Virus record (IMG/VR): IMGVR_UViG_3300012009_000018
Coordinates: 1 to 46,081 of that record
From: a virus
Direction: 5' to 3' (one strand)
Length of the DNA stretch: 46,081 nt
Shown here one piece after another: positions 1 to 46,081 of this stretch (positions within the stretch are counted from its first letter, which is position 1; each line of letters opens with the position of its first letter). The notes under the pieces are model-generated. The model was not told the DNA's origin and made no database searches. It saw only the letters and a list, made by a program, of their open reading frames with translations. A program made the translations under genes and the position numbers.

Positions 1-40
1 GTATCGTGCCGTTTGGTTTCCTTAATGTTATCCGATACAT
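1..40 (-). CDS. Start of small basic protein (truncated by window edge)
   Basis: Complement of 1-40 holds the first 13 codons of the 55-residue gene that is complete at 45191-45358. The ATG is at 38-40, directly after the TAA of the neighbouring gene, with GGAGGATGAATAA as ribosome-binding context. It is partial only because the contig was cut here. Confidence 0.6.
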   Translation of the reverse strand, partial: MYRITLRKPNGTI

Positions 41-220
41 TTATTCATCCTCCATCAGCGGTGACTTGCCCAATTGTATAAGCCCCATCAGGCGCTTAAA
101 GTCTGCCTTGCTCTTGGGTTTATAATACGACACCATATCAACCCATAGCATTTTGGCTTGCGTTTTGTCCAGGTCAGGGTAATACTCCATGACCGCCTTA
201 ATACCTTGTTCTGTTGACAT
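41..220 (-). CDS. Hypothetical protein, 59 aa (left copy of 45359-45538)
   Basis: First gene of the leftward early operon, duplicated at 45359-45538. A longer reading from 250 is open, but GGAGGTATTTT sits directly before the ATG at 220, so the product starts MSTEQGIKAV. It is a small soluble protein with a Tyr/Trp/Lys-rich middle and an acidic end (MEDE). I recognise no family. It lies about 130 bases downstream of the leftward promoter, a position often held by host-takeover proteins, but that role is a guess. Confidence 0.7.
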   Translation of the reverse strand: MSTEQGIKAVMEYYPDLDKTQAKMLWVDMVSYYKPKSKADFKRLMGLIQLGKSPLMEDE

Positions 221-275
221 AAAATACCTCCAGTTTTTTGTTACGCTCATAATGATACCATACCATAGCTAAATA

Positions 276-295
276 TCACATTGCAATACACCTCC
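276..295 (-). promoter_or_regulatory. Shine-Dalgarno followed by AUG-UGA start-stop
   Basis: On the minus strand GGAGG (295-291) is followed after nine bases by ATG (281-279) and at once by TGA (278-276). It lies in the leader of the leftward transcript, upstream of the 59-residue gene. A ribosome could start and stop here without making a peptide. Alternatively the GGAGG serves an overlapping GTG or TTG mini-frame; no longer frame is attractive. Confidence 0.35.
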
Positions 296-306
296 ATTAA
301 TTAATC

Positions 307-323
307 CCTACTAAAATAGTAGG
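307..323. promoter_or_regulatory. Palindrome, operator candidate
   Basis: CCTACTA-AAA-TAGTAGG is a perfect inverted repeat with 7-bp arms, in the leader region just downstream of the leftward promoter. Its position suits a repressor site or an RNA hairpin at the 5' end of the leftward mRNA. Confidence 0.45.
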
Positions 324-340
324 CTTTACTATTCAAACTC

Positions 341-360
341 TGCTATTACTAATAATAGCA
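341..360. promoter_or_regulatory. Palindrome over the -10 of the leftward promoter
   Basis: TGCTATTA-CTAA-TAATAGCA is a perfect inverted repeat with 8-bp arms. The right arm overlaps the -10 hexamer (357-352) of the leftward promoter, the classical position for a repressor that blocks RNA polymerase. No obvious repressor gene was recognised among the small genes. Confidence 0.5.
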
Positions 361-380
361 AATTACCTTGTACTTGTCAA
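352..380 (-). promoter_or_regulatory. Leftward early promoter (sigma70 type)
   Basis: TTGACA (380-375), 17-base spacer, TATTAT (357-352), with TG one base before the -10 (extended -10). It drives the leftward accessory operon. The spacer starts AGTACAAGGTAAT, closely matching the rightward promoters at 503-531 and 36205-36233. An identical copy is at 45670-45698. Confidence 0.8.
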
Positions 381-442
381 GTGATTTATTTACAGGCTTT
401 ACCCTTGTTAATCCCGACCCTTTTAGTAGTCTTTATCTTGAG

Positions 443-464
443 CTCTGGGGTAGGGGCCCCGGAG
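443..464. other. GC-rich hairpin between the divergent promoters
   Basis: CTCTGGGG and CCCCGGAG can pair (8 bp, one G-T) around a six-base loop. Neither strand has a T-run after it, so it does not look like a terminator. It lies between the two divergent promoters and may separate them or bind a protein. Confidence 0.3.
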
Positions 465-502
465 TGACATCATATCCATGATAAACTTTTTCAAAAAAAG
501 AC

Positions 503-531
503 TTGACAAGTACTAGCTAATATGGTATGCT
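503..531 (+). promoter_or_regulatory. Rightward early promoter (sigma70 type)
   Basis: TTGACA (503-508), 17-base spacer, TATGCT (526-531), with TGG before the -10 (extended -10). It is the most likely promoter for the rightward replication block beginning at 951. Its spacer begins AGTACTAGCTAAT, shared in pattern with the leftward promoter. A copy lies at 45821-45849. Confidence 0.8.
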
Positions 532-565
532 ATAGAATGTGGTGGTCACGACAGTACACATATAC

Positions 566-607
566 GGGGGCTAGTCGGTTTTCACCTCCCGTTTCCGGCT
601 AGCTCCC
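566..607 (+). ncRNA. Leader hairpin with anti-Shine-Dalgarno-like loop
   Basis: About 30 bases after the predicted start of the rightward transcript, arms 566-578 and 595-607 can form a 13-bp stem with two G-T pairs. The 16-base loop contains TCACCTCC (582-589), the same eight bases as the anti-Shine-Dalgarno end of bacterial 16S rRNA. The stem is followed by an A-rich run, not a T-run, so it is not a standard terminator. It may be an mRNA leader structure or a decoy RNA; only the hairpin is visible. A copy is at 45884-45925. Confidence 0.5.
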
Positions 608-711
608 AAAAAAAAGAAGAAAGAAAGAAAGCTTACGAAGAGAAGCTATAAGAGCTTAAGAGCTATTAAGAGTCTTAATATATATATATATAAAATATAT
701 ATATTAAGCCT

Positions 712-775
712 AAGAGCTTCTTAAGAGCTTCTTAAGAGCTTCTTAAGAGCTTCTTAAGAGCTTCTTAAGAGCTTA
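712..775. repeat. 11-bp tandem repeat (AAGAGCTTCTT), five full units
   Basis: Units begin at 712, 723, 734, 745 and 756, followed by a partial unit. Each unit is nearly self-complementary, so the array can be read on both strands and fold into hairpins. The period is close to one helical turn, which would place bound proteins on one DNA face. The right end of the contig stops inside the second copy of this array. Confidence 0.9.
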
Positions 776-808
776 TATATATATATATATAAATACTAAG
801 AGAAGAAT

Positions 809-844
809 AAGAGCTTTAAGAGCTTTAAGAGCTTTAAGAGCTAT
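809..844. repeat. 9-bp tandem repeat (AAGAGCTTT), four units
   Basis: Three exact units from 809, 818 and 827 and a variant at 836. The core AAGAGCTT is shared with the 11-bp array at 712-775, so both are probably sites for the same factor with different spacing. Confidence 0.85.
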
Positions 845-880
845 TATATTCTTTCTTTCTCTTAAGAGATATATTAGCCT

Positions 881-914
881 GTACAAAAGGCCAATTGTAC
901 TTGACGGTAGTCAA
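881..914. promoter_or_regulatory. Two adjacent inverted repeats upstream of the first rightward genes
   Basis: GTACAA-8 bases-TTGTAC (881-900) is directly followed by TTGAC-GGTA-GTCAA (901-914). They end 36 bases before the first rightward ATG. TTGACG at 901 could be a -35, but the following TATAAA is at 15-base spacing, so I call this an operator or hairpin pair rather than a promoter. Confidence 0.35.
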
Positions 915-950
915 GGTTGGTTATAAATTTTATTTTAGGAGGCTTTGATT

Positions 951-1028
951 ATGGATATTTATGTTTCTGTGGGTTTAATTATTATCTTTGGTGTAGTATT
1001 TCTTAATCTCTTACGGGAGAAAAGCTAA
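951..1028 (+). CDS. Tiny membrane peptide, 25 aa
   Basis: An ORF with AGGAGG nine bases before its ATG encodes one hydrophobic helix (residues about 4-20, GLIIIFGVVFLNLL) with a short charged tail (REKS). The TAA overlaps the next ATG (TAATG), so it is translationally coupled to 1028-1210. It is the first gene of the rightward operon. Function unknown; similar tiny membrane peptides are common in phage early regions. Confidence 0.55.
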   Translation: MDIYVSVGLIIIFGVVFLNLLREKS

Positions 1029-1210
1029 TGGAAATTACTATTGCCACTAAGAGCGGGGAAGTATTGTCTTTAAGATGCGATGCTGTTCATATAAGCGAGA
1101 TGGTTAGTATCTTTCAGACCATACTTGCATTTTTACAGTTTCATCCGTATACTATCGATTCAATCTTCAGTGAAGAGTACCGGATGTTGCTAAGGGATGA
1201 TGAGGAGTGA
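1028..1210 (+). CDS. Hypothetical protein, 60 aa
   Basis: Starts on the TAATG overlap of the preceding peptide. The N-terminal third looks like a beta hairpin (EITIATKSGEVLSLRC), followed by an amphipathic helix and an acidic end (LLRDDEE). No family recognised. Confidence 0.6.
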   Translation: MEITIATKSGEVLSLRCDAVHISEMVSIFQTILAFLQFHPYTIDSIFSEEYRMLLRDDEE

Positions 1211-1214
1211 TACT

Positions 1215-1316
1215 ATGGAAATGACCGCAGTTTTCCCCTTAAGGATAGTTATTTTATTAGTGATACTGTTCATCTGGCTTTGTATTGTCGCATTAGAAAA
1301 TCCGGATGGCCCTTGA
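1215..1316 (+). CDS. Tiny membrane peptide, 33 aa
   Basis: ATG at 1215 has GAGGAG seven bases upstream. The peptide is one strongly hydrophobic helix (about residues 9-27, LRIVILLVILFIWLCIVAL) and a short ENPDGP tail. Its stop codon overlaps the -35 of the promoter at 1313-1341. Function unknown; it may act in the host inner membrane. Confidence 0.5.
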   Translation: MEMTAVFPLRIVILLVILFIWLCIVALENPDGP

Positions 1317-1341
1317 CAACTACGAAGTAACATGGTAGAGT
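1313..1341 (+). promoter_or_regulatory. Second rightward promoter
   Basis: TTGACA (1313-1318), 17-base spacer, TAGAGT (1336-1341) with TGG just before the -10. The spacer follows the same pattern as the promoters at 503 and 352 (A-TAC-A-TAA-TGG). It lies 21 bases before the ATG of 1362-1616 and probably boosts transcription of the replication genes. Confidence 0.6.
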
Positions 1342-1361
1342 ATTAAGCATGGAGGAAACAC

Positions 1362-1616
1362 ATGACTGACAAAGAAACCTTAAACATGGTGTATAAGGTG
1401 AAAGTTAAGTGCCCGACCTGCCCAGAGGTCACAGAGGCGTACACAGAGGGACTTGAGGAGCCTAACGGCGTTGTCTTGGACATTGACGCCATATGTGACG
1501 AGATGAAAATGAACGGCTGGGCACAGATAGGTAAGTGGTGGTATTGCCCGAGATGCCGCCGGGGTGCCGAAGAGAAAGAAAGGGAGAAGCAATATGCCAA
1601 AGAAAAAGGTCACTAA
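1362..1616 (+). CDS. Small zinc-ribbon protein, 84 aa
   Basis: GGAGG eight bases before the ATG. CPTC (residues 17-20) and CPRC (about 62-65) frame the protein like a four-cysteine zinc ribbon, with a Lys/Glu-rich tail. No enzyme motif. It overlaps the next gene by 23 bases. Such ribbons usually bind nucleic acid or a host protein; which one is unknown. Confidence 0.65.
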   Translation: MTDKETLNMVYKVKVKCPTCPEVTEAYTEGLEEPNGVVLDIDAICDEMKMNGWAQIGKWWYCPRCRRGAEEKEREKQYAKEKGH

Positions 1617-1800
1617 GCCTATTCCGGACGATTGTAAAATGCTGGAGCTTAGGATAACAGTTAAACTCGAGGACCTGTACGAAATGCCCCTCAAGAAGGC
1701 TATAGAGGAGCTGTCGCGGCGCCTGGATGAGCGGTTTAAGATTGCTAAACCGGATGCTAGCCGCTATTACAGGGGCCTTAGGGATGAGATAGCCGGATAG
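1594..1800 (+). CDS. Hypothetical helical protein, 68 aa
   Basis: An in-frame GTG at 1564 is possible, but AGGGAGAAGC just before the ATG at 1594 decides the start. The protein begins MPKKKVTKPIP, then a beta strand (LELRITVKL) and amphipathic helices rich in Arg/Glu. No family recognised. Overlap with the upstream gene indicates one operon. Confidence 0.6.
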   Translation: MPKKKVTKPIPDDCKMLELRITVKLEDLYEMPLKKAIEELSRRLDERFKIAKPDASRYYRGLRDEIAG

Positions 1801-1832
1801 CACATGATGCTAGCTGGATAGAAGGAGGAATA

Positions 1833-2051
1833 ATGGAAAAATCAATTTTAGGAAAGAGAATCTATGACCGGATTACGGGATTCTCAGGCATTGCGACCGC
1901 CGTGACTCATTATCTTAATGGTTGTACACGAGTGTGTATTCAGCCCCAAGCTCTTAAAGAGGAGGGTGGAGGCACAATGAGCGACGAGTGGTTTGACAGC
2001 CAGCAGATTAAAGTTTTAAAATCTGGTCATTTTTTTATTAAGGAGGAGTGA
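1833..2051 (+). CDS. Conserved-type phage hypothetical protein, 72 aa
   Basis: AAGGAGG precedes the ATG. The sequence ITGFSGIATAVTHYLNGC...VCIQPQ...WFDSQQIKVL follows a pattern I recall from uncharacterised small phage proteins (a compact SH3-like beta fold with a WFD end). No catalytic motif is visible. The TGA overlaps the next ATG by one base. Confidence 0.6.
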   Translation: MEKSILGKRIYDRITGFSGIATAVTHYLNGCTRVCIQPQALKEEGGGTMSDEWFDSQQIKVLKSGHFFIKEE

Positions 2052-2410
2052 TGCATAATAAGTATGTAACGAAAGACAAGGGGGGTCGAAAGGAGTTCCC
2101 AACCGGGGCCCAGCGTGAGACTAGGGACGGCAAGGGGCGATTCGACCTTTTAAGTCCATGGGCAACTACGAGGGAAGCTCTAGTGTTGGAACGCGGTGGC
2201 AAGAAATATAGCGACCGGGGTTGGGAGCGTGGGTTACCTTACAGCAGGTATATAGACTCAGCCTTGCGTCATATTATGCAGTACATGATGCGTATGGACG
2301 ACGAGGACCATCTGGGACATGCGGTTTGGAACCTAAAGGCTATCATGCACCATGAGTGTGCGGGGCCGGAGGGGCTAGATGATAGACCGCAGTATCCTAA
2401 AGGAGAATAA
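2051..2410 (+). CDS. dATP/dGTP diphosphohydrolase-like protein (DUF5664 type)
   Basis: The 119-residue protein carries the signature of the DUF5664 / dATP-dGTP diphosphohydrolase N-terminal family: RDGKGRFDLL (25-34), an ERGGKKYSDRGWERGLPYSRYIDSALRH region (48-74) and DEDHLGHAVWN (84-94). The acidic and His residues suit a metal-dependent all-alpha nucleotide hydrolase. The start is ATG 2051 rather than GTG 2048, with AAGGAGG five bases upstream. With the ribonucleotide reductase at 8691 it points to control of the dNTP pool. Relatives occur in phages with 2-aminoadenine DNA, but no PurZ or DatZ is present here. Confidence 0.75.
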   Translation: MHNKYVTKDKGGRKEFPTGAQRETRDGKGRFDLLSPWATTREALVLERGGKKYSDRGWERGLPYSRYIDSALRHIMQYMMRMDDEDHLGHAVWNLKAIMHHECAGPEGLDDRPQYPKGE

Positions 2411-2728
2411 ATGAAGGAAAAAACAAAAGAAAAGATAAGTAAATCTTTACGAGGTAGTAAATCTCCGCGGTGGAAAGGCGGAAGCAAATCCACGGACGGA
2501 GAGAACGCTCGGCGGGCATGGGAGAAACATTGGGGTAAGAAGATACCTGACGGTTTTGTGGTTGACCATAAAGACGGCAACCCCACTAACAACAGCCCTT
2601 CGAATCTCCGTATCATGTCTCGAGCGAAACATAATACAGTGCATAAGAAAGGGAAGACGTGGGCCGAATGGAAACATCAAACAAAGAACAAGCCCAACAA
2701 GCCGGAAAAGCAGAGACGCTACCGGTAA
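2411..2728 (+). CDS. HNH homing-type endonuclease, 105 aa
   Basis: Residues 51-75 contain an HNH core (VDHKDGNPTNNSPSNLRIMS, then H74). D52-H53, N61, N65 and H74 fit the HNH pattern with D-x-N-x-x-N-NL. The N-terminus (KISKSLRGSKSPRWKGG) resembles the NUMOD3 DNA-binding repeat of phage homing endonucleases. It starts directly after the upstream stop with AAAGGAG. It is probably a free-standing mobile nuclease inserted between early genes. Confidence 0.8.
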   Translation: MKEKTKEKISKSLRGSKSPRWKGGSKSTDGENARRAWEKHWGKKIPDGFVVDHKDGNPTNNSPSNLRIMSRAKHNTVHKKGKTWAEWKHQTKNKPNKPEKQRRYR

Positions 2729-2760
2729 GTGGGTTTTATTATTTTATTAAGGAGTTTGGT

Positions 2761-3282
2761 ATGAGTAAAGTTATGAATTTAAAAGTGGAACGAATCAAAA
2801 AGGGAACGACCCGGAAAGGTAAGCCTATGTGGATTATCGAAACTGACTTACCGGATGACTTGTTCGTATTCGATTTTGCGAAGATTGCGGACATACAGGC
2901 CGGGGAAGAAGCAACGTTCACTTTGGTTGAGGACAATGGGTATTTGAACGTAGAGTCGGGTGTCCCGATTATTGACGTGAATGCCGACATGAAACCCGAT
3001 GCCAGTGAGGATTATCCGGAGCCTAGGGAGTTGTCTGAGCCTGGTGATAAGCCTGCCCCGAGGAAGCCCCGAAGCCCTGCGGCACAAGGTAAGCGGCTTG
3101 CACAGGAGCGTGGAGACTCGACCCTTGAGGTTCGAAAGACGGCCTTAATGGCGGCGTCTACGGCATTGAGTGGCTTCTTTGCTGAGAACTTTTCAGGTGC
3201 AGAGGACGTAGATTTTCTCACGAACCTATTAACCGCAGTGGCCGAGAAGCTGGAGCCTTACGCCAACGGCTCACCGTTTTAG
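2761..3282 (+). CDS. Acidic early protein, 173 aa (possible ssDNA-binding protein)
   Basis: Start at 2761, where AAGGAG precedes the ATG; a reading from 2659 overlaps the HNH gene. Residues 1-80 are beta-rich (LKVERIKKGTTRKGKPMWII...FTLVEDNGYL), compatible with an OB fold. The middle is Pro/Lys/Arg-rich and the last 50 residues helical. Placement immediately before a RecB-like nuclease and near the helicase fits a single-strand-binding or recombination partner, but no family motif proves it. Confidence 0.6.
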   Translation: MSKVMNLKVERIKKGTTRKGKPMWIIETDLPDDLFVFDFAKIADIQAGEEATFTLVEDNGYLNVESGVPIIDVNADMKPDASEDYPEPRELSEPGDKPAPRKPRSPAAQGKRLAQERGDSTLEVRKTALMAASTALSGFFAENFSGAEDVDFLTNLLTAVAEKLEPYANGSPF

Positions 3283-3290
3283 GAGGGATA

Positions 3291-4139
3291 ATGTCTGGTT
3301 TAGTAGGATTTACTTGCCCGAAGAATGGGAAAAATGTTAAGTTCGATTACTGCTTTGATGAGTGCCCCGAAACCTGTTACAGCTTGCCTCTATTACACGC
3401 CTTATCGAGGGGAGGCCGAGTTAAAAAGGAAGGGATTTTTAGCGTCACTGAGATTCTCAACCCCCCTCAGATTGTATTCCTAAGACGCAAATTCGAACAC
3501 TACGCTAAGCCTGAGTCGCTGATTTGGGCTACGTTCGGTACGGCATGGCATGCGGTAGTTGAAAAAGAAAAGGGAGTCCTTGAAGAGAGGTATCCGGGAC
3601 GGTTCGATGTTGAAAAATCATTTGAGATAGCAATAGACGGGATTGGATTGACAGGCAGGATAGACTTGTATGACCACGAACGAAAAGAGCTTATCGACTA
3701 CAAGACTACCAAGGGATACTCGGTCAAGAAGATGCGGCGTGGGGACTGGGAAGGCAATAACTACAAATGGCAACAGAATATCTATCGAGTCTTTGCCTAC
3801 CCTGATGCACGCCGGATGACGCTGTCTTGTGCCGTGAAGGACCATTCGAATAAGATGTGGGAACGAGAGAAGATTCCCCCGCAGGTTCGTATCCCCGTGC
3901 CAATGATAGATGACTCTGTCGTTATAGCGGAAGTAAAAAAGCTGATGAACGAGCACGCATATTATGAGAAGGCAAAGGCCGAAGAGGTTCCTCAGTGTTT
4001 ACGGGAAGATATGTGGTTCACAACGAGCCCGAGAAGCCCGGACTTTGGTGTACCTCGAAGATGTCGCGATTACTGTGATGTCTGTGATGTATGCCCGCAG
4101 TATCAGAAATTCTTATCATCGAGGAGGAGAAATGGTTAA
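3291..4139 (+). CDS. PD-(D/E)XK nuclease (RecB/Cas4-like), likely Fe-S
   Basis: A 282-residue RecB-family exonuclease. The core shows H87 (FGTAWHAVV), E109, D125 (LTGRIDLYD), the IDYKT motif (D136, K138) and a QxxxY-type WQQNIYRVFAY. Cysteines cluster near the N-terminus (C9, C21, C25, C29) and in a C-terminal CRDYCDVCDVC, resembling the Fe-S cluster of AddB and Cas4 nucleases. It probably processes DNA ends during replication or recombination, or degrades host DNA. The gap to the upstream gene is 8 bases with AGGAGG, and it overlaps the next gene. Confidence 0.85.
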   Translation: MSGLVGFTCPKNGKNVKFDYCFDECPETCYSLPLLHALSRGGRVKKEGIFSVTEILNPPQIVFLRRKFEHYAKPESLIWATFGTAWHAVVEKEKGVLEERYPGRFDVEKSFEIAIDGIGLTGRIDLYDHERKELIDYKTTKGYSVKKMRRGDWEGNNYKWQQNIYRVFAYPDARRMTLSCAVKDHSNKMWEREKIPPQVRIPVPMIDDSVVIAEVKKLMNEHAYYEKAKAEEVPQCLREDMWFTTSPRSPDFGVPRRCRDYCDVCDVCPQYQKFLSSRRRNG

Positions 4140-4446
4140 TCACTTATTCACTAGCCCTGAGGCAACACGGAAGTTTTGCAAGAAAATGAACAAGCTGTTT
4201 TGCTGTAAAGAAGTCTACGGCTGTAATGTATCCTGCCCCTTCTGGATAGCTACTGAAGTGGAGCGTCTTATGCGGGTAAAGAATTTATCTATGGGACATG
4301 CTCTGAAATGTACGGTAGAGCAGTCTATACCGGAGGATAAGAAACGAGAGATTATCAATCGTTTCCTCCGGGAGCAGTTAGGTTGCTCTTTGGGGGAGCT
4401 TGAGTATAGACTTAGCTCTGAAAACAACGACGAACGGAGACAATAA
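4132..4446 (+). CDS. Cys-rich hypothetical protein, 104 aa
   Basis: GAGGAGG six bases before the ATG at 4132 sets the start, although the frame is open from 3964 inside the nuclease gene. The first 40 residues hold six cysteines (FCKKMNKLFCC...GCNVSC), suggesting a metal or Fe-S site. The rest is helical. It overlaps both neighbours by a few bases, so it is tightly coupled to the nuclease and to the HNH protein. No family recognised. Confidence 0.65.
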   Translation: MVNHLFTSPEATRKFCKKMNKLFCCKEVYGCNVSCPFWIATEVERLMRVKNLSMGHALKCTVEQSIPEDKKREIINRFLREQLGCSLGELEYRLSSENNDERRQ

Positions 4447-5225
4447 TGTCTACTTCTGGAAGTGAAATAGTAAAAGAGGATACCCGGGAGCTTATAAGTG
4501 CAGAAAGGGCTTCCCAGTTGTACCACGAGATTCTAGAGCATAAGCGGACTATAGGTATTGGGCTGTGTAAGCTGGGCAGGATTTTCAAACTCTTCAGGGA
4601 TGAGAAGCTGTATGAATTACTGGGCTGTGAGAGCTTTAGGGAATTCATAGGACAGCCAGAGATAGCGTTTGCGGAATCTTCAGTCCGAGCTTACATAGCC
4701 ATGTACGAAACGTGGGTTATCGAATACGGGTACGAAGAGGAAGATGTAGCTAATGTAGGGCTAGGTAAACTGCAAGTCATAACTCACCCGTCACGCCTGC
4801 TCCCAAGTAAGCGTGAAGAGATGTTTGACATGGCTAACTCTTTATCAAAGTCCGATTTAAAGCAGGAAATAAGGGTACTGCTTGGTCAAGAAGAAGAAGA
4901 GCCTGAAGAGAGGCCGGAGCGACCTGGGGAACTCAGTGACTTCGGCGGACGCGGCTACGAAGACTACGTGCGAGACCAGGTATGCTGTATATGTGGGAAC
5001 CCTCACTCGGAACCGCACCATTTTCCACAAACCCGGAAACGTACTGAAGACGAACGTTATGTTATACCTATGTGCAGAGCCTGCCATACAGCATTCCACC
5101 ATGACCCTATAGATTTCCGTATCGTATATGGACATAAGATATTCCGATACTTCTATCGGCTAGCATTTAAGGCTATAGATACCTTAGAAAGGATGGAGCA
5201 GAATGAAGGACAACCATCGCTTTAA
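4446..5225 (+). CDS. HNH-domain protein with helical N-terminal domain, 259 aa
   Basis: Residues about 1-140 are helical and resemble phage DUF3102/ParB-like modules (FREFIGQPEIAFAESSVRAYIAMYE). Residues about 175-225 form a zinc-HNH core: CCICGNPHSEPHHFP and CRACHTAFHHDP. The layout recalls small phage HNH nucleases of the lambda NinG/DUF968 type. It sits between the RecB-like nuclease and the helicase and so probably acts on DNA during replication or recombination. It overlaps the helicase gene by 23 bases. Confidence 0.7.
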   Translation: MSTSGSEIVKEDTRELISAERASQLYHEILEHKRTIGIGLCKLGRIFKLFRDEKLYELLGCESFREFIGQPEIAFAESSVRAYIAMYETWVIEYGYEEEDVANVGLGKLQVITHPSRLLPSKREEMFDMANSLSKSDLKQEIRVLLGQEEEEPEERPERPGELSDFGGRGYEDYVRDQVCCICGNPHSEPHHFPQTRKRTEDERYVIPMCRACHTAFHHDPIDFRIVYGHKIFRYFYRLAFKAIDTLERMEQNEGQPSL

Positions 5226-6522
5226 GATGAAGATGGATAACACCCAGCTCTGGAGCGAAGAGTTGGAGAAAACTGCTCTGGGTATCTGTATCCTAGACCC
5301 TAAAGCTGTCCCGATGCTACATCAGGATATGTTCTACAAGGATAAAAATAAAGTTATCTTTGAGGCTATGCAGAATATGCTTAATGAGGAAGGTCATATT
5401 GACCCGGCTGTGCTTACGGACAAGGTTTCTAAACATAGCCACGTTGACGCAGTTTATGTCGCTGAGTTAATGGAAGGCATCCCCAGAGGGCACACAGAAA
5501 AAGCTATAGGACATATAAGCGGGCGCTTGAAGCGCCTTTTTCGATTACGGAAGCTCGATGACTTTTCGTTAAGAGTCCATGAAGCCTTGCGTGATGATGA
5601 CTTAGAGAAAGCGAACGAGCTTATCGAGCGTATGCGGATGACTGGGACAATCGAAGATGATAAAGAAGTAGAGACAGCAAAGGATTTAATTACGGGTTAC
5701 AAGGATTATCAAGGGCAGGGCGGTGGTGTCCGCATTGGCTTACCGTCATTCGACGGGGCCTCGAACGGCATGGCCCCAGGCGAGGTTATGTACCTGCTGG
5801 CTAGAGCGAAGGTTATCAAGTCAGTCTTTACGCAGAATATGTTGTCGTACTTCACTGACAAGTACCCTGACGATGGTGCTGTCTTTTTTAGCTTAGAGAT
5901 GAATGCACCACAGCTGGGAGAGAGACTGCTCATGATAGAGACCGGCAAGAAAGCTTACGATGTCACAGACTCGGAAGTAGCGGCGGTAGAAAAGAAGCAT
6001 AAGAATGTTTTCTACATCACTAAGCCAAACCAAAGCTTGCACGATATATATATGCAAATTGTCAAGCTTAAATCGCAAGTACCTGTGAAGCTGGTAGCTA
6101 TAGACTTCTTAACGCGGATAACCACTACGAATCCTGACGAGTATGGCTTCCTGAGACACGCTACAAAGTACTTAAAGGACATGGCTAAGGAGTTGGGTAT
6201 ATCTCTCGTAGTCTTGGCTCAGGTTGGACGAGAGAGCGGAGGATACGGTGCTACGCCCTTATCGCTAAGAGCAGGACGAGGTAGTGGGACAATAGAAGAA
6301 GATGCTGACTTCATTTTAGGTGCATACCGGCCAGAGCTTAACCCCTATTTAGGGACTACAAAGAAATTAGAGATGGCCAATGTCGTTATCATGCAAATAC
6401 TGGGGGCACGTAGAGTACCGCCCCAAGACGACATCGTCGTGAGGTTTGATAAGCGTAATTTAAGGATACGAGAAGACCCAAACTTTATTGTCCCGGCATG
6501 GGTCAAGAAGAATTCATCATAA
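5203..6522 (+). CDS. DnaB-type replicative helicase with unusual P-loop
   Basis: 439 residues with the DnaB layout: N-terminal helical domain (15-120) and RecA-like domain (from about 175). Visible motifs are LVAIDFLTRI (Walker B), LAQVGRESGGYGATPLSLR and GSGTIEEDADFILG (DnaB H4), and a C-terminal VVRFDKRNLRI arginine-finger strand. The P-loop is odd: residues 200-207 read ARAKVIKS where ARxxxGKS/T is expected. No primase or DNA polymerase was found, so it probably hands DNA to host enzymes. It may also be a DnaB-derived protein with weak ATPase. The start at 5203 is supported by GAAAGGATGGAG; ATG 5233 is an alternative. Confidence 0.85.
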   Translation: MKDNHRFKMKMDNTQLWSEELEKTALGICILDPKAVPMLHQDMFYKDKNKVIFEAMQNMLNEEGHIDPAVLTDKVSKHSHVDAVYVAELMEGIPRGHTEKAIGHISGRLKRLFRLRKLDDFSLRVHEALRDDDLEKANELIERMRMTGTIEDDKEVETAKDLITGYKDYQGQGGGVRIGLPSFDGASNGMAPGEVMYLLARAKVIKSVFTQNMLSYFTDKYPDDGAVFFSLEMNAPQLGERLLMIETGKKAYDVTDSEVAAVEKKHKNVFYITKPNQSLHDIYMQIVKLKSQVPVKLVAIDFLTRITTTNPDEYGFLRHATKYLKDMAKELGISLVVLAQVGRESGGYGATPLSLRAGRGSGTIEEDADFILGAYRPELNPYLGTTKKLEMANVVIMQILGARRVPPQDDIVVRFDKRNLRIREDPNFIVPAWVKKNSS

Positions 6523-6532
6523 GGAGACGAAC

Positions 6533-6703
6533 ATGAAAAGAAAGAATGAAAAGTTTAGCAAGAGAAGTAAGCTTCAGGTTACTCAGTACATATTCCCTTC
6601 TGGGAATAGCTTTATCCTCAAGGATAGACATTGGGAAACCGAAGACGAGAATGCCAACAGGACAGGTAGAATATGTCCGCACTGTCAAAGGAGGATTTCA
6701 TGA
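6533..6703 (+). CDS. Small basic protein with CPHC motif, 56 aa
   Basis: AAGGAG before the ATG at 6533 chooses this start. The first half is very basic (MKRKNEKFSKRSKLQ); the end has one CPHC pair (RICPHCQRRIS), half of a zinc ribbon, so it may dimerise around metal or be a reduced ribbon. It overlaps the next gene by four bases (ATGA). Confidence 0.55.
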   Translation: MKRKNEKFSKRSKLQVTQYIFPSGNSFILKDRHWETEDENANRTGRICPHCQRRIS

Positions 6704-6927
6704 GCAAGAAACAAACTAAAACAGGTGTACCTTCTATAGGGAAAGAGAAGACGCAGAAAGAGCTTACGGATGAGCAGGTTCGGGGTGCCCTTGGGGAGTT
6801 GTACGGTAGTATTAACTCTCTAGGTGCTGAAATACTCAAGCTCAAAGAGACCGAAAAGACTATTAACGTCAAGGTAGCTCTTGATGGCATCCCCGCCATC
6901 ATCAAGGCTGTCCTCAGGAAGAGCTGA
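6700..6927 (+). CDS. Hypothetical protein, 75 aa
   Basis: AAAGGAGG five bases before the ATG at 6700 sets the start; an upstream ATG at 6673 lacks one. Basic N-terminus, helical middle (LTDEQVRGALGELYGSINSLGAEILKLKE), then a strand (INVKVALDG). The last codons overlap the exonuclease start (TGATG), so the two are co-translated. No family recognised. Confidence 0.6.
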   Translation: MSKKQTKTGVPSIGKEKTQKELTDEQVRGALGELYGSINSLGAEILKLKETEKTINVKVALDGIPAIIKAVLRKS

Positions 6928-7610
6928 TGAGAGTCCCAGCGAAGAAGCTACGTAAAAAAGACCTAGTCTGGTTATCAGAGAACAGGTGTAAGCACGGGCA
7001 CACCTACCTCGAACACTACCAATGCTACTTAGACGAAAAGCCCGAGGAGTCCCCTTTCCATGAGCATATCGGATACTTTGACATTGAGGCTACAAACTTA
7101 TCAGCAGACTTCGGATACATGCTGTGCTACTCGATACTCGATGGAGAAAGCGGAGATATTCTACAGAATAGTATTAAGCCGCGAGAGATATTGGAGTACG
7201 TTTTCGATAAACGTCTTATCCAGGACTGCATTAAAGACATGAGAAAGTTTACTAGACTTGTAGTGTATTACGGGCATAATAGACAGTTCGATTTACCCTT
7301 CGTGAGAACACGTGCGTTTATACACCAGATAGAATTCCCGCAGTACCTTGAGATGTACGCTACCGACCTGTACCGTGTGGTTAAGTCAAAGCTGAGGTTC
7401 TCCCGGAACCGGTTAGCTAACGTCTGTGCGGCTGGCGGCATCAGCGCTAAAGGTCATCCCTTAATCCCCGATGTGTGGCAAAGGGCAATGGCTGGAGACC
7501 AAGATTCATTGGACTTCATCCAAGTGCACTGTAATGAAGATGTAGAGTCTCTAAAGAAAGCCGCCGATAGAATCCTGCCGTTCACAAGGTTGAGTAAAGC
7601 GAGCTTGTAA
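6927..7610 (+). CDS. DEDD-family 3'-5' exonuclease (RNase H fold)
   Basis: 227 residues. Exo I is FDIEATNLSADFG (D52, E54), Exo II is YYGHNRQFDLPFVRTRA (D122), Exo III is HCNEDVESL (H201, D205). This matches the YprB/PolB-exonuclease branch of RNase H-like nucleases. The N-terminal 45 residues are Cys/His-rich (CKHGHTYLEHYQCYL) and may bind zinc. With the helicase and RecB-like nuclease it completes a DNA-processing set; lacking its own polymerase, the phage may use it for proofreading-like trimming or host DNA breakdown. Confidence 0.8.
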   Translation: MRVPAKKLRKKDLVWLSENRCKHGHTYLEHYQCYLDEKPEESPFHEHIGYFDIEATNLSADFGYMLCYSILDGESGDILQNSIKPREILEYVFDKRLIQDCIKDMRKFTRLVVYYGHNRQFDLPFVRTRAFIHQIEFPQYLEMYATDLYRVVKSKLRFSRNRLANVCAAGGISAKGHPLIPDVWQRAMAGDQDSLDFIQVHCNEDVESLKKAADRILPFTRLSKASL

Positions 7611-7611
7611 T

Positions 7612-7758
7612 ATGAATGGGAGACCATGCATCATCTGTGGCCGATGGGTCGATATGCACGTGCAGGGGGATGTCATTTGCCCCCTGTGCGTTCAGGCCAT
7701 GTGTGCGAGAGCAAGAGATGATGAAAAGAAAAAGAAGGAGAAAAAAGATGGCGAATAG
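7612..7758 (+). CDS. Tiny zinc-ribbon protein, 48 aa
   Basis: ATG at 7612 lies one base after the upstream stop. CIIC (residues 6-9) and CPLC (23-26) form a canonical short zinc ribbon, followed by a Lys/Glu-rich charged tail. The stop overlaps the next gene by 11 bases. The ribosome site is weak, so it probably relies on coupling to the exonuclease gene. Confidence 0.55.
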   Translation: MNGRPCIICGRWVDMHVQGDVICPLCVQAMCARARDDEKKKKEKKDGE

Positions 7759-7981
7759 AGTTACCCAACGGCACCATATCATCTATGGAAGCCCGGACCA
7801 CAAGACCCAGCCCGATGAAATTGTCACTATATTCAAAGGAGAACACAGCATCACTAATAAGATAAACTGGTACTGCTCTAAAAGCGTATCACGCGGGTTT
7901 ATTAAAGTCTTGAAGGTATTCATCGCCCTTAATGAAGATAGGGCAATAGATTTGGAGGAACAAAATGAAAGCAAACATTAA
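7748..7981 (+). CDS. Hypothetical protein with QRHHIIYG motif, 77 aa
   Basis: The frame is open from 7616, but AAGGAGAAAAA precedes ATG 7748 and the upstream part is the overlapping zinc-ribbon gene. The start MANRVTQRHHIIYG resembles the first strand of an HNH nuclease, but the later N and H are not evident, so activity is doubtful. Middle region is basic and aromatic. It overlaps the next gene by 17 bases. Confidence 0.55.
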   Translation: MANRVTQRHHIIYGSPDHKTQPDEIVTIFKGEHSITNKINWYCSKSVSRGFIKVLKVFIALNEDRAIDLEEQNESKH

Positions 7982-8216
7982 ACATCTAAACGATGCTCAA
8001 ATGAAACAAGCTCATAAGCTTGATATGATTATCGAGGATGGAATAGAAGGACTCGCACGGCTTGGACAGCAGTCGAGGTACTTACTAGGCCTGGAGTTTG
8101 CCCGAGAGCTCGGAGTAAATCTTCAGGATGGCAAGTGGGATTTAGATTGGAAGAACCGCATGTTTCTACAGTCAACAAAGGAGAACGATGTTTCAAAAGA
8201 AAAAGACAAAGAATAA
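7965..8216 (+). CDS. Hypothetical helical protein, 83 aa
   Basis: GGAGG precedes the ATG at 7965. Mostly helical (LNDAQMKQAHKLDMIIEDGI), with a Trp-rich segment (GKWDLDWKNRMF) and charged tail. It overlaps genes on both sides. No family recognised. Confidence 0.6.
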   Translation: MKANIKHLNDAQMKQAHKLDMIIEDGIEGLARLGQQSRYLLGLEFARELGVNLQDGKWDLDWKNRMFLQSTKENDVSKEKDKE

Positions 8217-8340
8217 GAAGAAACTACGGCTTGTAAGGTGTGATTCTTGCGGGCACGAATGGAATATGTATGTAATGGGAGCCGGAACAACAATCGCACT
8301 GTGCCCTAAGTGCGAGTCAATCGTAAAGGAGACGAAATGA
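8188..8340 (+). CDS. Tiny zinc-ribbon protein, 50 aa
   Basis: AAAGGAG five bases before the ATG. A very basic start (MFQKKKTKNKKKLRLV) leads into CDSC (residues 18-21), GHEWNMYV, and CPKC (39-42): a compact nucleic-acid-type zinc ribbon. It overlaps the upstream gene by 29 bases and the downstream gene by four (ATGA). Confidence 0.6.
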   Translation: MFQKKKTKNKKKLRLVRCDSCGHEWNMYVMGAGTTIALCPKCESIVKETK

Positions 8341-8522
8341 CTTTAAGTGAAATAAAGAAGTTCACTAAAGAGTGTTGTGTCAATGGAGAGGCCGGGTTCG
8401 ATAGCGACTGGCCTCACCTGATACACGTAAAGGGAACACTGAATATAGAGGCCTTAGCTGAGTACATTATAGTCTCGGAGTTTAAAAATGCCATTGCACG
8501 ATTACGCATGCCCAGCTTGTGA
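8337..8522 (+). CDS. Hypothetical protein, 61 aa
   Basis: AAAGGAG six bases upstream of ATG 8337 decides against the GTG at 8310. The protein has an ITLSEIKKFT-like helix, then HLIHVKGTLNIEALAEYII. No family recognised. Its end overlaps the FmdB-like gene by 35 bases. Confidence 0.5.
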   Translation: MTLSEIKKFTKECCVNGEAGFDSDWPHLIHVKGTLNIEALAEYIIVSEFKNAIARLRMPSL

Positions 8523-8688
8523 TTATCAAGAAATAGACGTGCTAGAGTCCGTCAGCGAATCGCGGCGGACTCGGCATTGTCCTAAGTGTAAGGCGAGGCT
8601 GTATATCCGACCTTCATCCTTTGGGATGAAATTCAAGGGGGAGGGGTTTTATGTGAATGACTATGGCCAAGGTAAAGAAGGAGATTAA
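8488..8688 (+). CDS. FmdB-like zinc-ribbon protein, 66 aa
   Basis: Begins MPLHDYACPACDYQEIDV and continues HCPKCKARL, then PSSFGMKFKGEGFYVNDYG: the FmdB putative-regulator pattern (Y-x-C-x-x-C ... CPxC ... F-KG-GFY-tDy). In phages such proteins often lie beside nucleotide-metabolism genes; here the ribonucleotide reductase follows after two bases. Exact role unknown. Confidence 0.75.
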   Translation: MPLHDYACPACDYQEIDVLESVSESRRTRHCPKCKARLYIRPSSFGMKFKGEGFYVNDYGQGKEGD

Positions 8689-8690
8689 CA

Positions 8691-10355
8691 TTGCCAGTAA
8701 TAAATAATGGAAGCGAAATTGTTGCAGTAAAGCGTTACTATAAAGAGCCGCATGAGGGTTGGAAACGAATGGCCCGCCGTGTAGGGGAAGCCGTAGCTAG
8801 CGTCGAGGAAGATAAGAACCGCTGGACGGAAGCCTTTGCTAACCTTATCTCTGAGAAATGGTTCATACCCGGTGGGAGGATTTTGAGAAATGCGGGGCAG
8901 GCCCGAAGGAACCTTCTAAACTGCTTTGTAATACCCATAGAGGATAGTATCGAGGCTATCGGGAGTTGCATGCGGGATAGTCTTATCACCTGGTCAAGCG
9001 GTGGAGGTGTGGGTGTGAACTTCTCCCCCCTTCGTCCTAAAGGTGCGAAAATCGAAGGTAAAGGAGGACACTCGTCCGGGCTAGTTTCTTTTATGGAAGC
9101 AATGAATGCGTTAGCCTCAACGATAGAAGTGGGCGGGCAGAGACGGTCAGCTACTATCGCTATAGTCGATATATCGCATCCGGAGATTGAGGAGTTTATG
9201 GATTCTAAATTAAAGCATGGGAAACTATCATACTTTAATATCTCCGTAGCTATTAACAACCGATTCCTTGAAGCAGTAGAACAAGATGAGGATTGGGAGC
9301 TAGTGTTTCGTAAGAAGGTGTATAAGACAGTTAAAGCCCGGGCGCTGTGGGGTAAAATCTTAAAGAATATGATTGACTCGGCAGAACCGGGGTTAATCAA
9401 CTTCGATAACTTAACAAAGGATAATAGTTATTTCTTCAATCCAGTTATTGCGACAAATCCCTGCTCGGAGCTTCCACTCGGCGCCTATGGGTCTTGTGAC
9501 TTAGGTTCGTTAGTACTGCCGAAGTTCGTCTCAAATAAACAGACTCAGTGGAAGCGACTGGAAGATGCAATCCGAGTAGCTGTGAGGTTCTTAGATAACG
9601 TGTTAGATATAACAGATTTTCCAGTCCCGGCGATGAAGGCTGTCTCAGAAGAAGGTAGACGCGTTGGGCTTGGTGTAATGGGGCTTGCAGACTATTTGTA
9701 CGAAAAGAATATCAAGTACGGTTCCGAAAAATCCTCATCAGATGTTGAGCAACTCTTTAGGTTCATTAGGAACGTTGCTTATGATGCTTCGGTAGAATTG
9801 GCAAAAGAGAAGACACCCTTCCCTAAGTTCGATGCTCTGAAGTATAGCAAATCCAGCTTTATCAAAAAACTTCCTGCAAAAACTAGAAAGAAGATTAAGA
9901 AGTTCGGAATCCGGAACGTGTCCTTACTGACATGCCCCCCTACAGGGACAACGTCATTAGTAGCGGGGACTACAAGCGGTATAGAACCGCTGTTCTCTAA
10001 AGCTCATAGGCGTGTTGACCAGATATCAGAGCGTACTTATATACACCCTTTGTATCGACAGCTCTTACAAGAGAAAAAGAAAATCCCCGAATGGTTCGTT
10101 GACAGCTTCGACTTAACCCCCGAGGGGCACTTCGAAATGCAGGCTGTCATCCAGAAGTATATTGATGGTGCCATCTCAAAGACAGTGAATTGCCATGCTG
10201 GCACTAAAGTAGAGCAGTTGTCTGATTGGCTATTAGAGTATGCCTATGAATTAAAAGGCATCACTATCTACGTAGATAAATCTAGAGACCAGCAGGTGTT
10301 ATATCCGCTATCAAAAAAAGAAGTAATGGATATATTAAAGAAGAAAGGAGATTAA
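8691..10355 (+). CDS. nrdJ: Adenosylcobalamin-dependent (class II) ribonucleotide reductase
   Basis: 554 residues. Active-site cysteines match class II enzymes: C78 (NLLNCF), the NPCSEL loop with C258 and E260, and C269 (GSCDLGS) eleven residues later, the spacing seen in characterised NrdJ. GGGVGVNFSPLRPKG, PTGTTSLVAGTTSGIEP and YVDKSRDQQ support the barrel. No NrdB, NrdD/G or thioredoxin is nearby, consistent with class II, which needs B12 and no second subunit. The start is TTG at 8691 with AAGGAG eight bases upstream; conserved RYYKEPHEGW near the N-terminus supports it. The usual C-terminal CxxC shuttle is absent, so reduction may rely on host factors. Confidence 0.9.
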   Translation: MPVINNGSEIVAVKRYYKEPHEGWKRMARRVGEAVASVEEDKNRWTEAFANLISEKWFIPGGRILRNAGQARRNLLNCFVIPIEDSIEAIGSCMRDSLITWSSGGGVGVNFSPLRPKGAKIEGKGGHSSGLVSFMEAMNALASTIEVGGQRRSATIAIVDISHPEIEEFMDSKLKHGKLSYFNISVAINNRFLEAVEQDEDWELVFRKKVYKTVKARALWGKILKNMIDSAEPGLINFDNLTKDNSYFFNPVIATNPCSELPLGAYGSCDLGSLVLPKFVSNKQTQWKRLEDAIRVAVRFLDNVLDITDFPVPAMKAVSEEGRRVGLGVMGLADYLYEKNIKYGSEKSSSDVEQLFRFIRNVAYDASVELAKEKTPFPKFDALKYSKSSFIKKLPAKTRKKIKKFGIRNVSLLTCPPTGTTSLVAGTTSGIEPLFSKAHRRVDQISERTYIHPLYRQLLQEKKKIPEWFVDSFDLTPEGHFEMQAVIQKYIDGAISKTVNCHAGTKVEQLSDWLLEYAYELKGITIYVDKSRDQQVLYPLSKKEVMDILKKKGD

Positions 10356-10356
10356 A

Positions 10357-10863
10357 ATGTGGTGGTTTACCGCGGACGAACATTATGGACATGCGAACAT
10401 CCTCAAGTATCAAGCCGCATCGAGACCCTTTAGCCAAGTAGAGGAGATGGACGATGCTATCATAGCCAACCATAACAGTTTGGTACAGCCGGGTGATACG
10501 GTAGTGCATTGCGGTGATTTTTCATTTTACGATGCCGAAAAAACCTATAGGCTCATACGGGCTCTCACGGGAGACCACATATTCGTTAAGGGATGCCATG
10601 ATAGGTGGATGAGGGGAAGGTATAAATGGCTATGGCAGAAGAGACTTGATGATGTGTATGTTGCTTGTAGTCATTACCCGATGCTTTCTTGGCCCCGCCG
10701 GTTCCATGGTTCGTTTCATACCTACGGGCATGTCCATAACCACATGACGCACCCCGACCCTATGGCATGGAATGTGGGGGTGGATGTGAATAATCTAAAG
10801 CCTGTCCCCTTATATAGGATTCAGGAAAAGATTAGGAAGAATCTTCAGAAGGAAGGAGATTAA
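10357..10863 (+). CDS. Calcineurin-like metallophosphoesterase, 168 aa
   Basis: Metal ligands in order: D7-x-H9 (FTADEHYGHANI), D54 (HCGDFSF), H81-D82, H106 (ACSHYP), and H125-x-H127 (TYGHVHNH). The GNHD block reads GCHD, so the usual Asn ligand is Cys80. The short form resembles phage and bacterial YfcE/MPP proteins acting on nucleotides or nucleic-acid ends. It is the last rightward gene; its TAA abuts the stop of the leftward late operon with no gap. Confidence 0.8.
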   Translation: MWWFTADEHYGHANILKYQAASRPFSQVEEMDDAIIANHNSLVQPGDTVVHCGDFSFYDAEKTYRLIRALTGDHIFVKGCHDRWMRGRYKWLWQKRLDDVYVACSHYPMLSWPRRFHGSFHTYGHVHNHMTHPDPMAWNVGVDVNNLKPVPLYRIQEKIRKNLQKEGD

Positions 10864-11133
10864 CTAGATTTTATTCTCTATCCGAGAAAGGCGGTGGTGC
10901 AGGGCATCTACCGTGGCTTGCACCCCCGCTATATCGGCGTTAAGCTCATCTATTTTATCCTCTAACCGTATGATTCTATTAAGGTTATCCATGCATCGCC
11001 CGGGGTTCCCCGGGAGGTTGTATTTTTTAGATAATCGCTTTTCACGCAATTCTTTCCAAGCGGAATAGCTGACGATAATGGCTATAAAAAGAGATTGAAG
11101 AAAGTCTGCTGAGAGTACTTTTTCTAATATCAT
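10864..11133 (-). CDS. Membrane-anchored coiled-coil protein, 89 aa
   Basis: GGAGGAA precedes the ATG. One hydrophobic segment near residues 10-25 (DFLQSLFIAIIVSYSAW) is followed by a long heptad region (LNRIIRLEDKIDELNADIAG) up to the end. It is last in the late operon, in the lysis cluster, so an accessory holin or inner spanin-like role is plausible. No family recognised. Confidence 0.6.
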   Translation of the reverse strand: MILEKVLSADFLQSLFIAIIVSYSAWKELREKRLSKKYNLPGNPGRCMDNLNRIIRLEDKIDELNADIAGVQATVDALHHRLSRIENKI

Positions 11134-11742
11134 TTAAAGGGTTCCTCCAATGGCCAGCACTACTACCGAAGCTGTCAAGACGCCGGACACAACCAGTAAT
11201 ATAGTGTTTTTAGTTTTTAACTTCTTAATATACATACCCTGAGATGTGATAACATCAGCGCTAGCCGCTGTAACCTCTTCTAGTTGAGTAATAGCCAGCT
11301 GGCATTCTTCCATGGCATGCTTTAAGTTTGTATAGTCGTCCCTTAATGAGAACAACTGGATTGTCGTTTCCTCTCTAGCTTCTTGGCAAAGATGGAAACT
11401 AGCTAATAGCTGTTGGTACAACTCGGACTTAACTATCTCAGGCTCTTCCTTCTCAAGCTCTTTTCGCTTACTCTCCGACTCTTTTAGTTCCTGAGTGGCA
11501 ATAGCCTCTCTCTCTTCAGCATTTCTACGGATACGCTCATTACGCAGGGCTCGTGTCTGCCATTCCTCCATAGCCTCTCGCAAGGCGTCCTTCTGATTCC
11601 TAGCATCGGCTAGTTTAGACTCGTACTTTTGTGTAGTGTACTCCACGGCGGTACCCAACTGACGTCCATGCCAATCGTATACAAAGAAGATTAATCCTCC
11701 GATAATCGCTATAGAGACTAGTACTCTGAGTATGTTAGTCAT
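11134..11742 (-). CDS. Membrane coiled-coil protein of lysis cluster, 202 aa (possible spanin-like)
   Basis: N-terminal transmembrane helix (about 4-22, ILRVLVSIAIIGGLIFFVYDW), then about 140 residues of heptad-rich coiled coil, and a second hydrophobic helix near the C-terminus (ILLVVSGVLTASVVVLAIG). The N-terminal part is like an Rz-type inner spanin, but a C-terminal helix and the length are unusual. It directly precedes the 89-residue membrane protein and overlaps the holin-like gene by 8 bases. Confidence 0.6.
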   Translation of the reverse strand: MTNILRVLVSIAIIGGLIFFVYDWHGRQLGTAVEYTTQKYESKLADARNQKDALREAMEEWQTRALRNERIRRNAEEREAIATQELKESESKRKELEKEEPEIVKSELYQQLLASFHLCQEAREETTIQLFSLRDDYTNLKHAMEECQLAITQLEEVTAASADVITSQGMYIKKLKTKNTILLVVSGVLTASVVVLAIGGTL

Positions 11743-11974
11743 TTCTCTTTTTTCCTTTCAGTTCAGTAAGTTTCCTTACTATTGGTTCGAGTATGCGAGC
11801 ACCCATGTATGCTACACCCAGCGTTGCTATATCTCCAGAGGCTTCCTCCGGGGGTAGCTCGAAAATCTCTTGTGAAATAAATATCAGCGTTGATGCAATT
11901 ATAAATACTTGGAATTTAGTCGACGCTAACCATTTTGCGTAGCCGGTCTTAGCCGCTCCACGTAGTTCCTTCAA
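11735..11974 (-). CDS. Holin-like small membrane protein, 79 aa
   Basis: Residues 18-36 (STKFQVFIIASTLIFISQEI) form a clear membrane helix and 46-62 (GDIATLGVAYMGARIL) a weaker one, with a charged C-terminal tail (LKGKKRND), the usual small-holin layout. It starts at TTG 11974 with AAGGAG seven bases upstream and overlaps the endolysin gene by 26 bases. Immediate proximity to an M15 endolysin supports holin function. Confidence 0.65.
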   Translation of the reverse strand: MKELRGAAKTGYAKWLASTKFQVFIIASTLIFISQEIFELPPEEASGDIATLGVAYMGARILEPIVRKLTELKGKKRND

Positions 11975-12356
11975 TCCATTCTCCTTCTAATCTTGGGTTA
12001 ATTGTATACCCCACATCAATATGTACGAAAGACTTCCCGTCAGCATATACCCCGATACGCAAGAACGGAAAATTATACTTAATTAAATCGCTCATACTGT
12101 GAATCTCTTTCGGGTCAAAGTCAAGGTCTAAAGCCAAGCCAAAGATATGAACGCTATAAGGGACGCCCCCGACTTCCCTATTGTACCGGGGGCATCTATA
12201 GCCGGATGAGATAAGGATAGGCTTGCCTACTAATTCCCGTATCCTCTCAAACGTTCCAAACAATAACTCGTACCGTGAATCCGAATGTACCGAATCGGGC
12301 ATCCTTCCACAGCACGGACATTTATACTCATCGATTGACAGGTGTTTAGATAACAT
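11949..12356 (-). CDS. Endolysin, M15-type zinc peptidase, 135 aa
   Basis: Zinc residues H70 and D77 lie in SVHIFGLALD, and H112 in FVHIDVG (D114 following): the M15 / VanY-like D-Ala-D-Ala carboxypeptidase or L-Ala-D-Glu endopeptidase pattern. SSGYRCPRYNREVGG and an N-terminal CPCCG also match short phage members. It would cut cell-wall peptide stems. Start chosen at 12356 because GGAGG lies five bases upstream; the ATG at 12368 lies within that site. Confidence 0.85.
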   Translation of the reverse strand: MLSKHLSIDEYKCPCCGRMPDSVHSDSRYELLFGTFERIRELVGKPILISSGYRCPRYNREVGGVPYSVHIFGLALDLDFDPKEIHSMSDLIKYNFPFLRIGVYADGKSFVHIDVGYTINPRLEGEWIEGTTWSG

Positions 12357-12367
12357 TAATTCCTCCA

Positions 12368-15300
12368 TTAATACCTATGCCGTTTCTTCCACTGTTCATA
12401 CCAGTTCTTGTACTCCAGGGACTCTTGCTGTTCCTTCCTCTTCTCTATCATCTTCCGCCGTACCTCCTCGGTATCTCTTAATTCCGGCTTATACCTATGA
12501 AGCACGTCAAGCAGACCCTCGTACCTATCCACTTGGAGTTTAAAGAAAGTTTCCGTAAGCGGGTCCTTAGCTGTAATCGCGGCCTTCTTTGCCTCGACGA
12601 GCTTCTCCGCTAAGTACTTCTCTTTATCAACGCTATACTTAGGGTCCTTCCCAAAGAGCCCATGGAGAACAGCCTCGGCGATGGTTCGGTCTACGTACTC
12701 CTGGGTATCAAAACCTTTCTTCATGTTATTCAATGACCTTTGGAAAGGCCTAATATCATCTTTATCGGTAATAGCTTCTAAGACATTTGTCGTTGAATCG
12801 TAGAACGGGACCATAAGCCCTAAGAAGCTGTCGGCGAAACGTGCCATAGAACCAGCCTCGCCCCTGCTTAAATCACTAGCGGCCTCTACAAACTCATTCA
12901 CCATGTCCACAGGTACGCCGCCTAATTCCCAAAAGAACATCCCCGGGCCATAAGACTTGTACTTACTGAAATGCCCATTCGCTATAGTGGTTAAGGCGGA
13001 CTCTGCAATGAGGCTGGCAATACGTACTCCTACAAAGTATTTAATAGCCCCTGTTGCTTTCTCCCCAGGAGGGCGCCGCGGGTCTAAGAGGTCCCGGATA
13101 CTACCAGCTTCTTTTACACCCTGGTACAAGTTACGCCCCTCTTTAACAGAGCGTTGGATAACACCCTTTGTCCATGTCATAAGGTTAGTCAACGCTTCAT
13201 CCTGCGACATGGCTACTAGGGAGCGCTCAGAGCGCCTGTAAAGCCAGTTTGTGTTGTCTGACCCCCACTTGCCTATCTCTTTAGCAACCTCCATATCCTT
13301 GCCCTCAGCAACGAGCTGAAGGATTTCTTTCTGCTCTATAGGTTCCATCCGGGCGGCTCCGGTTTTACGAAACATCGTGTCGATATTCGTTTCACCCGAG
13401 CGGTACTTCTTTAACTGCTTCCAGCCTCTCTCGTAATAAGCCATGAAAGCACCTGTTCTATTAACGTTATCAGTTAAGGCGTATGTGTGTCCAACCTTCT
13501 CAGCTAAGCGGAAAACCTCCCCGGCAATAGGGAGTTCAAGGAGTTTGTCCGTAGCTTCAAGCCAAAGCTGGTGTTTCTCTAGCGACTCCATCTGTGCCAC
13601 ATGTTTCCAGTAAAAGTCTTTTGCTTCGGGAGGTAAATCTTTAAACTTCCCGGCTTTTCCTACTGCCTTACGTGCATAGTAATCAAGTATAATGCCCTTA
13701 TCCGGGGACATGACCACATTCTGGAATAAATTCCGCATCCACAGAAAGGGCTTCAGCGTTAAGGTCCTATAGAAGAATGACTGGACAGTCTTAAGTCCTC
13801 TGCCAAGCGGGCCTAAACGAACAGGGAATCCCTTCTGTCTGTGAGCCCATAGCCTAATCCAATCTAATGTACTATGAGACGTAGGGTCAGAGCTTTCTTT
13901 GAATAATTGCTTCGAAGTCGCTTTATCAAAATGCTGCTGGAAGATGTTAACAAGACCCTCCATAGTCTCAAGGGGCTTCTGCATGTAGTGTAAGTTCATC
14001 ACTTGGTTGATATATGAATCTAAACGAAGCCGTAAGTCCCGCCCAACCATAGTCTGGTATACGGTCTCCCCAAGGTCCATCCCTTCCTTGCCACGCTTGT
14101 TAGTGAATTCACCGCGACTTCTAATATGTGTAGTCCCCATTGTATCAGCATGTACTAAGATATCATGTTTTACCAACCCTTGCTTATCTCCGGATAGAAC
14201 TCTTAGAGGTAAATAGTACCCGCTTTGTATGGCGCCTAACTCGGGCGCTATGCTTTCGAGAACTTCAATAAACTGCTCCGGGTGATGTTTATACCCAGGC
14301 ATACTCTCTCCAGTCTTTGGGTCTGTGCGGACTTGGTAGTCCACAGTCCAGGCAACCGTAAGGTCCTGGATTTTGTCTCTAAATTCTGCATACTCTTTTT
14401 GTAGATTCGGGTCCTTCTCTCTAGCCTGCATTCGATAGACTCGCATTTTAGGGTTTTTCCCAAGGACAATATTTTCGTAATATTGACGCCAACGATAAAG
14501 CTGAACCATAGGCTTTAACTCACCCATAACATTATCGACAGCCTGGATATACTCCTTGACGCTCTCCGGTAATAATAACCTGCCGGATGAATCCCGCATG
14601 CTTTTAGGTAAGTCCGCATTACTGTACATAGTTTTGTAATACTGCTCAACTAAACTCAAGTCTTTCTCTGAAAGGTCTATCTTATTCAACTCTCTAGTCA
14701 ACTCGGCTTTAGCCCATTTCCGTTGCCGGGATGCAGACATGACACGCTTCGCAATCTTCCACATAGGTAACCCTGTGTTACTCTCCATAGCCTGAAACAG
14801 ATATCGGGCATCTAAGAAGCTCTGCGGCCTTGAGACAGCTAATAGTTTACTCAAAACCGTCGTATTCGCTTTCGTCCTTGCATCTCGCCAGGATTGCGTC
14901 AGCTTCGATGACCTCCTTTTATTCTCCGCATCTACTAGCCGGTTATAACGTTTCCTTACATCCTCCGGCCCTTTTTTAATCGCTGACTCCTCAGCATACT
15001 TATTCTGAAGCCCGTGCTTCTCATTAAAGGGAGCTAAGATATAGTCTATCTTCTCAGCCAATGAAGCACTCTCGGCTAACTTAAGGTGCCGCTCGAGCTC
15101 CGGTAAGTGACCAATCTTAATCTTTAGTCTAGCTCCCGGGGGTTTATCAGCGGCGGAGGCCATCTCAACCTTCCTTAGCTTAGCTTTTGCACTTGACGGG
15201 TCAACAAACCGCCCCGCAGCGCCTTCCCCTTTCTCTAATATTGCGGCCATGAATTCATCGGGGGCGATATCCAGCTTTAACGCATTAATACGGGCAGTTA

Positions 15301-17284
15301 ACTTCCTCATGTAGCGAGCGGGGACATCCATCGTGGGGATAGCCTCGTACTGAGCTATCTTCTTATTGACATATTTAGTACCTTCCATTAAATCATTGTA
15401 TTTCCCGTATGTTTGGCCACGGGAGGGCTTAGCTTCCTTTATTCTTTTCTCGAACGGAGAATCCTTACCGAAAGTTTTATCAATTTCAAGATAAGCACGC
15501 CCCGCTCCCTCTTTACCCCAGATATCCTCAACCTTAAGGCCTGAATCCGGCTCCTTCTTGGCCATCTCATTTCTTATGAGAGTATTAGTAACCGAGTCGC
15601 GGAATGCATCAATAACCTTAGGCAGGTGAGCCTTCTTGATTTGGGCTGTCCCTGAGAAATGTAAATTATCTACACCGTCCCCTACACCTTTCGGCAGCCA
15701 TTCCCCCTGGGATTTCTCGTATCGTACCGAGAAGTGGGGGACGGGTTGTTCGCCATACTCAACAGGCGTAAGCGTCCCAGTGTCAACATCTAAATCCCAA
15801 CGGCGGAACCCTCTCGTTAGATTACGTATAGCCTCAGTGCCTAAGCGAACATCGTCCGGTCTTAAATCAAGCTCCTTTGAACGAAGGAGCTCGTGTGGTG
15901 ATTTATGCTCCCTCCGCTCTAATTGGGAATCCGATAGTCTCTGGAGTTTCTGGCCATGATAGACGTCCGACGGGTCTGGCTTCCCTTCCTTGAGTCCCTG
16001 CACACGCTCCTGATAGACTTTATAGCGGATAGCGTAGTCGATAGCCCTAGGCAGCAACCGAGACTTCGCTAATGTTTCGGGGTTAACAACAACGGCTTCA
16101 AACTGTTTCGTCCGCTCACCGATACCTTTACGTACGGATGTATAGTCTTTTAACGCCGCCCATAACGTATGATTGTCAGCTTCAGGCTTAAAGACCATCT
16201 TCTCGGGGTCATACACTACACGTAATTGTTCTGATTCGATATACCCCCGCTCAATCCTATCCTTCATATCGGGGAGACGCTCACGGTCTACCCGCTTAGG
16301 GTCTACTTCAATTTGGTTATTCCGAATAAACGGCTTGTTTTTCTTCTCTAACACAGCAGTGAATTCTGGGTTATATGGAATCCTCTTGAACTTTGCGAAA
16401 TCTACATTGCTCAATTTAATATCCGGGTCTTTCGCTATCTCCACAGACATCTCCGCTAAGGCCTTATCTGTCTGAAGGAGCTTCCGAAGCTGCTCGGCTT
16501 TCAGAGCCCTTGGGTCGCCTAAACCAACAGCGGCGGGGGTGATACCATGACTCAAGAAGTATGTGTTAATCATTTCATCGTAGATAACTTGCCCGAACGC
16601 GTCCTTATCTTTTACAAGCTCAGACCAGAAATCTTTATCGAAATAGGGCCGCAACTTAGTCATTCCCATTAATGTACGGCCAGCAAACTGCCGACCAATC
16701 CAACTCAACACGGGATGCTTTAAGCTATGCATAAATGCTGTCCCCCCAAATACGGCACCAAGCGTAGCTCCACTCGCATAGCTTTGAGCCATCTGTTTAG
16801 GTGGTGCGTTAATGTCCGAAATAGCACTAGCTACACCCAGCGTCTGTGTGGCGTTAAAAACGTATTCAGTTAATTTGCCAAGGCGGTCAGCCCTCTTAGC
16901 CGCGGTGGCACCAGCATTTTTCCCAAGCATCTTGAGACCCCATTTAGCAGTCGCTTGCCCGGCTTTACTACCCAAAGGGCCTATTAATCTACCAGCGATA
17001 TTAATGGGCATCGCAATAAACCCAAGGAGCTCTCCGGAATGGTATGCAACATGCTCTGATATACTGTCTGGTTTATAGTCTACGCCTAAGGACCGGTTTA
17101 ATGCATTAGAAGTTCCTAATGATAGAGAACTAAGCAGCCCCTGCCCGAACTTCATATAATGTTGAGTTTGCTCTCTAACGGGTGCAGTCAGGCCAGACTG
17201 CTTCGACAACTCTGTATACCGGTCATAGAAGTTCTGGAACACTTCTAGCTGTGCTGGGTCTTCGTAAGACCAAAGGTCTTGCAT
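12368..17284 (-). CDS. Giant internal virion / DNA ejection protein, 1638 aa
   Basis: By far the largest product and last of the structural genes. The N-terminal 250 residues contain Gly/Ala-rich hydrophobic stretches (FIAMPINIAGRLIGPLGS, ASGATLGAVFGGTAF) typical of proteins that insert into membranes during ejection. The rest is mostly charged helix with another semi-hydrophobic part near 1400-1520. No lytic transglycosylase motif was seen. Position after the tail genes and with three smaller helical partners is like T7 gp14-16 or P22 gp7/20/16. Family membership is inferred from size and place. Confidence 0.7.
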   Translation of the reverse strand: MQDLWSYEDPAQLEVFQNFYDRYTELSKQSGLTAPVREQTQHYMKFGQGLLSSLSLGTSNALNRSLGVDYKPDSISEHVAYHSGELLGFIAMPINIAGRLIGPLGSKAGQATAKWGLKMLGKNAGATAAKRADRLGKLTEYVFNATQTLGVASAISDINAPPKQMAQSYASGATLGAVFGGTAFMHSLKHPVLSWIGRQFAGRTLMGMTKLRPYFDKDFWSELVKDKDAFGQVIYDEMINTYFLSHGITPAAVGLGDPRALKAEQLRKLLQTDKALAEMSVEIAKDPDIKLSNVDFAKFKRIPYNPEFTAVLEKKNKPFIRNNQIEVDPKRVDRERLPDMKDRIERGYIESEQLRVVYDPEKMVFKPEADNHTLWAALKDYTSVRKGIGERTKQFEAVVVNPETLAKSRLLPRAIDYAIRYKVYQERVQGLKEGKPDPSDVYHGQKLQRLSDSQLERREHKSPHELLRSKELDLRPDDVRLGTEAIRNLTRGFRRWDLDVDTGTLTPVEYGEQPVPHFSVRYEKSQGEWLPKGVGDGVDNLHFSGTAQIKKAHLPKVIDAFRDSVTNTLIRNEMAKKEPDSGLKVEDIWGKEGAGRAYLEIDKTFGKDSPFEKRIKEAKPSRGQTYGKYNDLMEGTKYVNKKIAQYEAIPTMDVPARYMRKLTARINALKLDIAPDEFMAAILEKGEGAAGRFVDPSSAKAKLRKVEMASAADKPPGARLKIKIGHLPELERHLKLAESASLAEKIDYILAPFNEKHGLQNKYAEESAIKKGPEDVRKRYNRLVDAENKRRSSKLTQSWRDARTKANTTVLSKLLAVSRPQSFLDARYLFQAMESNTGLPMWKIAKRVMSASRQRKWAKAELTRELNKIDLSEKDLSLVEQYYKTMYSNADLPKSMRDSSGRLLLPESVKEYIQAVDNVMGELKPMVQLYRWRQYYENIVLGKNPKMRVYRMQAREKDPNLQKEYAEFRDKIQDLTVAWTVDYQVRTDPKTGESMPGYKHHPEQFIEVLESIAPELGAIQSGYYLPLRVLSGDKQGLVKHDILVHADTMGTTHIRSRGEFTNKRGKEGMDLGETVYQTMVGRDLRLRLDSYINQVMNLHYMQKPLETMEGLVNIFQQHFDKATSKQLFKESSDPTSHSTLDWIRLWAHRQKGFPVRLGPLGRGLKTVQSFFYRTLTLKPFLWMRNLFQNVVMSPDKGIILDYYARKAVGKAGKFKDLPPEAKDFYWKHVAQMESLEKHQLWLEATDKLLELPIAGEVFRLAEKVGHTYALTDNVNRTGAFMAYYERGWKQLKKYRSGETNIDTMFRKTGAARMEPIEQKEILQLVAEGKDMEVAKEIGKWGSDNTNWLYRRSERSLVAMSQDEALTNLMTWTKGVIQRSVKEGRNLYQGVKEAGSIRDLLDPRRPPGEKATGAIKYFVGVRIASLIAESALTTIANGHFSKYKSYGPGMFFWELGGVPVDMVNEFVEAASDLSRGEAGSMARFADSFLGLMVPFYDSTTNVLEAITDKDDIRPFQRSLNNMKKGFDTQEYVDRTIAEAVLHGLFGKDPKYSVDKEKYLAEKLVEAKKAAITAKDPLTETFFKLQVDRYEGLLDVLHRYKPELRDTEEVRRKMIEKRKEQQESLEYKNWYEQWKKRHRY

Positions 17285-18606
17285 TATCTCTCCTTTTGAT
17301 TTAGTGCTATATAAGCTAAGTACATCCCTATCTGTGCGTCGGTAAAATTACCGTCATCACCCTCCGGCGGTCCAACATATTGAGCTACTAAGGCTCGGTC
17401 CTCGGGTTTATACACCATCTCCTGAAAAGCTCGCCGGGCATCTGCTGTATTGTCCTCCGAGCCTAAGAAGGACTTTAAGTATCCCCGCATCTTTTTATTA
17501 CCGGCAATCTGGTTTTCTAATTCATCCTTAAAGCTCGGAGCTCCGCCCGCCGGTAACCCACCTGGGGCTTCTGTCGCCTGCGGCGGAGGGGCTACCTTCG
17601 CCCGAGCCTCTACGTCCGGCTCATCGGGCGATTTCAACCTTACATTCTGGAATGGGGTATCGCTCAATATATCTTCCATTATATTCATATCAGCAATCCC
17701 TCTGTATACTGATTTTAACTGTTTACTGCTATCTTTTAAGCCTAGAATCTCCTCAACTATCCCTACATGCCCAGGGTACTTTTGCCGCATTAATTGCAGT
17801 TGATTTTCTCTACGAGCTTCCGGGGTTGGACCCTCGACCTTATCCTCTAACTTCATCCATGTTTCCCATGCATCCCAATTCTCTGACTGCATTTTAGCTA
17901 TACGCTCATCAAGTTCGATACTCTGTATAAGTGGATTGTACTGGACAGCAATCATATCCTTCTTCATACCCAAGACTTGGCTTAAAGCGCCCAGCTGAGC
18001 GGCCTGAGCCGTCGTCTCCTCAAGAGATAACCTCTGTTCTTGGTATGACTGCTGGCTTCCTAACTGACGCTCCTGGAAATCCAGGTAGTCTTCCCTATAA
18101 GCTTGTAAGCCTAGAGTCGCTAGTGTTTGGAGCGCTACCTGGTCCTTCTGAGCGTCCATGTTCGCCTTACGCTCTTCATTGGCCCGCATGATATCAGCGA
18201 ACTGCATACTAGCTCCCGGGGGAAGCATATTCATTGCGAAATCCACTTCGGGTTCTTCCAGGTTTTCTCCCATCCTGGCTTTCTGCACAACCTCCATTAA
18301 GTTTCCCGTCAACATCATTTGAGTCTGGTCCCCGTTAGCTACGCTATTCTGTACCATGTTACGGAAATCGGGGCTTTGTAAGAATTGGTTCATCTGCTGC
18401 TGATGATTGTACATCTGGCGTTCATTCTCTAAGTCTAGTTTCTTTGCCAGCTCAACCTGCTCTAAAGCGAACTCATGGTTCTTTTCTGCCTGCTTGTCCT
18501 GGTGTGCCCATAGCTTTTCCTGTTGGGTTTGCTGCATTAAGTAATTGCTCAATTGGGACCCAGCCTGCATAAGTCCTTGGCCAAATACTCTCCAGTCCAT
18601 AGACAT
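17284..18606 (-). CDS. Gln-rich helical virion protein, 440 aa (probable internal protein)
   Basis: Largely alpha-helical and Gln-rich (LMQQTQQEKLWAHQDKQAEK, MYNHQQQMNQFL) with long coiled-coil potential from 20 to 270, a Pro-rich linker (APPPQATEAPGGLPAGG) and a helical C-terminus. Overlaps the giant protein gene by one base (stop/start). Together with its neighbours it fits the internal-core proteins of podoviruses. Confidence 0.65.
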   Translation of the reverse strand: MSMDWRVFGQGLMQAGSQLSNYLMQQTQQEKLWAHQDKQAEKNHEFALEQVELAKKLDLENERQMYNHQQQMNQFLQSPDFRNMVQNSVANGDQTQMMLTGNLMEVVQKARMGENLEEPEVDFAMNMLPPGASMQFADIMRANEERKANMDAQKDQVALQTLATLGLQAYREDYLDFQERQLGSQQSYQEQRLSLEETTAQAAQLGALSQVLGMKKDMIAVQYNPLIQSIELDERIAKMQSENWDAWETWMKLEDKVEGPTPEARRENQLQLMRQKYPGHVGIVEEILGLKDSSKQLKSVYRGIADMNIMEDILSDTPFQNVRLKSPDEPDVEARAKVAPPPQATEAPGGLPAGGAPSFKDELENQIAGNKKMRGYLKSFLGSEDNTADARRAFQEMVYKPEDRALVAQYVGPPEGDDGNFTDAQIGMYLAYIALNQKER

Positions 18607-19493
18607 TAGATGCCTCCCATTCTACCGGAAGCATAAATACCCTGCTGTTGCCCGTAGCTTCCGCGGTACGCATTAAACAGGTTAAACAGGTCACCCATAG
18701 CATCCCGCTCTTGGCCGTACTCAAACTGTTTCTTAAACTTGTACTTATCCCATTTCATTCTATTAGATGCTAATCCCTGAGCCGCGGCTCTAGCCGCCGC
18801 TTCCTGCTGTAACTTATCGTACCCTAAAGCAGTTTGTGCACCGGTACCAAGCCTCGAGAGATTCGCCTGATTCAAGGCCATATTCTGAGAGAAACGGTTA
18901 GCCGCCTCTCTATGGGCTATGTCCTGGCTGAATCTATTTAGTGAGCTCTGTCCCTGCTGAGCTATCTGGCCTAACGCTGAGTCAGCAATACCTGATTCCC
19001 CGCCACGGAATCCCCGGCCTCCCATCGCAGAGCGAGCTTGCTCCATAGCAGTCTTTGTAGCGCCTTGAGTTTGCCCACGAGCTAAATTGTATATACCTTG
19101 TCGCTCGTCTCCAGATAAACCTATCTCAGCCGTAATGGGTGTCTCAAGCTTCTTTAACCAAGAACCAGTAGCGCCCCCTACGCCTCCGGCGGTTCCGCCT
19201 GAAACGGTACTTCTGCCTGAAGCGGTGGTTCCACTTAAAGAAGCGCCTGCACCTCCTCTACCTGAGCTGTCTGCCGTCGGTTTTGTCATACCACCGATGA
19301 TTTTCTCTTTTTGACCGGGCGTAAGATTCTGAAGCCCAGACGCAGTTCCTGTGGTACCAGCCTTAGTCCCCGTGGAGGTTACATTCCCAGTCTTAGTTAC
19401 CTTCTTGCGTCTTCCTGAAATCGCCCCCCTCCCTGAAGGCATATCAGTCCTTACGCCTTGCATTCGTTTTGGATTATAATTAAATTTTAACAT
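18606..19493 (-). CDS. Gly/Ala/Ser-rich virion protein, 295 aa (probable internal protein)
   Basis: N-terminal third is low-complexity Gly/Thr/Ser with basic patches (GRGAISGRRKKVTKTG), the middle Ala/Gln-rich helix (AREAANRFSQNMALNQANLS) and the end Tyr/Gly-rich (NAYRGSYGQQQGIYASG). It shares boundary bases with both neighbours, so it is strictly cotranslated. Likely a membrane-active or core protein of the ejection set; no named family. Confidence 0.6.
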   Translation of the reverse strand: MLKFNYNPKRMQGVRTDMPSGRGAISGRRKKVTKTGNVTSTGTKAGTTGTASGLQNLTPGQKEKIIGGMTKPTADSSGRGGAGASLSGTTASGRSTVSGGTAGGVGGATGSWLKKLETPITAEIGLSGDERQGIYNLARGQTQGATKTAMEQARSAMGGRGFRGGESGIADSALGQIAQQGQSSLNRFSQDIAHREAANRFSQNMALNQANLSRLGTGAQTALGYDKLQQEAAARAAAQGLASNRMKWDKYKFKKQFEYGQERDAMGDLFNLFNAYRGSYGQQQGIYASGRMGGI

Positions 19494-19912
19494 TATGGCC
19501 TCTCGTACCTTCTCCCCCCAAGCCTCGACCTATGAACTTTCTCAGCCGCAAAGTTAGGGTTGATACGCATCTTTTCTTCTCCACGCTTAGGACCCGATGA
19601 GTTTTGGAGTTTATCGAACATACTGCTAAAGTCGATACCGTATTCTCCAAGGCGGTCCCCCATTCGTTCCTGTAGACCTCCCATGACAGCCCTACTGATA
19701 ACGTCATTAAAGACATTTAAGTTCTGTGAAGGGTCGAATCTCTGCTGTGGTTTAAATTCACTGGCCCAGCGTCTCTTCTGGTCAGCCATCTTTTTCCAAT
19801 CTTGATAAGACTGCTTTCGTTCCTTATCCTTCTGTGCCCCAGACATCAATCCGCCCACGAGAGAAGAACCCGCGGTTATTAAAGCTCCGATTACCGGTGC
19901 TGGAAGTGGCAT
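19493..19912 (-). CDS. Small virion protein with hydrophobic N-terminus, 139 aa
   Basis: AAAGGAG before the ATG. The N-terminus (PAPVIGALITAGSSLVGGLMSG) is a Gly-rich hydrophobic helix followed by charged helices, similar in style to T7 gp14-like internal proteins. First of the four-gene internal-protein run. Confidence 0.6.
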   Translation of the reverse strand: MPLPAPVIGALITAGSSLVGGLMSGAQKDKERKQSYQDWKKMADQKRRWASEFKPQQRFDPSQNLNVFNDVISRAVMGGLQERMGDRLGEYGIDFSSMFDKLQNSSGPKRGEEKMRINPNFAAEKVHRSRLGGRRYERP

Positions 19913-19924
19913 TTATATTCTCCT

Positions 19925-21358
19925 TTATGTAGTCTCGATGTGTATCATTACACGCCCACCGTATCCAGATGTCGGTTCTGATACCTCGAGTATGTGGTAA
20001 CCCGCCGAGTAGGCAACCCATGAACTTGCGTCCATTTCACCAGTCCCGGTTGTCACAAAATTATGCGTGTCGGTCCCATCGCCAACCTCATCCCACCCCG
20101 TAGCAGTTAAAACATCACTTGTAACATCTGTACCATCAACCTTAATGACGCATGAGTCAAGATGCTGCTTTACGCTTGAGGATATAGTACCGCCGTTAAC
20201 ACCAGCGTTACTTATCGTCCCGGTTGCAGTCCCACTGCTAACAGAAACACCAGTGGTGGAAGAAGCCGATGTTTTCGTACCTAAGTTCGCCGCTGATACA
20301 GCCGAGGAATTAGAAGATGAACCGCTAGTAAGGGAGACGCTATGCTTATGTAGGTTCGCAATACTCCAATTCGATGATGTATCGCTAAATGTGTGTGTGT
20401 GGCTAGCTGATTGGGTCCCCGAAGTAAGCGAAATTGAGTGTGAATGATTCTCAAGCGAGCCACTCAGGTCTTCCCGGACTGTCTCCACGGCAGTATTCCC
20501 GGAAACCGAATGCGTATGGTCGGCGCTTTGGTTACCGGTCGTCCCCGACACGTCATGGGTATGGCTTAAGTCTGTATTATCTACATTACCCGAGACAGAG
20601 TGGGTGTGAGCATCAACTGCGTACTGGGTCGAGCCGTGACCATGGGTTCCAATTACTACACTATGAGTGTGGCCGCCGTCAGTGACGCTATGTGTATGCC
20701 CGCCACCAGTAAAGGTGTGGTTATGATAACCCAATTCCGTGTAATACCTAGAGGGGAATATCAACCCCCGCAAGGCTATATTCACTGTTGGCCCGCCTCC
20801 TTCAGTTTTAAACCATAGCTGGCTAGAACTTCCACTGTCAACATCGAGTGTACCGCTGTACGAGCGAATAGCCCCGCCGGTATAACCACCAATGTAATTT
20901 ATCTGCTCCCAATCGCTGCCACCACCGATGTATGCTTTATTATCATCCGTGTTATATAAGAGCCTCCCTTTATCAGCAGCCACATAAGCCGGGAGTCCCG
21001 CCACTTCTTCTATATTGAAGCTCTCTGCCTGTTCCTTGCTATGATTCGTTCCACCGCTAAAGGTCTTCTTAGCACTGTACGTTTGAGCCCCGTCAAGCAG
21101 CGAAACGTTATCTGAGAGTGCGGCATCACCGATGCTGTCATCCGGGAGAGATGGAGCTGTACTGAATGTAAAGGTCCCTGTAATCGTGTAATCACCGCCA
21201 GGAATCATGATAGCGCTCGAATCAACGTTCGCACCGTCTAAATTGCCGTTCACTAAAGTATACAGCGTATCCCAATTATCATTAAGTCTAGCGGCTGTAA
21301 TCAGGCCATCCGGTACCGACCCATCTACAAATGTATGTGACTTAGTTACTATACCCAT
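19925..21358 (-). CDS. Tail fibre/collar-like protein with ten His-x-His motifs, 477 aa
   Basis: N-terminal 60 residues (GLITAARLNDNWDTLYTLVNGNLDG) resemble the start of phage fibre proteins. Residues about 205-345 contain ten H-x-H motifs (HNH, HTH, HGH, HSH, HKH), mainly GHTHSV or SHTHDV. In T4 gp37 and related fibres, H-x-H rows coordinate iron on the trimer axis. C-terminal part is Thr/Ser-rich beta structure. A trimeric receptor-contacting fibre is the best reading. Confidence 0.75.
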   Translation of the reverse strand: MGIVTKSHTFVDGSVPDGLITAARLNDNWDTLYTLVNGNLDGANVDSSAIMIPGGDYTITGTFTFSTAPSLPDDSIGDAALSDNVSLLDGAQTYSAKKTFSGGTNHSKEQAESFNIEEVAGLPAYVAADKGRLLYNTDDNKAYIGGGSDWEQINYIGGYTGGAIRSYSGTLDVDSGSSSQLWFKTEGGGPTVNIALRGLIFPSRYYTELGYHNHTFTGGGHTHSVTDGGHTHSVVIGTHGHGSTQYAVDAHTHSVSGNVDNTDLSHTHDVSGTTGNQSADHTHSVSGNTAVETVREDLSGSLENHSHSISLTSGTQSASHTHTFSDTSSNWSIANLHKHSVSLTSGSSSNSSAVSAANLGTKTSASSTTGVSVSSGTATGTISNAGVNGGTISSSVKQHLDSCVIKVDGTDVTSDVLTATGWDEVGDGTDTHNFVTTGTGEMDASSWVAYSAGYHILEVSEPTSGYGGRVMIHIETT

Positions 21359-21363
21359 ATTGT

Positions 21364-22644
21364 TTACTCCATTACCTCATTCCATGCTCGCCTAAGGGCC
21401 TCAAAACGTTCCCAGTTGATTGCCTCAACCCGGTAGTCAGCCTTCTCGGTCTTAGGGTCTAGGGTCTCAATAGGGAATAAAGCGAACATAAAGGTTTTCT
21501 TTTTATCTTTAGCTACTGTCCATAAGTACTTCCCAGCTTCATACGTCTGGTCGGCATTGGCCCAGTTAGCTTTTAATCCTGCCCATGTGTGCCCCTTCCC
21601 TGTCCTCGTGCGGCTTCCACCATCTTCTGTGTACCTTACGATGTGGTTATGACTCGCACCTTCAATCTCTCCTTTAAAATCATGGATAGTGGAACACCCG
21701 TGTACTTCCGGCGGCGTTACCCTTAAGGGTTTCCCGTCATTCGGCACACCATGGCGTAAGTCCGGCTCTGGGCAGCACTCCGGCCTCGGACACTCGCCTC
21801 TCTCTACAAACGGCCCTCTAGAGGCTTCAGACCCGGTTATATCAGCTACAATATGACTTCTGTCGGTGAAGTTACTTAAGGCCCTGTCCCATAAATGCTT
21901 GTGCCAATAGAGAATGTTATGGAATACCCGGCAATCCCCTCTATGGAAGAACTCGTTCCCGGGCTTAATAAACGGGGTGTATTCATCCCCGTACACTTTA
22001 GCGTAATATCTGCCAACCATATTCGCCAGCTTCACAAAGTAAGGGACAGTCACGGGGTCATGGATTCTACCTGCATATACTCCCTGTTTATTTGACTGGA
22101 ATGGCCAGAGGTTATAAATCCTCCCCATAGCCAGCTGGGGCATAAAGTGAACCTTTTCCTCTTTGAACACAATAAGGAATTTCTCGAACAAGTCCCAAAA
22201 CCGGAGATTGTATCTTTCTAAATCGTGTACGTCATTCTCAACAACCCACGGCCCCCGGTACCCCGCTTGCTTATGGACTGCTTGCTTCGCATCAGAGACA
22301 AAGAAGAATCCATCTATTAAGCTAACTCTGTATTCTCTTGCTTTCCTGACAGTCCGGCGTAGCTCATATAAGGCCTCCGCTTCCTTCTTCCCATCCCAGG
22401 CTATTCTTTTAAACCACTCCCATAAGCTTAGGAAGTGCCCCTGGATTTCCCGTACAGGTTCAGGAAAAGGGTCAGGCTCAGGGTCGGGCTGTTCCGGAAA
22501 AATTAACTCCGCCATAGCCTTTGCTTTCACGTCTATCCGCTCCGGCCAGTTTGGACCGCTATCCGGAGGCTCGCTACTCCCGTCTTTCTTAATAAGCCAG
22601 GCGAAGTCTTTTAAATGTTGATAGAATTTACTTTGTTTACTCAT
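21364..22644 (-). CDS. Tail-associated protein, possible glycoside hydrolase (TIM barrel), 426 aa
   Basis: Start at 22644, where AGAGGAGATAAT precedes ATG, not 22671. The sequence has barrel-like strand/helix alternation: RYNLRFWDLFEKFLIVFKEE, VHFMPQLAMG, YFVKLANMVGRYYAKVYG, then FIKPGNEFFH. Asn-Glu after a strand is the acid/base position of clan GH-A glycosidases. A Pro/Asp/Glu linker near 50 and a Cys-rich loop (CPRPECCPEP) are unusual. The tail location fits capsule or surface-glycan cutting, but the assignment rests on pattern only. Confidence 0.5.
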   Translation of the reverse strand: MSKQSKFYQHLKDFAWLIKKDGSSEPPDSGPNWPERIDVKAKAMAELIFPEQPDPEPDPFPEPVREIQGHFLSLWEWFKRIAWDGKKEAEALYELRRTVRKAREYRVSLIDGFFFVSDAKQAVHKQAGYRGPWVVENDVHDLERYNLRFWDLFEKFLIVFKEEKVHFMPQLAMGRIYNLWPFQSNKQGVYAGRIHDPVTVPYFVKLANMVGRYYAKVYGDEYTPFIKPGNEFFHRGDCRVFHNILYWHKHLWDRALSNFTDRSHIVADITGSEASRGPFVERGECPRPECCPEPDLRHGVPNDGKPLRVTPPEVHGCSTIHDFKGEIEGASHNHIVRYTEDGGSRTRTGKGHTWAGLKANWANADQTYEAGKYLWTVAKDKKKTFMFALFPIETLDPKTEKADYRVEAINWERFEALRRAWNEVME

Positions 22645-22657
22645 ATTATCTCCTCTT

Positions 22658-22891
22658 TTATTTGCTTGCATAAACTCTCACATAGCCTGTTATGCCACCA
22701 ACCTCCACCTCTATCCAATCCTGCTCTGTTGCTCCTGTTGACCCGGCATCAACTATCTTTAAATTCTCGGTTATCATCTTATCCTCAACAGTCTCCATAA
22801 GAGCGTTTACTTTATTAATGATATCCCGTATCTGTAAATTTAAGTTCTTATCCTTAATAGGGTATTTAATCGCAGCACGGACATTTGACAT
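22658..22891 (-). CDS. Small virion-region protein, 77 aa
   Basis: Helical first half (LNLQIRDIINKVNALMETVE) and beta C-terminus (DWIEVEVGGITGYVRVYASK). It lies between the nozzle gene (one-base overlap) and the tail protein; perhaps a short trimeric tail component. No family recognised. Confidence 0.55.
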   Translation of the reverse strand: MSNVRAAIKYPIKDKNLNLQIRDIINKVNALMETVEDKMITENLKIVDAGSTGATEQDWIEVEVGGITGYVRVYASK

Positions 22892-24756
22892 TATGACGGC
22901 CTCTTGGCTTCAGGTCTCAGAGCCCCTGACAAGCCCGCTAAGGTAAAAGTGTTGCTAGTTGTGACGTCTAGCCCTACCTGGAATAAACGCCCCATGGCAT
23001 TCACGTTAAAAGATTCAATGTTAAGGCCGGACATGCCACAATAAATTTCTCCAGCATAACATGACCCCGCGTAAGCCTCGCCCCCAGTTACCGTCTCGAA
23101 CACAGAAACATCGTGTACATTATCAACATCAACATTGAATTCTAACCCGCCAGCCGTACCTGACTGAAACATAATAGTCACTTCACGTAATGTGAATATA
23201 GTAGTAGGGTCTTGGCCAAGCGGTCTGAACCCCGTCTCGAACCGGAAATTAATATCGGAACCATCATCCTGAGCTCCCGAGTCCAACCGATAAAGATAAC
23301 CATCTTCACCGCCAGCTAACGGCCGCCTTAACCCTTCATCATCCGTGTATGCCCCAAGACAGCTTAAATCCAGAGATTCGTATTGGAAGTATGTCCATCC
23401 CACATAATCCTGCGATAAGTCCTCGATTTTTACCTCAGCCATTAGAGGTACTATCCAATGCCCGACCATCACGTATTCCGCTAAGGACGAATGGTTGATA
23501 AGAAACATCATCTGCTTTTTCAGGGGGTAGTAAACAGCATCATAGTTATCGGATTCGGCGGGAGTAAAATAACCAGCCTCGTCTAAAGCACGCAGCCGGT
23601 CAGAGATGTCAGAAATATTAACCCCGTCATAAGCCTTCCAGCCATCTTCGGACAAAAACACTATATTGTCCTTGAATTCCAAGATGGAATAACCCGAGAT
23701 GCTCCCGATAGTTCTTGATACTGTATACAACTCATCGAAGTTCCCGGATAAAACAGAAATTTTATTAGGTTTAAATATCACCAACTGCTCACCAAGAGAA
23801 GCTACACCCGTTATCTCTTCCCCATCTTTCCTATCAAAATACTGGTAATTACTTGACGGTACCGCCTCCGGTATTCCAACTAAGCTCCACATGACCATCG
23901 ACTCGCCATCGGTTTCATCGGGACAGCTGATATAGAACATCCGGTCGTTATGAAGTTTCACAAACTTAGCTTTCGGGGGCACCGTATGGTTATCGGACAC
24001 TAAAGTAGTTACGTCGTTGTCTGAGGCGCTGTCAGTGTATGTCTGGTCTGAATTCTCCACCTCGTCGACTTTATAAAACTGAGTAGAATCTCCGCCAGAA
24101 TCTAAATTCAGTGTTCTATAAATAACTATCTTATCTACCTGCGTATCGGAGGATGCCACGACCGTCACGTCTACATCCTCATCAGATACAGTGACTTCAT
24201 CAGAGACCGGAGAAGGATTGCCCTCTAAAGCTTCTGTGTCCCTCTTGTACGTGTATTTGTATTGATATGTACCAGTTAGACCCGTACCGCTTCCCACCCC
24301 AACTGTAGGCTTAGAGTCTGGCGGGTCAATTCCCACCTGGTATACAGTCGTATTGTAGAGTTTAAAATTATCATCTTCCCCATTCACACAGTACATAAAG
24401 CTTCGATGATGACCGTATGTTAACCGCTTCCCGGCAGTTAACCCAGTTTTAACATCAGACCAAGTCGCCCCATTCCAATGCCCTAGTTTCGTACCGCATT
24501 GAGCTAAGAGGTAAGTAGTCCCCCCGGGTGACTTATATTCTTGTATCGACTTTATAGCCGTATCAGCCGTATAGGCTGAATCACTATGCTTCGTAACCCC
24601 GTTACGGCTACGCAACGCTTTTAAAGTAGTCAGCTCAAAGTTTTTAGCATCCGCAACCGTCTTGGGGTCAAGGGAATCCTGAGACGTACTCCAATCTAGG
24701 CCCAGTGAAAAATCATTGAGTAAGAAAGGAATATTCGCATTAATAGGCATAGCCAT
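22891..24756 (-). CDS. Tail nozzle / tubular protein B-like, 621 aa
   Basis: Begins with a stretch typical of podovirus nozzle proteins (NDFSLGLDWSTSQDSLDPKTVADAKNFEL, counted from residue 14), and contains repeated beta blades and an Ig-like insertion (YQYKYTYKRDTEALEGNPSP ... VTVSDEDVDVTVV). FVKLHNDRMFYISCPDETD and LVIFKPNKISVLSG recall P22 gp10 / T7 gp12-like hubs. It follows the adaptor gene with a 17-base overlap, the usual order adaptor then nozzle. Confidence 0.7.
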   Translation of the reverse strand: MAMPINANIPFLLNDFSLGLDWSTSQDSLDPKTVADAKNFELTTLKALRSRNGVTKHSDSAYTADTAIKSIQEYKSPGGTTYLLAQCGTKLGHWNGATWSDVKTGLTAGKRLTYGHHRSFMYCVNGEDDNFKLYNTTVYQVGIDPPDSKPTVGVGSGTGLTGTYQYKYTYKRDTEALEGNPSPVSDEVTVSDEDVDVTVVASSDTQVDKIVIYRTLNLDSGGDSTQFYKVDEVENSDQTYTDSASDNDVTTLVSDNHTVPPKAKFVKLHNDRMFYISCPDETDGESMVMWSLVGIPEAVPSSNYQYFDRKDGEEITGVASLGEQLVIFKPNKISVLSGNFDELYTVSRTIGSISGYSILEFKDNIVFLSEDGWKAYDGVNISDISDRLRALDEAGYFTPAESDNYDAVYYPLKKQMMFLINHSSLAEYVMVGHWIVPLMAEVKIEDLSQDYVGWTYFQYESLDLSCLGAYTDDEGLRRPLAGGEDGYLYRLDSGAQDDGSDINFRFETGFRPLGQDPTTIFTLREVTIMFQSGTAGGLEFNVDVDNVHDVSVFETVTGGEAYAGSCYAGEIYCGMSGLNIESFNVNAMGRLFQVGLDVTTSNTFTLAGLSGALRPEAKRPS

Positions 24757-25366
24757 CCTCTTCGCAGAAAGGCTGCATCATTTCAGCTTCATCGGTTTGT
24801 AAAACCAGGTACCGCAAAGCAGAATTTTCGGACTTCTCTAGTAAATTCCAATAATGATTAGTAATCCTCTCGTCTTTTCCTAACCCGTTGATTACCGCTA
24901 AGATAGCAATGTAATTGCGTATACACGGGGGGAAGTCACTTGTAGAAGTTAATTCGGGCATATACCAGACACTTAAAGTGTCGCTTGTCCCATCCGGCGT
25001 AGGTATGAATTGAATCTTTCCGTTCACCCAATGCCAGGCCTTCATTGACGGGTCGTAGTCCTTGTAATCGAAAAACTCTTTCTCGGTTCCGATAAAACGT
25101 ATCTTATCTCCATTGTCTTTTAGCCGGATAGAGCTCACCTTGTAACAATCGTCTGGTTTATCATAATCAGACTGGTCCGCCACTAAAGACAAATCTTCGC
25201 TCTTCTTCTTCACGTAATACAGCCAGGGAGCAAACCTCTCAAGAGCCTCATTGATAGCGAAGTCTATCCATAAGTCAATCTCTGTAGTAGTAAAATAAGC
25301 TTCGCGTGTATCATTTAAAATGCTTTGTACATACCTAGTTACATCGGAATCTGTCTGTAACGCCAT
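24740..25366 (-). CDS. Head-tail adaptor (tail tubular protein A-like), 208 aa
   Basis: Helical N-terminus (VTRYVQSILNDTREAYFTTT, EIDLWIDFAINEALERFAPW), central beta part (DCYKVSSIRL, IRFIGTEKEFFDY, NGKIQFIPTPDGTSDTLSVWY) and helical C-terminus. This is the gp4/gp11-like connector pattern of podoviruses. GGAGG precedes the ATG. Confidence 0.75.
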   Translation of the reverse strand: MALQTDSDVTRYVQSILNDTREAYFTTTEIDLWIDFAINEALERFAPWLYYVKKKSEDLSLVADQSDYDKPDDCYKVSSIRLKDNGDKIRFIGTEKEFFDYKDYDPSMKAWHWVNGKIQFIPTPDGTSDTLSVWYMPELTSTSDFPPCIRNYIAILAVINGLGKDERITNHYWNLLEKSENSALRYLVLQTDEAEMMQPFCEEDGYAY

Positions 25367-25369
25367 TGT

Positions 25370-25798
25370 TTAACCTCCATAAAAGACAGTGGGTTCGTTG
25401 TAGTGTTTGTAAATAGCCCTAGCCCCAGTCCTGTGTGCATAGTCCTCATCATCTCGCATCGAAGCCGCTAAGCGAGCATTGCTTCTGTCTATATCGCTAA
25501 GCAACTCTTTAGAGTTTCTAGCCCAGTAGAGACTTTCTTTAAAGTCTTCGATAACACGGTGACTGGGGGGCCTAATGTTCTTACCGTAACGCCCATAATC
25601 AACTGATTCATCGTCCCAAGTAATAACCCGGACGCGTTCCGAGTTAATCTCCCACATGCGTGGGTCCCGGTTACCGTTGTTCCTCCATAAGAACTTCCGT
25701 ATCTCCCAACGAAATATTCTGTCATTAAATATAATAAAATAGTCTGGGTGAATCAATCCCACTCGTCTTTGAAATGATTCCGGTGCTCTATACAGCAT
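25370..25798 (-). CDS. Hypothetical structural-region protein, 142 aa
   Basis: TGGAGG before the ATG. Aromatic- and Arg-rich beta part (HPDYFIIFNDRIFRWEIRKF), helical end. Lies between capsid and adaptor genes, where small head-completion proteins are usual. It follows a hairpin at 25814-25848. No family recognised. Confidence 0.6.
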   Translation of the reverse strand: MLYRAPESFQRRVGLIHPDYFIIFNDRIFRWEIRKFLWRNNGNRDPRMWEINSERVRVITWDDESVDYGRYGKNIRPPSHRVIEDFKESLYWARNSKELLSDIDRSNARLAASMRDDEDYAHRTGARAIYKHYNEPTVFYGG

Positions 25799-25813
25799 GT
25801 ATCCTCCATTTAG

Positions 25814-25848
25814 TTCTTAGGGGGCCAGCTAAAGCCAGCCCCCAAGAA
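25814..25848 (-). terminator. Hairpin downstream of the capsid gene (weak terminator or processing site)
   Basis: On the minus strand TTCTTGGGGGC pairs with GCCCCCTAAGAA with one bulged T. There is no T-run after it, so full termination is doubtful; partial read-through or 3'-end protection of the abundant capsid mRNA is more likely. Confidence 0.45.
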
Positions 25849-25901
25849 TTTCATATGTATGGAAACGAACCCAACTAAGTTTAGCCGGGTAAGACGAGGG
25901 T

Positions 25902-27125
25902 TTACGCGGTGGTAACCCCAGTAGCCTTCGCATGAGCATTGGAACAATCAGTCCCAATGTTTCCGTAAAGTTTAAACCAACTTTCATATGAATCTTCACC
26001 AGCAACCGGCTTTAAAATACCTCCGCCTTTATTATCCCATACCAGTTTCTTTAAAGCATAAAACTTAATATGAGGCATAGAGGGGAAATACATATAGCCA
26101 GTCGGGCAATTCTTATGCACCATGACAGGCAAGTCTACGTTTCCACCAGTGTACTTGATGCCTTTCCACCCAGCGTTAAAGTTCATACGCTGTACCTGGC
26201 GGTCAGAGCGGATAAGGTCGATAAGCTTATTACGTATCGCGTACGTAGTAAGAATCATCGACGGAGTTTCTCCGTCTGTCCTCTGCTCAACAGCATCGAG
26301 TACTTCCTGGATTTTAGTTTCAGTCAAAGCGCCGAAGCTAGTCTCAACATGAGACTGCCAGCTAGTTTCAGATGACCGGTCGATACCTTGGAAATCACTT
26401 CCCGGGGTATTAGCGGTATCAATTATACCGTCAAGCCCCATGATTTCACCAATATTAGCAGCGGTACTAGAGTACGTATCTTCACGCACTAAAAGGTCAC
26501 CATCGGCCAAGTCGCCAATGCCAGTTGAAGCTGACATTGTTAAGACGTTCCCGGCTATCGAATTGATAGTCAGGCCATCTACGTACTTAGAGGCGTCGCC
26601 GGCATCGTACCCGTCGATTACCATTCCTTCACGGAACAACCGAGCAGTTGATGCTTCAGTAATACCAAAAGGGTTATCCACAGTAATCGTTGAGCCGTCC
26701 GTGGCCGCAACATGCCCAATTACGGCATCTCCGCGTCCTAAGGACTGCCGGTCTAAGTCAATAGCAAAGGCGTTAGAAGCGCCCTTAGTCTCCTGAGAGA
26801 CCATGTCAACCCATCCGCCTTTTCCTTTCGCGGAAGCGATGGAAAATCCATCAATTTTAATACGGCCATAGTTACGTTTCATGTAAATATAAGCCGCGTC
26901 GTACGTATTCCGCTGAGCTGACGGCAAGGTGTAGTTGTTAGCTACCCTAGCTCCAACAGCTTCCGTGAATGCGGTCTGTACGGGGATATACACACGTTTA
27001 CCATAAACACCCTTAGTGACTTTCTTAATCTGAGCCCACCAAGGTGTCTTTTTATAAATCTGGTTTACAATAACGGGTGCATAGTATTCTTTCAGAATGT
27101 CTTGGATATATTGAAATTCCTGCAT
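25902..27125 (-). CDS. Major capsid protein, 407 aa
   Basis: Follows the scaffold gene at 13 bases, the usual order. The N-terminus has no long delta domain: EFQYIQDILKEYYAPVIVNQ leads to KVTKGVYGKRVYIPVQT, YIYMKRNYGRIKIDG and a later MILTTYAIRNKLIDLIRSDR, the pattern of N-arm, E-loop, P-domain helix and A-domain in HK97-type phage capsid proteins. A beta insertion lies around 150-230 (ATDGSTITVDNPFG...). AGGAG precedes the ATG. Confidence 0.85.
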   Translation of the reverse strand: MQEFQYIQDILKEYYAPVIVNQIYKKTPWWAQIKKVTKGVYGKRVYIPVQTAFTEAVGARVANNYTLPSAQRNTYDAAYIYMKRNYGRIKIDGFSIASAKGKGGWVDMVSQETKGASNAFAIDLDRQSLGRGDAVIGHVAATDGSTITVDNPFGITEASTARLFREGMVIDGYDAGDASKYVDGLTINSIAGNVLTMSASTGIGDLADGDLLVREDTYSSTAANIGEIMGLDGIIDTANTPGSDFQGIDRSSETSWQSHVETSFGALTETKIQEVLDAVEQRTDGETPSMILTTYAIRNKLIDLIRSDRQVQRMNFNAGWKGIKYTGGNVDLPVMVHKNCPTGYMYFPSMPHIKFYALKKLVWDNKGGGILKPVAGEDSYESWFKLYGNIGTDCSNAHAKATGVTTA

Positions 27126-27138
27126 TCATATCTCCTAC

Positions 27139-28278
27139 TTACTTTCGTGTAAGACTCTCCATCTCGGAAATGTACTGCCTCGCCAAGTCAGATGCGTCAT
27201 CGAAATCTCTCGGGGGAGCTGACTCCTTGTCCGAGATTCTAGAAGTAGCACCGGAGTGCGAACGCCGAGTGCTGACAGGTTTACTCTTCTGTTTCTTCGA
27301 AGCGTACTCCCGAATCACCTTCTGTTCATACTCCCTGGCAAACTGCGGGTTTGCCTTGATGGCTTTCTCTAGAAAATCTGAGGACGCATAATGATTATGA
27401 CTAGCTTCCATCGCCTTTTCAATAGGCGTATCCGGTGAGAAAGCTTTGATAGCCCAAACTTCATCAATGCTAGCCATCGGATAATCCTCCGAGTGTTTCT
27501 TAATCTCGGATTCTATCTGAGCCTGGGCAGATTGAACCTCAGCTTCCTGCGACTTCGAACGCATACCCTCCATTTCTTCCGCGAGAGCATTGTAGCGTTC
27601 TTTCATCATGCGGGTTTCATCATCATCGTGGTCGTTGATTTCCATTGCTTTAAAACCGCTTGACTTCTTCTGTCCTTCTTCACCACGCATGTTCTGAAGC
27701 TGCTGGGCTAATTGGTTCAACTGTTGCCGTTCGCTTTGCAGCTGTTGATGTTGACTATCAATCTCATTACGCCTATTAGATAGTTCGTCAAAAATTTGAC
27801 CCGACCTTATCCCGCGTTGGAGATACATTACTGCTTCGTCGGGCTTGAGGTCTTTCAACTTTAACTCCTCCCCCTTAACTTTCAAGACGGTGTCTTCACC
27901 GGTTAAGTTGATTAAATCCTCTTGAAGCTTTCCCAACCTCTCGAAAAGCTCCTCATCCTCCTGAGATGCATCGTCACTTCGATTGTCCTCTTCAGCGGGT
28001 TCTTCTCCCTGCTTCTCTGGCTCTGATTCTGATTCTTCTTTGCGAGGTTGGCGGGACATAGAGACATCGTCACTATCCTGCCAATCGTCATCGTCATCAA
28101 AATCAAAGTCATCTCTGCTGTCAGAGAAATTCTGAGAAGTGTCGAATCCACCGCGAGAGGGGTCGTAATTATCGATACCCTCAGGTCGGTCAAAATCCTG
28201 TCCCTTTTTAGAATCTGTTGATTCCCCGGGGACGCTTCTTAGCTGTTCTTCAGCCATTTCAAAATCATTGTCAGCCAT
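27139..28278 (-). CDS. Scaffolding protein, 379 aa
   Basis: Very acidic, disordered N-terminal half (DFDFDDDDDWQDSDD, EKQGEEPAEED), central long coiled coil (LSNRRNEIDSQHQQLQSERQ...), and a basic C-terminal end (KKQKSKPVSTRRSHSG). Position between portal and capsid gene and this composition fit a scaffold that is lost on DNA packaging. Confidence 0.8.
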   Translation of the reverse strand: MADNDFEMAEEQLRSVPGESTDSKKGQDFDRPEGIDNYDPSRGGFDTSQNFSDSRDDFDFDDDDDWQDSDDVSMSRQPRKEESESEPEKQGEEPAEEDNRSDDASQEDEELFERLGKLQEDLINLTGEDTVLKVKGEELKLKDLKPDEAVMYLQRGIRSGQIFDELSNRRNEIDSQHQQLQSERQQLNQLAQQLQNMRGEEGQKKSSGFKAMEINDHDDDETRMMKERYNALAEEMEGMRSKSQEAEVQSAQAQIESEIKKHSEDYPMASIDEVWAIKAFSPDTPIEKAMEASHNHYASSDFLEKAIKANPQFAREYEQKVIREYASKKQKSKPVSTRRSHSGATSRISDKESAPPRDFDDASDLARQYISEMESLTRK

Positions 28279-28302
28279 AATAGCCTCGTTTACTTACAGA
28301 GG

Positions 28303-28327
28303 ACCTGCCTTCTCGCGTAGAGCAGGT
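28303..28327 (-). other. Hairpin between portal and scaffold genes
   Basis: ACCTGC and GCAGGT with an inner TCT/AGA pair form a stem just after the portal stop. No T-run follows. With the hairpin at 25814-25848 it brackets the scaffold-capsid pair and may tune their mRNA level. Confidence 0.35.
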
Positions 28328-30312
28328 TATCCTTGCGGAGCCTGCCCCCCTTGTTCTTCGGCGGGCTGTCCCTGTTCTGCCTGCTGTTGTTGGATACCCT
28401 GTATAGCTTCGTAGGTTTTTTGGATATGGAAGTCCATTAAGTCCTGGACACCCTTCTCCTGCCGCTCAAACCCAGCAGACAGACGTTCTCGTAGGTGAAT
28501 ATTTAAATGCACCATGTGGCTTTCGAGCGGATATAAGAACCCTCCAACATCTGCTGTAGTCAGCTTCGGGTTCGATTTAATAAGCTCATTCTCACGGTGA
28601 GCCTTCCGTTCATGAACCTGGACATCTTTGAATATCTTCTTAGCCTGTCCAAACTCCATCATTTCTAATATCATTTGCGGGTCTTGGATAATGCCCGATT
28701 CAAATAATCTCATTATATACTCTACTCTCATAGGCAGCGATTTCGGTAAACCGCTCTCGGAAGTAATCCTTACGTCAGTGTTCCCGCGTAAGTCGGCTCC
28801 CTTAAAGTATTTCACCTGGAAAGCCCCATCTTCACCGGTATACCGTAATAAGCGGGCAGCACTGTAGTACTTCTGTATGAGCCTTAATACCATCGTCCAT
28901 GCCTTACCCGATGCCCTATTCAAGGCCCGAATAAGAGGCGTTAATGTAACGTCATCCTGCTGAAGCAATAATCCCGCTAAGGTCCCGCTGGCATGCGAAG
29001 CCCTTTCCGGCAACTGGCCCATAGATACGGGGTGAACATTCAAAACATCTTCCATATCCCGCTCTAAGTACCCCTTATAACTTTGAACGTGCGGGGGGAA
29101 GGGGTCCAGCTTCATCTGGTAAGGTTCCCCCTTATGTTTGTCATAATCAATAAAAACCCCGTAATCGTTCGTCCATTGTTTCTTATTAAGCATAGCTCCA
29201 AGAGGTGCCAAGACTTTCAACTTCGAAGCACGCTCAATAGCAACGCTCATTAAAGAATACTGCCGGTTGTATTCCCGCTGCAAGGGTATAAAGTCTTTAA
29301 TCGGGGATTCATTATACGAAAGTCCCCGCTCATAGGTTCCAATCGGAACCACAGACTCACTGACTTTATAAAACGGTATTTCACCGTAATCATGAGTTCC
29401 ATATTCTAGAACTTTATTCCCGGCTAGAAAGAAGTAAACCTCAGGCGTCCATAACTCCATATAGGTCGTAGAATCGCCGCGGACTGAATCAGATTTAGAC
29501 CCAGCCTGATTGAATGCTCCCGAAGTGTCGGTGTACTGTAACTCATAAGCGTCCTTGAGCGTAGAAGAAACATCAGTAACGGTTCCCCGCTTTAAATCAT
29601 ACTTTTCCTCTATCTCTTCGCATGAGACCTCTTCCCCGTAAATAAACCATCGCCATTTACCTTCTTCAGTATAAAGCGGGTCATGGCGGCAATTAAAGGG
29701 ACTTATAGTCTCAACATCAACGTCTCCTTCCTCAATAATAGGCTGAGATTCCTCTCCTGTATGCTCATTCCCTAAATCATCGGTGTATGTAGGCTGCTCG
29801 TATCCGAGAATTCCTTCCTTCTCTTCATTCCAAAATACCCGGAAATAAGCACAGTTGCATAAAATCGCCCATAACCGAGCCTTCTCAAGCTCAGAGTCCC
29901 AATCAACCCTGTCTTGAATGCCTTCTATGATTTTCTCGCCAGCTCTCGCACTTTCTATGTCATCGTAATCATCAGTTGCCGGTAATACGTGCTTGTGGGC
30001 TCTGTCGTCCCTCAGTTTGGACAAAAGCACCTTGACCATGGGTCTTAGCTTATTAACCTGTATATTTCCCTTACGTCGGTCTACAGGGACTTCTACGAGC
30101 TTTTTAGTAACCTTGTTGTAATCGTATGTCTGATACCCAGCCACCCAGGCGATATACTTCTTCCATCGAGGGTAACGTATAGTCACGTCAGGGTGGTTAT
30201 CCCAGTAGTTCTTTGCAATAGAAGCAACTTGTGCTTCTTGAGAGTCGGTGAGCTTCTTACCCTCAATGACTAAGTCTATTAATTTCTTTAGTGATACTTT
30301 CGGTTCTTCCAT
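28327..30312 (-). CDS. Portal protein, 661 aa
   Basis: P22/phiEco32-type portal: YPRWKKYIAWVAGYQTYDYN and NKLRPMVKVLLSKLRDDR near the N-terminus, wing-domain VETISPFNCRHDPLY, crown/stem helices (YNRQYSLMSVAIERASKLKV), HASGTLAGLLLQQDDVTLTP and a Gln/Gly-rich C-terminal barrel tail. It forms the dodecameric DNA gate. It lies downstream of the terminase genes and before scaffold. Confidence 0.85.
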   Translation of the reverse strand: MEEPKVSLKKLIDLVIEGKKLTDSQEAQVASIAKNYWDNHPDVTIRYPRWKKYIAWVAGYQTYDYNKVTKKLVEVPVDRRKGNIQVNKLRPMVKVLLSKLRDDRAHKHVLPATDDYDDIESARAGEKIIEGIQDRVDWDSELEKARLWAILCNCAYFRVFWNEEKEGILGYEQPTYTDDLGNEHTGEESQPIIEEGDVDVETISPFNCRHDPLYTEEGKWRWFIYGEEVSCEEIEEKYDLKRGTVTDVSSTLKDAYELQYTDTSGAFNQAGSKSDSVRGDSTTYMELWTPEVYFFLAGNKVLEYGTHDYGEIPFYKVSESVVPIGTYERGLSYNESPIKDFIPLQREYNRQYSLMSVAIERASKLKVLAPLGAMLNKKQWTNDYGVFIDYDKHKGEPYQMKLDPFPPHVQSYKGYLERDMEDVLNVHPVSMGQLPERASHASGTLAGLLLQQDDVTLTPLIRALNRASGKAWTMVLRLIQKYYSAARLLRYTGEDGAFQVKYFKGADLRGNTDVRITSESGLPKSLPMRVEYIMRLFESGIIQDPQMILEMMEFGQAKKIFKDVQVHERKAHRENELIKSNPKLTTADVGGFLYPLESHMVHLNIHLRERLSAGFERQEKGVQDLMDFHIQKTYEAIQGIQQQQAEQGQPAEEQGGQAPQG

Positions 30313-30644
30313 TATTTATCCTGCTTCTTAGTAAGGTCGAGTTCTTCGTCCCCCCAATCTTCCTCGAGGTTTTTAATCATCTCCTCCAATTCCGGGTCTT
30401 TCGGCGCATCCACGCTTATTTCCTCGAAATCTTTAGATTGCTTCTTCCTCTCTTTCCGCTCGTCGGTTCGCATTTTCTTTAATTCAGCAATGTCTGTCCC
30501 GAACCTCTTGTCATAATACTCGAATTCCTCGTAATTCTTTGCCATTAAACGGTTCAATAATTTTTGACGCTCAGCTCTGCCCGTAATACGTTCAAATAAA
30601 TATAGACCGCCTAAGACACCCGCGATAATAAGCTCGCTTACCAT
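30312..30644 (-). CDS. Small membrane-anchored charged protein, 110 aa
   Basis: GGAGGT four bases before the ATG at 30644 decides the start. A hydrophobic N-terminal helix (VSELIIAGVLGGLYLFERI) is followed by a long Lys/Glu coiled coil. It overlaps the portal start by one base. Perhaps an assembly factor at the membrane; no family recognised. Confidence 0.6.
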   Translation of the reverse strand: MVSELIIAGVLGGLYLFERITGRAERQKLLNRLMAKNYEEFEYYDKRFGTDIAELKKMRTDERKERKKQSKDFEEISVDAPKDPELEEMIKNLEEDWGDEELDLTKKQDK

Positions 30645-30677
30645 TTGTACCTCCATAACATAAACATTCCCCGATGA

Positions 30678-32312
30678 CTATAAGTTCATATCCATCGTTA
30701 GAAAAAAACCCCCAAACAGCGCCAGTAATTTTTCGTACGCCCCAATATCCGGTGACGCCCCAACGCTATTCCCCGCATAATCCTCTGTAAGGCCCACGTC
30801 TGTCCCTGCGTCTATACAGGGTGAGCCTACCTGAAGGGTGAAGTCGTCATTGCCGGGGTCGGTCATCGAGGGGTCAGAGTTCATACCGTTTCCGTCAAAC
30901 CCCGCCGTATTTTGCCAGTAGCTCCACGTCCGGGATGAGCCGTTGTAATAAATAAAATTTCCCGACCCCGCCCGATAAACGCAATTATAATCGGAAGTCA
31001 TCCCAGTTTGAGAAACCATACTGTAAGCGTATGTTGAGTCGGTTGTATAGATGATGTTGTTTTTTATAGTCAGCGAAACATCATCTTCAATGCTTATTTC
31101 AGCCGGGGTCCCAGCCTCGTTTGTGTCGTCATTGTGATAAGTTGTGTTGTTATAAATATTAAGAGTTATTCCACCAGCCCCCTTACCCATCTCAACAACA
31201 CCATATTTGTTATCATGCAAAAGGTTGTAATAAACATTAACCTCAATATCATTACTCCCGTTTTCCCCAACATAAACCCCGCCATCATAATTGTCATAAA
31301 TGTGATTTTGGTAAATATTAGCAGACGATTTTGTCTGAACCCCGTGCCCCTTAATATGTCCATAAATTGTATTGCCGTAAATCTCCACCGGAGTCGTAAG
31401 GTCAGCTTGGTCTATATATATTCCGTGGTCATATCCAAACGCTCCTGCGTACCCGTTATTATAAAGCGTATTGTTTTTTATCACCACCGATTCAGCCTTA
31501 GTTATTATTCCTGAACCCCATATGTCTCTCCACCCGTTATCGTAAATCGTGTTGGAATCTATAGTCCACGTACTCCCAGCTCCCGAAAACATATGAATCC
31601 CTGTTTCTCCATTGTCTGTTATCGTACACCCCTGCATCTCCCCAGACGCCGAGCCTGTGGTGCAGAGTATCCCGGCATAATAATTCCGGTCAATAGTCAA
31701 GGTGTCAAAATGCCAGTTTTCGCCATCTAAGTACACCCCTGAACCATAATCCGTTTCGCCGGACAAAACATTCCCCTGGCGTAAATGCAGGTTTTCAACG
31801 GTGATGTAATCTTTTTCGTTGGCATCAATAGCCACCCCCCTCGCCCCAGCCTCTATGCCCGGCGAGGTATAAGCCGTGTCCGGGTCGGATGTGGAGTAAA
31901 CATAAAGCGTATTTGATGCCCAGTACCAATCATACTCATCCGCCAAACTCCCCGTATCTGCCTTTTTATCTCCGAAGTTTCCGTCTATGTATACGACATA
32001 GGGTTCCGTAGTGCAAGTTGCTTCCCATTGATTTTCAGTACCCGTAGATGTCCATGTACTCACCAAATCCGCCCCATTAATAATCGGTTTTGCACCTGTT
32101 CCGTAGGCCCCAAACGTTATGTCATCGCTCGAATCGCCGGATGACGGAACAGTAAGTTCCTCTCTCCACTGCTCTCCACGCTTAAAATAGATGTTATCGC
32201 CCGCAGAGAAACTTACTCCGTTTACTTTAGAGATAGTCTGCCAAGCGGCACCCGTAGATGTCCCCGCATTAGAGTCATCACCACCTGTGGCGTCAACATA
32301 ATAATCAGTCAT
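30678..32312 (-). CDS. Right-handed beta-helix protein, probable tailspike, 544 aa
   Basis: Starts YYVDATGGDDSNAGTS, the usual cap of parallel beta-helix polysaccharide-binding or lyase proteins. Residues 150-400 have repeated coils such as NTIYDNG, NTLYNNG, NTIYGH, NHIYDN and NLLHDN. The end (SPCIDAGTDVG...DIGAYE) is a known cap of such proteins. It likely binds or cleaves a host surface glycan. Its place between terminase and portal, away from the tail genes, suggests later insertion as a host-range cassette. Confidence 0.75.
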   Translation of the reverse strand: MTDYYVDATGGDDSNAGTSTGAAWQTISKVNGVSFSAGDNIYFKRGEQWREELTVPSSGDSSDDITFGAYGTGAKPIINGADLVSTWTSTGTENQWEATCTTEPYVVYIDGNFGDKKADTGSLADEYDWYWASNTLYVYSTSDPDTAYTSPGIEAGARGVAIDANEKDYITVENLHLRQGNVLSGETDYGSGVYLDGENWHFDTLTIDRNYYAGILCTTGSASGEMQGCTITDNGETGIHMFSGAGSTWTIDSNTIYDNGWRDIWGSGIITKAESVVIKNNTLYNNGYAGAFGYDHGIYIDQADLTTPVEIYGNTIYGHIKGHGVQTKSSANIYQNHIYDNYDGGVYVGENGSNDIEVNVYYNLLHDNKYGVVEMGKGAGGITLNIYNNTTYHNDDTNEAGTPAEISIEDDVSLTIKNNIIYTTDSTYAYSMVSQTGMTSDYNCVYRAGSGNFIYYNGSSRTWSYWQNTAGFDGNGMNSDPSMTDPGNDDFTLQVGSPCIDAGTDVGLTEDYAGNSVGASPDIGAYEKLLALFGGFFLTMDMNL

Positions 32313-32313
32313 G

Positions 32314-32604
32314 TTAGTTCCTTAGGTACACATACGCCTTAGCGCCGTCTGAAATCTGTGAGCATTTAATATTGTTAATCGGTCGCGGGCGATTAAAGTA
32401 TACAACAACCGGAGACGTATCAGATGGCCCGGCTTGCAGGAAAATAGCATCTTCCGACTCTCCATCATCCTGAAACGTCACGGTATCATCAACCGCCGAC
32501 GGTATCAACACCACGGCCTCTACCACCGAACTGCCCACACCATCACGGGTTCCCACTGAGTCAACGACCCATAATCCCGTATTATAATTCATTACATTCG
32601 CCAT
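32314..32604 (-). CDS. Beta-rich hypothetical protein, 96 aa
   Basis: TGGAGG before the ATG. Short strands throughout (VVDSVGTRDGVGSSVVEAVV, VTFQDDGESEDAIFLQ, AYVYLRN). It ends one base before the tailspike gene start and may be its base or chaperone. No family recognised. Confidence 0.6.
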   Translation of the reverse strand: MANVMNYNTGLWVVDSVGTRDGVGSSVVEAVVLIPSAVDDTVTFQDDGESEDAIFLQAGPSDTSPVVVYFNRPRPINNIKCSQISDGAKAYVYLRN

Positions 32605-32615
32605 TTATTCCTCCA

Positions 32616-34259
32616 TTACCAACATTCCTCAAAAAGGTCCCCTTGAGGATTGTTCGCTTGTTCTAAAGCCTCGTCCCATTCCGCCCGCTCGCGTTCTTCA
32701 TCGGTCATCTTCTCTTCCGCTGTCAATTCAAAACGCTTAGGCGTGAAATCTTTCGACGGCCATGCTAAATCATCTAAAAAATATGCAAAGGCATCTACTA
32801 CGTCATCATAGCGTGATGCCCCGAATCGAACCATTTCCTGCTCTAAAATATCAGCCCCGCTATAAGGAAACAGCACATTCCCGCGTTCTACCCAACCGGT
32901 AGTGTGCTTAACCCGCACTTCCTTAGGCCTACCCCTTGGAGCTAAAGGCTCAAGGATGTACGGAAGCGACTTAGCGTAGCTTAAATCCTTCTTAGCTATC
33001 TTCCCCATTCGTATCATCTGAGGAAGGATAATCTCCATCATCTCACGTACAATATTGAATTTGTTATCCTCTATCCGGATAGCATCAGGCTTTTCTAAGC
33101 ATCCGACCTCAATGATATAGTCTACAAGTTTCTTATCTGTAATTTTCAGTCTTTTCGCATAATCTACGTAAACTTTCTTATCAACACCATAAAAAAGCGA
33201 TACATGCCCCGTATAATCTGACTTCTCCTTCGCCTTCCCGGTAGGGTCCATTAACCAAACATGAAACCGCTGTTCCGGTAAAGATATGGGACTATACCTC
33301 TGAATCCAGCTTTTCTTAAAGGGTGTGTTCCCTTTCGCTAAAGGATTATTACGGTACTGACCATAAAAATGCTCCGCCTGCTCTTTTTCAAGCTGTTTAA
33401 GCTTCTCTTCCGGGAATAGTACAGGAAACGTCGAACCCGTCTCATTTACCGGGTCCGACCAGCAATCCATCTGCATTAAATGATAAGAACCCTTGTGAAG
33501 TTCAATTATCGGGTCGCTTGTCTCATGGTAATTCCTGGGAGGGTCTAAAAACGATTCGATTATAAAACCATATAAGTCATCAAAATCCCAGCGAGTTCCT
33601 ATCTGTATAGAAATCCCATTAGGAGATAACAACGACTTAGACAGCTTCCACCAGTCCTTAACCTTCTCAATTTGCTCCGCCGTAGATGCATTGTCTTTAT
33701 TCACTAAGTCGTCATTAACCATGATAGGGTAATGCCGGGATACTAAGTTACCCTCGGCTGAACCAGTCTCAATTCTAAACCCGCTAACCTCAATCAGCTC
33801 TTGGGTCCACGCAGGGGCGTGGTTCTCTAAATCCTCAGGAATCCACTTCTCAAATAACTGCCTCAAAAAGGTATTGTACATTAAATTGTACTTAATCTTC
33901 CTTAAGAACTCCAGGGAGTTAGGCCGGGTAGCATTAGAAATAATAGCACTCTCGCGGCCCCCCTTAAGCCAAGTCTGAAGCATCCTCTGCGTTAACCAAC
34001 CGATAGTAACAAGGTAACTCTTAATCCAATGCCTCGGCGTTAATAATAATAAATTGTTCCCAGGCGTAGCATACTTCCCGATAAAGGACGCCATACGGCC
34101 ATGAGTAGGCTTGTAGAGGTCCTTAAAGCCGGGTGTAGGGTCTTCAAGGGTCTGTAAGACTACCCGGCATAAGAAGTATAAATCAGTAGCGCACTTCTCC
34201 CGCCACCAATCAACTGACTTAAGTTTAGTCAGAGCACCCAGGTCCGTTGAATTTACCAC
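32616..34259 (-). CDS. Terminase large subunit, 547 aa
   Basis: ATPase domain: LLLLTPRHWIKS (Walker A-like, K80, S81; the residue before Lys is often not Gly in terminases), IMVNDDLV (Walker B region), and a nuclease domain with MDPTGKAKEKSDYTG, IRIEDNKFN and DDVVDAFAYFLDDL, the three acidic sites of RNase H-like terminase nucleases. It packages DNA through the portal. Start is GTG at 34259, overlapping the upstream gene by 7 bases. Confidence 0.9.
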   Translation of the reverse strand: MVNSTDLGALTKLKSVDWWREKCATDLYFLCRVVLQTLEDPTPGFKDLYKPTHGRMASFIGKYATPGNNLLLLTPRHWIKSYLVTIGWLTQRMLQTWLKGGRESAIISNATRPNSLEFLRKIKYNLMYNTFLRQLFEKWIPEDLENHAPAWTQELIEVSGFRIETGSAEGNLVSRHYPIMVNDDLVNKDNASTAEQIEKVKDWWKLSKSLLSPNGISIQIGTRWDFDDLYGFIIESFLDPPRNYHETSDPIIELHKGSYHLMQMDCWSDPVNETGSTFPVLFPEEKLKQLEKEQAEHFYGQYRNNPLAKGNTPFKKSWIQRYSPISLPEQRFHVWLMDPTGKAKEKSDYTGHVSLFYGVDKKVYVDYAKRLKITDKKLVDYIIEVGCLEKPDAIRIEDNKFNIVREMMEIILPQMIRMGKIAKKDLSYAKSLPYILEPLAPRGRPKEVRVKHTTGWVERGNVLFPYSGADILEQEMVRFGASRYDDVVDAFAYFLDDLAWPSKDFTPKRFELTAEEKMTDEERERAEWDEALEQANNPQGDLFEECW

Positions 34260-34597
34260 CGCTCTCTAGCCATTTCCTTTAACTTCTTCTTCTTTCGCTC
34301 AACCTCATCGTTCTTACCGTCGGCTTCGCCGGAGCTCTTCTTCTCCTCTTCCTTTCGACCTAATACTTTGTTAATCAGAGCAAGTACCCGGTCATCAATA
34401 CTGCCAACCGCATCTTTTAAACCGTCAACTAACGAACGGCCCTCTTTAGTCTGAGCACCCCGCTTGATTCCCATCCCCTTCTCGGCTTCTAACCGGTTCT
34501 TTGTTCGCTTCCGTAATTGGCTCTCTAGTTTCTTGTCCAGTTCTTTTCTCTTCTCTTTCTTCTTCTCTTGGTGAGAACTCTTCTCCTGGTAAGGCAT
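34253..34597 (-). CDS. Highly charged protein overlapping terS, 114 aa
   Basis: GAGGAGGAATCAT precedes the ATG at 34597 (a longer reading from 34639 lacks a site). It is a Lys/Glu/Arg-rich helix (EKKKEKRKELDKKLESQLRK) with a central ordered part (GLKDAVGSIDDRVLALINKVLG). Its first 152 bases overlap the end of the terminase small subunit in another frame, and its end overlaps the large-subunit start. Translational coupling to the large subunit is suggested. The strong ribosome site argues that it is real. Confidence 0.6.
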   Translation of the reverse strand: MPYQEKSSHQEKKKEKRKELDKKLESQLRKRTKNRLEAEKGMGIKRGAQTKEGRSLVDGLKDAVGSIDDRVLALINKVLGRKEEEKKSSGEADGKNDEVERKKKKLKEMARERW

Positions 34598-35132
34598 ATG
34601 ATTCCTCCTCTTCATCGTCCTCGACCGCCTGCGCTTCAATTATCGCCCCTGTAGCTTCATCCTGGCTTATAGCCCCGGAATCTACAAGTCCTTGAATCAT
34701 GTCAGGCGTAAAATTAAGGACAATCTGCTTTTCGACGTGTTCCGTCTTCTCAGGGGCATAAGCCCCGGTTAATTTAAAATATATATCTAAATACTGTTTT
34801 CTTACGAAATAATCCTCGTAACGTTCCCCTCCATCCTTCTTCGGAGGGGTCATCGCATCCATTCCCTCACGCATCTTTCTAGCGGCTAGATTACCATCAA
34901 CACCCTTCTGCTGCAACTCGTACAATAAGTACTCGCGGACATCATCCTGACGCATTAAGTACGAACCGTATTTCTCATCCTGGAAGTTCGCATCTAAAGC
35001 CGCGTCCTTATACGTCTTCCCTTTTAACACACCCTTTACAAATGCACGTCTACGCTTATTCAACTGAGGCCTTATTCGAGGCCTCCCCCGTGTTTCCTTT
35101 TGTGCCCCTTTCGGGCCCTTTTTATCAGTAAT
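34446..35132 (-). CDS. Terminase small subunit, probable ATT start, 228 aa
   Basis: From TTG 35063 the protein would begin MNKRRRAFVKGVLKG, without a ribosome site. The frame stays open upstream to an ATT at 35132 preceded by GGAGGT four bases before, and the extra residues TDKKGPKGAQKETRGRPRIR give the basic leader plus RGRPR motif that usual small terminases have before the helix-turn-helix (FVKGVLKGKTYKDAALDANF). The C-terminal half is acidic, with coiled coil. It recognises the packaging site and regulates the large subunit. Function by context and HTH pattern; the ATT start is inferred. Confidence 0.7.
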   Translation of the reverse strand: MTDKKGPKGAQKETRGRPRIRPQLNKRRRAFVKGVLKGKTYKDAALDANFQDEKYGSYLMRQDDVREYLLYELQQKGVDGNLAARKMREGMDAMTPPKKDGGERYEDYFVRKQYLDIYFKLTGAYAPEKTEHVEKQIVLNFTPDMIQGLVDSGAISQDEATGAIIEAQAVEDDEEEESYALPGEEFSPREEEREEKRTGQETREPITEANKEPVRSREGDGNQAGCSD

Positions 35133-35250
35133 CTAAACCTCCATTAATATATGAGACTGGGCGTACCCACCGTAATCCGACGCTGTAACCCGCAACGTGT
35201 CCCATTTACAGCTAGCCCGCCCCAATGTGGGGCTCTACCGTTTTATTTAG
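35133..35250. other. Intergenic gap between first late gene and terS
   Basis: 118 bases without a gene. It holds a short hairpin (GCCCCAATGTGGGGC, about 35221-35235) with no clear T-run, and the GGAGGT site of terS (35142-35137). Confidence 0.4.
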
Positions 35251-35580
35251 TTATTTCTTTTTACTACCCTTAGGTGTCGAAGACCGACGCTTTGGGACGT
35301 CAGGAGACTGACGCTTCGCCATCGTCCCTTTTAGGGTCTGTAGACTGTCCCCTTGGGACGACTGTCGTTCCGACTTCTTCTCCGAATCCGTTATCTCACA
35401 TACTACGCTAGACTCTCTAAAGTCCCTTAACGCTCCCATAAGACGCGGTATCGCTTCCTCACATGCCCTCTGTACCCCGTAACGTATCTCATCACAACGG
35501 GCATGCATCGCCGCGTCCCCACTTAACTCTATATGAACACCAAATGGGTTCACTAAAATCCTCTTAATAGGGTCTGCCAT
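35251..35580 (-). CDS. First late gene, hypothetical protein, 109 aa
   Basis: GAAGGAGATATAA precedes the ATG. A globular N-terminal part (IKRILVNPFGVHIELSGDAAMHARCDEIRYGVQ, counted from residue 5) with helices, and a very basic, Ser-rich tail (KRQSPDVPKRRSSTPKGSKKK) suggest DNA binding. It lies directly after the five-hairpin leader and before terS. Two further hairpin palindromes lie inside its coding sequence. No family recognised. Confidence 0.6.
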   Translation of the reverse strand: MADPIKRILVNPFGVHIELSGDAAMHARCDEIRYGVQRACEEAIPRLMGALRDFRESSVVCEITDSEKKSERQSSQGDSLQTLKGTMAKRQSPDVPKRRSSTPKGSKKK

Positions 35581-35700
35581 TTATATCTCCTTCAGTGTCC
35601 CAAAGGGACCTCTTAGTGTTCCTCTTGGGAACCTATAGAGCCCCTTTAGGGGCCTATTGTGTCCCCCTAGGGACCTTTCTTACCGGGGACTATCTCCCGT
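35581..35700 (-). ncRNA. Late mRNA leader of five consecutive hairpins
   Basis: Predicted transcript start is near 35700. From 5' to 3' on the minus strand the hairpins are 35699-35684, 35675-35661, 35654-35640, 35633-35618 and 35610-35597, ending at the ribosome site of 35251-35580. The last four are units of 20-23 bases starting AGG; stems are GGTCCC/GGGGAC, GGCCCC/GGGGC, GGTTCC/GGAAC and GGTCCC/GGGAC. Bases differ on both sides yet pairing is kept. Possible roles: stabilising the 25-kb late mRNA, protein binding or translation control. Confidence 0.65.
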
Positions 35701-35706
35701 ACTTAT

Positions 35707-35736
35707 ATATTACCATAATACTATCGGTTCTGTCAA
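35707..35736 (-). promoter_or_regulatory. Leftward late promoter
   Basis: TTGACA (35736-35731), 18-base spacer, TAATAT (35712-35707), with TGG directly before the -10. It is the only good leftward promoter upstream of the structural genes and is insulated by a bidirectional terminator at 35741-35768. It lacks the GTAC spacer element of the early promoters, which may set a different timing. Confidence 0.6.
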
Positions 35737-35740
35737 CTAA

Positions 35741-35768
35741 AAACGGCCCCGCGGGGCATTTATTTTTA
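35741..35768. terminator. Bidirectional terminator upstream of the late promoter
   Basis: GCCCCGCGGGGC (35746-35757) is a perfect 12-base palindrome. On the plus strand it is followed by ATTTATTTTT and on the minus strand by CGTTTTTAG, so it can end transcripts from both sides and isolates the late promoter from upstream activity. Confidence 0.6.
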
Positions 35769-35805
35769 AACCATTCTAAAACCCCCATTCACTACCAATA
35801 TCACA

Positions 35806-35835
35806 CCCAGTAGGTACTAACCCAGTAGATACTAA
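35806..35835. repeat. Tandem 15-bp repeat
   Basis: CCCAGTAGGTACTAA and CCCAGTAGATACTAA lie head to tail (one mismatch). They are in the non-coding region between the late leftward and the small rightward promoter and may bind a regulator or the small terminase. Confidence 0.7.
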
Positions 35836-35837
35836 AA

Positions 35838-35854
35838 AACCTATAGAGCCCCTT
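35838..35854. repeat. 17-bp direct repeat, second copy (first at 35630-35646)
   Basis: AACCTATAGAGCCCCTT occurs at 35630-35646, inside the late leader, and again here, 208 bases apart. A related TATAGAG occurs near 35888. It may mark a duplicated regulatory or packaging site. Confidence 0.6.
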
Positions 35855-36185
35855 AAATTTTCTTGTCCCCGGTAATTCGCCTATCGGAACTTATAGAGCG
35901 TATAGTACCCGCATAGTGTGTTTGTGCTCACCCCCAGGGGGGGAACCGGGCCGGTCAAGGTTGAATGGGTTGACCATCCGGGGGGGGATGTTTCGTCGCC
36001 AATGGTCTTCCTTCGGAACCTCGGTTGGCGACATCGGTACCGACTGTCCCCTCGGGACGGCGGTCTAACCGTATAGGAATACAGGCAGAGAAGCAGAAGT
36101 GAAAGACCCCTTGCCAAGACCACTTGGTAACAGATTCCTTCGGAACCGCACAACAATCGTGAAGCCGGGGGAAGTTTTCCTTGAT
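35855..36185. other. Non-coding, hairpin-rich GC segment
   Basis: No convincing gene. Hairpins seen: GGTCAA/TTGACC (35953-35975), GTCGCCAA/TTGGCGAC (35995-36032, with an inner TTCC-TTC-GGAA), GTCCCCTCGGGAC (about 36046-36058), TTGCCAAG/CTTGGTAA (36112-36131), and a second TTCCTTCGGAA near 36133. It adjoins the terminase genes, so a packaging site or a structured RNA is possible. Confidence 0.45.
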
Positions 36186-36199
36186 ACGTTTTCAAACGT
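36186..36199. promoter_or_regulatory. Palindrome upstream of the small rightward promoter
   Basis: ACGTTT-TC-AAACGT is a perfect inverted repeat ending five bases before the -35 at 36205, a position suited to an activator or repressor. Confidence 0.5.
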
Positions 36200-36204
36200 T
36201 TTCC

Positions 36205-36233
36205 TTGACAGGTACGGGGTAATAGGTTATGAT
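36205..36233 (+). promoter_or_regulatory. Rightward promoter of the small operon
   Basis: TTGACA (36205-36210), 17-base spacer, TATGAT (36228-36233): near-consensus. The spacer begins GGTACGGGGTAAT and matches the GTAC-x-x-G-x-TAAT pattern of the two divergent early promoters, suggesting the same regulation. It drives 36258-37262. Confidence 0.8.
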
Positions 36234-36257
36234 TAGTAGTGAGGTAATAAGAGAGAC

Positions 36258-36350
36258 ATGATGAACTTGAGTAATTTAGTAGGGTATAAAAAAAGAGTGA
36301 AGGGTTACCCCGGCCTCGAGTATCATGTCAGCTTATTGCACTCAAATTAA
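36258..36350 (+). CDS. Possible leader peptide, 30 aa
   Basis: Short frame 25 bases after the promoter, beginning MMNLSNLVGYKKRVKGYPGL, with a weak GAGAG site. It ends 11 bases before the next ATG, within reach of coupling. It may be a leader peptide or chance; no similarity known. Confidence 0.35.
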   Translation: MMNLSNLVGYKKRVKGYPGLEYHVSLLHSN

Positions 36351-36361
36351 ACGGAGGTATT

Positions 36362-36736
36362 ATGAGCATTAACATTAAGAGTTTTAAAGGTCAGGTTTCC
36401 AAGGACAAGAGATTTTATCCCGCGATGGTACGGATCAAACGAACGGTTGACGTGATAACTACGCATGCCTGCATTGTTGATTCCAAAGAGGCGAAGGAAT
36501 CTGTTATCAAACGTATCCAGGAAGAAAAACCGTCCGACTGGGCAAAATTCAAGGTTGAAGAAATTGACCTTGAGCAGCAGGGGGAGCAGATTGACGCGGC
36601 ACAGCTGATTGAGATAGCACCGATAAACCGTACGGCCGTGAAGTTGGAACGCCAGAAAATGACCAACCTCAACACGGCACTGTACAATGCAGAGCAAACC
36701 GCCAAAGCCTGGGAAAAGAAAAACAAAAAGGATTAA
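36362..36736 (+). CDS. Hypothetical protein, 124 aa
   Basis: CGGAGG six bases before the ATG. Basic N-terminal beta part (INIKSFKGQVSKDKRFYPAM, VDVITTHACIV) then helices with heptads at the C-terminus. First clear gene of the small rightward operon; strong promoter and terminator suggest an abundant early or delayed-early product. No family recognised. Confidence 0.7.
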   Translation: MSINIKSFKGQVSKDKRFYPAMVRIKRTVDVITTHACIVDSKEAKESVIKRIQEEKPSDWAKFKVEEIDLEQQGEQIDAAQLIEIAPINRTAVKLERQKMTNLNTALYNAEQTAKAWEKKNKKD

Positions 36737-36739
36737 ATC

Positions 36740-36940
36740 ATGAGCAAGGTAATCGGAAACATGACAGATGATGATATCATTAAGTATCGACTCCGGCACA
36801 AAGACAATATAATCGCCGGATTACGGAGAGAAAATCACAGAGTAAAACGGCTGGCGTATTACGCTAAAAGACGGCATGGCAATGGCGCCTTGTTGCCCGC
36901 GTCAGAAATTTTGAAAGGACACGTAGAAAATGGTAACTGA
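36740..36940 (+). CDS. Basic hypothetical protein, 66 aa
   Basis: Lys/Arg-rich helical protein (YRLRHKDNIIAGLRRENHRV, YYAKRRHGNG), likely nucleic-acid binding. It begins three bases after the upstream stop and overlaps the next gene by 11 bases. No family recognised. Confidence 0.6.
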   Translation: MSKVIGNMTDDDIIKYRLRHKDNIIAGLRRENHRVKRLAYYAKRRHGNGALLPASEILKGHVENGN

Positions 36941-37262
36941 GCTAAACCTGAAGTACTGGGAAAGAGTCGAGAAGGATGACCCTCTAATTGACAAGCTTGA
37001 CTACAAAAGAGGCCGACGGAAAAAGAGGGACGCCAAGGCATACAATAGGGCACAGAAATTCTTGTATGACCTCAACCGGATTCAAAAAGCCAGGGCGGCA
37101 ATCGCCAGACTGAGGACAGAGGATTCACTCTTTTGGCGAAGTGTTCTTGACAGGATGGAAACAAGTATCCGGAACGGTGGCGTCCTGCTGTATCCTTCGC
37201 ACTCGACCTTGGATGATATCATTGAGGGGAATGAGTATGAATTCAATGATGACTGGTTATAG
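36930..37262 (+). CDS. Hypothetical protein, 110 aa
   Basis: Helical with a strongly basic patch (DYKRGRRKKRDAKAYNRAQK) and acidic C-terminus (DDIIEGNEYEFNDDWL), which may shield the basic part or mimic DNA. Ends 17 bases before the terminator. No family recognised. Confidence 0.65.
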   Translation: MVTELNLKYWERVEKDDPLIDKLDYKRGRRKKRDAKAYNRAQKFLYDLNRIQKARAAIARLRTEDSLFWRSVLDRMETSIRNGGVLLYPSHSTLDDIIEGNEYEFNDDWL

Positions 37263-37278
37263 CAAGTTATAACCATAA

Positions 37279-37318
37279 ATGCCCCGGGGAATTGATTTTC
37301 CCTGGGGCATTTTTTTTT
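37279..37318 (+). terminator. Strong intrinsic terminator
   Basis: ATGCCCCGGGGAA and TTTCCCTGGGGCAT form a stem of 13 or more bp, followed by eight or more T. It ends the small rightward operon. It also faces the end of the leftward array (last stop at 37399) and can stop both. Confidence 0.9.
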
Positions 37319-37398
37319 GTCCATATATCCGACCCGGATAAGCCTTCGGGGTGACCTTTCACATCGTATCCATGTCGTACCAGGTATGATAGCGGCTA

Positions 37399-37647
37399 TC
37401 ACTTACCAGAGTATAATGTAAAACCGTCATGTTTGAAGATTGGACGTGAGCATGGTTTTTCCCACCATCTTGTAGCCGGGAGGGCGCTTATTAGCCCGTC
37501 CGCCCGGAAATATTTAATAAGCCATTCCTTCCCCGGCCTGTATGAATGCAATCTGGAGCATGAATCCTCATTTCTTCTGGTCATGTACCAGGCTATCATT
37601 CTCTCCGACCGTGCTTGTATTAAGTACCGCTCATTTATTCCTTTCAT
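37399..37647 (-). CDS. Array paralogue 7 (last), 82 aa
   Basis: Start at 37647 (GTGGAG six bases upstream), not 37752. Begins MKGINERYL and later has KEWLIKYF and TRWWEKP, the three landmarks shared with the three genes upstream. It has a longer insert between the first two landmarks. Last gene before the operon end. The overlap with the upstream gene is 4 bases (ATGA). Confidence 0.7.
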   Translation of the reverse strand: MKGINERYLIQARSERMIAWYMTRRNEDSCSRLHSYRPGKEWLIKYFRADGLISALPATRWWEKPCSRPIFKHDGFTLYSGK

Positions 37648-37850
37648 GTCATACTCCACCCTTTTATCCTGTAACGCTCTGGGATATCCCACCAACTCCC
37701 CTGGGGGACAATAAACACGAGCCCTTTCCTGGCGTAGCGTAGGATAAGCCATTCCTCATGCGGGGCATCTTCTCGCTTTGCTATGTAAGCACCCTTTGGC
37801 TCACCAAGCACCTTCATAGGTGTCAAATACTTCCCGTTTATTCCTTGCAT
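37644..37850 (-). CDS. Array paralogue 6, 68 aa
   Basis: Landmarks: MQGINGKYLTP at the start, IAKREDAPHEEWLILRY in the middle, VPQGSWWDIP near 50. Short strands dominate, so a small beta fold is likely. GGGGGT before the ATG; stop and start codons overlap neighbours on both sides. Confidence 0.75.
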   Translation of the reverse strand: MQGINGKYLTPMKVLGEPKGAYIAKREDAPHEEWLILRYARKGLVFIVPQGSWWDIPERYRIKGWSMT

Positions 37851-38059
37851 CTACCTACCCCCTCTGCGTACGTAAAAATTTCATACGGCTTGATATAACA
37901 TAAGGTAGTCCACCATCTTACCCGGGGGGTAATGCGTACATACCTGCCATGACGTACCCTCTCAATGTACCATTCTTCGGGGCCTCTTTTAGCTATAACA
38001 TAACTGTGTCTGGAGGTGCCCTTTATGGGGCATAAATACTTCTCGTCTATCCACTCCAT
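37838..38059 (-). CDS. Array paralogue 5, 73 aa
   Basis: AAGGAGG just upstream sets the start at 38059. Landmarks: MEWIDEKYLCP, IAKRGPEEWYIER, ITPRVRWWTTL. Clearly the same family as the flanking genes though little nucleotide identity remains, so the duplications are old or diversified. Overlaps both neighbours. Confidence 0.75.
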   Translation of the reverse strand: MEWIDEKYLCPIKGTSRHSYVIAKRGPEEWYIERVRHGRYVRITPRVRWWTTLCYIKPYEIFTYAEGVGRCKE

Positions 38060-38256
38060 TTTGCCTCCTTCTTTATGAAAAAACGGTCTAAGGGGGCCCA
38101 CCATCCTCCATATGGGGTGACATATATACGCTTCTTATGAGACCGTATAATGAGCCACCTCTCTCTCGGCGTGTCTTCCCGGCTTGCAAAGCGGTACCGA
38201 CTCGCGTGCACACGCCCCCCTGGGTATGTCAAATATTTTTCATTTATCCCTTTCAT
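38047..38256 (-). CDS. Array paralogue 4, 69 aa
   Basis: Start at 38256 with GGAAGG five bases upstream. Landmarks: MKGINEKYLTYPGG, ASREDTPRERWLIIRS, VTPYGGWWAPL. Closest to paralogues 6 and 7. The frame is open upstream to 38337 but inside the previous gene. Confidence 0.75.
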   Translation of the reverse strand: MKGINEKYLTYPGGRVHASRYRFASREDTPRERWLIIRSHKKRIYVTPYGGWWAPLDRFFIKKEAKWSG

Positions 38257-38486
38257 GACGCCCTTCCATGTCTTGCGGAAACCAGTCTTGTATGATGAGT
38301 ATGTATCTCGCACCGCCGGGGATACCAATTCTGCCACTGGAATACAAGGCTTTTTGACCTGGGCCAGACATAGACTTCATACCCATCGGATACCATTGTG
38401 ACATACGCCCGAGCGACCTCTCCATTGCGGAGTCTGGCCCCCCATAAGCCCCGGCGTGTCAGAAGTTTCATATTTACCATCTCCAT
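38253..38486 (-). CDS. Array member 3 (diverged paralogue), 77 aa
   Basis: GGAGG eight bases before ATG 38486. Begins MEMVNMKLLTRRG, then YEVYVWPRSKSLVFQWQNWYP, whose Trp-strand pattern matches member 2 (IFIWKSQGGLMFRWECRPD) and more weakly the WW motif of members 4-7. His-rich tail (EIHTHHTRL). Overlaps the next gene by four bases. Confidence 0.65.
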   Translation of the reverse strand: MEMVNMKLLTRRGLWGARLRNGEVARAYVTMVSDGYEVYVWPRSKSLVFQWQNWYPRRCEIHTHHTRLVSARHGRAS

Positions 38487-38487
38487 G

Positions 38488-38718
38488 TTACAGCCTCCCT
38501 CTTCCACCCGCATAAGACACCGGGGAATGAATATAGCGCATGCTCCGTGATATATCAGGCCTACACTCCCATCTAAACATAAGCCCCCCCTGCGACTTCC
38601 ATATGAAGATTGTATAATTCAGAGACCAAGAGTCGCTTGTGGTATAAACTACGGCCTGTTCTCCATTCCGGCGAGATAAACTCGTACCTTGACGTAGTAT
38701 CCAATCTTTGTTTATCAT
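38488..38718 (-). CDS. Array member 2 (diverged paralogue), 76 aa
   Basis: Begins MINKDWILRQGTS; a central NYTIFIWKSQGGLMFRWE block aligns with member 3. GGGGGT upstream, the same kind of site as paralogue 6. Its start overlaps the stop of member 1. Confidence 0.65.
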   Translation of the reverse strand: MINKDWILRQGTSLSRRNGEQAVVYTTSDSWSLNYTIFIWKSQGGLMFRWECRPDISRSMRYIHSPVSYAGGRGRL

Positions 38719-38993
38719 ATCTCGCTACCCCCAACGGTAAACAGTATGCTGTCCCAGGGTGTCTCATAAGACCCTGTAACTCTCTGCTCTTCTCGCCAAA
38801 CAGCCCTCGTATCTCCGGTATCCCGGAGGATATAAGCTCTAAGAGACCCCCTATCGCTAAATTCATAATGAAACCACATTGAATCCTCTTTTATCCTCAC
38901 CCTGCAATCGCCTTTATACCATACGCTCAAAGCGTCGACAAGCGAGTACCTATTTGACCGGAGGTTTTGCATGAATCTCTTTCTGTCCATCAT
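38715..38993 (-). CDS. Array member 1 (possible distant paralogue), 92 aa
   Basis: First gene after the ATP-grasp gene, whose TGA overlaps this ATG. Beta-rich with aromatic strands (DALSVWYKGDCRVRIKED, MWFHYEFSDRGSLRAYIL). The relation to members 2-7 is weak and rests on size, aromatic strands and tandem position. Translational coupling to the ligase suggests a joint role. Confidence 0.6.
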   Translation of the reverse strand: MMDRKRFMQNLRSNRYSLVDALSVWYKGDCRVRIKEDSMWFHYEFSDRGSLRAYILRDTGDTRAVWREEQRVTGSYETPWDSILFTVGGSEI

Positions 38994-39814
38994 ATACCCT
39001 CACGATACGCGTCTATCTTTTCTCGAAGCTCTCGGATTATACTGCTGTAATAGTCATTCGCCCATGCACACCTTCCATGCATATTGTGCTTAAGGAAGTC
39101 AGCCACCTTCGTGAGCTTCCTGTCCACGGTCAAACCCGGCGCCGTATTCACTTCTAAAACATAGGCATTACCATCTGTCGAATACAAGATATCCGTCGCT
39201 GTAATATCAGCAAATCGGGCAGCTTTTACACCTTCATCTATCACGCATTGCGGTACGTTGCGTCTCTTTACAAGCTTAAACCAGTAACCGTGCTCATGGT
39301 TACGAGGCTCATATTCTTTCACCTCTTTATCATCATTTGGAACCTTCCGGTTATACTCGATTACCTCCCCGCCTATTCCAATGAGCCTGTATTCCCGCTC
39401 GAACGGTATCAGCTCTTGCAGAAACCAGTCTTGCGTTATGAAGCTCATCGCCTCTTCATATCCGCTCACTATTTCAAAGTACTGTCCACGTCGATGAAAC
39501 TTCTTCCGTGCTAAAATGGGATACTCAACGTTATGGCTCTCTACTTCCTCAGGCTCTATAACCCTCGGGGTGACAATACCCTCTGAGGCCATATATTTCC
39601 TGGCCTCATATTTATTCGCACACCTTCTAATGGCTCTCGCTTCGTTTAGCACTAATTGGTGAGACCCATGCAGAGAAGCTGTCGAATTACCCCAGCGTAT
39701 AACTACGGGATGACTCTCGGTTTCGTCGCCTCTTGCTAACTCGAAGCCAAGCTTGCGAGACAGCAACCGTGCAGTTTTCCTTAAACCTCTGCCATGTATT
39801 ATTAGCCCACTCAT
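38990..39814 (-). CDS. ATP-grasp ligase (RimK-like), 274 aa
   Basis: GGAGGAGAA directly before ATG 39814 sets the start. ATP-grasp landmarks: YPILARKKFHRRG (residues 98-110, ATP lysine), DWFLQELIPFEREYRL (129-144), and TATDILYSTDGNAYVLEVNTAPGL (205-228) with D208, E221 and N223 as Mg ligands. These enzymes join a carboxylate to an amine or thiol through an acyl-phosphate. Neighbours are an amidoligase, a glutamine amidotransferase and the short-gene array, so it probably ligates an amino acid or peptide in the same pathway. The substrate is unknown. Confidence 0.85.
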   Translation of the reverse strand: MSGLIIHGRGLRKTARLLSRKLGFELARGDETESHPVVIRWGNSTASLHGSHQLVLNEARAIRRCANKYEARKYMASEGIVTPRVIEPEEVESHNVEYPILARKKFHRRGQYFEIVSGYEEAMSFITQDWFLQELIPFEREYRLIGIGGEVIEYNRKVPNDDKEVKEYEPRNHEHGYWFKLVKRRNVPQCVIDEGVKAARFADITATDILYSTDGNAYVLEVNTAPGLTVDRKLTKVADFLKHNMHGRCAWANDYYSSIIRELREKIDAYREGI

Positions 39815-40344
39815 TTCTCCTCCCCAGAGGGGAATGGTTTCTTCTTCCATTCAGCCCCCTTGTCGGCACAATAATCCTTTCGGTCTTCATATCGTGTCAA
39901 GTCGATGGTTTCTAATTGCTTCGGTTTCGGCGGTTCCTCAGCGTGCCATTTCCCCCACTGATAATATCCCGTACACCTGCCATTCTTACCAAAGTAATAT
40001 GTCTTGGCGCCACTGTTAACATTGTCGCGATGACTATCGTTTCTATATGAAAACCCCCGGAGCTTGCGCTGGTTAATATCATCTCTTATGTCCCTGTCAT
40101 CTTCCTTTTGGTCTTCCGTGTCATCCTCTGTTACAGACACGGCAGACGCCTCCAATGCAAATGCCTCTTGTACCGTGTTCATAAGGGCCAATGTTTGCAC
40201 CTTTTGTGCCTCTGTTCTTCTCGACAAGTCCAGGAATTTCTTCTGCATGGCTGTAACGTTTTCGTCCAGCTTAATTATCATTTCCTCAAGACCCTCTACC
40301 ATCTTGTTTGTCCGTTCTTCTAATTTCTCTAATTTAGTTGTCAT
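39811..40344 (-). CDS. Coiled-coil protein in the amidoligase cluster, 177 aa
   Basis: Residues 1-60 are a continuous coiled coil (LEKLEERTNKMVEGLEEMII), 70-95 are acidic, and the C-terminal part is aromatic with two conserved-looking motifs (KTYYFGKNGRCTGYYQWGKW). It overlaps both the amidotransferase (11 bases) and the ATP-grasp gene (4 bases), so the three are made together. It could be a scaffold, carrier or substrate of the ligases. No family recognised. Confidence 0.65.
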   Translation of the reverse strand: MTTKLEKLEERTNKMVEGLEEMIIKLDENVTAMQKKFLDLSRRTEAQKVQTLALMNTVQEAFALEASAVSVTEDDTEDQKEDDRDIRDDINQRKLRGFSYRNDSHRDNVNSGAKTYYFGKNGRCTGYYQWGKWHAEEPPKPKQLETIDLTRYEDRKDYCADKGAEWKKKPFPSGEEK

Positions 40345-41149
40345 TATATAACTCCATCTTATTCCGTGTGATTTGTGCGACGTATTCCATGCCGGGTTTC
40401 TTTAACCCCAAGTCGAGGCGTAACAAGAATTCTTCCGGTATAGTCGCAGGCATATTCAGTTTCGTCATATCCGAGAACGTTGATTCCTCGCCCGTATAGC
40501 TGAACGGTATGTAGTCAGCCTTGGAGGAAAAAATAAGAAGTTTATTACTTCTCAAATATTGCACCTCGAGGGGGTTCCCATCCCGGTATATGTACAGGTT
40601 ATTTGCCGGGTGATGTAACAGCAGTACGGCCCTGCTCCCGGGCGCCTCTTTCATGCCATAGGCTATCTCTGGCTCGGTCGCCCATTGGCCTGCTTTGCGG
40701 TTTTTATCTATTTGTGCCAGGATATTCTCGGAGTCCACGTCGCCTAAATATGGATATTCTTTATCTTTGGCGCTACTCCATATTACACCATTATGCACCA
40801 TGGTAAACTCGGGGTTAAAGATAGGCATGTTATTCACGTTCTCCCGTTCGTCACCATGGGTCTTGGCTCTGGTATGTAAGAGCATTAACCTGATGTTATA
40901 GTTATCGTAGTCGTCCCCCCAGTTCTTCCTCTGCTCTTCGAGCATATCCTTCACACGCCATGGCCCCCGTATCAGTCGGCTCTCAAGCTTCGGGGTGACT
41001 TCGCTTTTCTTCTTAGAGGGCTTAAACCCCCGAAAATAGACGCCACAGGCGTCCCCCCCACGGGCATCCAGGCTTTCCCATAACCCCTCAATCAAATCTC
41101 CAGGGACAGTCTTTTGTCCGTAGTTAATTATTCCTGCTATTCCACACAT
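40334..41149 (-). CDS. Class II glutamine amidotransferase, 271 aa
   Basis: MCGIAGIINYG puts the catalytic Cys2 at the N-terminus after Met removal. RGGDACGVYF, LLHTRAKTHGDERENVNNMP and MVHNGVIWS are the Ntn-hydrolase glutaminase motifs; DVDSENIL matches the later DSE motif. No synthetase domain is fused, so the released ammonia (or a gamma-glutamyl group) must be used by a partner, most likely the neighbouring amidoligase or ATP-grasp enzyme. GGAGG precedes the ATG. Confidence 0.9.
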   Translation of the reverse strand: MCGIAGIINYGQKTVPGDLIEGLWESLDARGGDACGVYFRGFKPSKKKSEVTPKLESRLIRGPWRVKDMLEEQRKNWGDDYDNYNIRLMLLHTRAKTHGDERENVNNMPIFNPEFTMVHNGVIWSSAKDKEYPYLGDVDSENILAQIDKNRKAGQWATEPEIAYGMKEAPGSRAVLLLHHPANNLYIYRDGNPLEVQYLRSNKLLIFSSKADYIPFSYTGEESTFSDMTKLNMPATIPEEFLLRLDLGLKKPGMEYVAQITRNKMELYNDN

Positions 41150-41154
41150 ATAAC

Positions 41155-43467
41155 TTACCTCCCGTATTTTATATTGATATTATACTTCTCAGAGATATAC
41201 TTCTGAGTCTCCTCAGCCACAAAAGGCTCTACCGAGTCATCACTGGGGCCCTCGAAAGCCTCATAATAATGGTCGATAAAATCCGCCATTGCAATTAACA
41301 ACGTATCCTTATCCTCTTTTGCCGAACTCTCACGTGTACGTAAGATAGCAGTTCCGTTATCTTTCTTCAGTTCGACTGGTACGAATACGTTCATCGCCGC
41401 CGTCTGTCCCTGGCTCCAGCCAGACCTGTACCGGGCTAAACCATCAACAGCACGGTCTTTTAGTGGGTCGAAAGAAAACACCCACCAACCAATTCCCTCT
41501 GTCATCAAGGTAGCATAAGGCCTTGTTAAATCCTGGTATGGCAAGCTATTGCCTTCTCTTGGATAACTGTGGTAACTGGAACCGAGCAGAGCACTCATAT
41601 CCTTAGGCCTTGCGGCGACTCTTACCCCATTAAGGCTAATGGCCTCTGCCGTTACCTGTACAGCGGCATGGTGGACACCTGTAAACACAGTCTCTACACC
41701 TATTCTGGTCGTACATCGGCCAAATCTCCGCTCAGCCTTTTCCGACGCCCCTTGGAGATAAGTTACCATGGCGTCAGGTATCTGCGGTACGGTAACGTAC
41801 TTCTGCACTTCCTTGGTTTTGTATCTGCTCTTCTCTTCCATAAGCCCAGCCATACACAGCGCTTCGGGTATCGGGATGTCCCACTTTATCACTGACGCCT
41901 GGCTATGTTTCGAAGCTATAACATCTGGGTGCTCATCCAAGCCCCAGTTCTTAATAATGTCTCTTACTACAAGGCGTGCTTTATCGGGGCGACCTTCTAT
42001 CCACCCACGCCATTCTTCCCATTCGCTGTCTGACAGTATTGTCTTATAATCAGCCTCTTTGGGGTAACGCTTAAACTTTACAACCTCATTGCGGTCTTGA
42101 GCGTCTACGATTTTCTGAACAATAGCCTGCCCAATCTTAAACACAATACTGGTAAGCTCTCGGGATACGATAAACGATGGCAGTGAGCGATATTCGAAAC
42201 CGTGGGGTTTTCGGCGGTGTCCCCCGCCTCCACCATATTCTCCGCTATCCTGCTTATCCCTATAACTCATCTTTCTCCATTGTGTTACTGCCTGGGCGAA
42301 TGACAACCTGAAGTACGAATAATTCCCCCATCCCCTCTGCATGAACGGAGTACCCTTGGCAAGGGGCTTGTACAGCCATGCGTCAAGCACCCGTGTAATT
42401 ATGTTATGTAACCCACTGCCACCCCTCTTTAAGGCGGGGTGCCCAAAATGTATATGACCGCCGGTCGGCTCTAAGCATCCTCCACCTGCTATGATACGGC
42501 TCCCCTTTGGGGCTAAGGCCGCAACGCCTATGAGACATTCTTCTATATTCTTGACAATCTCTTCACTTGATTCAGCATGGAGCGGGCGTAACTCGCCCGT
42601 CGGTGCGTGTCCATCGTGGCCTACATGCTTTCCGTAGTAGTATGCAGACGCTCGCTCACGGCCATCGAACCATCTCGTTACAGCCATCGGTTTTCTACCG
42701 GGGTGAACTTGGCGCTCTCCGTACATAAGGAATTCAGGGTCGGCACCAAGCGTTACTGGGGTGTGTCCCCGCTCCATCTCATACGAAGCACCCACCATCT
42801 GCATTATTAAATCAAAGAAAACCCCTCGGAGCGTCGGGGCATCTACGGTAACGCCCTTTTTCTTCGCTATATCTTTTGCACGTATTATCCAATGCAACCA
42901 GATACCCGCTATGTCCCCTATGGTGCCGTCATTCGCTATGATAAAAGCGGGTATAGCCTCTCCATCATCATCCTCGATTGTGATAAGGACTCCGCCTGCG
43001 TCAGCAATCTGGACAGTTTCGGTGTGCATACGCAAGACACTTTCCTGTGCCTGCCGGGCGGCCCGTGGGAACGCGTCTCTGATAGCCCTCTTTCCTACGC
43101 CAGTTAAAAACTGAGAGAACTTCACGTTATATATCAGCTCCCTCTCTTCAGCGGTCAAGTCCATGTCATCTAAAATTCCATCAAACTGATGGAACGCCGC
43201 CAATACGACATCTTCTTTCTCTTCCAATTTAGCCATGATATTTGATAGCTGTATAGCGTTGTTCCTGATACGCACCTTACCCTTCGGGGTGACCCGGTGC
43301 GTGTATCGCACGAATTCCTTAATTCTTTTCTTTGACGTAAGAAAGAGAATATTCTGATAATTCTTCAGATTGGCCGAATCAAGGTCTGTTACGGAACAAT
43401 CCCTAAACATAGCCCTACGCCCACCTGGAGCGGACGTTGGTGCAACTTCAATATAATGCCCTGTCAT
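41155..43467 (-). CDS. Amidoligase (phiEco32-like COOH-NH2 ligase, GCS superfamily), 770 aa
   Basis: The middle carries a glutamate-cysteine-ligase-like core: LGADPEFLMYG (240-250), GHDGHAPTGELRP (283-295), GGHIHFG (336-342) and HGFEYRSLPSF (422-432). The order and spacing match the phage COOH-NH2 ligase type 2 family first noted in phiEco32. At 770 residues it is far longer than the core, with about 235 residues before it and over 300 after it, so it is a multidomain form. It should join an amine to a side-chain or terminal carboxylate using ATP. GGGAGG lies nine bases upstream; it overlaps the upstream gene by 20 bases. Confidence 0.8.
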   Translation of the reverse strand: MTGHYIEVAPTSAPGGRRAMFRDCSVTDLDSANLKNYQNILFLTSKKRIKEFVRYTHRVTPKGKVRIRNNAIQLSNIMAKLEEKEDVVLAAFHQFDGILDDMDLTAEERELIYNVKFSQFLTGVGKRAIRDAFPRAARQAQESVLRMHTETVQIADAGGVLITIEDDDGEAIPAFIIANDGTIGDIAGIWLHWIIRAKDIAKKKGVTVDAPTLRGVFFDLIMQMVGASYEMERGHTPVTLGADPEFLMYGERQVHPGRKPMAVTRWFDGRERASAYYYGKHVGHDGHAPTGELRPLHAESSEEIVKNIEECLIGVAALAPKGSRIIAGGGCLEPTGGHIHFGHPALKRGGSGLHNIITRVLDAWLYKPLAKGTPFMQRGWGNYSYFRLSFAQAVTQWRKMSYRDKQDSGEYGGGGGHRRKPHGFEYRSLPSFIVSRELTSIVFKIGQAIVQKIVDAQDRNEVVKFKRYPKEADYKTILSDSEWEEWRGWIEGRPDKARLVVRDIIKNWGLDEHPDVIASKHSQASVIKWDIPIPEALCMAGLMEEKSRYKTKEVQKYVTVPQIPDAMVTYLQGASEKAERRFGRCTTRIGVETVFTGVHHAAVQVTAEAISLNGVRVAARPKDMSALLGSSYHSYPREGNSLPYQDLTRPYATLMTEGIGWWVFSFDPLKDRAVDGLARYRSGWSQGQTAAMNVFVPVELKKDNGTAILRTRESSAKEDKDTLLIAMADFIDHYYEAFEGPSDDSVEPFVAEETQKYISEKYNINIKYGR

Positions 43468-43897
43468 TTTTTAATGCCTCCCGTATCTGCTCATAAGATA
43501 CTTGCGATAAATTATTGACGGTTATAGAGTTTGCCTCAATCGCACTTAAGGCAACTCCCGTCGCTTTTCTTAACCTGTAGTAATGCGATACTACGTATGA
43601 TATGCGCCGTAATTGCTCGGGAAATAAATCAGACGCCGTTGGAAAGGAATCCTTCTGAATAGTCGAGACACCGGGTCTCACTATCTCGGGGGGTACAAGG
43701 TGTGCTCGCCTCCCCAAGAAAACATACGCCAACCTCACTGTCTCACAGTCCTTGCTTTCGATTATCCAAGAACTCTCCAATATGGTGTCTTTCAGTAACG
43801 TTGTTCCCGCAGTCCGTAAATTCCTCTCTTGTACCAATGCATTCTCTCTTCCCTCTAACGATATATCGTCTATGAATTTACTCATCCAATCCCGCAT
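43448..43897 (-). CDS. Hypothetical protein upstream of the amidoligase, 149 aa
   Basis: GGAGG four bases before the ATG. Mostly helical with a LAYVFLGRRAHLVPPEIVRP segment and a C-terminal helix (LSQVSYEQIREALKNDRALY). Overlaps the amidoligase gene and may be its partner. No family recognised. Confidence 0.6.
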   Translation of the reverse strand: MRDWMSKFIDDISLEGRENALVQERNLRTAGTTLLKDTILESSWIIESKDCETVRLAYVFLGRRAHLVPPEIVRPGVSTIQKDSFPTASDLFPEQLRRISYVVSHYYRLRKATGVALSAIEANSITVNNLSQVSYEQIREALKNDRALY

Positions 43898-44085
43898 GGT
43901 ACCTCCTGCCTCCGCATAGGAACTACTGTCACTATGTTATCTGTTACGATAACAAGGCGTCCGACCGAGCCAATATCCACCTCTTGTTCGCCCGTAGGAT
44001 ATATCACACTCAAGACCCCACGGCCAAAATCCGCTGACGTAACTGGGCGCATAGGTGATTGGTCGACCTCTGCAAACATCCTCAT
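43882..44085 (-). CDS. Small beta-rich hypothetical protein, 67 aa
   Basis: GAGGATGAATAG before the ATG. Strands GVLSVIYPTGEQEVDIGSVG and RLVIVTDNIVTVVPM suggest an SH3-like barrel. Directly abuts the upstream stop and overlaps the next gene by 16 bases. No family recognised. Confidence 0.6.
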   Translation of the reverse strand: MRMFAEVDQSPMRPVTSADFGRGVLSVIYPTGEQEVDIGSVGRLVIVTDNIVTVVPMRRQEVPCGIG

Positions 44086-44352
44086 CTATTCATCCTCTAT
44101 CCCGTCAAACATGCGGGCCTCAAGCCTCTTTAACTCTCGGAGCGTCACGTCTAACTCACGGCTGGAAGCCTGGCAGACGGCCCGGAACGACTCTATTTCA
44201 TTCCGGGTAACTCGTTTCTTTATTGCACCTTGCTTCATAAGGCGTCGCAAGCGACATGTTACGTCACCCTCGATGGCCTGATAGCCGCTATACAACCCAG
44301 CGAGATATTTCAACTCGCCGTATCTTTGGATATCTTGTTTCGTGGTAGTCAT
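44086..44352 (-). CDS. Helical basic protein, 88 aa
   Basis: AAGGAG before the ATG. Three helices with Arg/Lys faces (VTCRLRRLMKQGAIKKRVTR, LDVTLRELKRLEARMFDGIE); possible nucleic-acid or protein binder. Overlaps the upstream gene by four bases. Confidence 0.6.
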   Translation of the reverse strand: MTTTKQDIQRYGELKYLAGLYSGYQAIEGDVTCRLRRLMKQGAIKKRVTRNEIESFRAVCQASSRELDVTLRELKRLEARMFDGIEDE

Positions 44353-44867
44353 TTTTTCTCCTTCTTGTCCTTAAGAGGACAGGTGTATGTATCTTTAGGG
44401 TATATGTAAATTTGTTTAGCTACAACGCAAGGGGCCAGTTTAGCCACCCCTCTTTGATTGGAGCCATTCGGTACCACCCCGAAAACCTCTGCCTGCTTAT
44501 ACGACACAGGCCTAATTACAAGCTCTTCATAATGCCGTAATTTTACAAGGTCTTCAGCGTCCGTGTAGTCCTCGAATATATGCCATCCCGTGGGGTAATA
44601 ACTTGTATTATGCATAACAGTACGTTCCAATGCGTCTTCGAACGTGTCTGAAGGGATTGGCCTGGTTCGTATATACTCTTGGTTTTTCCCGTCCCATTCG
44701 CGATAGTCTCTTTCATGAATCCACCGCCCTTCGGGGCGAACTGTGTCCATGCCATACATATCCCCGGTCAGCCTCTGCTCTTGGTCAACATGAAAGACCT
44801 TCCAACCCTCGCTGTCCTGGAGAATATCGCCCCAGGCTGTCGCCCATGTTATTTTAAACAAACACAT
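44349..44867 (-). CDS. Hypothetical protein, 172 aa
   Basis: Trp/Tyr-rich mixed protein (MCLFKITWATAWGDIL, WIHERDYREWDGKNQEYIRT) with a basic end. It starts on a TAATG overlap with a 28-residue membrane peptide. MCLF at the start resembles an Ntn-type N-terminal Cys, but no further Ntn motif was found. No family recognised. Confidence 0.6.
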   Translation of the reverse strand: MCLFKITWATAWGDILQDSEGWKVFHVDQEQRLTGDMYGMDTVRPEGRWIHERDYREWDGKNQEYIRTRPIPSDTFEDALERTVMHNTSYYPTGWHIFEDYTDAEDLVKLRHYEELVIRPVSYKQAEVFGVVPNGSNQRGVAKLAPCVVAKQIYIYPKDTYTCPLKDKKEKK

Positions 44868-44953
44868 TATTTTTCCTCCCCGTCTTTAATGAATTCCCTG
44901 AACCAGTAAACTATACAACCGCATAAGAGAACGGTTAATATCACTTCACTCAT
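44867..44953 (-). CDS. Tiny membrane peptide, 28 aa
   Basis: GGAGG eight bases before ATG 44953; TAA overlaps the next ATG. One hydrophobic helix (VILTVLLCGCIVYWF) and a charged tail (REFIKDGEEK). Overlaps the end of the 85-residue gene. Similar in design to the peptides at 951 and 1215. Confidence 0.55.
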   Translation of the reverse strand: MSEVILTVLLCGCIVYWFREFIKDGEEK

Positions 44954-45203
44954 TGATATCCTCCAGGGTGGCTGGTACGATTTTACTTGGGGTGTATTTG
45001 AGGTTGAGGTGCTTAAGAAGAAGGTTAATCATATTCCGTGCCCCGCTGTCAGCTGGTCTGCCTTTTTTTGCATCGGTTTCCATTTTTAGCATCCGGCAGT
45101 CATGTCTCGCCGATGTTACTTGATTAGAGAGGTACTCTACCTCTCGCTCCAGCCTTTCAATTCTTCTGGCCATTACTTTTTTCTTCATTGTTATCCGATA
45201 CAT
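44946..45203 (-). CDS. Coiled-coil protein, 85 aa
   Basis: GAGGATGAGCAA precedes the ATG. Begins MYRITMKKKVMARRIERLER, then a coiled coil (VEYLSNQVTSARHDCRMLKM) and a basic end. Its first codons and ribosome site repeat those of the next gene upstream (45191-45358). No family recognised. Confidence 0.6.
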   Translation of the reverse strand: MYRITMKKKVMARRIERLEREVEYLSNQVTSARHDCRMLKMETDAKKGRPADSGARNMINLLLKHLNLKYTPSKIVPATLEDINE

Positions 45204-45358
45204 TTGCTCATCCTCTTCGGTCTGGGAGCTGGGGGAGGTTTGGTTGGTAATTGGTTTGTATCAGATACTGGCTTATTCAATCTCTTTTTTCCACCTTCAG
45301 TTAGAGACCCCTTTTTACGTATCGTGCCGTTTGGTTTCCTTAATGTTATCCGATACAT
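45191..45358 (-). CDS. Small basic Pro-rich protein, 55 aa
   Basis: ATG at 45358 directly follows the upstream TAA, with GGAGGATGAATAA as site. Sequence is Lys/Arg/Pro-rich (KPNGTIRKKGSLTEGGKKRL, PTKPPPAPRPKR), likely unstructured and nucleic-acid binding. Shares MYRIT and the start region with the downstream gene, overlapping it by 13 bases. Left copy truncated at 1-40. Confidence 0.55.
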   Translation of the reverse strand: MYRITLRKPNGTIRKKGSLTEGGKKRLNKPVSDTNQLPTKPPPAPRPKRMSKCIG

Positions 45359-45538
45359 TTATTCATCCTCCATCAGCGGTGACTTGCCCAATTGTATAAG
45401 CCCCATCAGGCGCTTAAAGTCTGCCTTGCTCTTGGGTTTATAATACGACACCATATCAACCCATAGCATTTTGGCTTGCGTTTTGTCCAGGTCAGGGTAA
45501 TACTCCATGACCGCCTTAATACCTTGTTCTGTTGACAT
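45359..45538 (-). CDS. Hypothetical protein, 59 aa (first gene of the leftward operon)
   Basis: Intact copy of the gene at 41-220, here in its full operon. GGAGGTATTTT before ATG 45538 decides the start. It is the promoter-proximal product of the accessory operon that ends with the amidoligase cluster and the short-gene array. No family recognised. Confidence 0.7.
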   Translation of the reverse strand: MSTEQGIKAVMEYYPDLDKTQAKMLWVDMVSYYKPKSKADFKRLMGLIQLGKSPLMEDE

Positions 45539-45669
45539 AAAATACCTCCAGTTTTTTGTTACGCTCATAATGATACCATACCATAGCTAAATATCACATT
45601 GCAATACACCTCCATTAATTAATCCCTACTAAAATAGTAGGCTTTACTATTCAAACTCTGCTATTACTA

Positions 45670-45698
45670 ATAATAGCAAATTACCTTGTACTTGTCAA
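45670..45698 (-). promoter_or_regulatory. Leftward early promoter, right-end copy
   Basis: Same promoter as at 352-380, in the right terminal copy. In this orientation it reads into the complete leftward operon (45538 down to 37399), where no other equally good promoter was seen. Confidence 0.8.
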
Positions 45699-45820
45699 GT
45701 GATTTATTTACAGGCTTTACCCTTGTTAATCCCGACCCTTTTAGTAGTCTTTATCTTGAGCTCTGGGGTAGGGGCCCCGGAGTGACATCATATCCATGAT
45801 AAACTTTTTCAAAAAAAGAC

Positions 45821-45849
45821 TTGACAAGTACTAGCTAATATGGTATGCT
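45821..45849 (+). promoter_or_regulatory. Rightward early promoter, right-end copy
   Basis: Copy of the promoter at 503-531 within the terminal duplication. It reads off the window end; on the circular map it is the same element. Confidence 0.8.
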
Positions 45850-46081
45850 ATAGAATGTGGTGGTCACGACAGTACACATATACGGGGGCTAGTCGGTTTT
45901 CACCTCCCGTTTCCGGCTAGCTCCCAAAAAAAAGAAGAAAGAAAGAAAGCTTACGAAGAGAAGCTATAAGAGCTTAAGAGCTATTAAGAGTCTTAATATA
46001 TATATATATAAAATATATATATTAAGCCTAAGAGCTTCTTAAGAGCTTCTTAAGAGCTTCTTAAGAGCTTCTTAAGAGCTT

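Follow-up and report, generated by a model that had tools for sequence, protein, structure and literature searches.

Organization of the locus

The stretch of DNA analysed here (the window, 46,081 bases) carries seven small minus-strand genes at positions 37399-38993, located 3' of an ATP-grasp ligase gene. We numbered them m1 to m7, with m1 the farthest from the ATP-grasp gene (member 7 of the first-pass annotation) and m7 the gene adjoining it (member 1). A re-check of the open reading frames returned the same coordinates, strand and number of genes as that annotation. The features of the region are:

37277..37312, no strand assigned: terminator candidate, a strong hairpin with a 15-pair stem and then a T-run
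37399..37647, minus strand: m1, 82 aa, family A, member 7 of the first-pass annotation; its own coding frame scores best
37644..37850, minus strand: m2, 68 aa, family A; 42% identity to m4
37838..38059, minus strand: m3, 73 aa, family A; overlaps m2 by 13 nt
38047..38256, minus strand: m4, 69 aa, family A; overlaps m3 by 13 nt
38253..38486, minus strand: m5, 77 aa, family B; N-terminus weakly like family A
38488..38718, minus strand: m6, 76 aa, family B; 39% identity to m5, E 1.7e-6
38715..38993, minus strand: m7, 92 aa, singleton; all pairs at background
38990..39814, minus strand: ATP-grasp ligase, RimK / alpha-L-glutamate ligase type, 274 aa from the ATG at 39814
39811..40344, minus strand: 177-aa gene, N-terminal half coiled-coil-like, no family match
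40334..41149, minus strand: class-II glutamine amidotransferase (GATase), N-terminal MCGI, Cys2
41155..43467, minus strand: phiEco32-type COOH.NH2 ligase (amidoligase, PF14395), 770 aa, E 2.3e-17

The operon thus runs from the amidoligase through the class-II GATase, the coiled-coil-like gene and the RimK-like ATP-grasp gene to the array, which is followed by the hairpin and by convergent plus-strand genes. The hairpin between the array and these convergent genes is likely a terminator. The ATP-grasp protein matched the MptN/CofF/RimK models and was nearest to alpha-L-glutamate ligases, with no match to MvdC/D in the model search; its start at 39814 was fixed by the relatives described below and by an ATGA overlap with the preceding gene. 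For the 177-aa gene the top matches, EIF4E-T and Cas4_II, were low-scoring and were taken as composition effects. Positions 1-763 and 45319-46081 form an exact 763-bp direct terminal repeat, indicating that the genome is probably complete. The terminase and the ATP-grasp protein showed about 22-30% identity to those of Zobellviridae phages such as CW02, CVT22 and PA11, which is a distant relationship.

Stop and start codons overlapped at six of the seven junctions from the ATP-grasp gene to m1. The overlap was ATGA at four of them (ATP-grasp/m7, m7/m6, m5/m4 and m2/m1) and 13 nt long at m4/m3 and m3/m2, while m6 and m5 were separated by a 1-nt gap. This agrees with the earlier description of nearly all codons overlapping, mostly as ATGA.

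When codon usage was scored with the large genes of the phage as the standard, the own frame was best for 7/7 array genes, and purine-rich Shine-Dalgarno-like sequences were found upstream of the array gene starts. These two findings and the excess of pS over pN given below show that m1 to m7 are real protein-coding genes, and the true start of m1 is at MKGINERYL rather than that of a longer open reading frame reaching 37752. The encoded proteins are 68-92 aa long and mostly very basic (pI 9.3-10.9; m7 is the exception at 7.9), with a Trp content of 5.2% as compared to 1.75% in the phage proteome. AlphaFold models of m4 (pLDDT 56) and m6 (pLDDT 50) were too low in confidence to be used in a fold search; with low confidence, the models suggest that the array proteins are perhaps beta-rich.

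Two families and a singleton

Paralogy was tested by local alignment against 1000 shuffles. All pairs among m1-m4 gave z values of 5.8 to 19 with identities of 29-42%, and at most 1 of the 1000 shuffles reached the score of any pair (m1 against m2, m3 and m4: z 11.4, 7.6 and 5.8; m2 against m4: 19; m3 against m2 and m4: 10.4 and 7.2). The m5 and m6 proteins aligned with a z of 9.6 and 39% identity. Judged from these alignments, m1-m4 are certainly paralogues (family A), and m5 and m6 are paralogues of each other (family B). By whole-length alignment m5 and m6 were at background level against m1-m4, and m7 was at background in every pair by local alignment against shuffles.

The sole link between the families was the start of m5, MEMVNMKLL, which resembles the MKGINEKYL of family A. 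About 0.2% of open ATG starts equalled or bettered this likeness (empirical p ~0.002), and hhalign of family A against family B aligned the same 12 N-terminal columns with P 0.05. These matches are a hint that suggests a common origin of the two families. Since this weak N-terminal motif is all that joins them, we describe the array as 4+2 rather than as six paralogues. A profile made from all six members recovers all six by construction and was not counted as evidence. Profile searches of the whole window gave no further array copies elsewhere in it.

The first-pass annotation had proposed at least six diverged paralogues. Its members 4-7 are a true family and its members 2 and 3 a true pair, by the z values given above, and the proposal thus stands for four and for two genes but not for a single six-member family. 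Member 1, which had been called weaker, is present as a coupled gene but was at background against everything.

Traces of tandem duplication

A 40-nt repeat was found at the gene starts of m1-m4, with 60-70% DNA identity and spacings of 203, 209 and 197 nt. These spacings point to a duplication unit of about 200 bp and fit tandem duplication. The junctions bear a related trace. In all junctions from m5 to m1 the upstream gene is in the same relative frame. At m5/m4 and m2/m1 the upstream frame stops at the ATGA and a later stop is present too, whereas at m4/m3 and m3/m2 the ATGA stop is absent and the upstream gene stops 10 bases inside the next gene, at the second in-frame stop. A shared frame with two alternative stops is the pattern expected of duplicated junctions.

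Low DNA identity among the copies had been reported earlier, and we found the same, although the 40-nt start repeat has persisted. The values of pS were 0.63-0.81 and those of pN 0.39-0.52, with pS > pN in all pairs and synonymous sites near saturation, which indicates that the array proteins are under constraint. From the earlier proposal of repeated duplication with diversification, duplication with divergence is supported; rapid diversification is not supported by these values.

The closest relatives lack the array

Searches with the terminase and capsid proteins identified two complete relatives, G001 (49,015 bp) and G002 (47,122 bp), whose major capsid proteins are 70-73% identical to that of the window; single ATP-grasp, amidoligase or GATase queries gave no relatives. 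Both have the cassette of amidoligase, GATase, coiled coil and ATP-grasp in the order of the window, and neither has a match to family A, to family B or to m7. The operon finishes at the ATP-grasp gene in both, followed by small convergent genes in G001 and by a convergent glycosyltransferase gene in G002. As the convergent genes behind the ATP-grasp gene are unlike each other, the site is variable, and as the cassette occurs without the array in the two relatives compared, the array is lineage-specific. Related phages with one conserved copy had been named beforehand as a finding that would speak against the first-pass reading; G001 and G002 have zero copies.

A coiled-coil-like gene lies between GATase and ATP-grasp in 3/3 phages (window 39811-40344, G002 1204-1692, G001 1334-1690), and the three genes showed no sequence similarity to each other at E 0.01. 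In G002, two adjoining genes for small membrane proteins (6708-6938 and 6916-7104) lie between the ligase cassette and the terminase and seem to be duplicates.

For the small proteins themselves, tblastn of m2, m4, m6 and m7 against 50,697 phage records gave chance-level matches only. Family A peptide patterns, which reach fairly close relatives only, gave none in IMG/VR and GTDB genomes. No relatives of the array proteins were found in Pfam, PHROGs, NCBIfam, PADLOC or PDB sequences, and PADLOC, a library of defence rather than anti-defence proteins, returned nothing relevant. The best match of the family A profile among PDB sequences, a 51-residue match to saccharopine dehydrogenase with E 0.056, was taken as chance. 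Within these searches the array proteins appear to be orphans, in line with the earlier remark that no described family has this pattern.

Small-gene clusters in Zobellviridae

In three Zobellviridae, Citrobacter phage CVT22, Salinivibrio phage CW02 and Vibrio phage 1.293.O, an ATP-grasp gene is likewise accompanied by coupled small genes (about 60-90 aa), and the clusters of CW02 and 1.293.O contain tandem paralogues, as the array does. However, the small proteins of these three phages have no sequence relation to m1-m7. CVT22 and CW02 have C-terminal tags, whereas in the window conservation is confined to the N-terminus and centre of family A members; no common C-terminal 4-mer of the CVT22 type rose above background in the window.

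In the early region of CVT22 (NC_027988, ~28.0-43.2 kb), 17 small proteins with mostly dissimilar bodies end in LENE and one more in LENK, with the tag encoded as YTG GAG AAY GAR. Coupled enzymes of the same operon are without the LENE tag, and one uncoupled gene has it. The tag may be either an embedded ribosome-binding signal, as GAG gives a Shine-Dalgarno-like GGAG, or a protein tag. In the CW02 genome (NC_019540), the region at 1-10.2 kb encodes about eight small proteins whose C-terminus is LEENV, LEDNV or closely similar. The CW02 proteins gp13 and gp14 are paralogues encoded in tandem immediately after the ATP-grasp gene. Three paralogous small proteins of Pseudoalteromonas phage HP1 (9479-9766, 14971-15228 and 15880-16134) share the tail PELPLN(Q/H)VIGIPSL(K/E)G.IF, and many synonymous changes in it indicate that it is the protein sequence of the tail that is preserved. 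Apart from CVT22, CW02 and HP1, phages bearing such a cassette had no tails of this type.

The array of the window sits at the end of a phiEco32-type amidoligase/GATase/ATP-grasp cassette (Iyer et al. 2009, cited in PMC10580990). The literature passages considered here point to cell-wall modification as a role of the cassette and do not mention an array.

Interpretation

We conclude that the tandem array is real and specific to its lineage; it consists of orphan genes and is of an ordinary kind. As in other tandemly duplicated phage accessory arrays, adjacent genes have mutual protein similarity (4+2, m7 not included) and presence is patchy, being nil in G001 and G002. Lineage-specific coupled small genes are usually read as accessory and host-directed. 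We give a probability of about 0.5 to the explanation that an accessory, lineage-specific and probably host-directed small-protein array ends a conserved peptide-ligase operon. Counted for it were the 4+2 paralogy, the remnant of the DNA repeat, the junction frames, the coding signal in 7/7 genes, the absence in the two relatives, the orphan status and the basic, Trp-rich composition. Counted against it were pN below pS, giving no sign of diversifying selection, though with sites near saturation; the low-pLDDT models, which suggest no binding fold; and the position directly behind the ligase, which could reflect a functional tie between the two.

The four copies m4-m1 arose by tandem duplication of a gene of about 200 bp together with its start signal, and m6 and m5 by one duplication of a second small gene, with m7 as a single gene. 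According to the preferred explanation, ribosomes would pass from gene to gene at the overlapping stops and starts, and the seven products would be made together with the ligases. Each product probably binds a host macromolecule, either a protein or a nucleic-acid complex, and the copies have probably drifted to different targets in the manner of host-takeover or counter-defence proteins. The host-directed role is what we infer from the accessory, lineage-specific pattern, and the earlier suggestion of antagonists of variable host targets would fit that pattern.

The basic, aromatic-rich composition would also suit small nucleic-acid-binding or regulatory proteins that help in the phage's own transcription, replication or packaging and were duplicated with no target in the host; duplicated small genes with SH3/KOW-like patterns were seen by eye in CW02 and Vibrio phage 1.293.O. 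We consider such a role conceivable but rather unlikely, since complete relatives whose capsid proteins are 70% identical lack the array, which is thus not part of the core programme.

The tight coupling to an ATP-grasp gene, whose product is nearest to alpha-L-glutamate ligases, raises the question of whether the array proteins are acceptor substrates, to which the RimK-like ATP-grasp enzyme or the amidoligase adds amino acids or ammonia-derived groups, as with RimK and ribosomal protein S6 or LysX and LysW. Zobellviridae with such a cassette do have coupled small genes around the ATP-grasp gene, with common C-terminal tails in three, but their arrays are unrelated in sequence to the one described here. 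The C-termini of the seven proteins (SGK, SMT, CKE, WSG, RAS, GRL and SEI) have no common feature and lack conserved acceptor residues of the LysW/RimK type. Moreover, the cassette persists without any array member in G001 and G002, and the array is thus no required substrate of it. The proposal of multiple substrates of the adjacent ligases, made in the first-pass annotation, is weakened by the latter two findings, and we regard it as improbable.

A further reading, in which the array proteins are diversified carriers or targets of phage peptide-tagging, is improbable as well. Here the RimK-like ligase, amidoligase and GATase would modify small proteins made by the phage, each directed at a different host target, and in other cassette phages the same purpose would be served by unrelated small proteins that have a common terminal tag (CVT22 LENE, CW02 LEENV, HP1 PELPLN...IF).

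It is very improbable that the array encodes graspetide-like RiPP precursors with MKGINEKYL as a conserved leader and a variable core that the ATP-grasp enzyme would cyclise: a conserved N-terminus, a variable C-terminus and several small paralogous genes beside one ATP-grasp gene recall graspetide loci with tandem divergent precursors (PMC8939145), but conservation extends through the middle (EWLI, WW) beyond any leader, the m1-m4 alignment lacks the Phhx(1,2)h leader motif (present in only about half of known graspetide precursors; PMC8939145), the GG site and the conserved Thr/Ser and Asp/Glu core, the ATP-grasp protein matches glutamate ligases rather than peptide maturases and is no partner of the MvdC/MvdD type, and the relatives have the enzyme but no precursors.

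An accessory, probably host-directed array thus remains our preferred explanation. The array adds two orphan small-protein families from an uncultured, Zobellviridae-like phage lineage and clearly illustrates how accessory genes can grow in number through tandem duplication. The ligase cassette, conserved in 3/3 genomes compared, is separable from the small genes behind it, which narrows its possible purpose. Should the C-terminal tails in other cassette phages turn out to be targets of the ligases, the function of the cassette, which is widespread in phages, would be directly testable.
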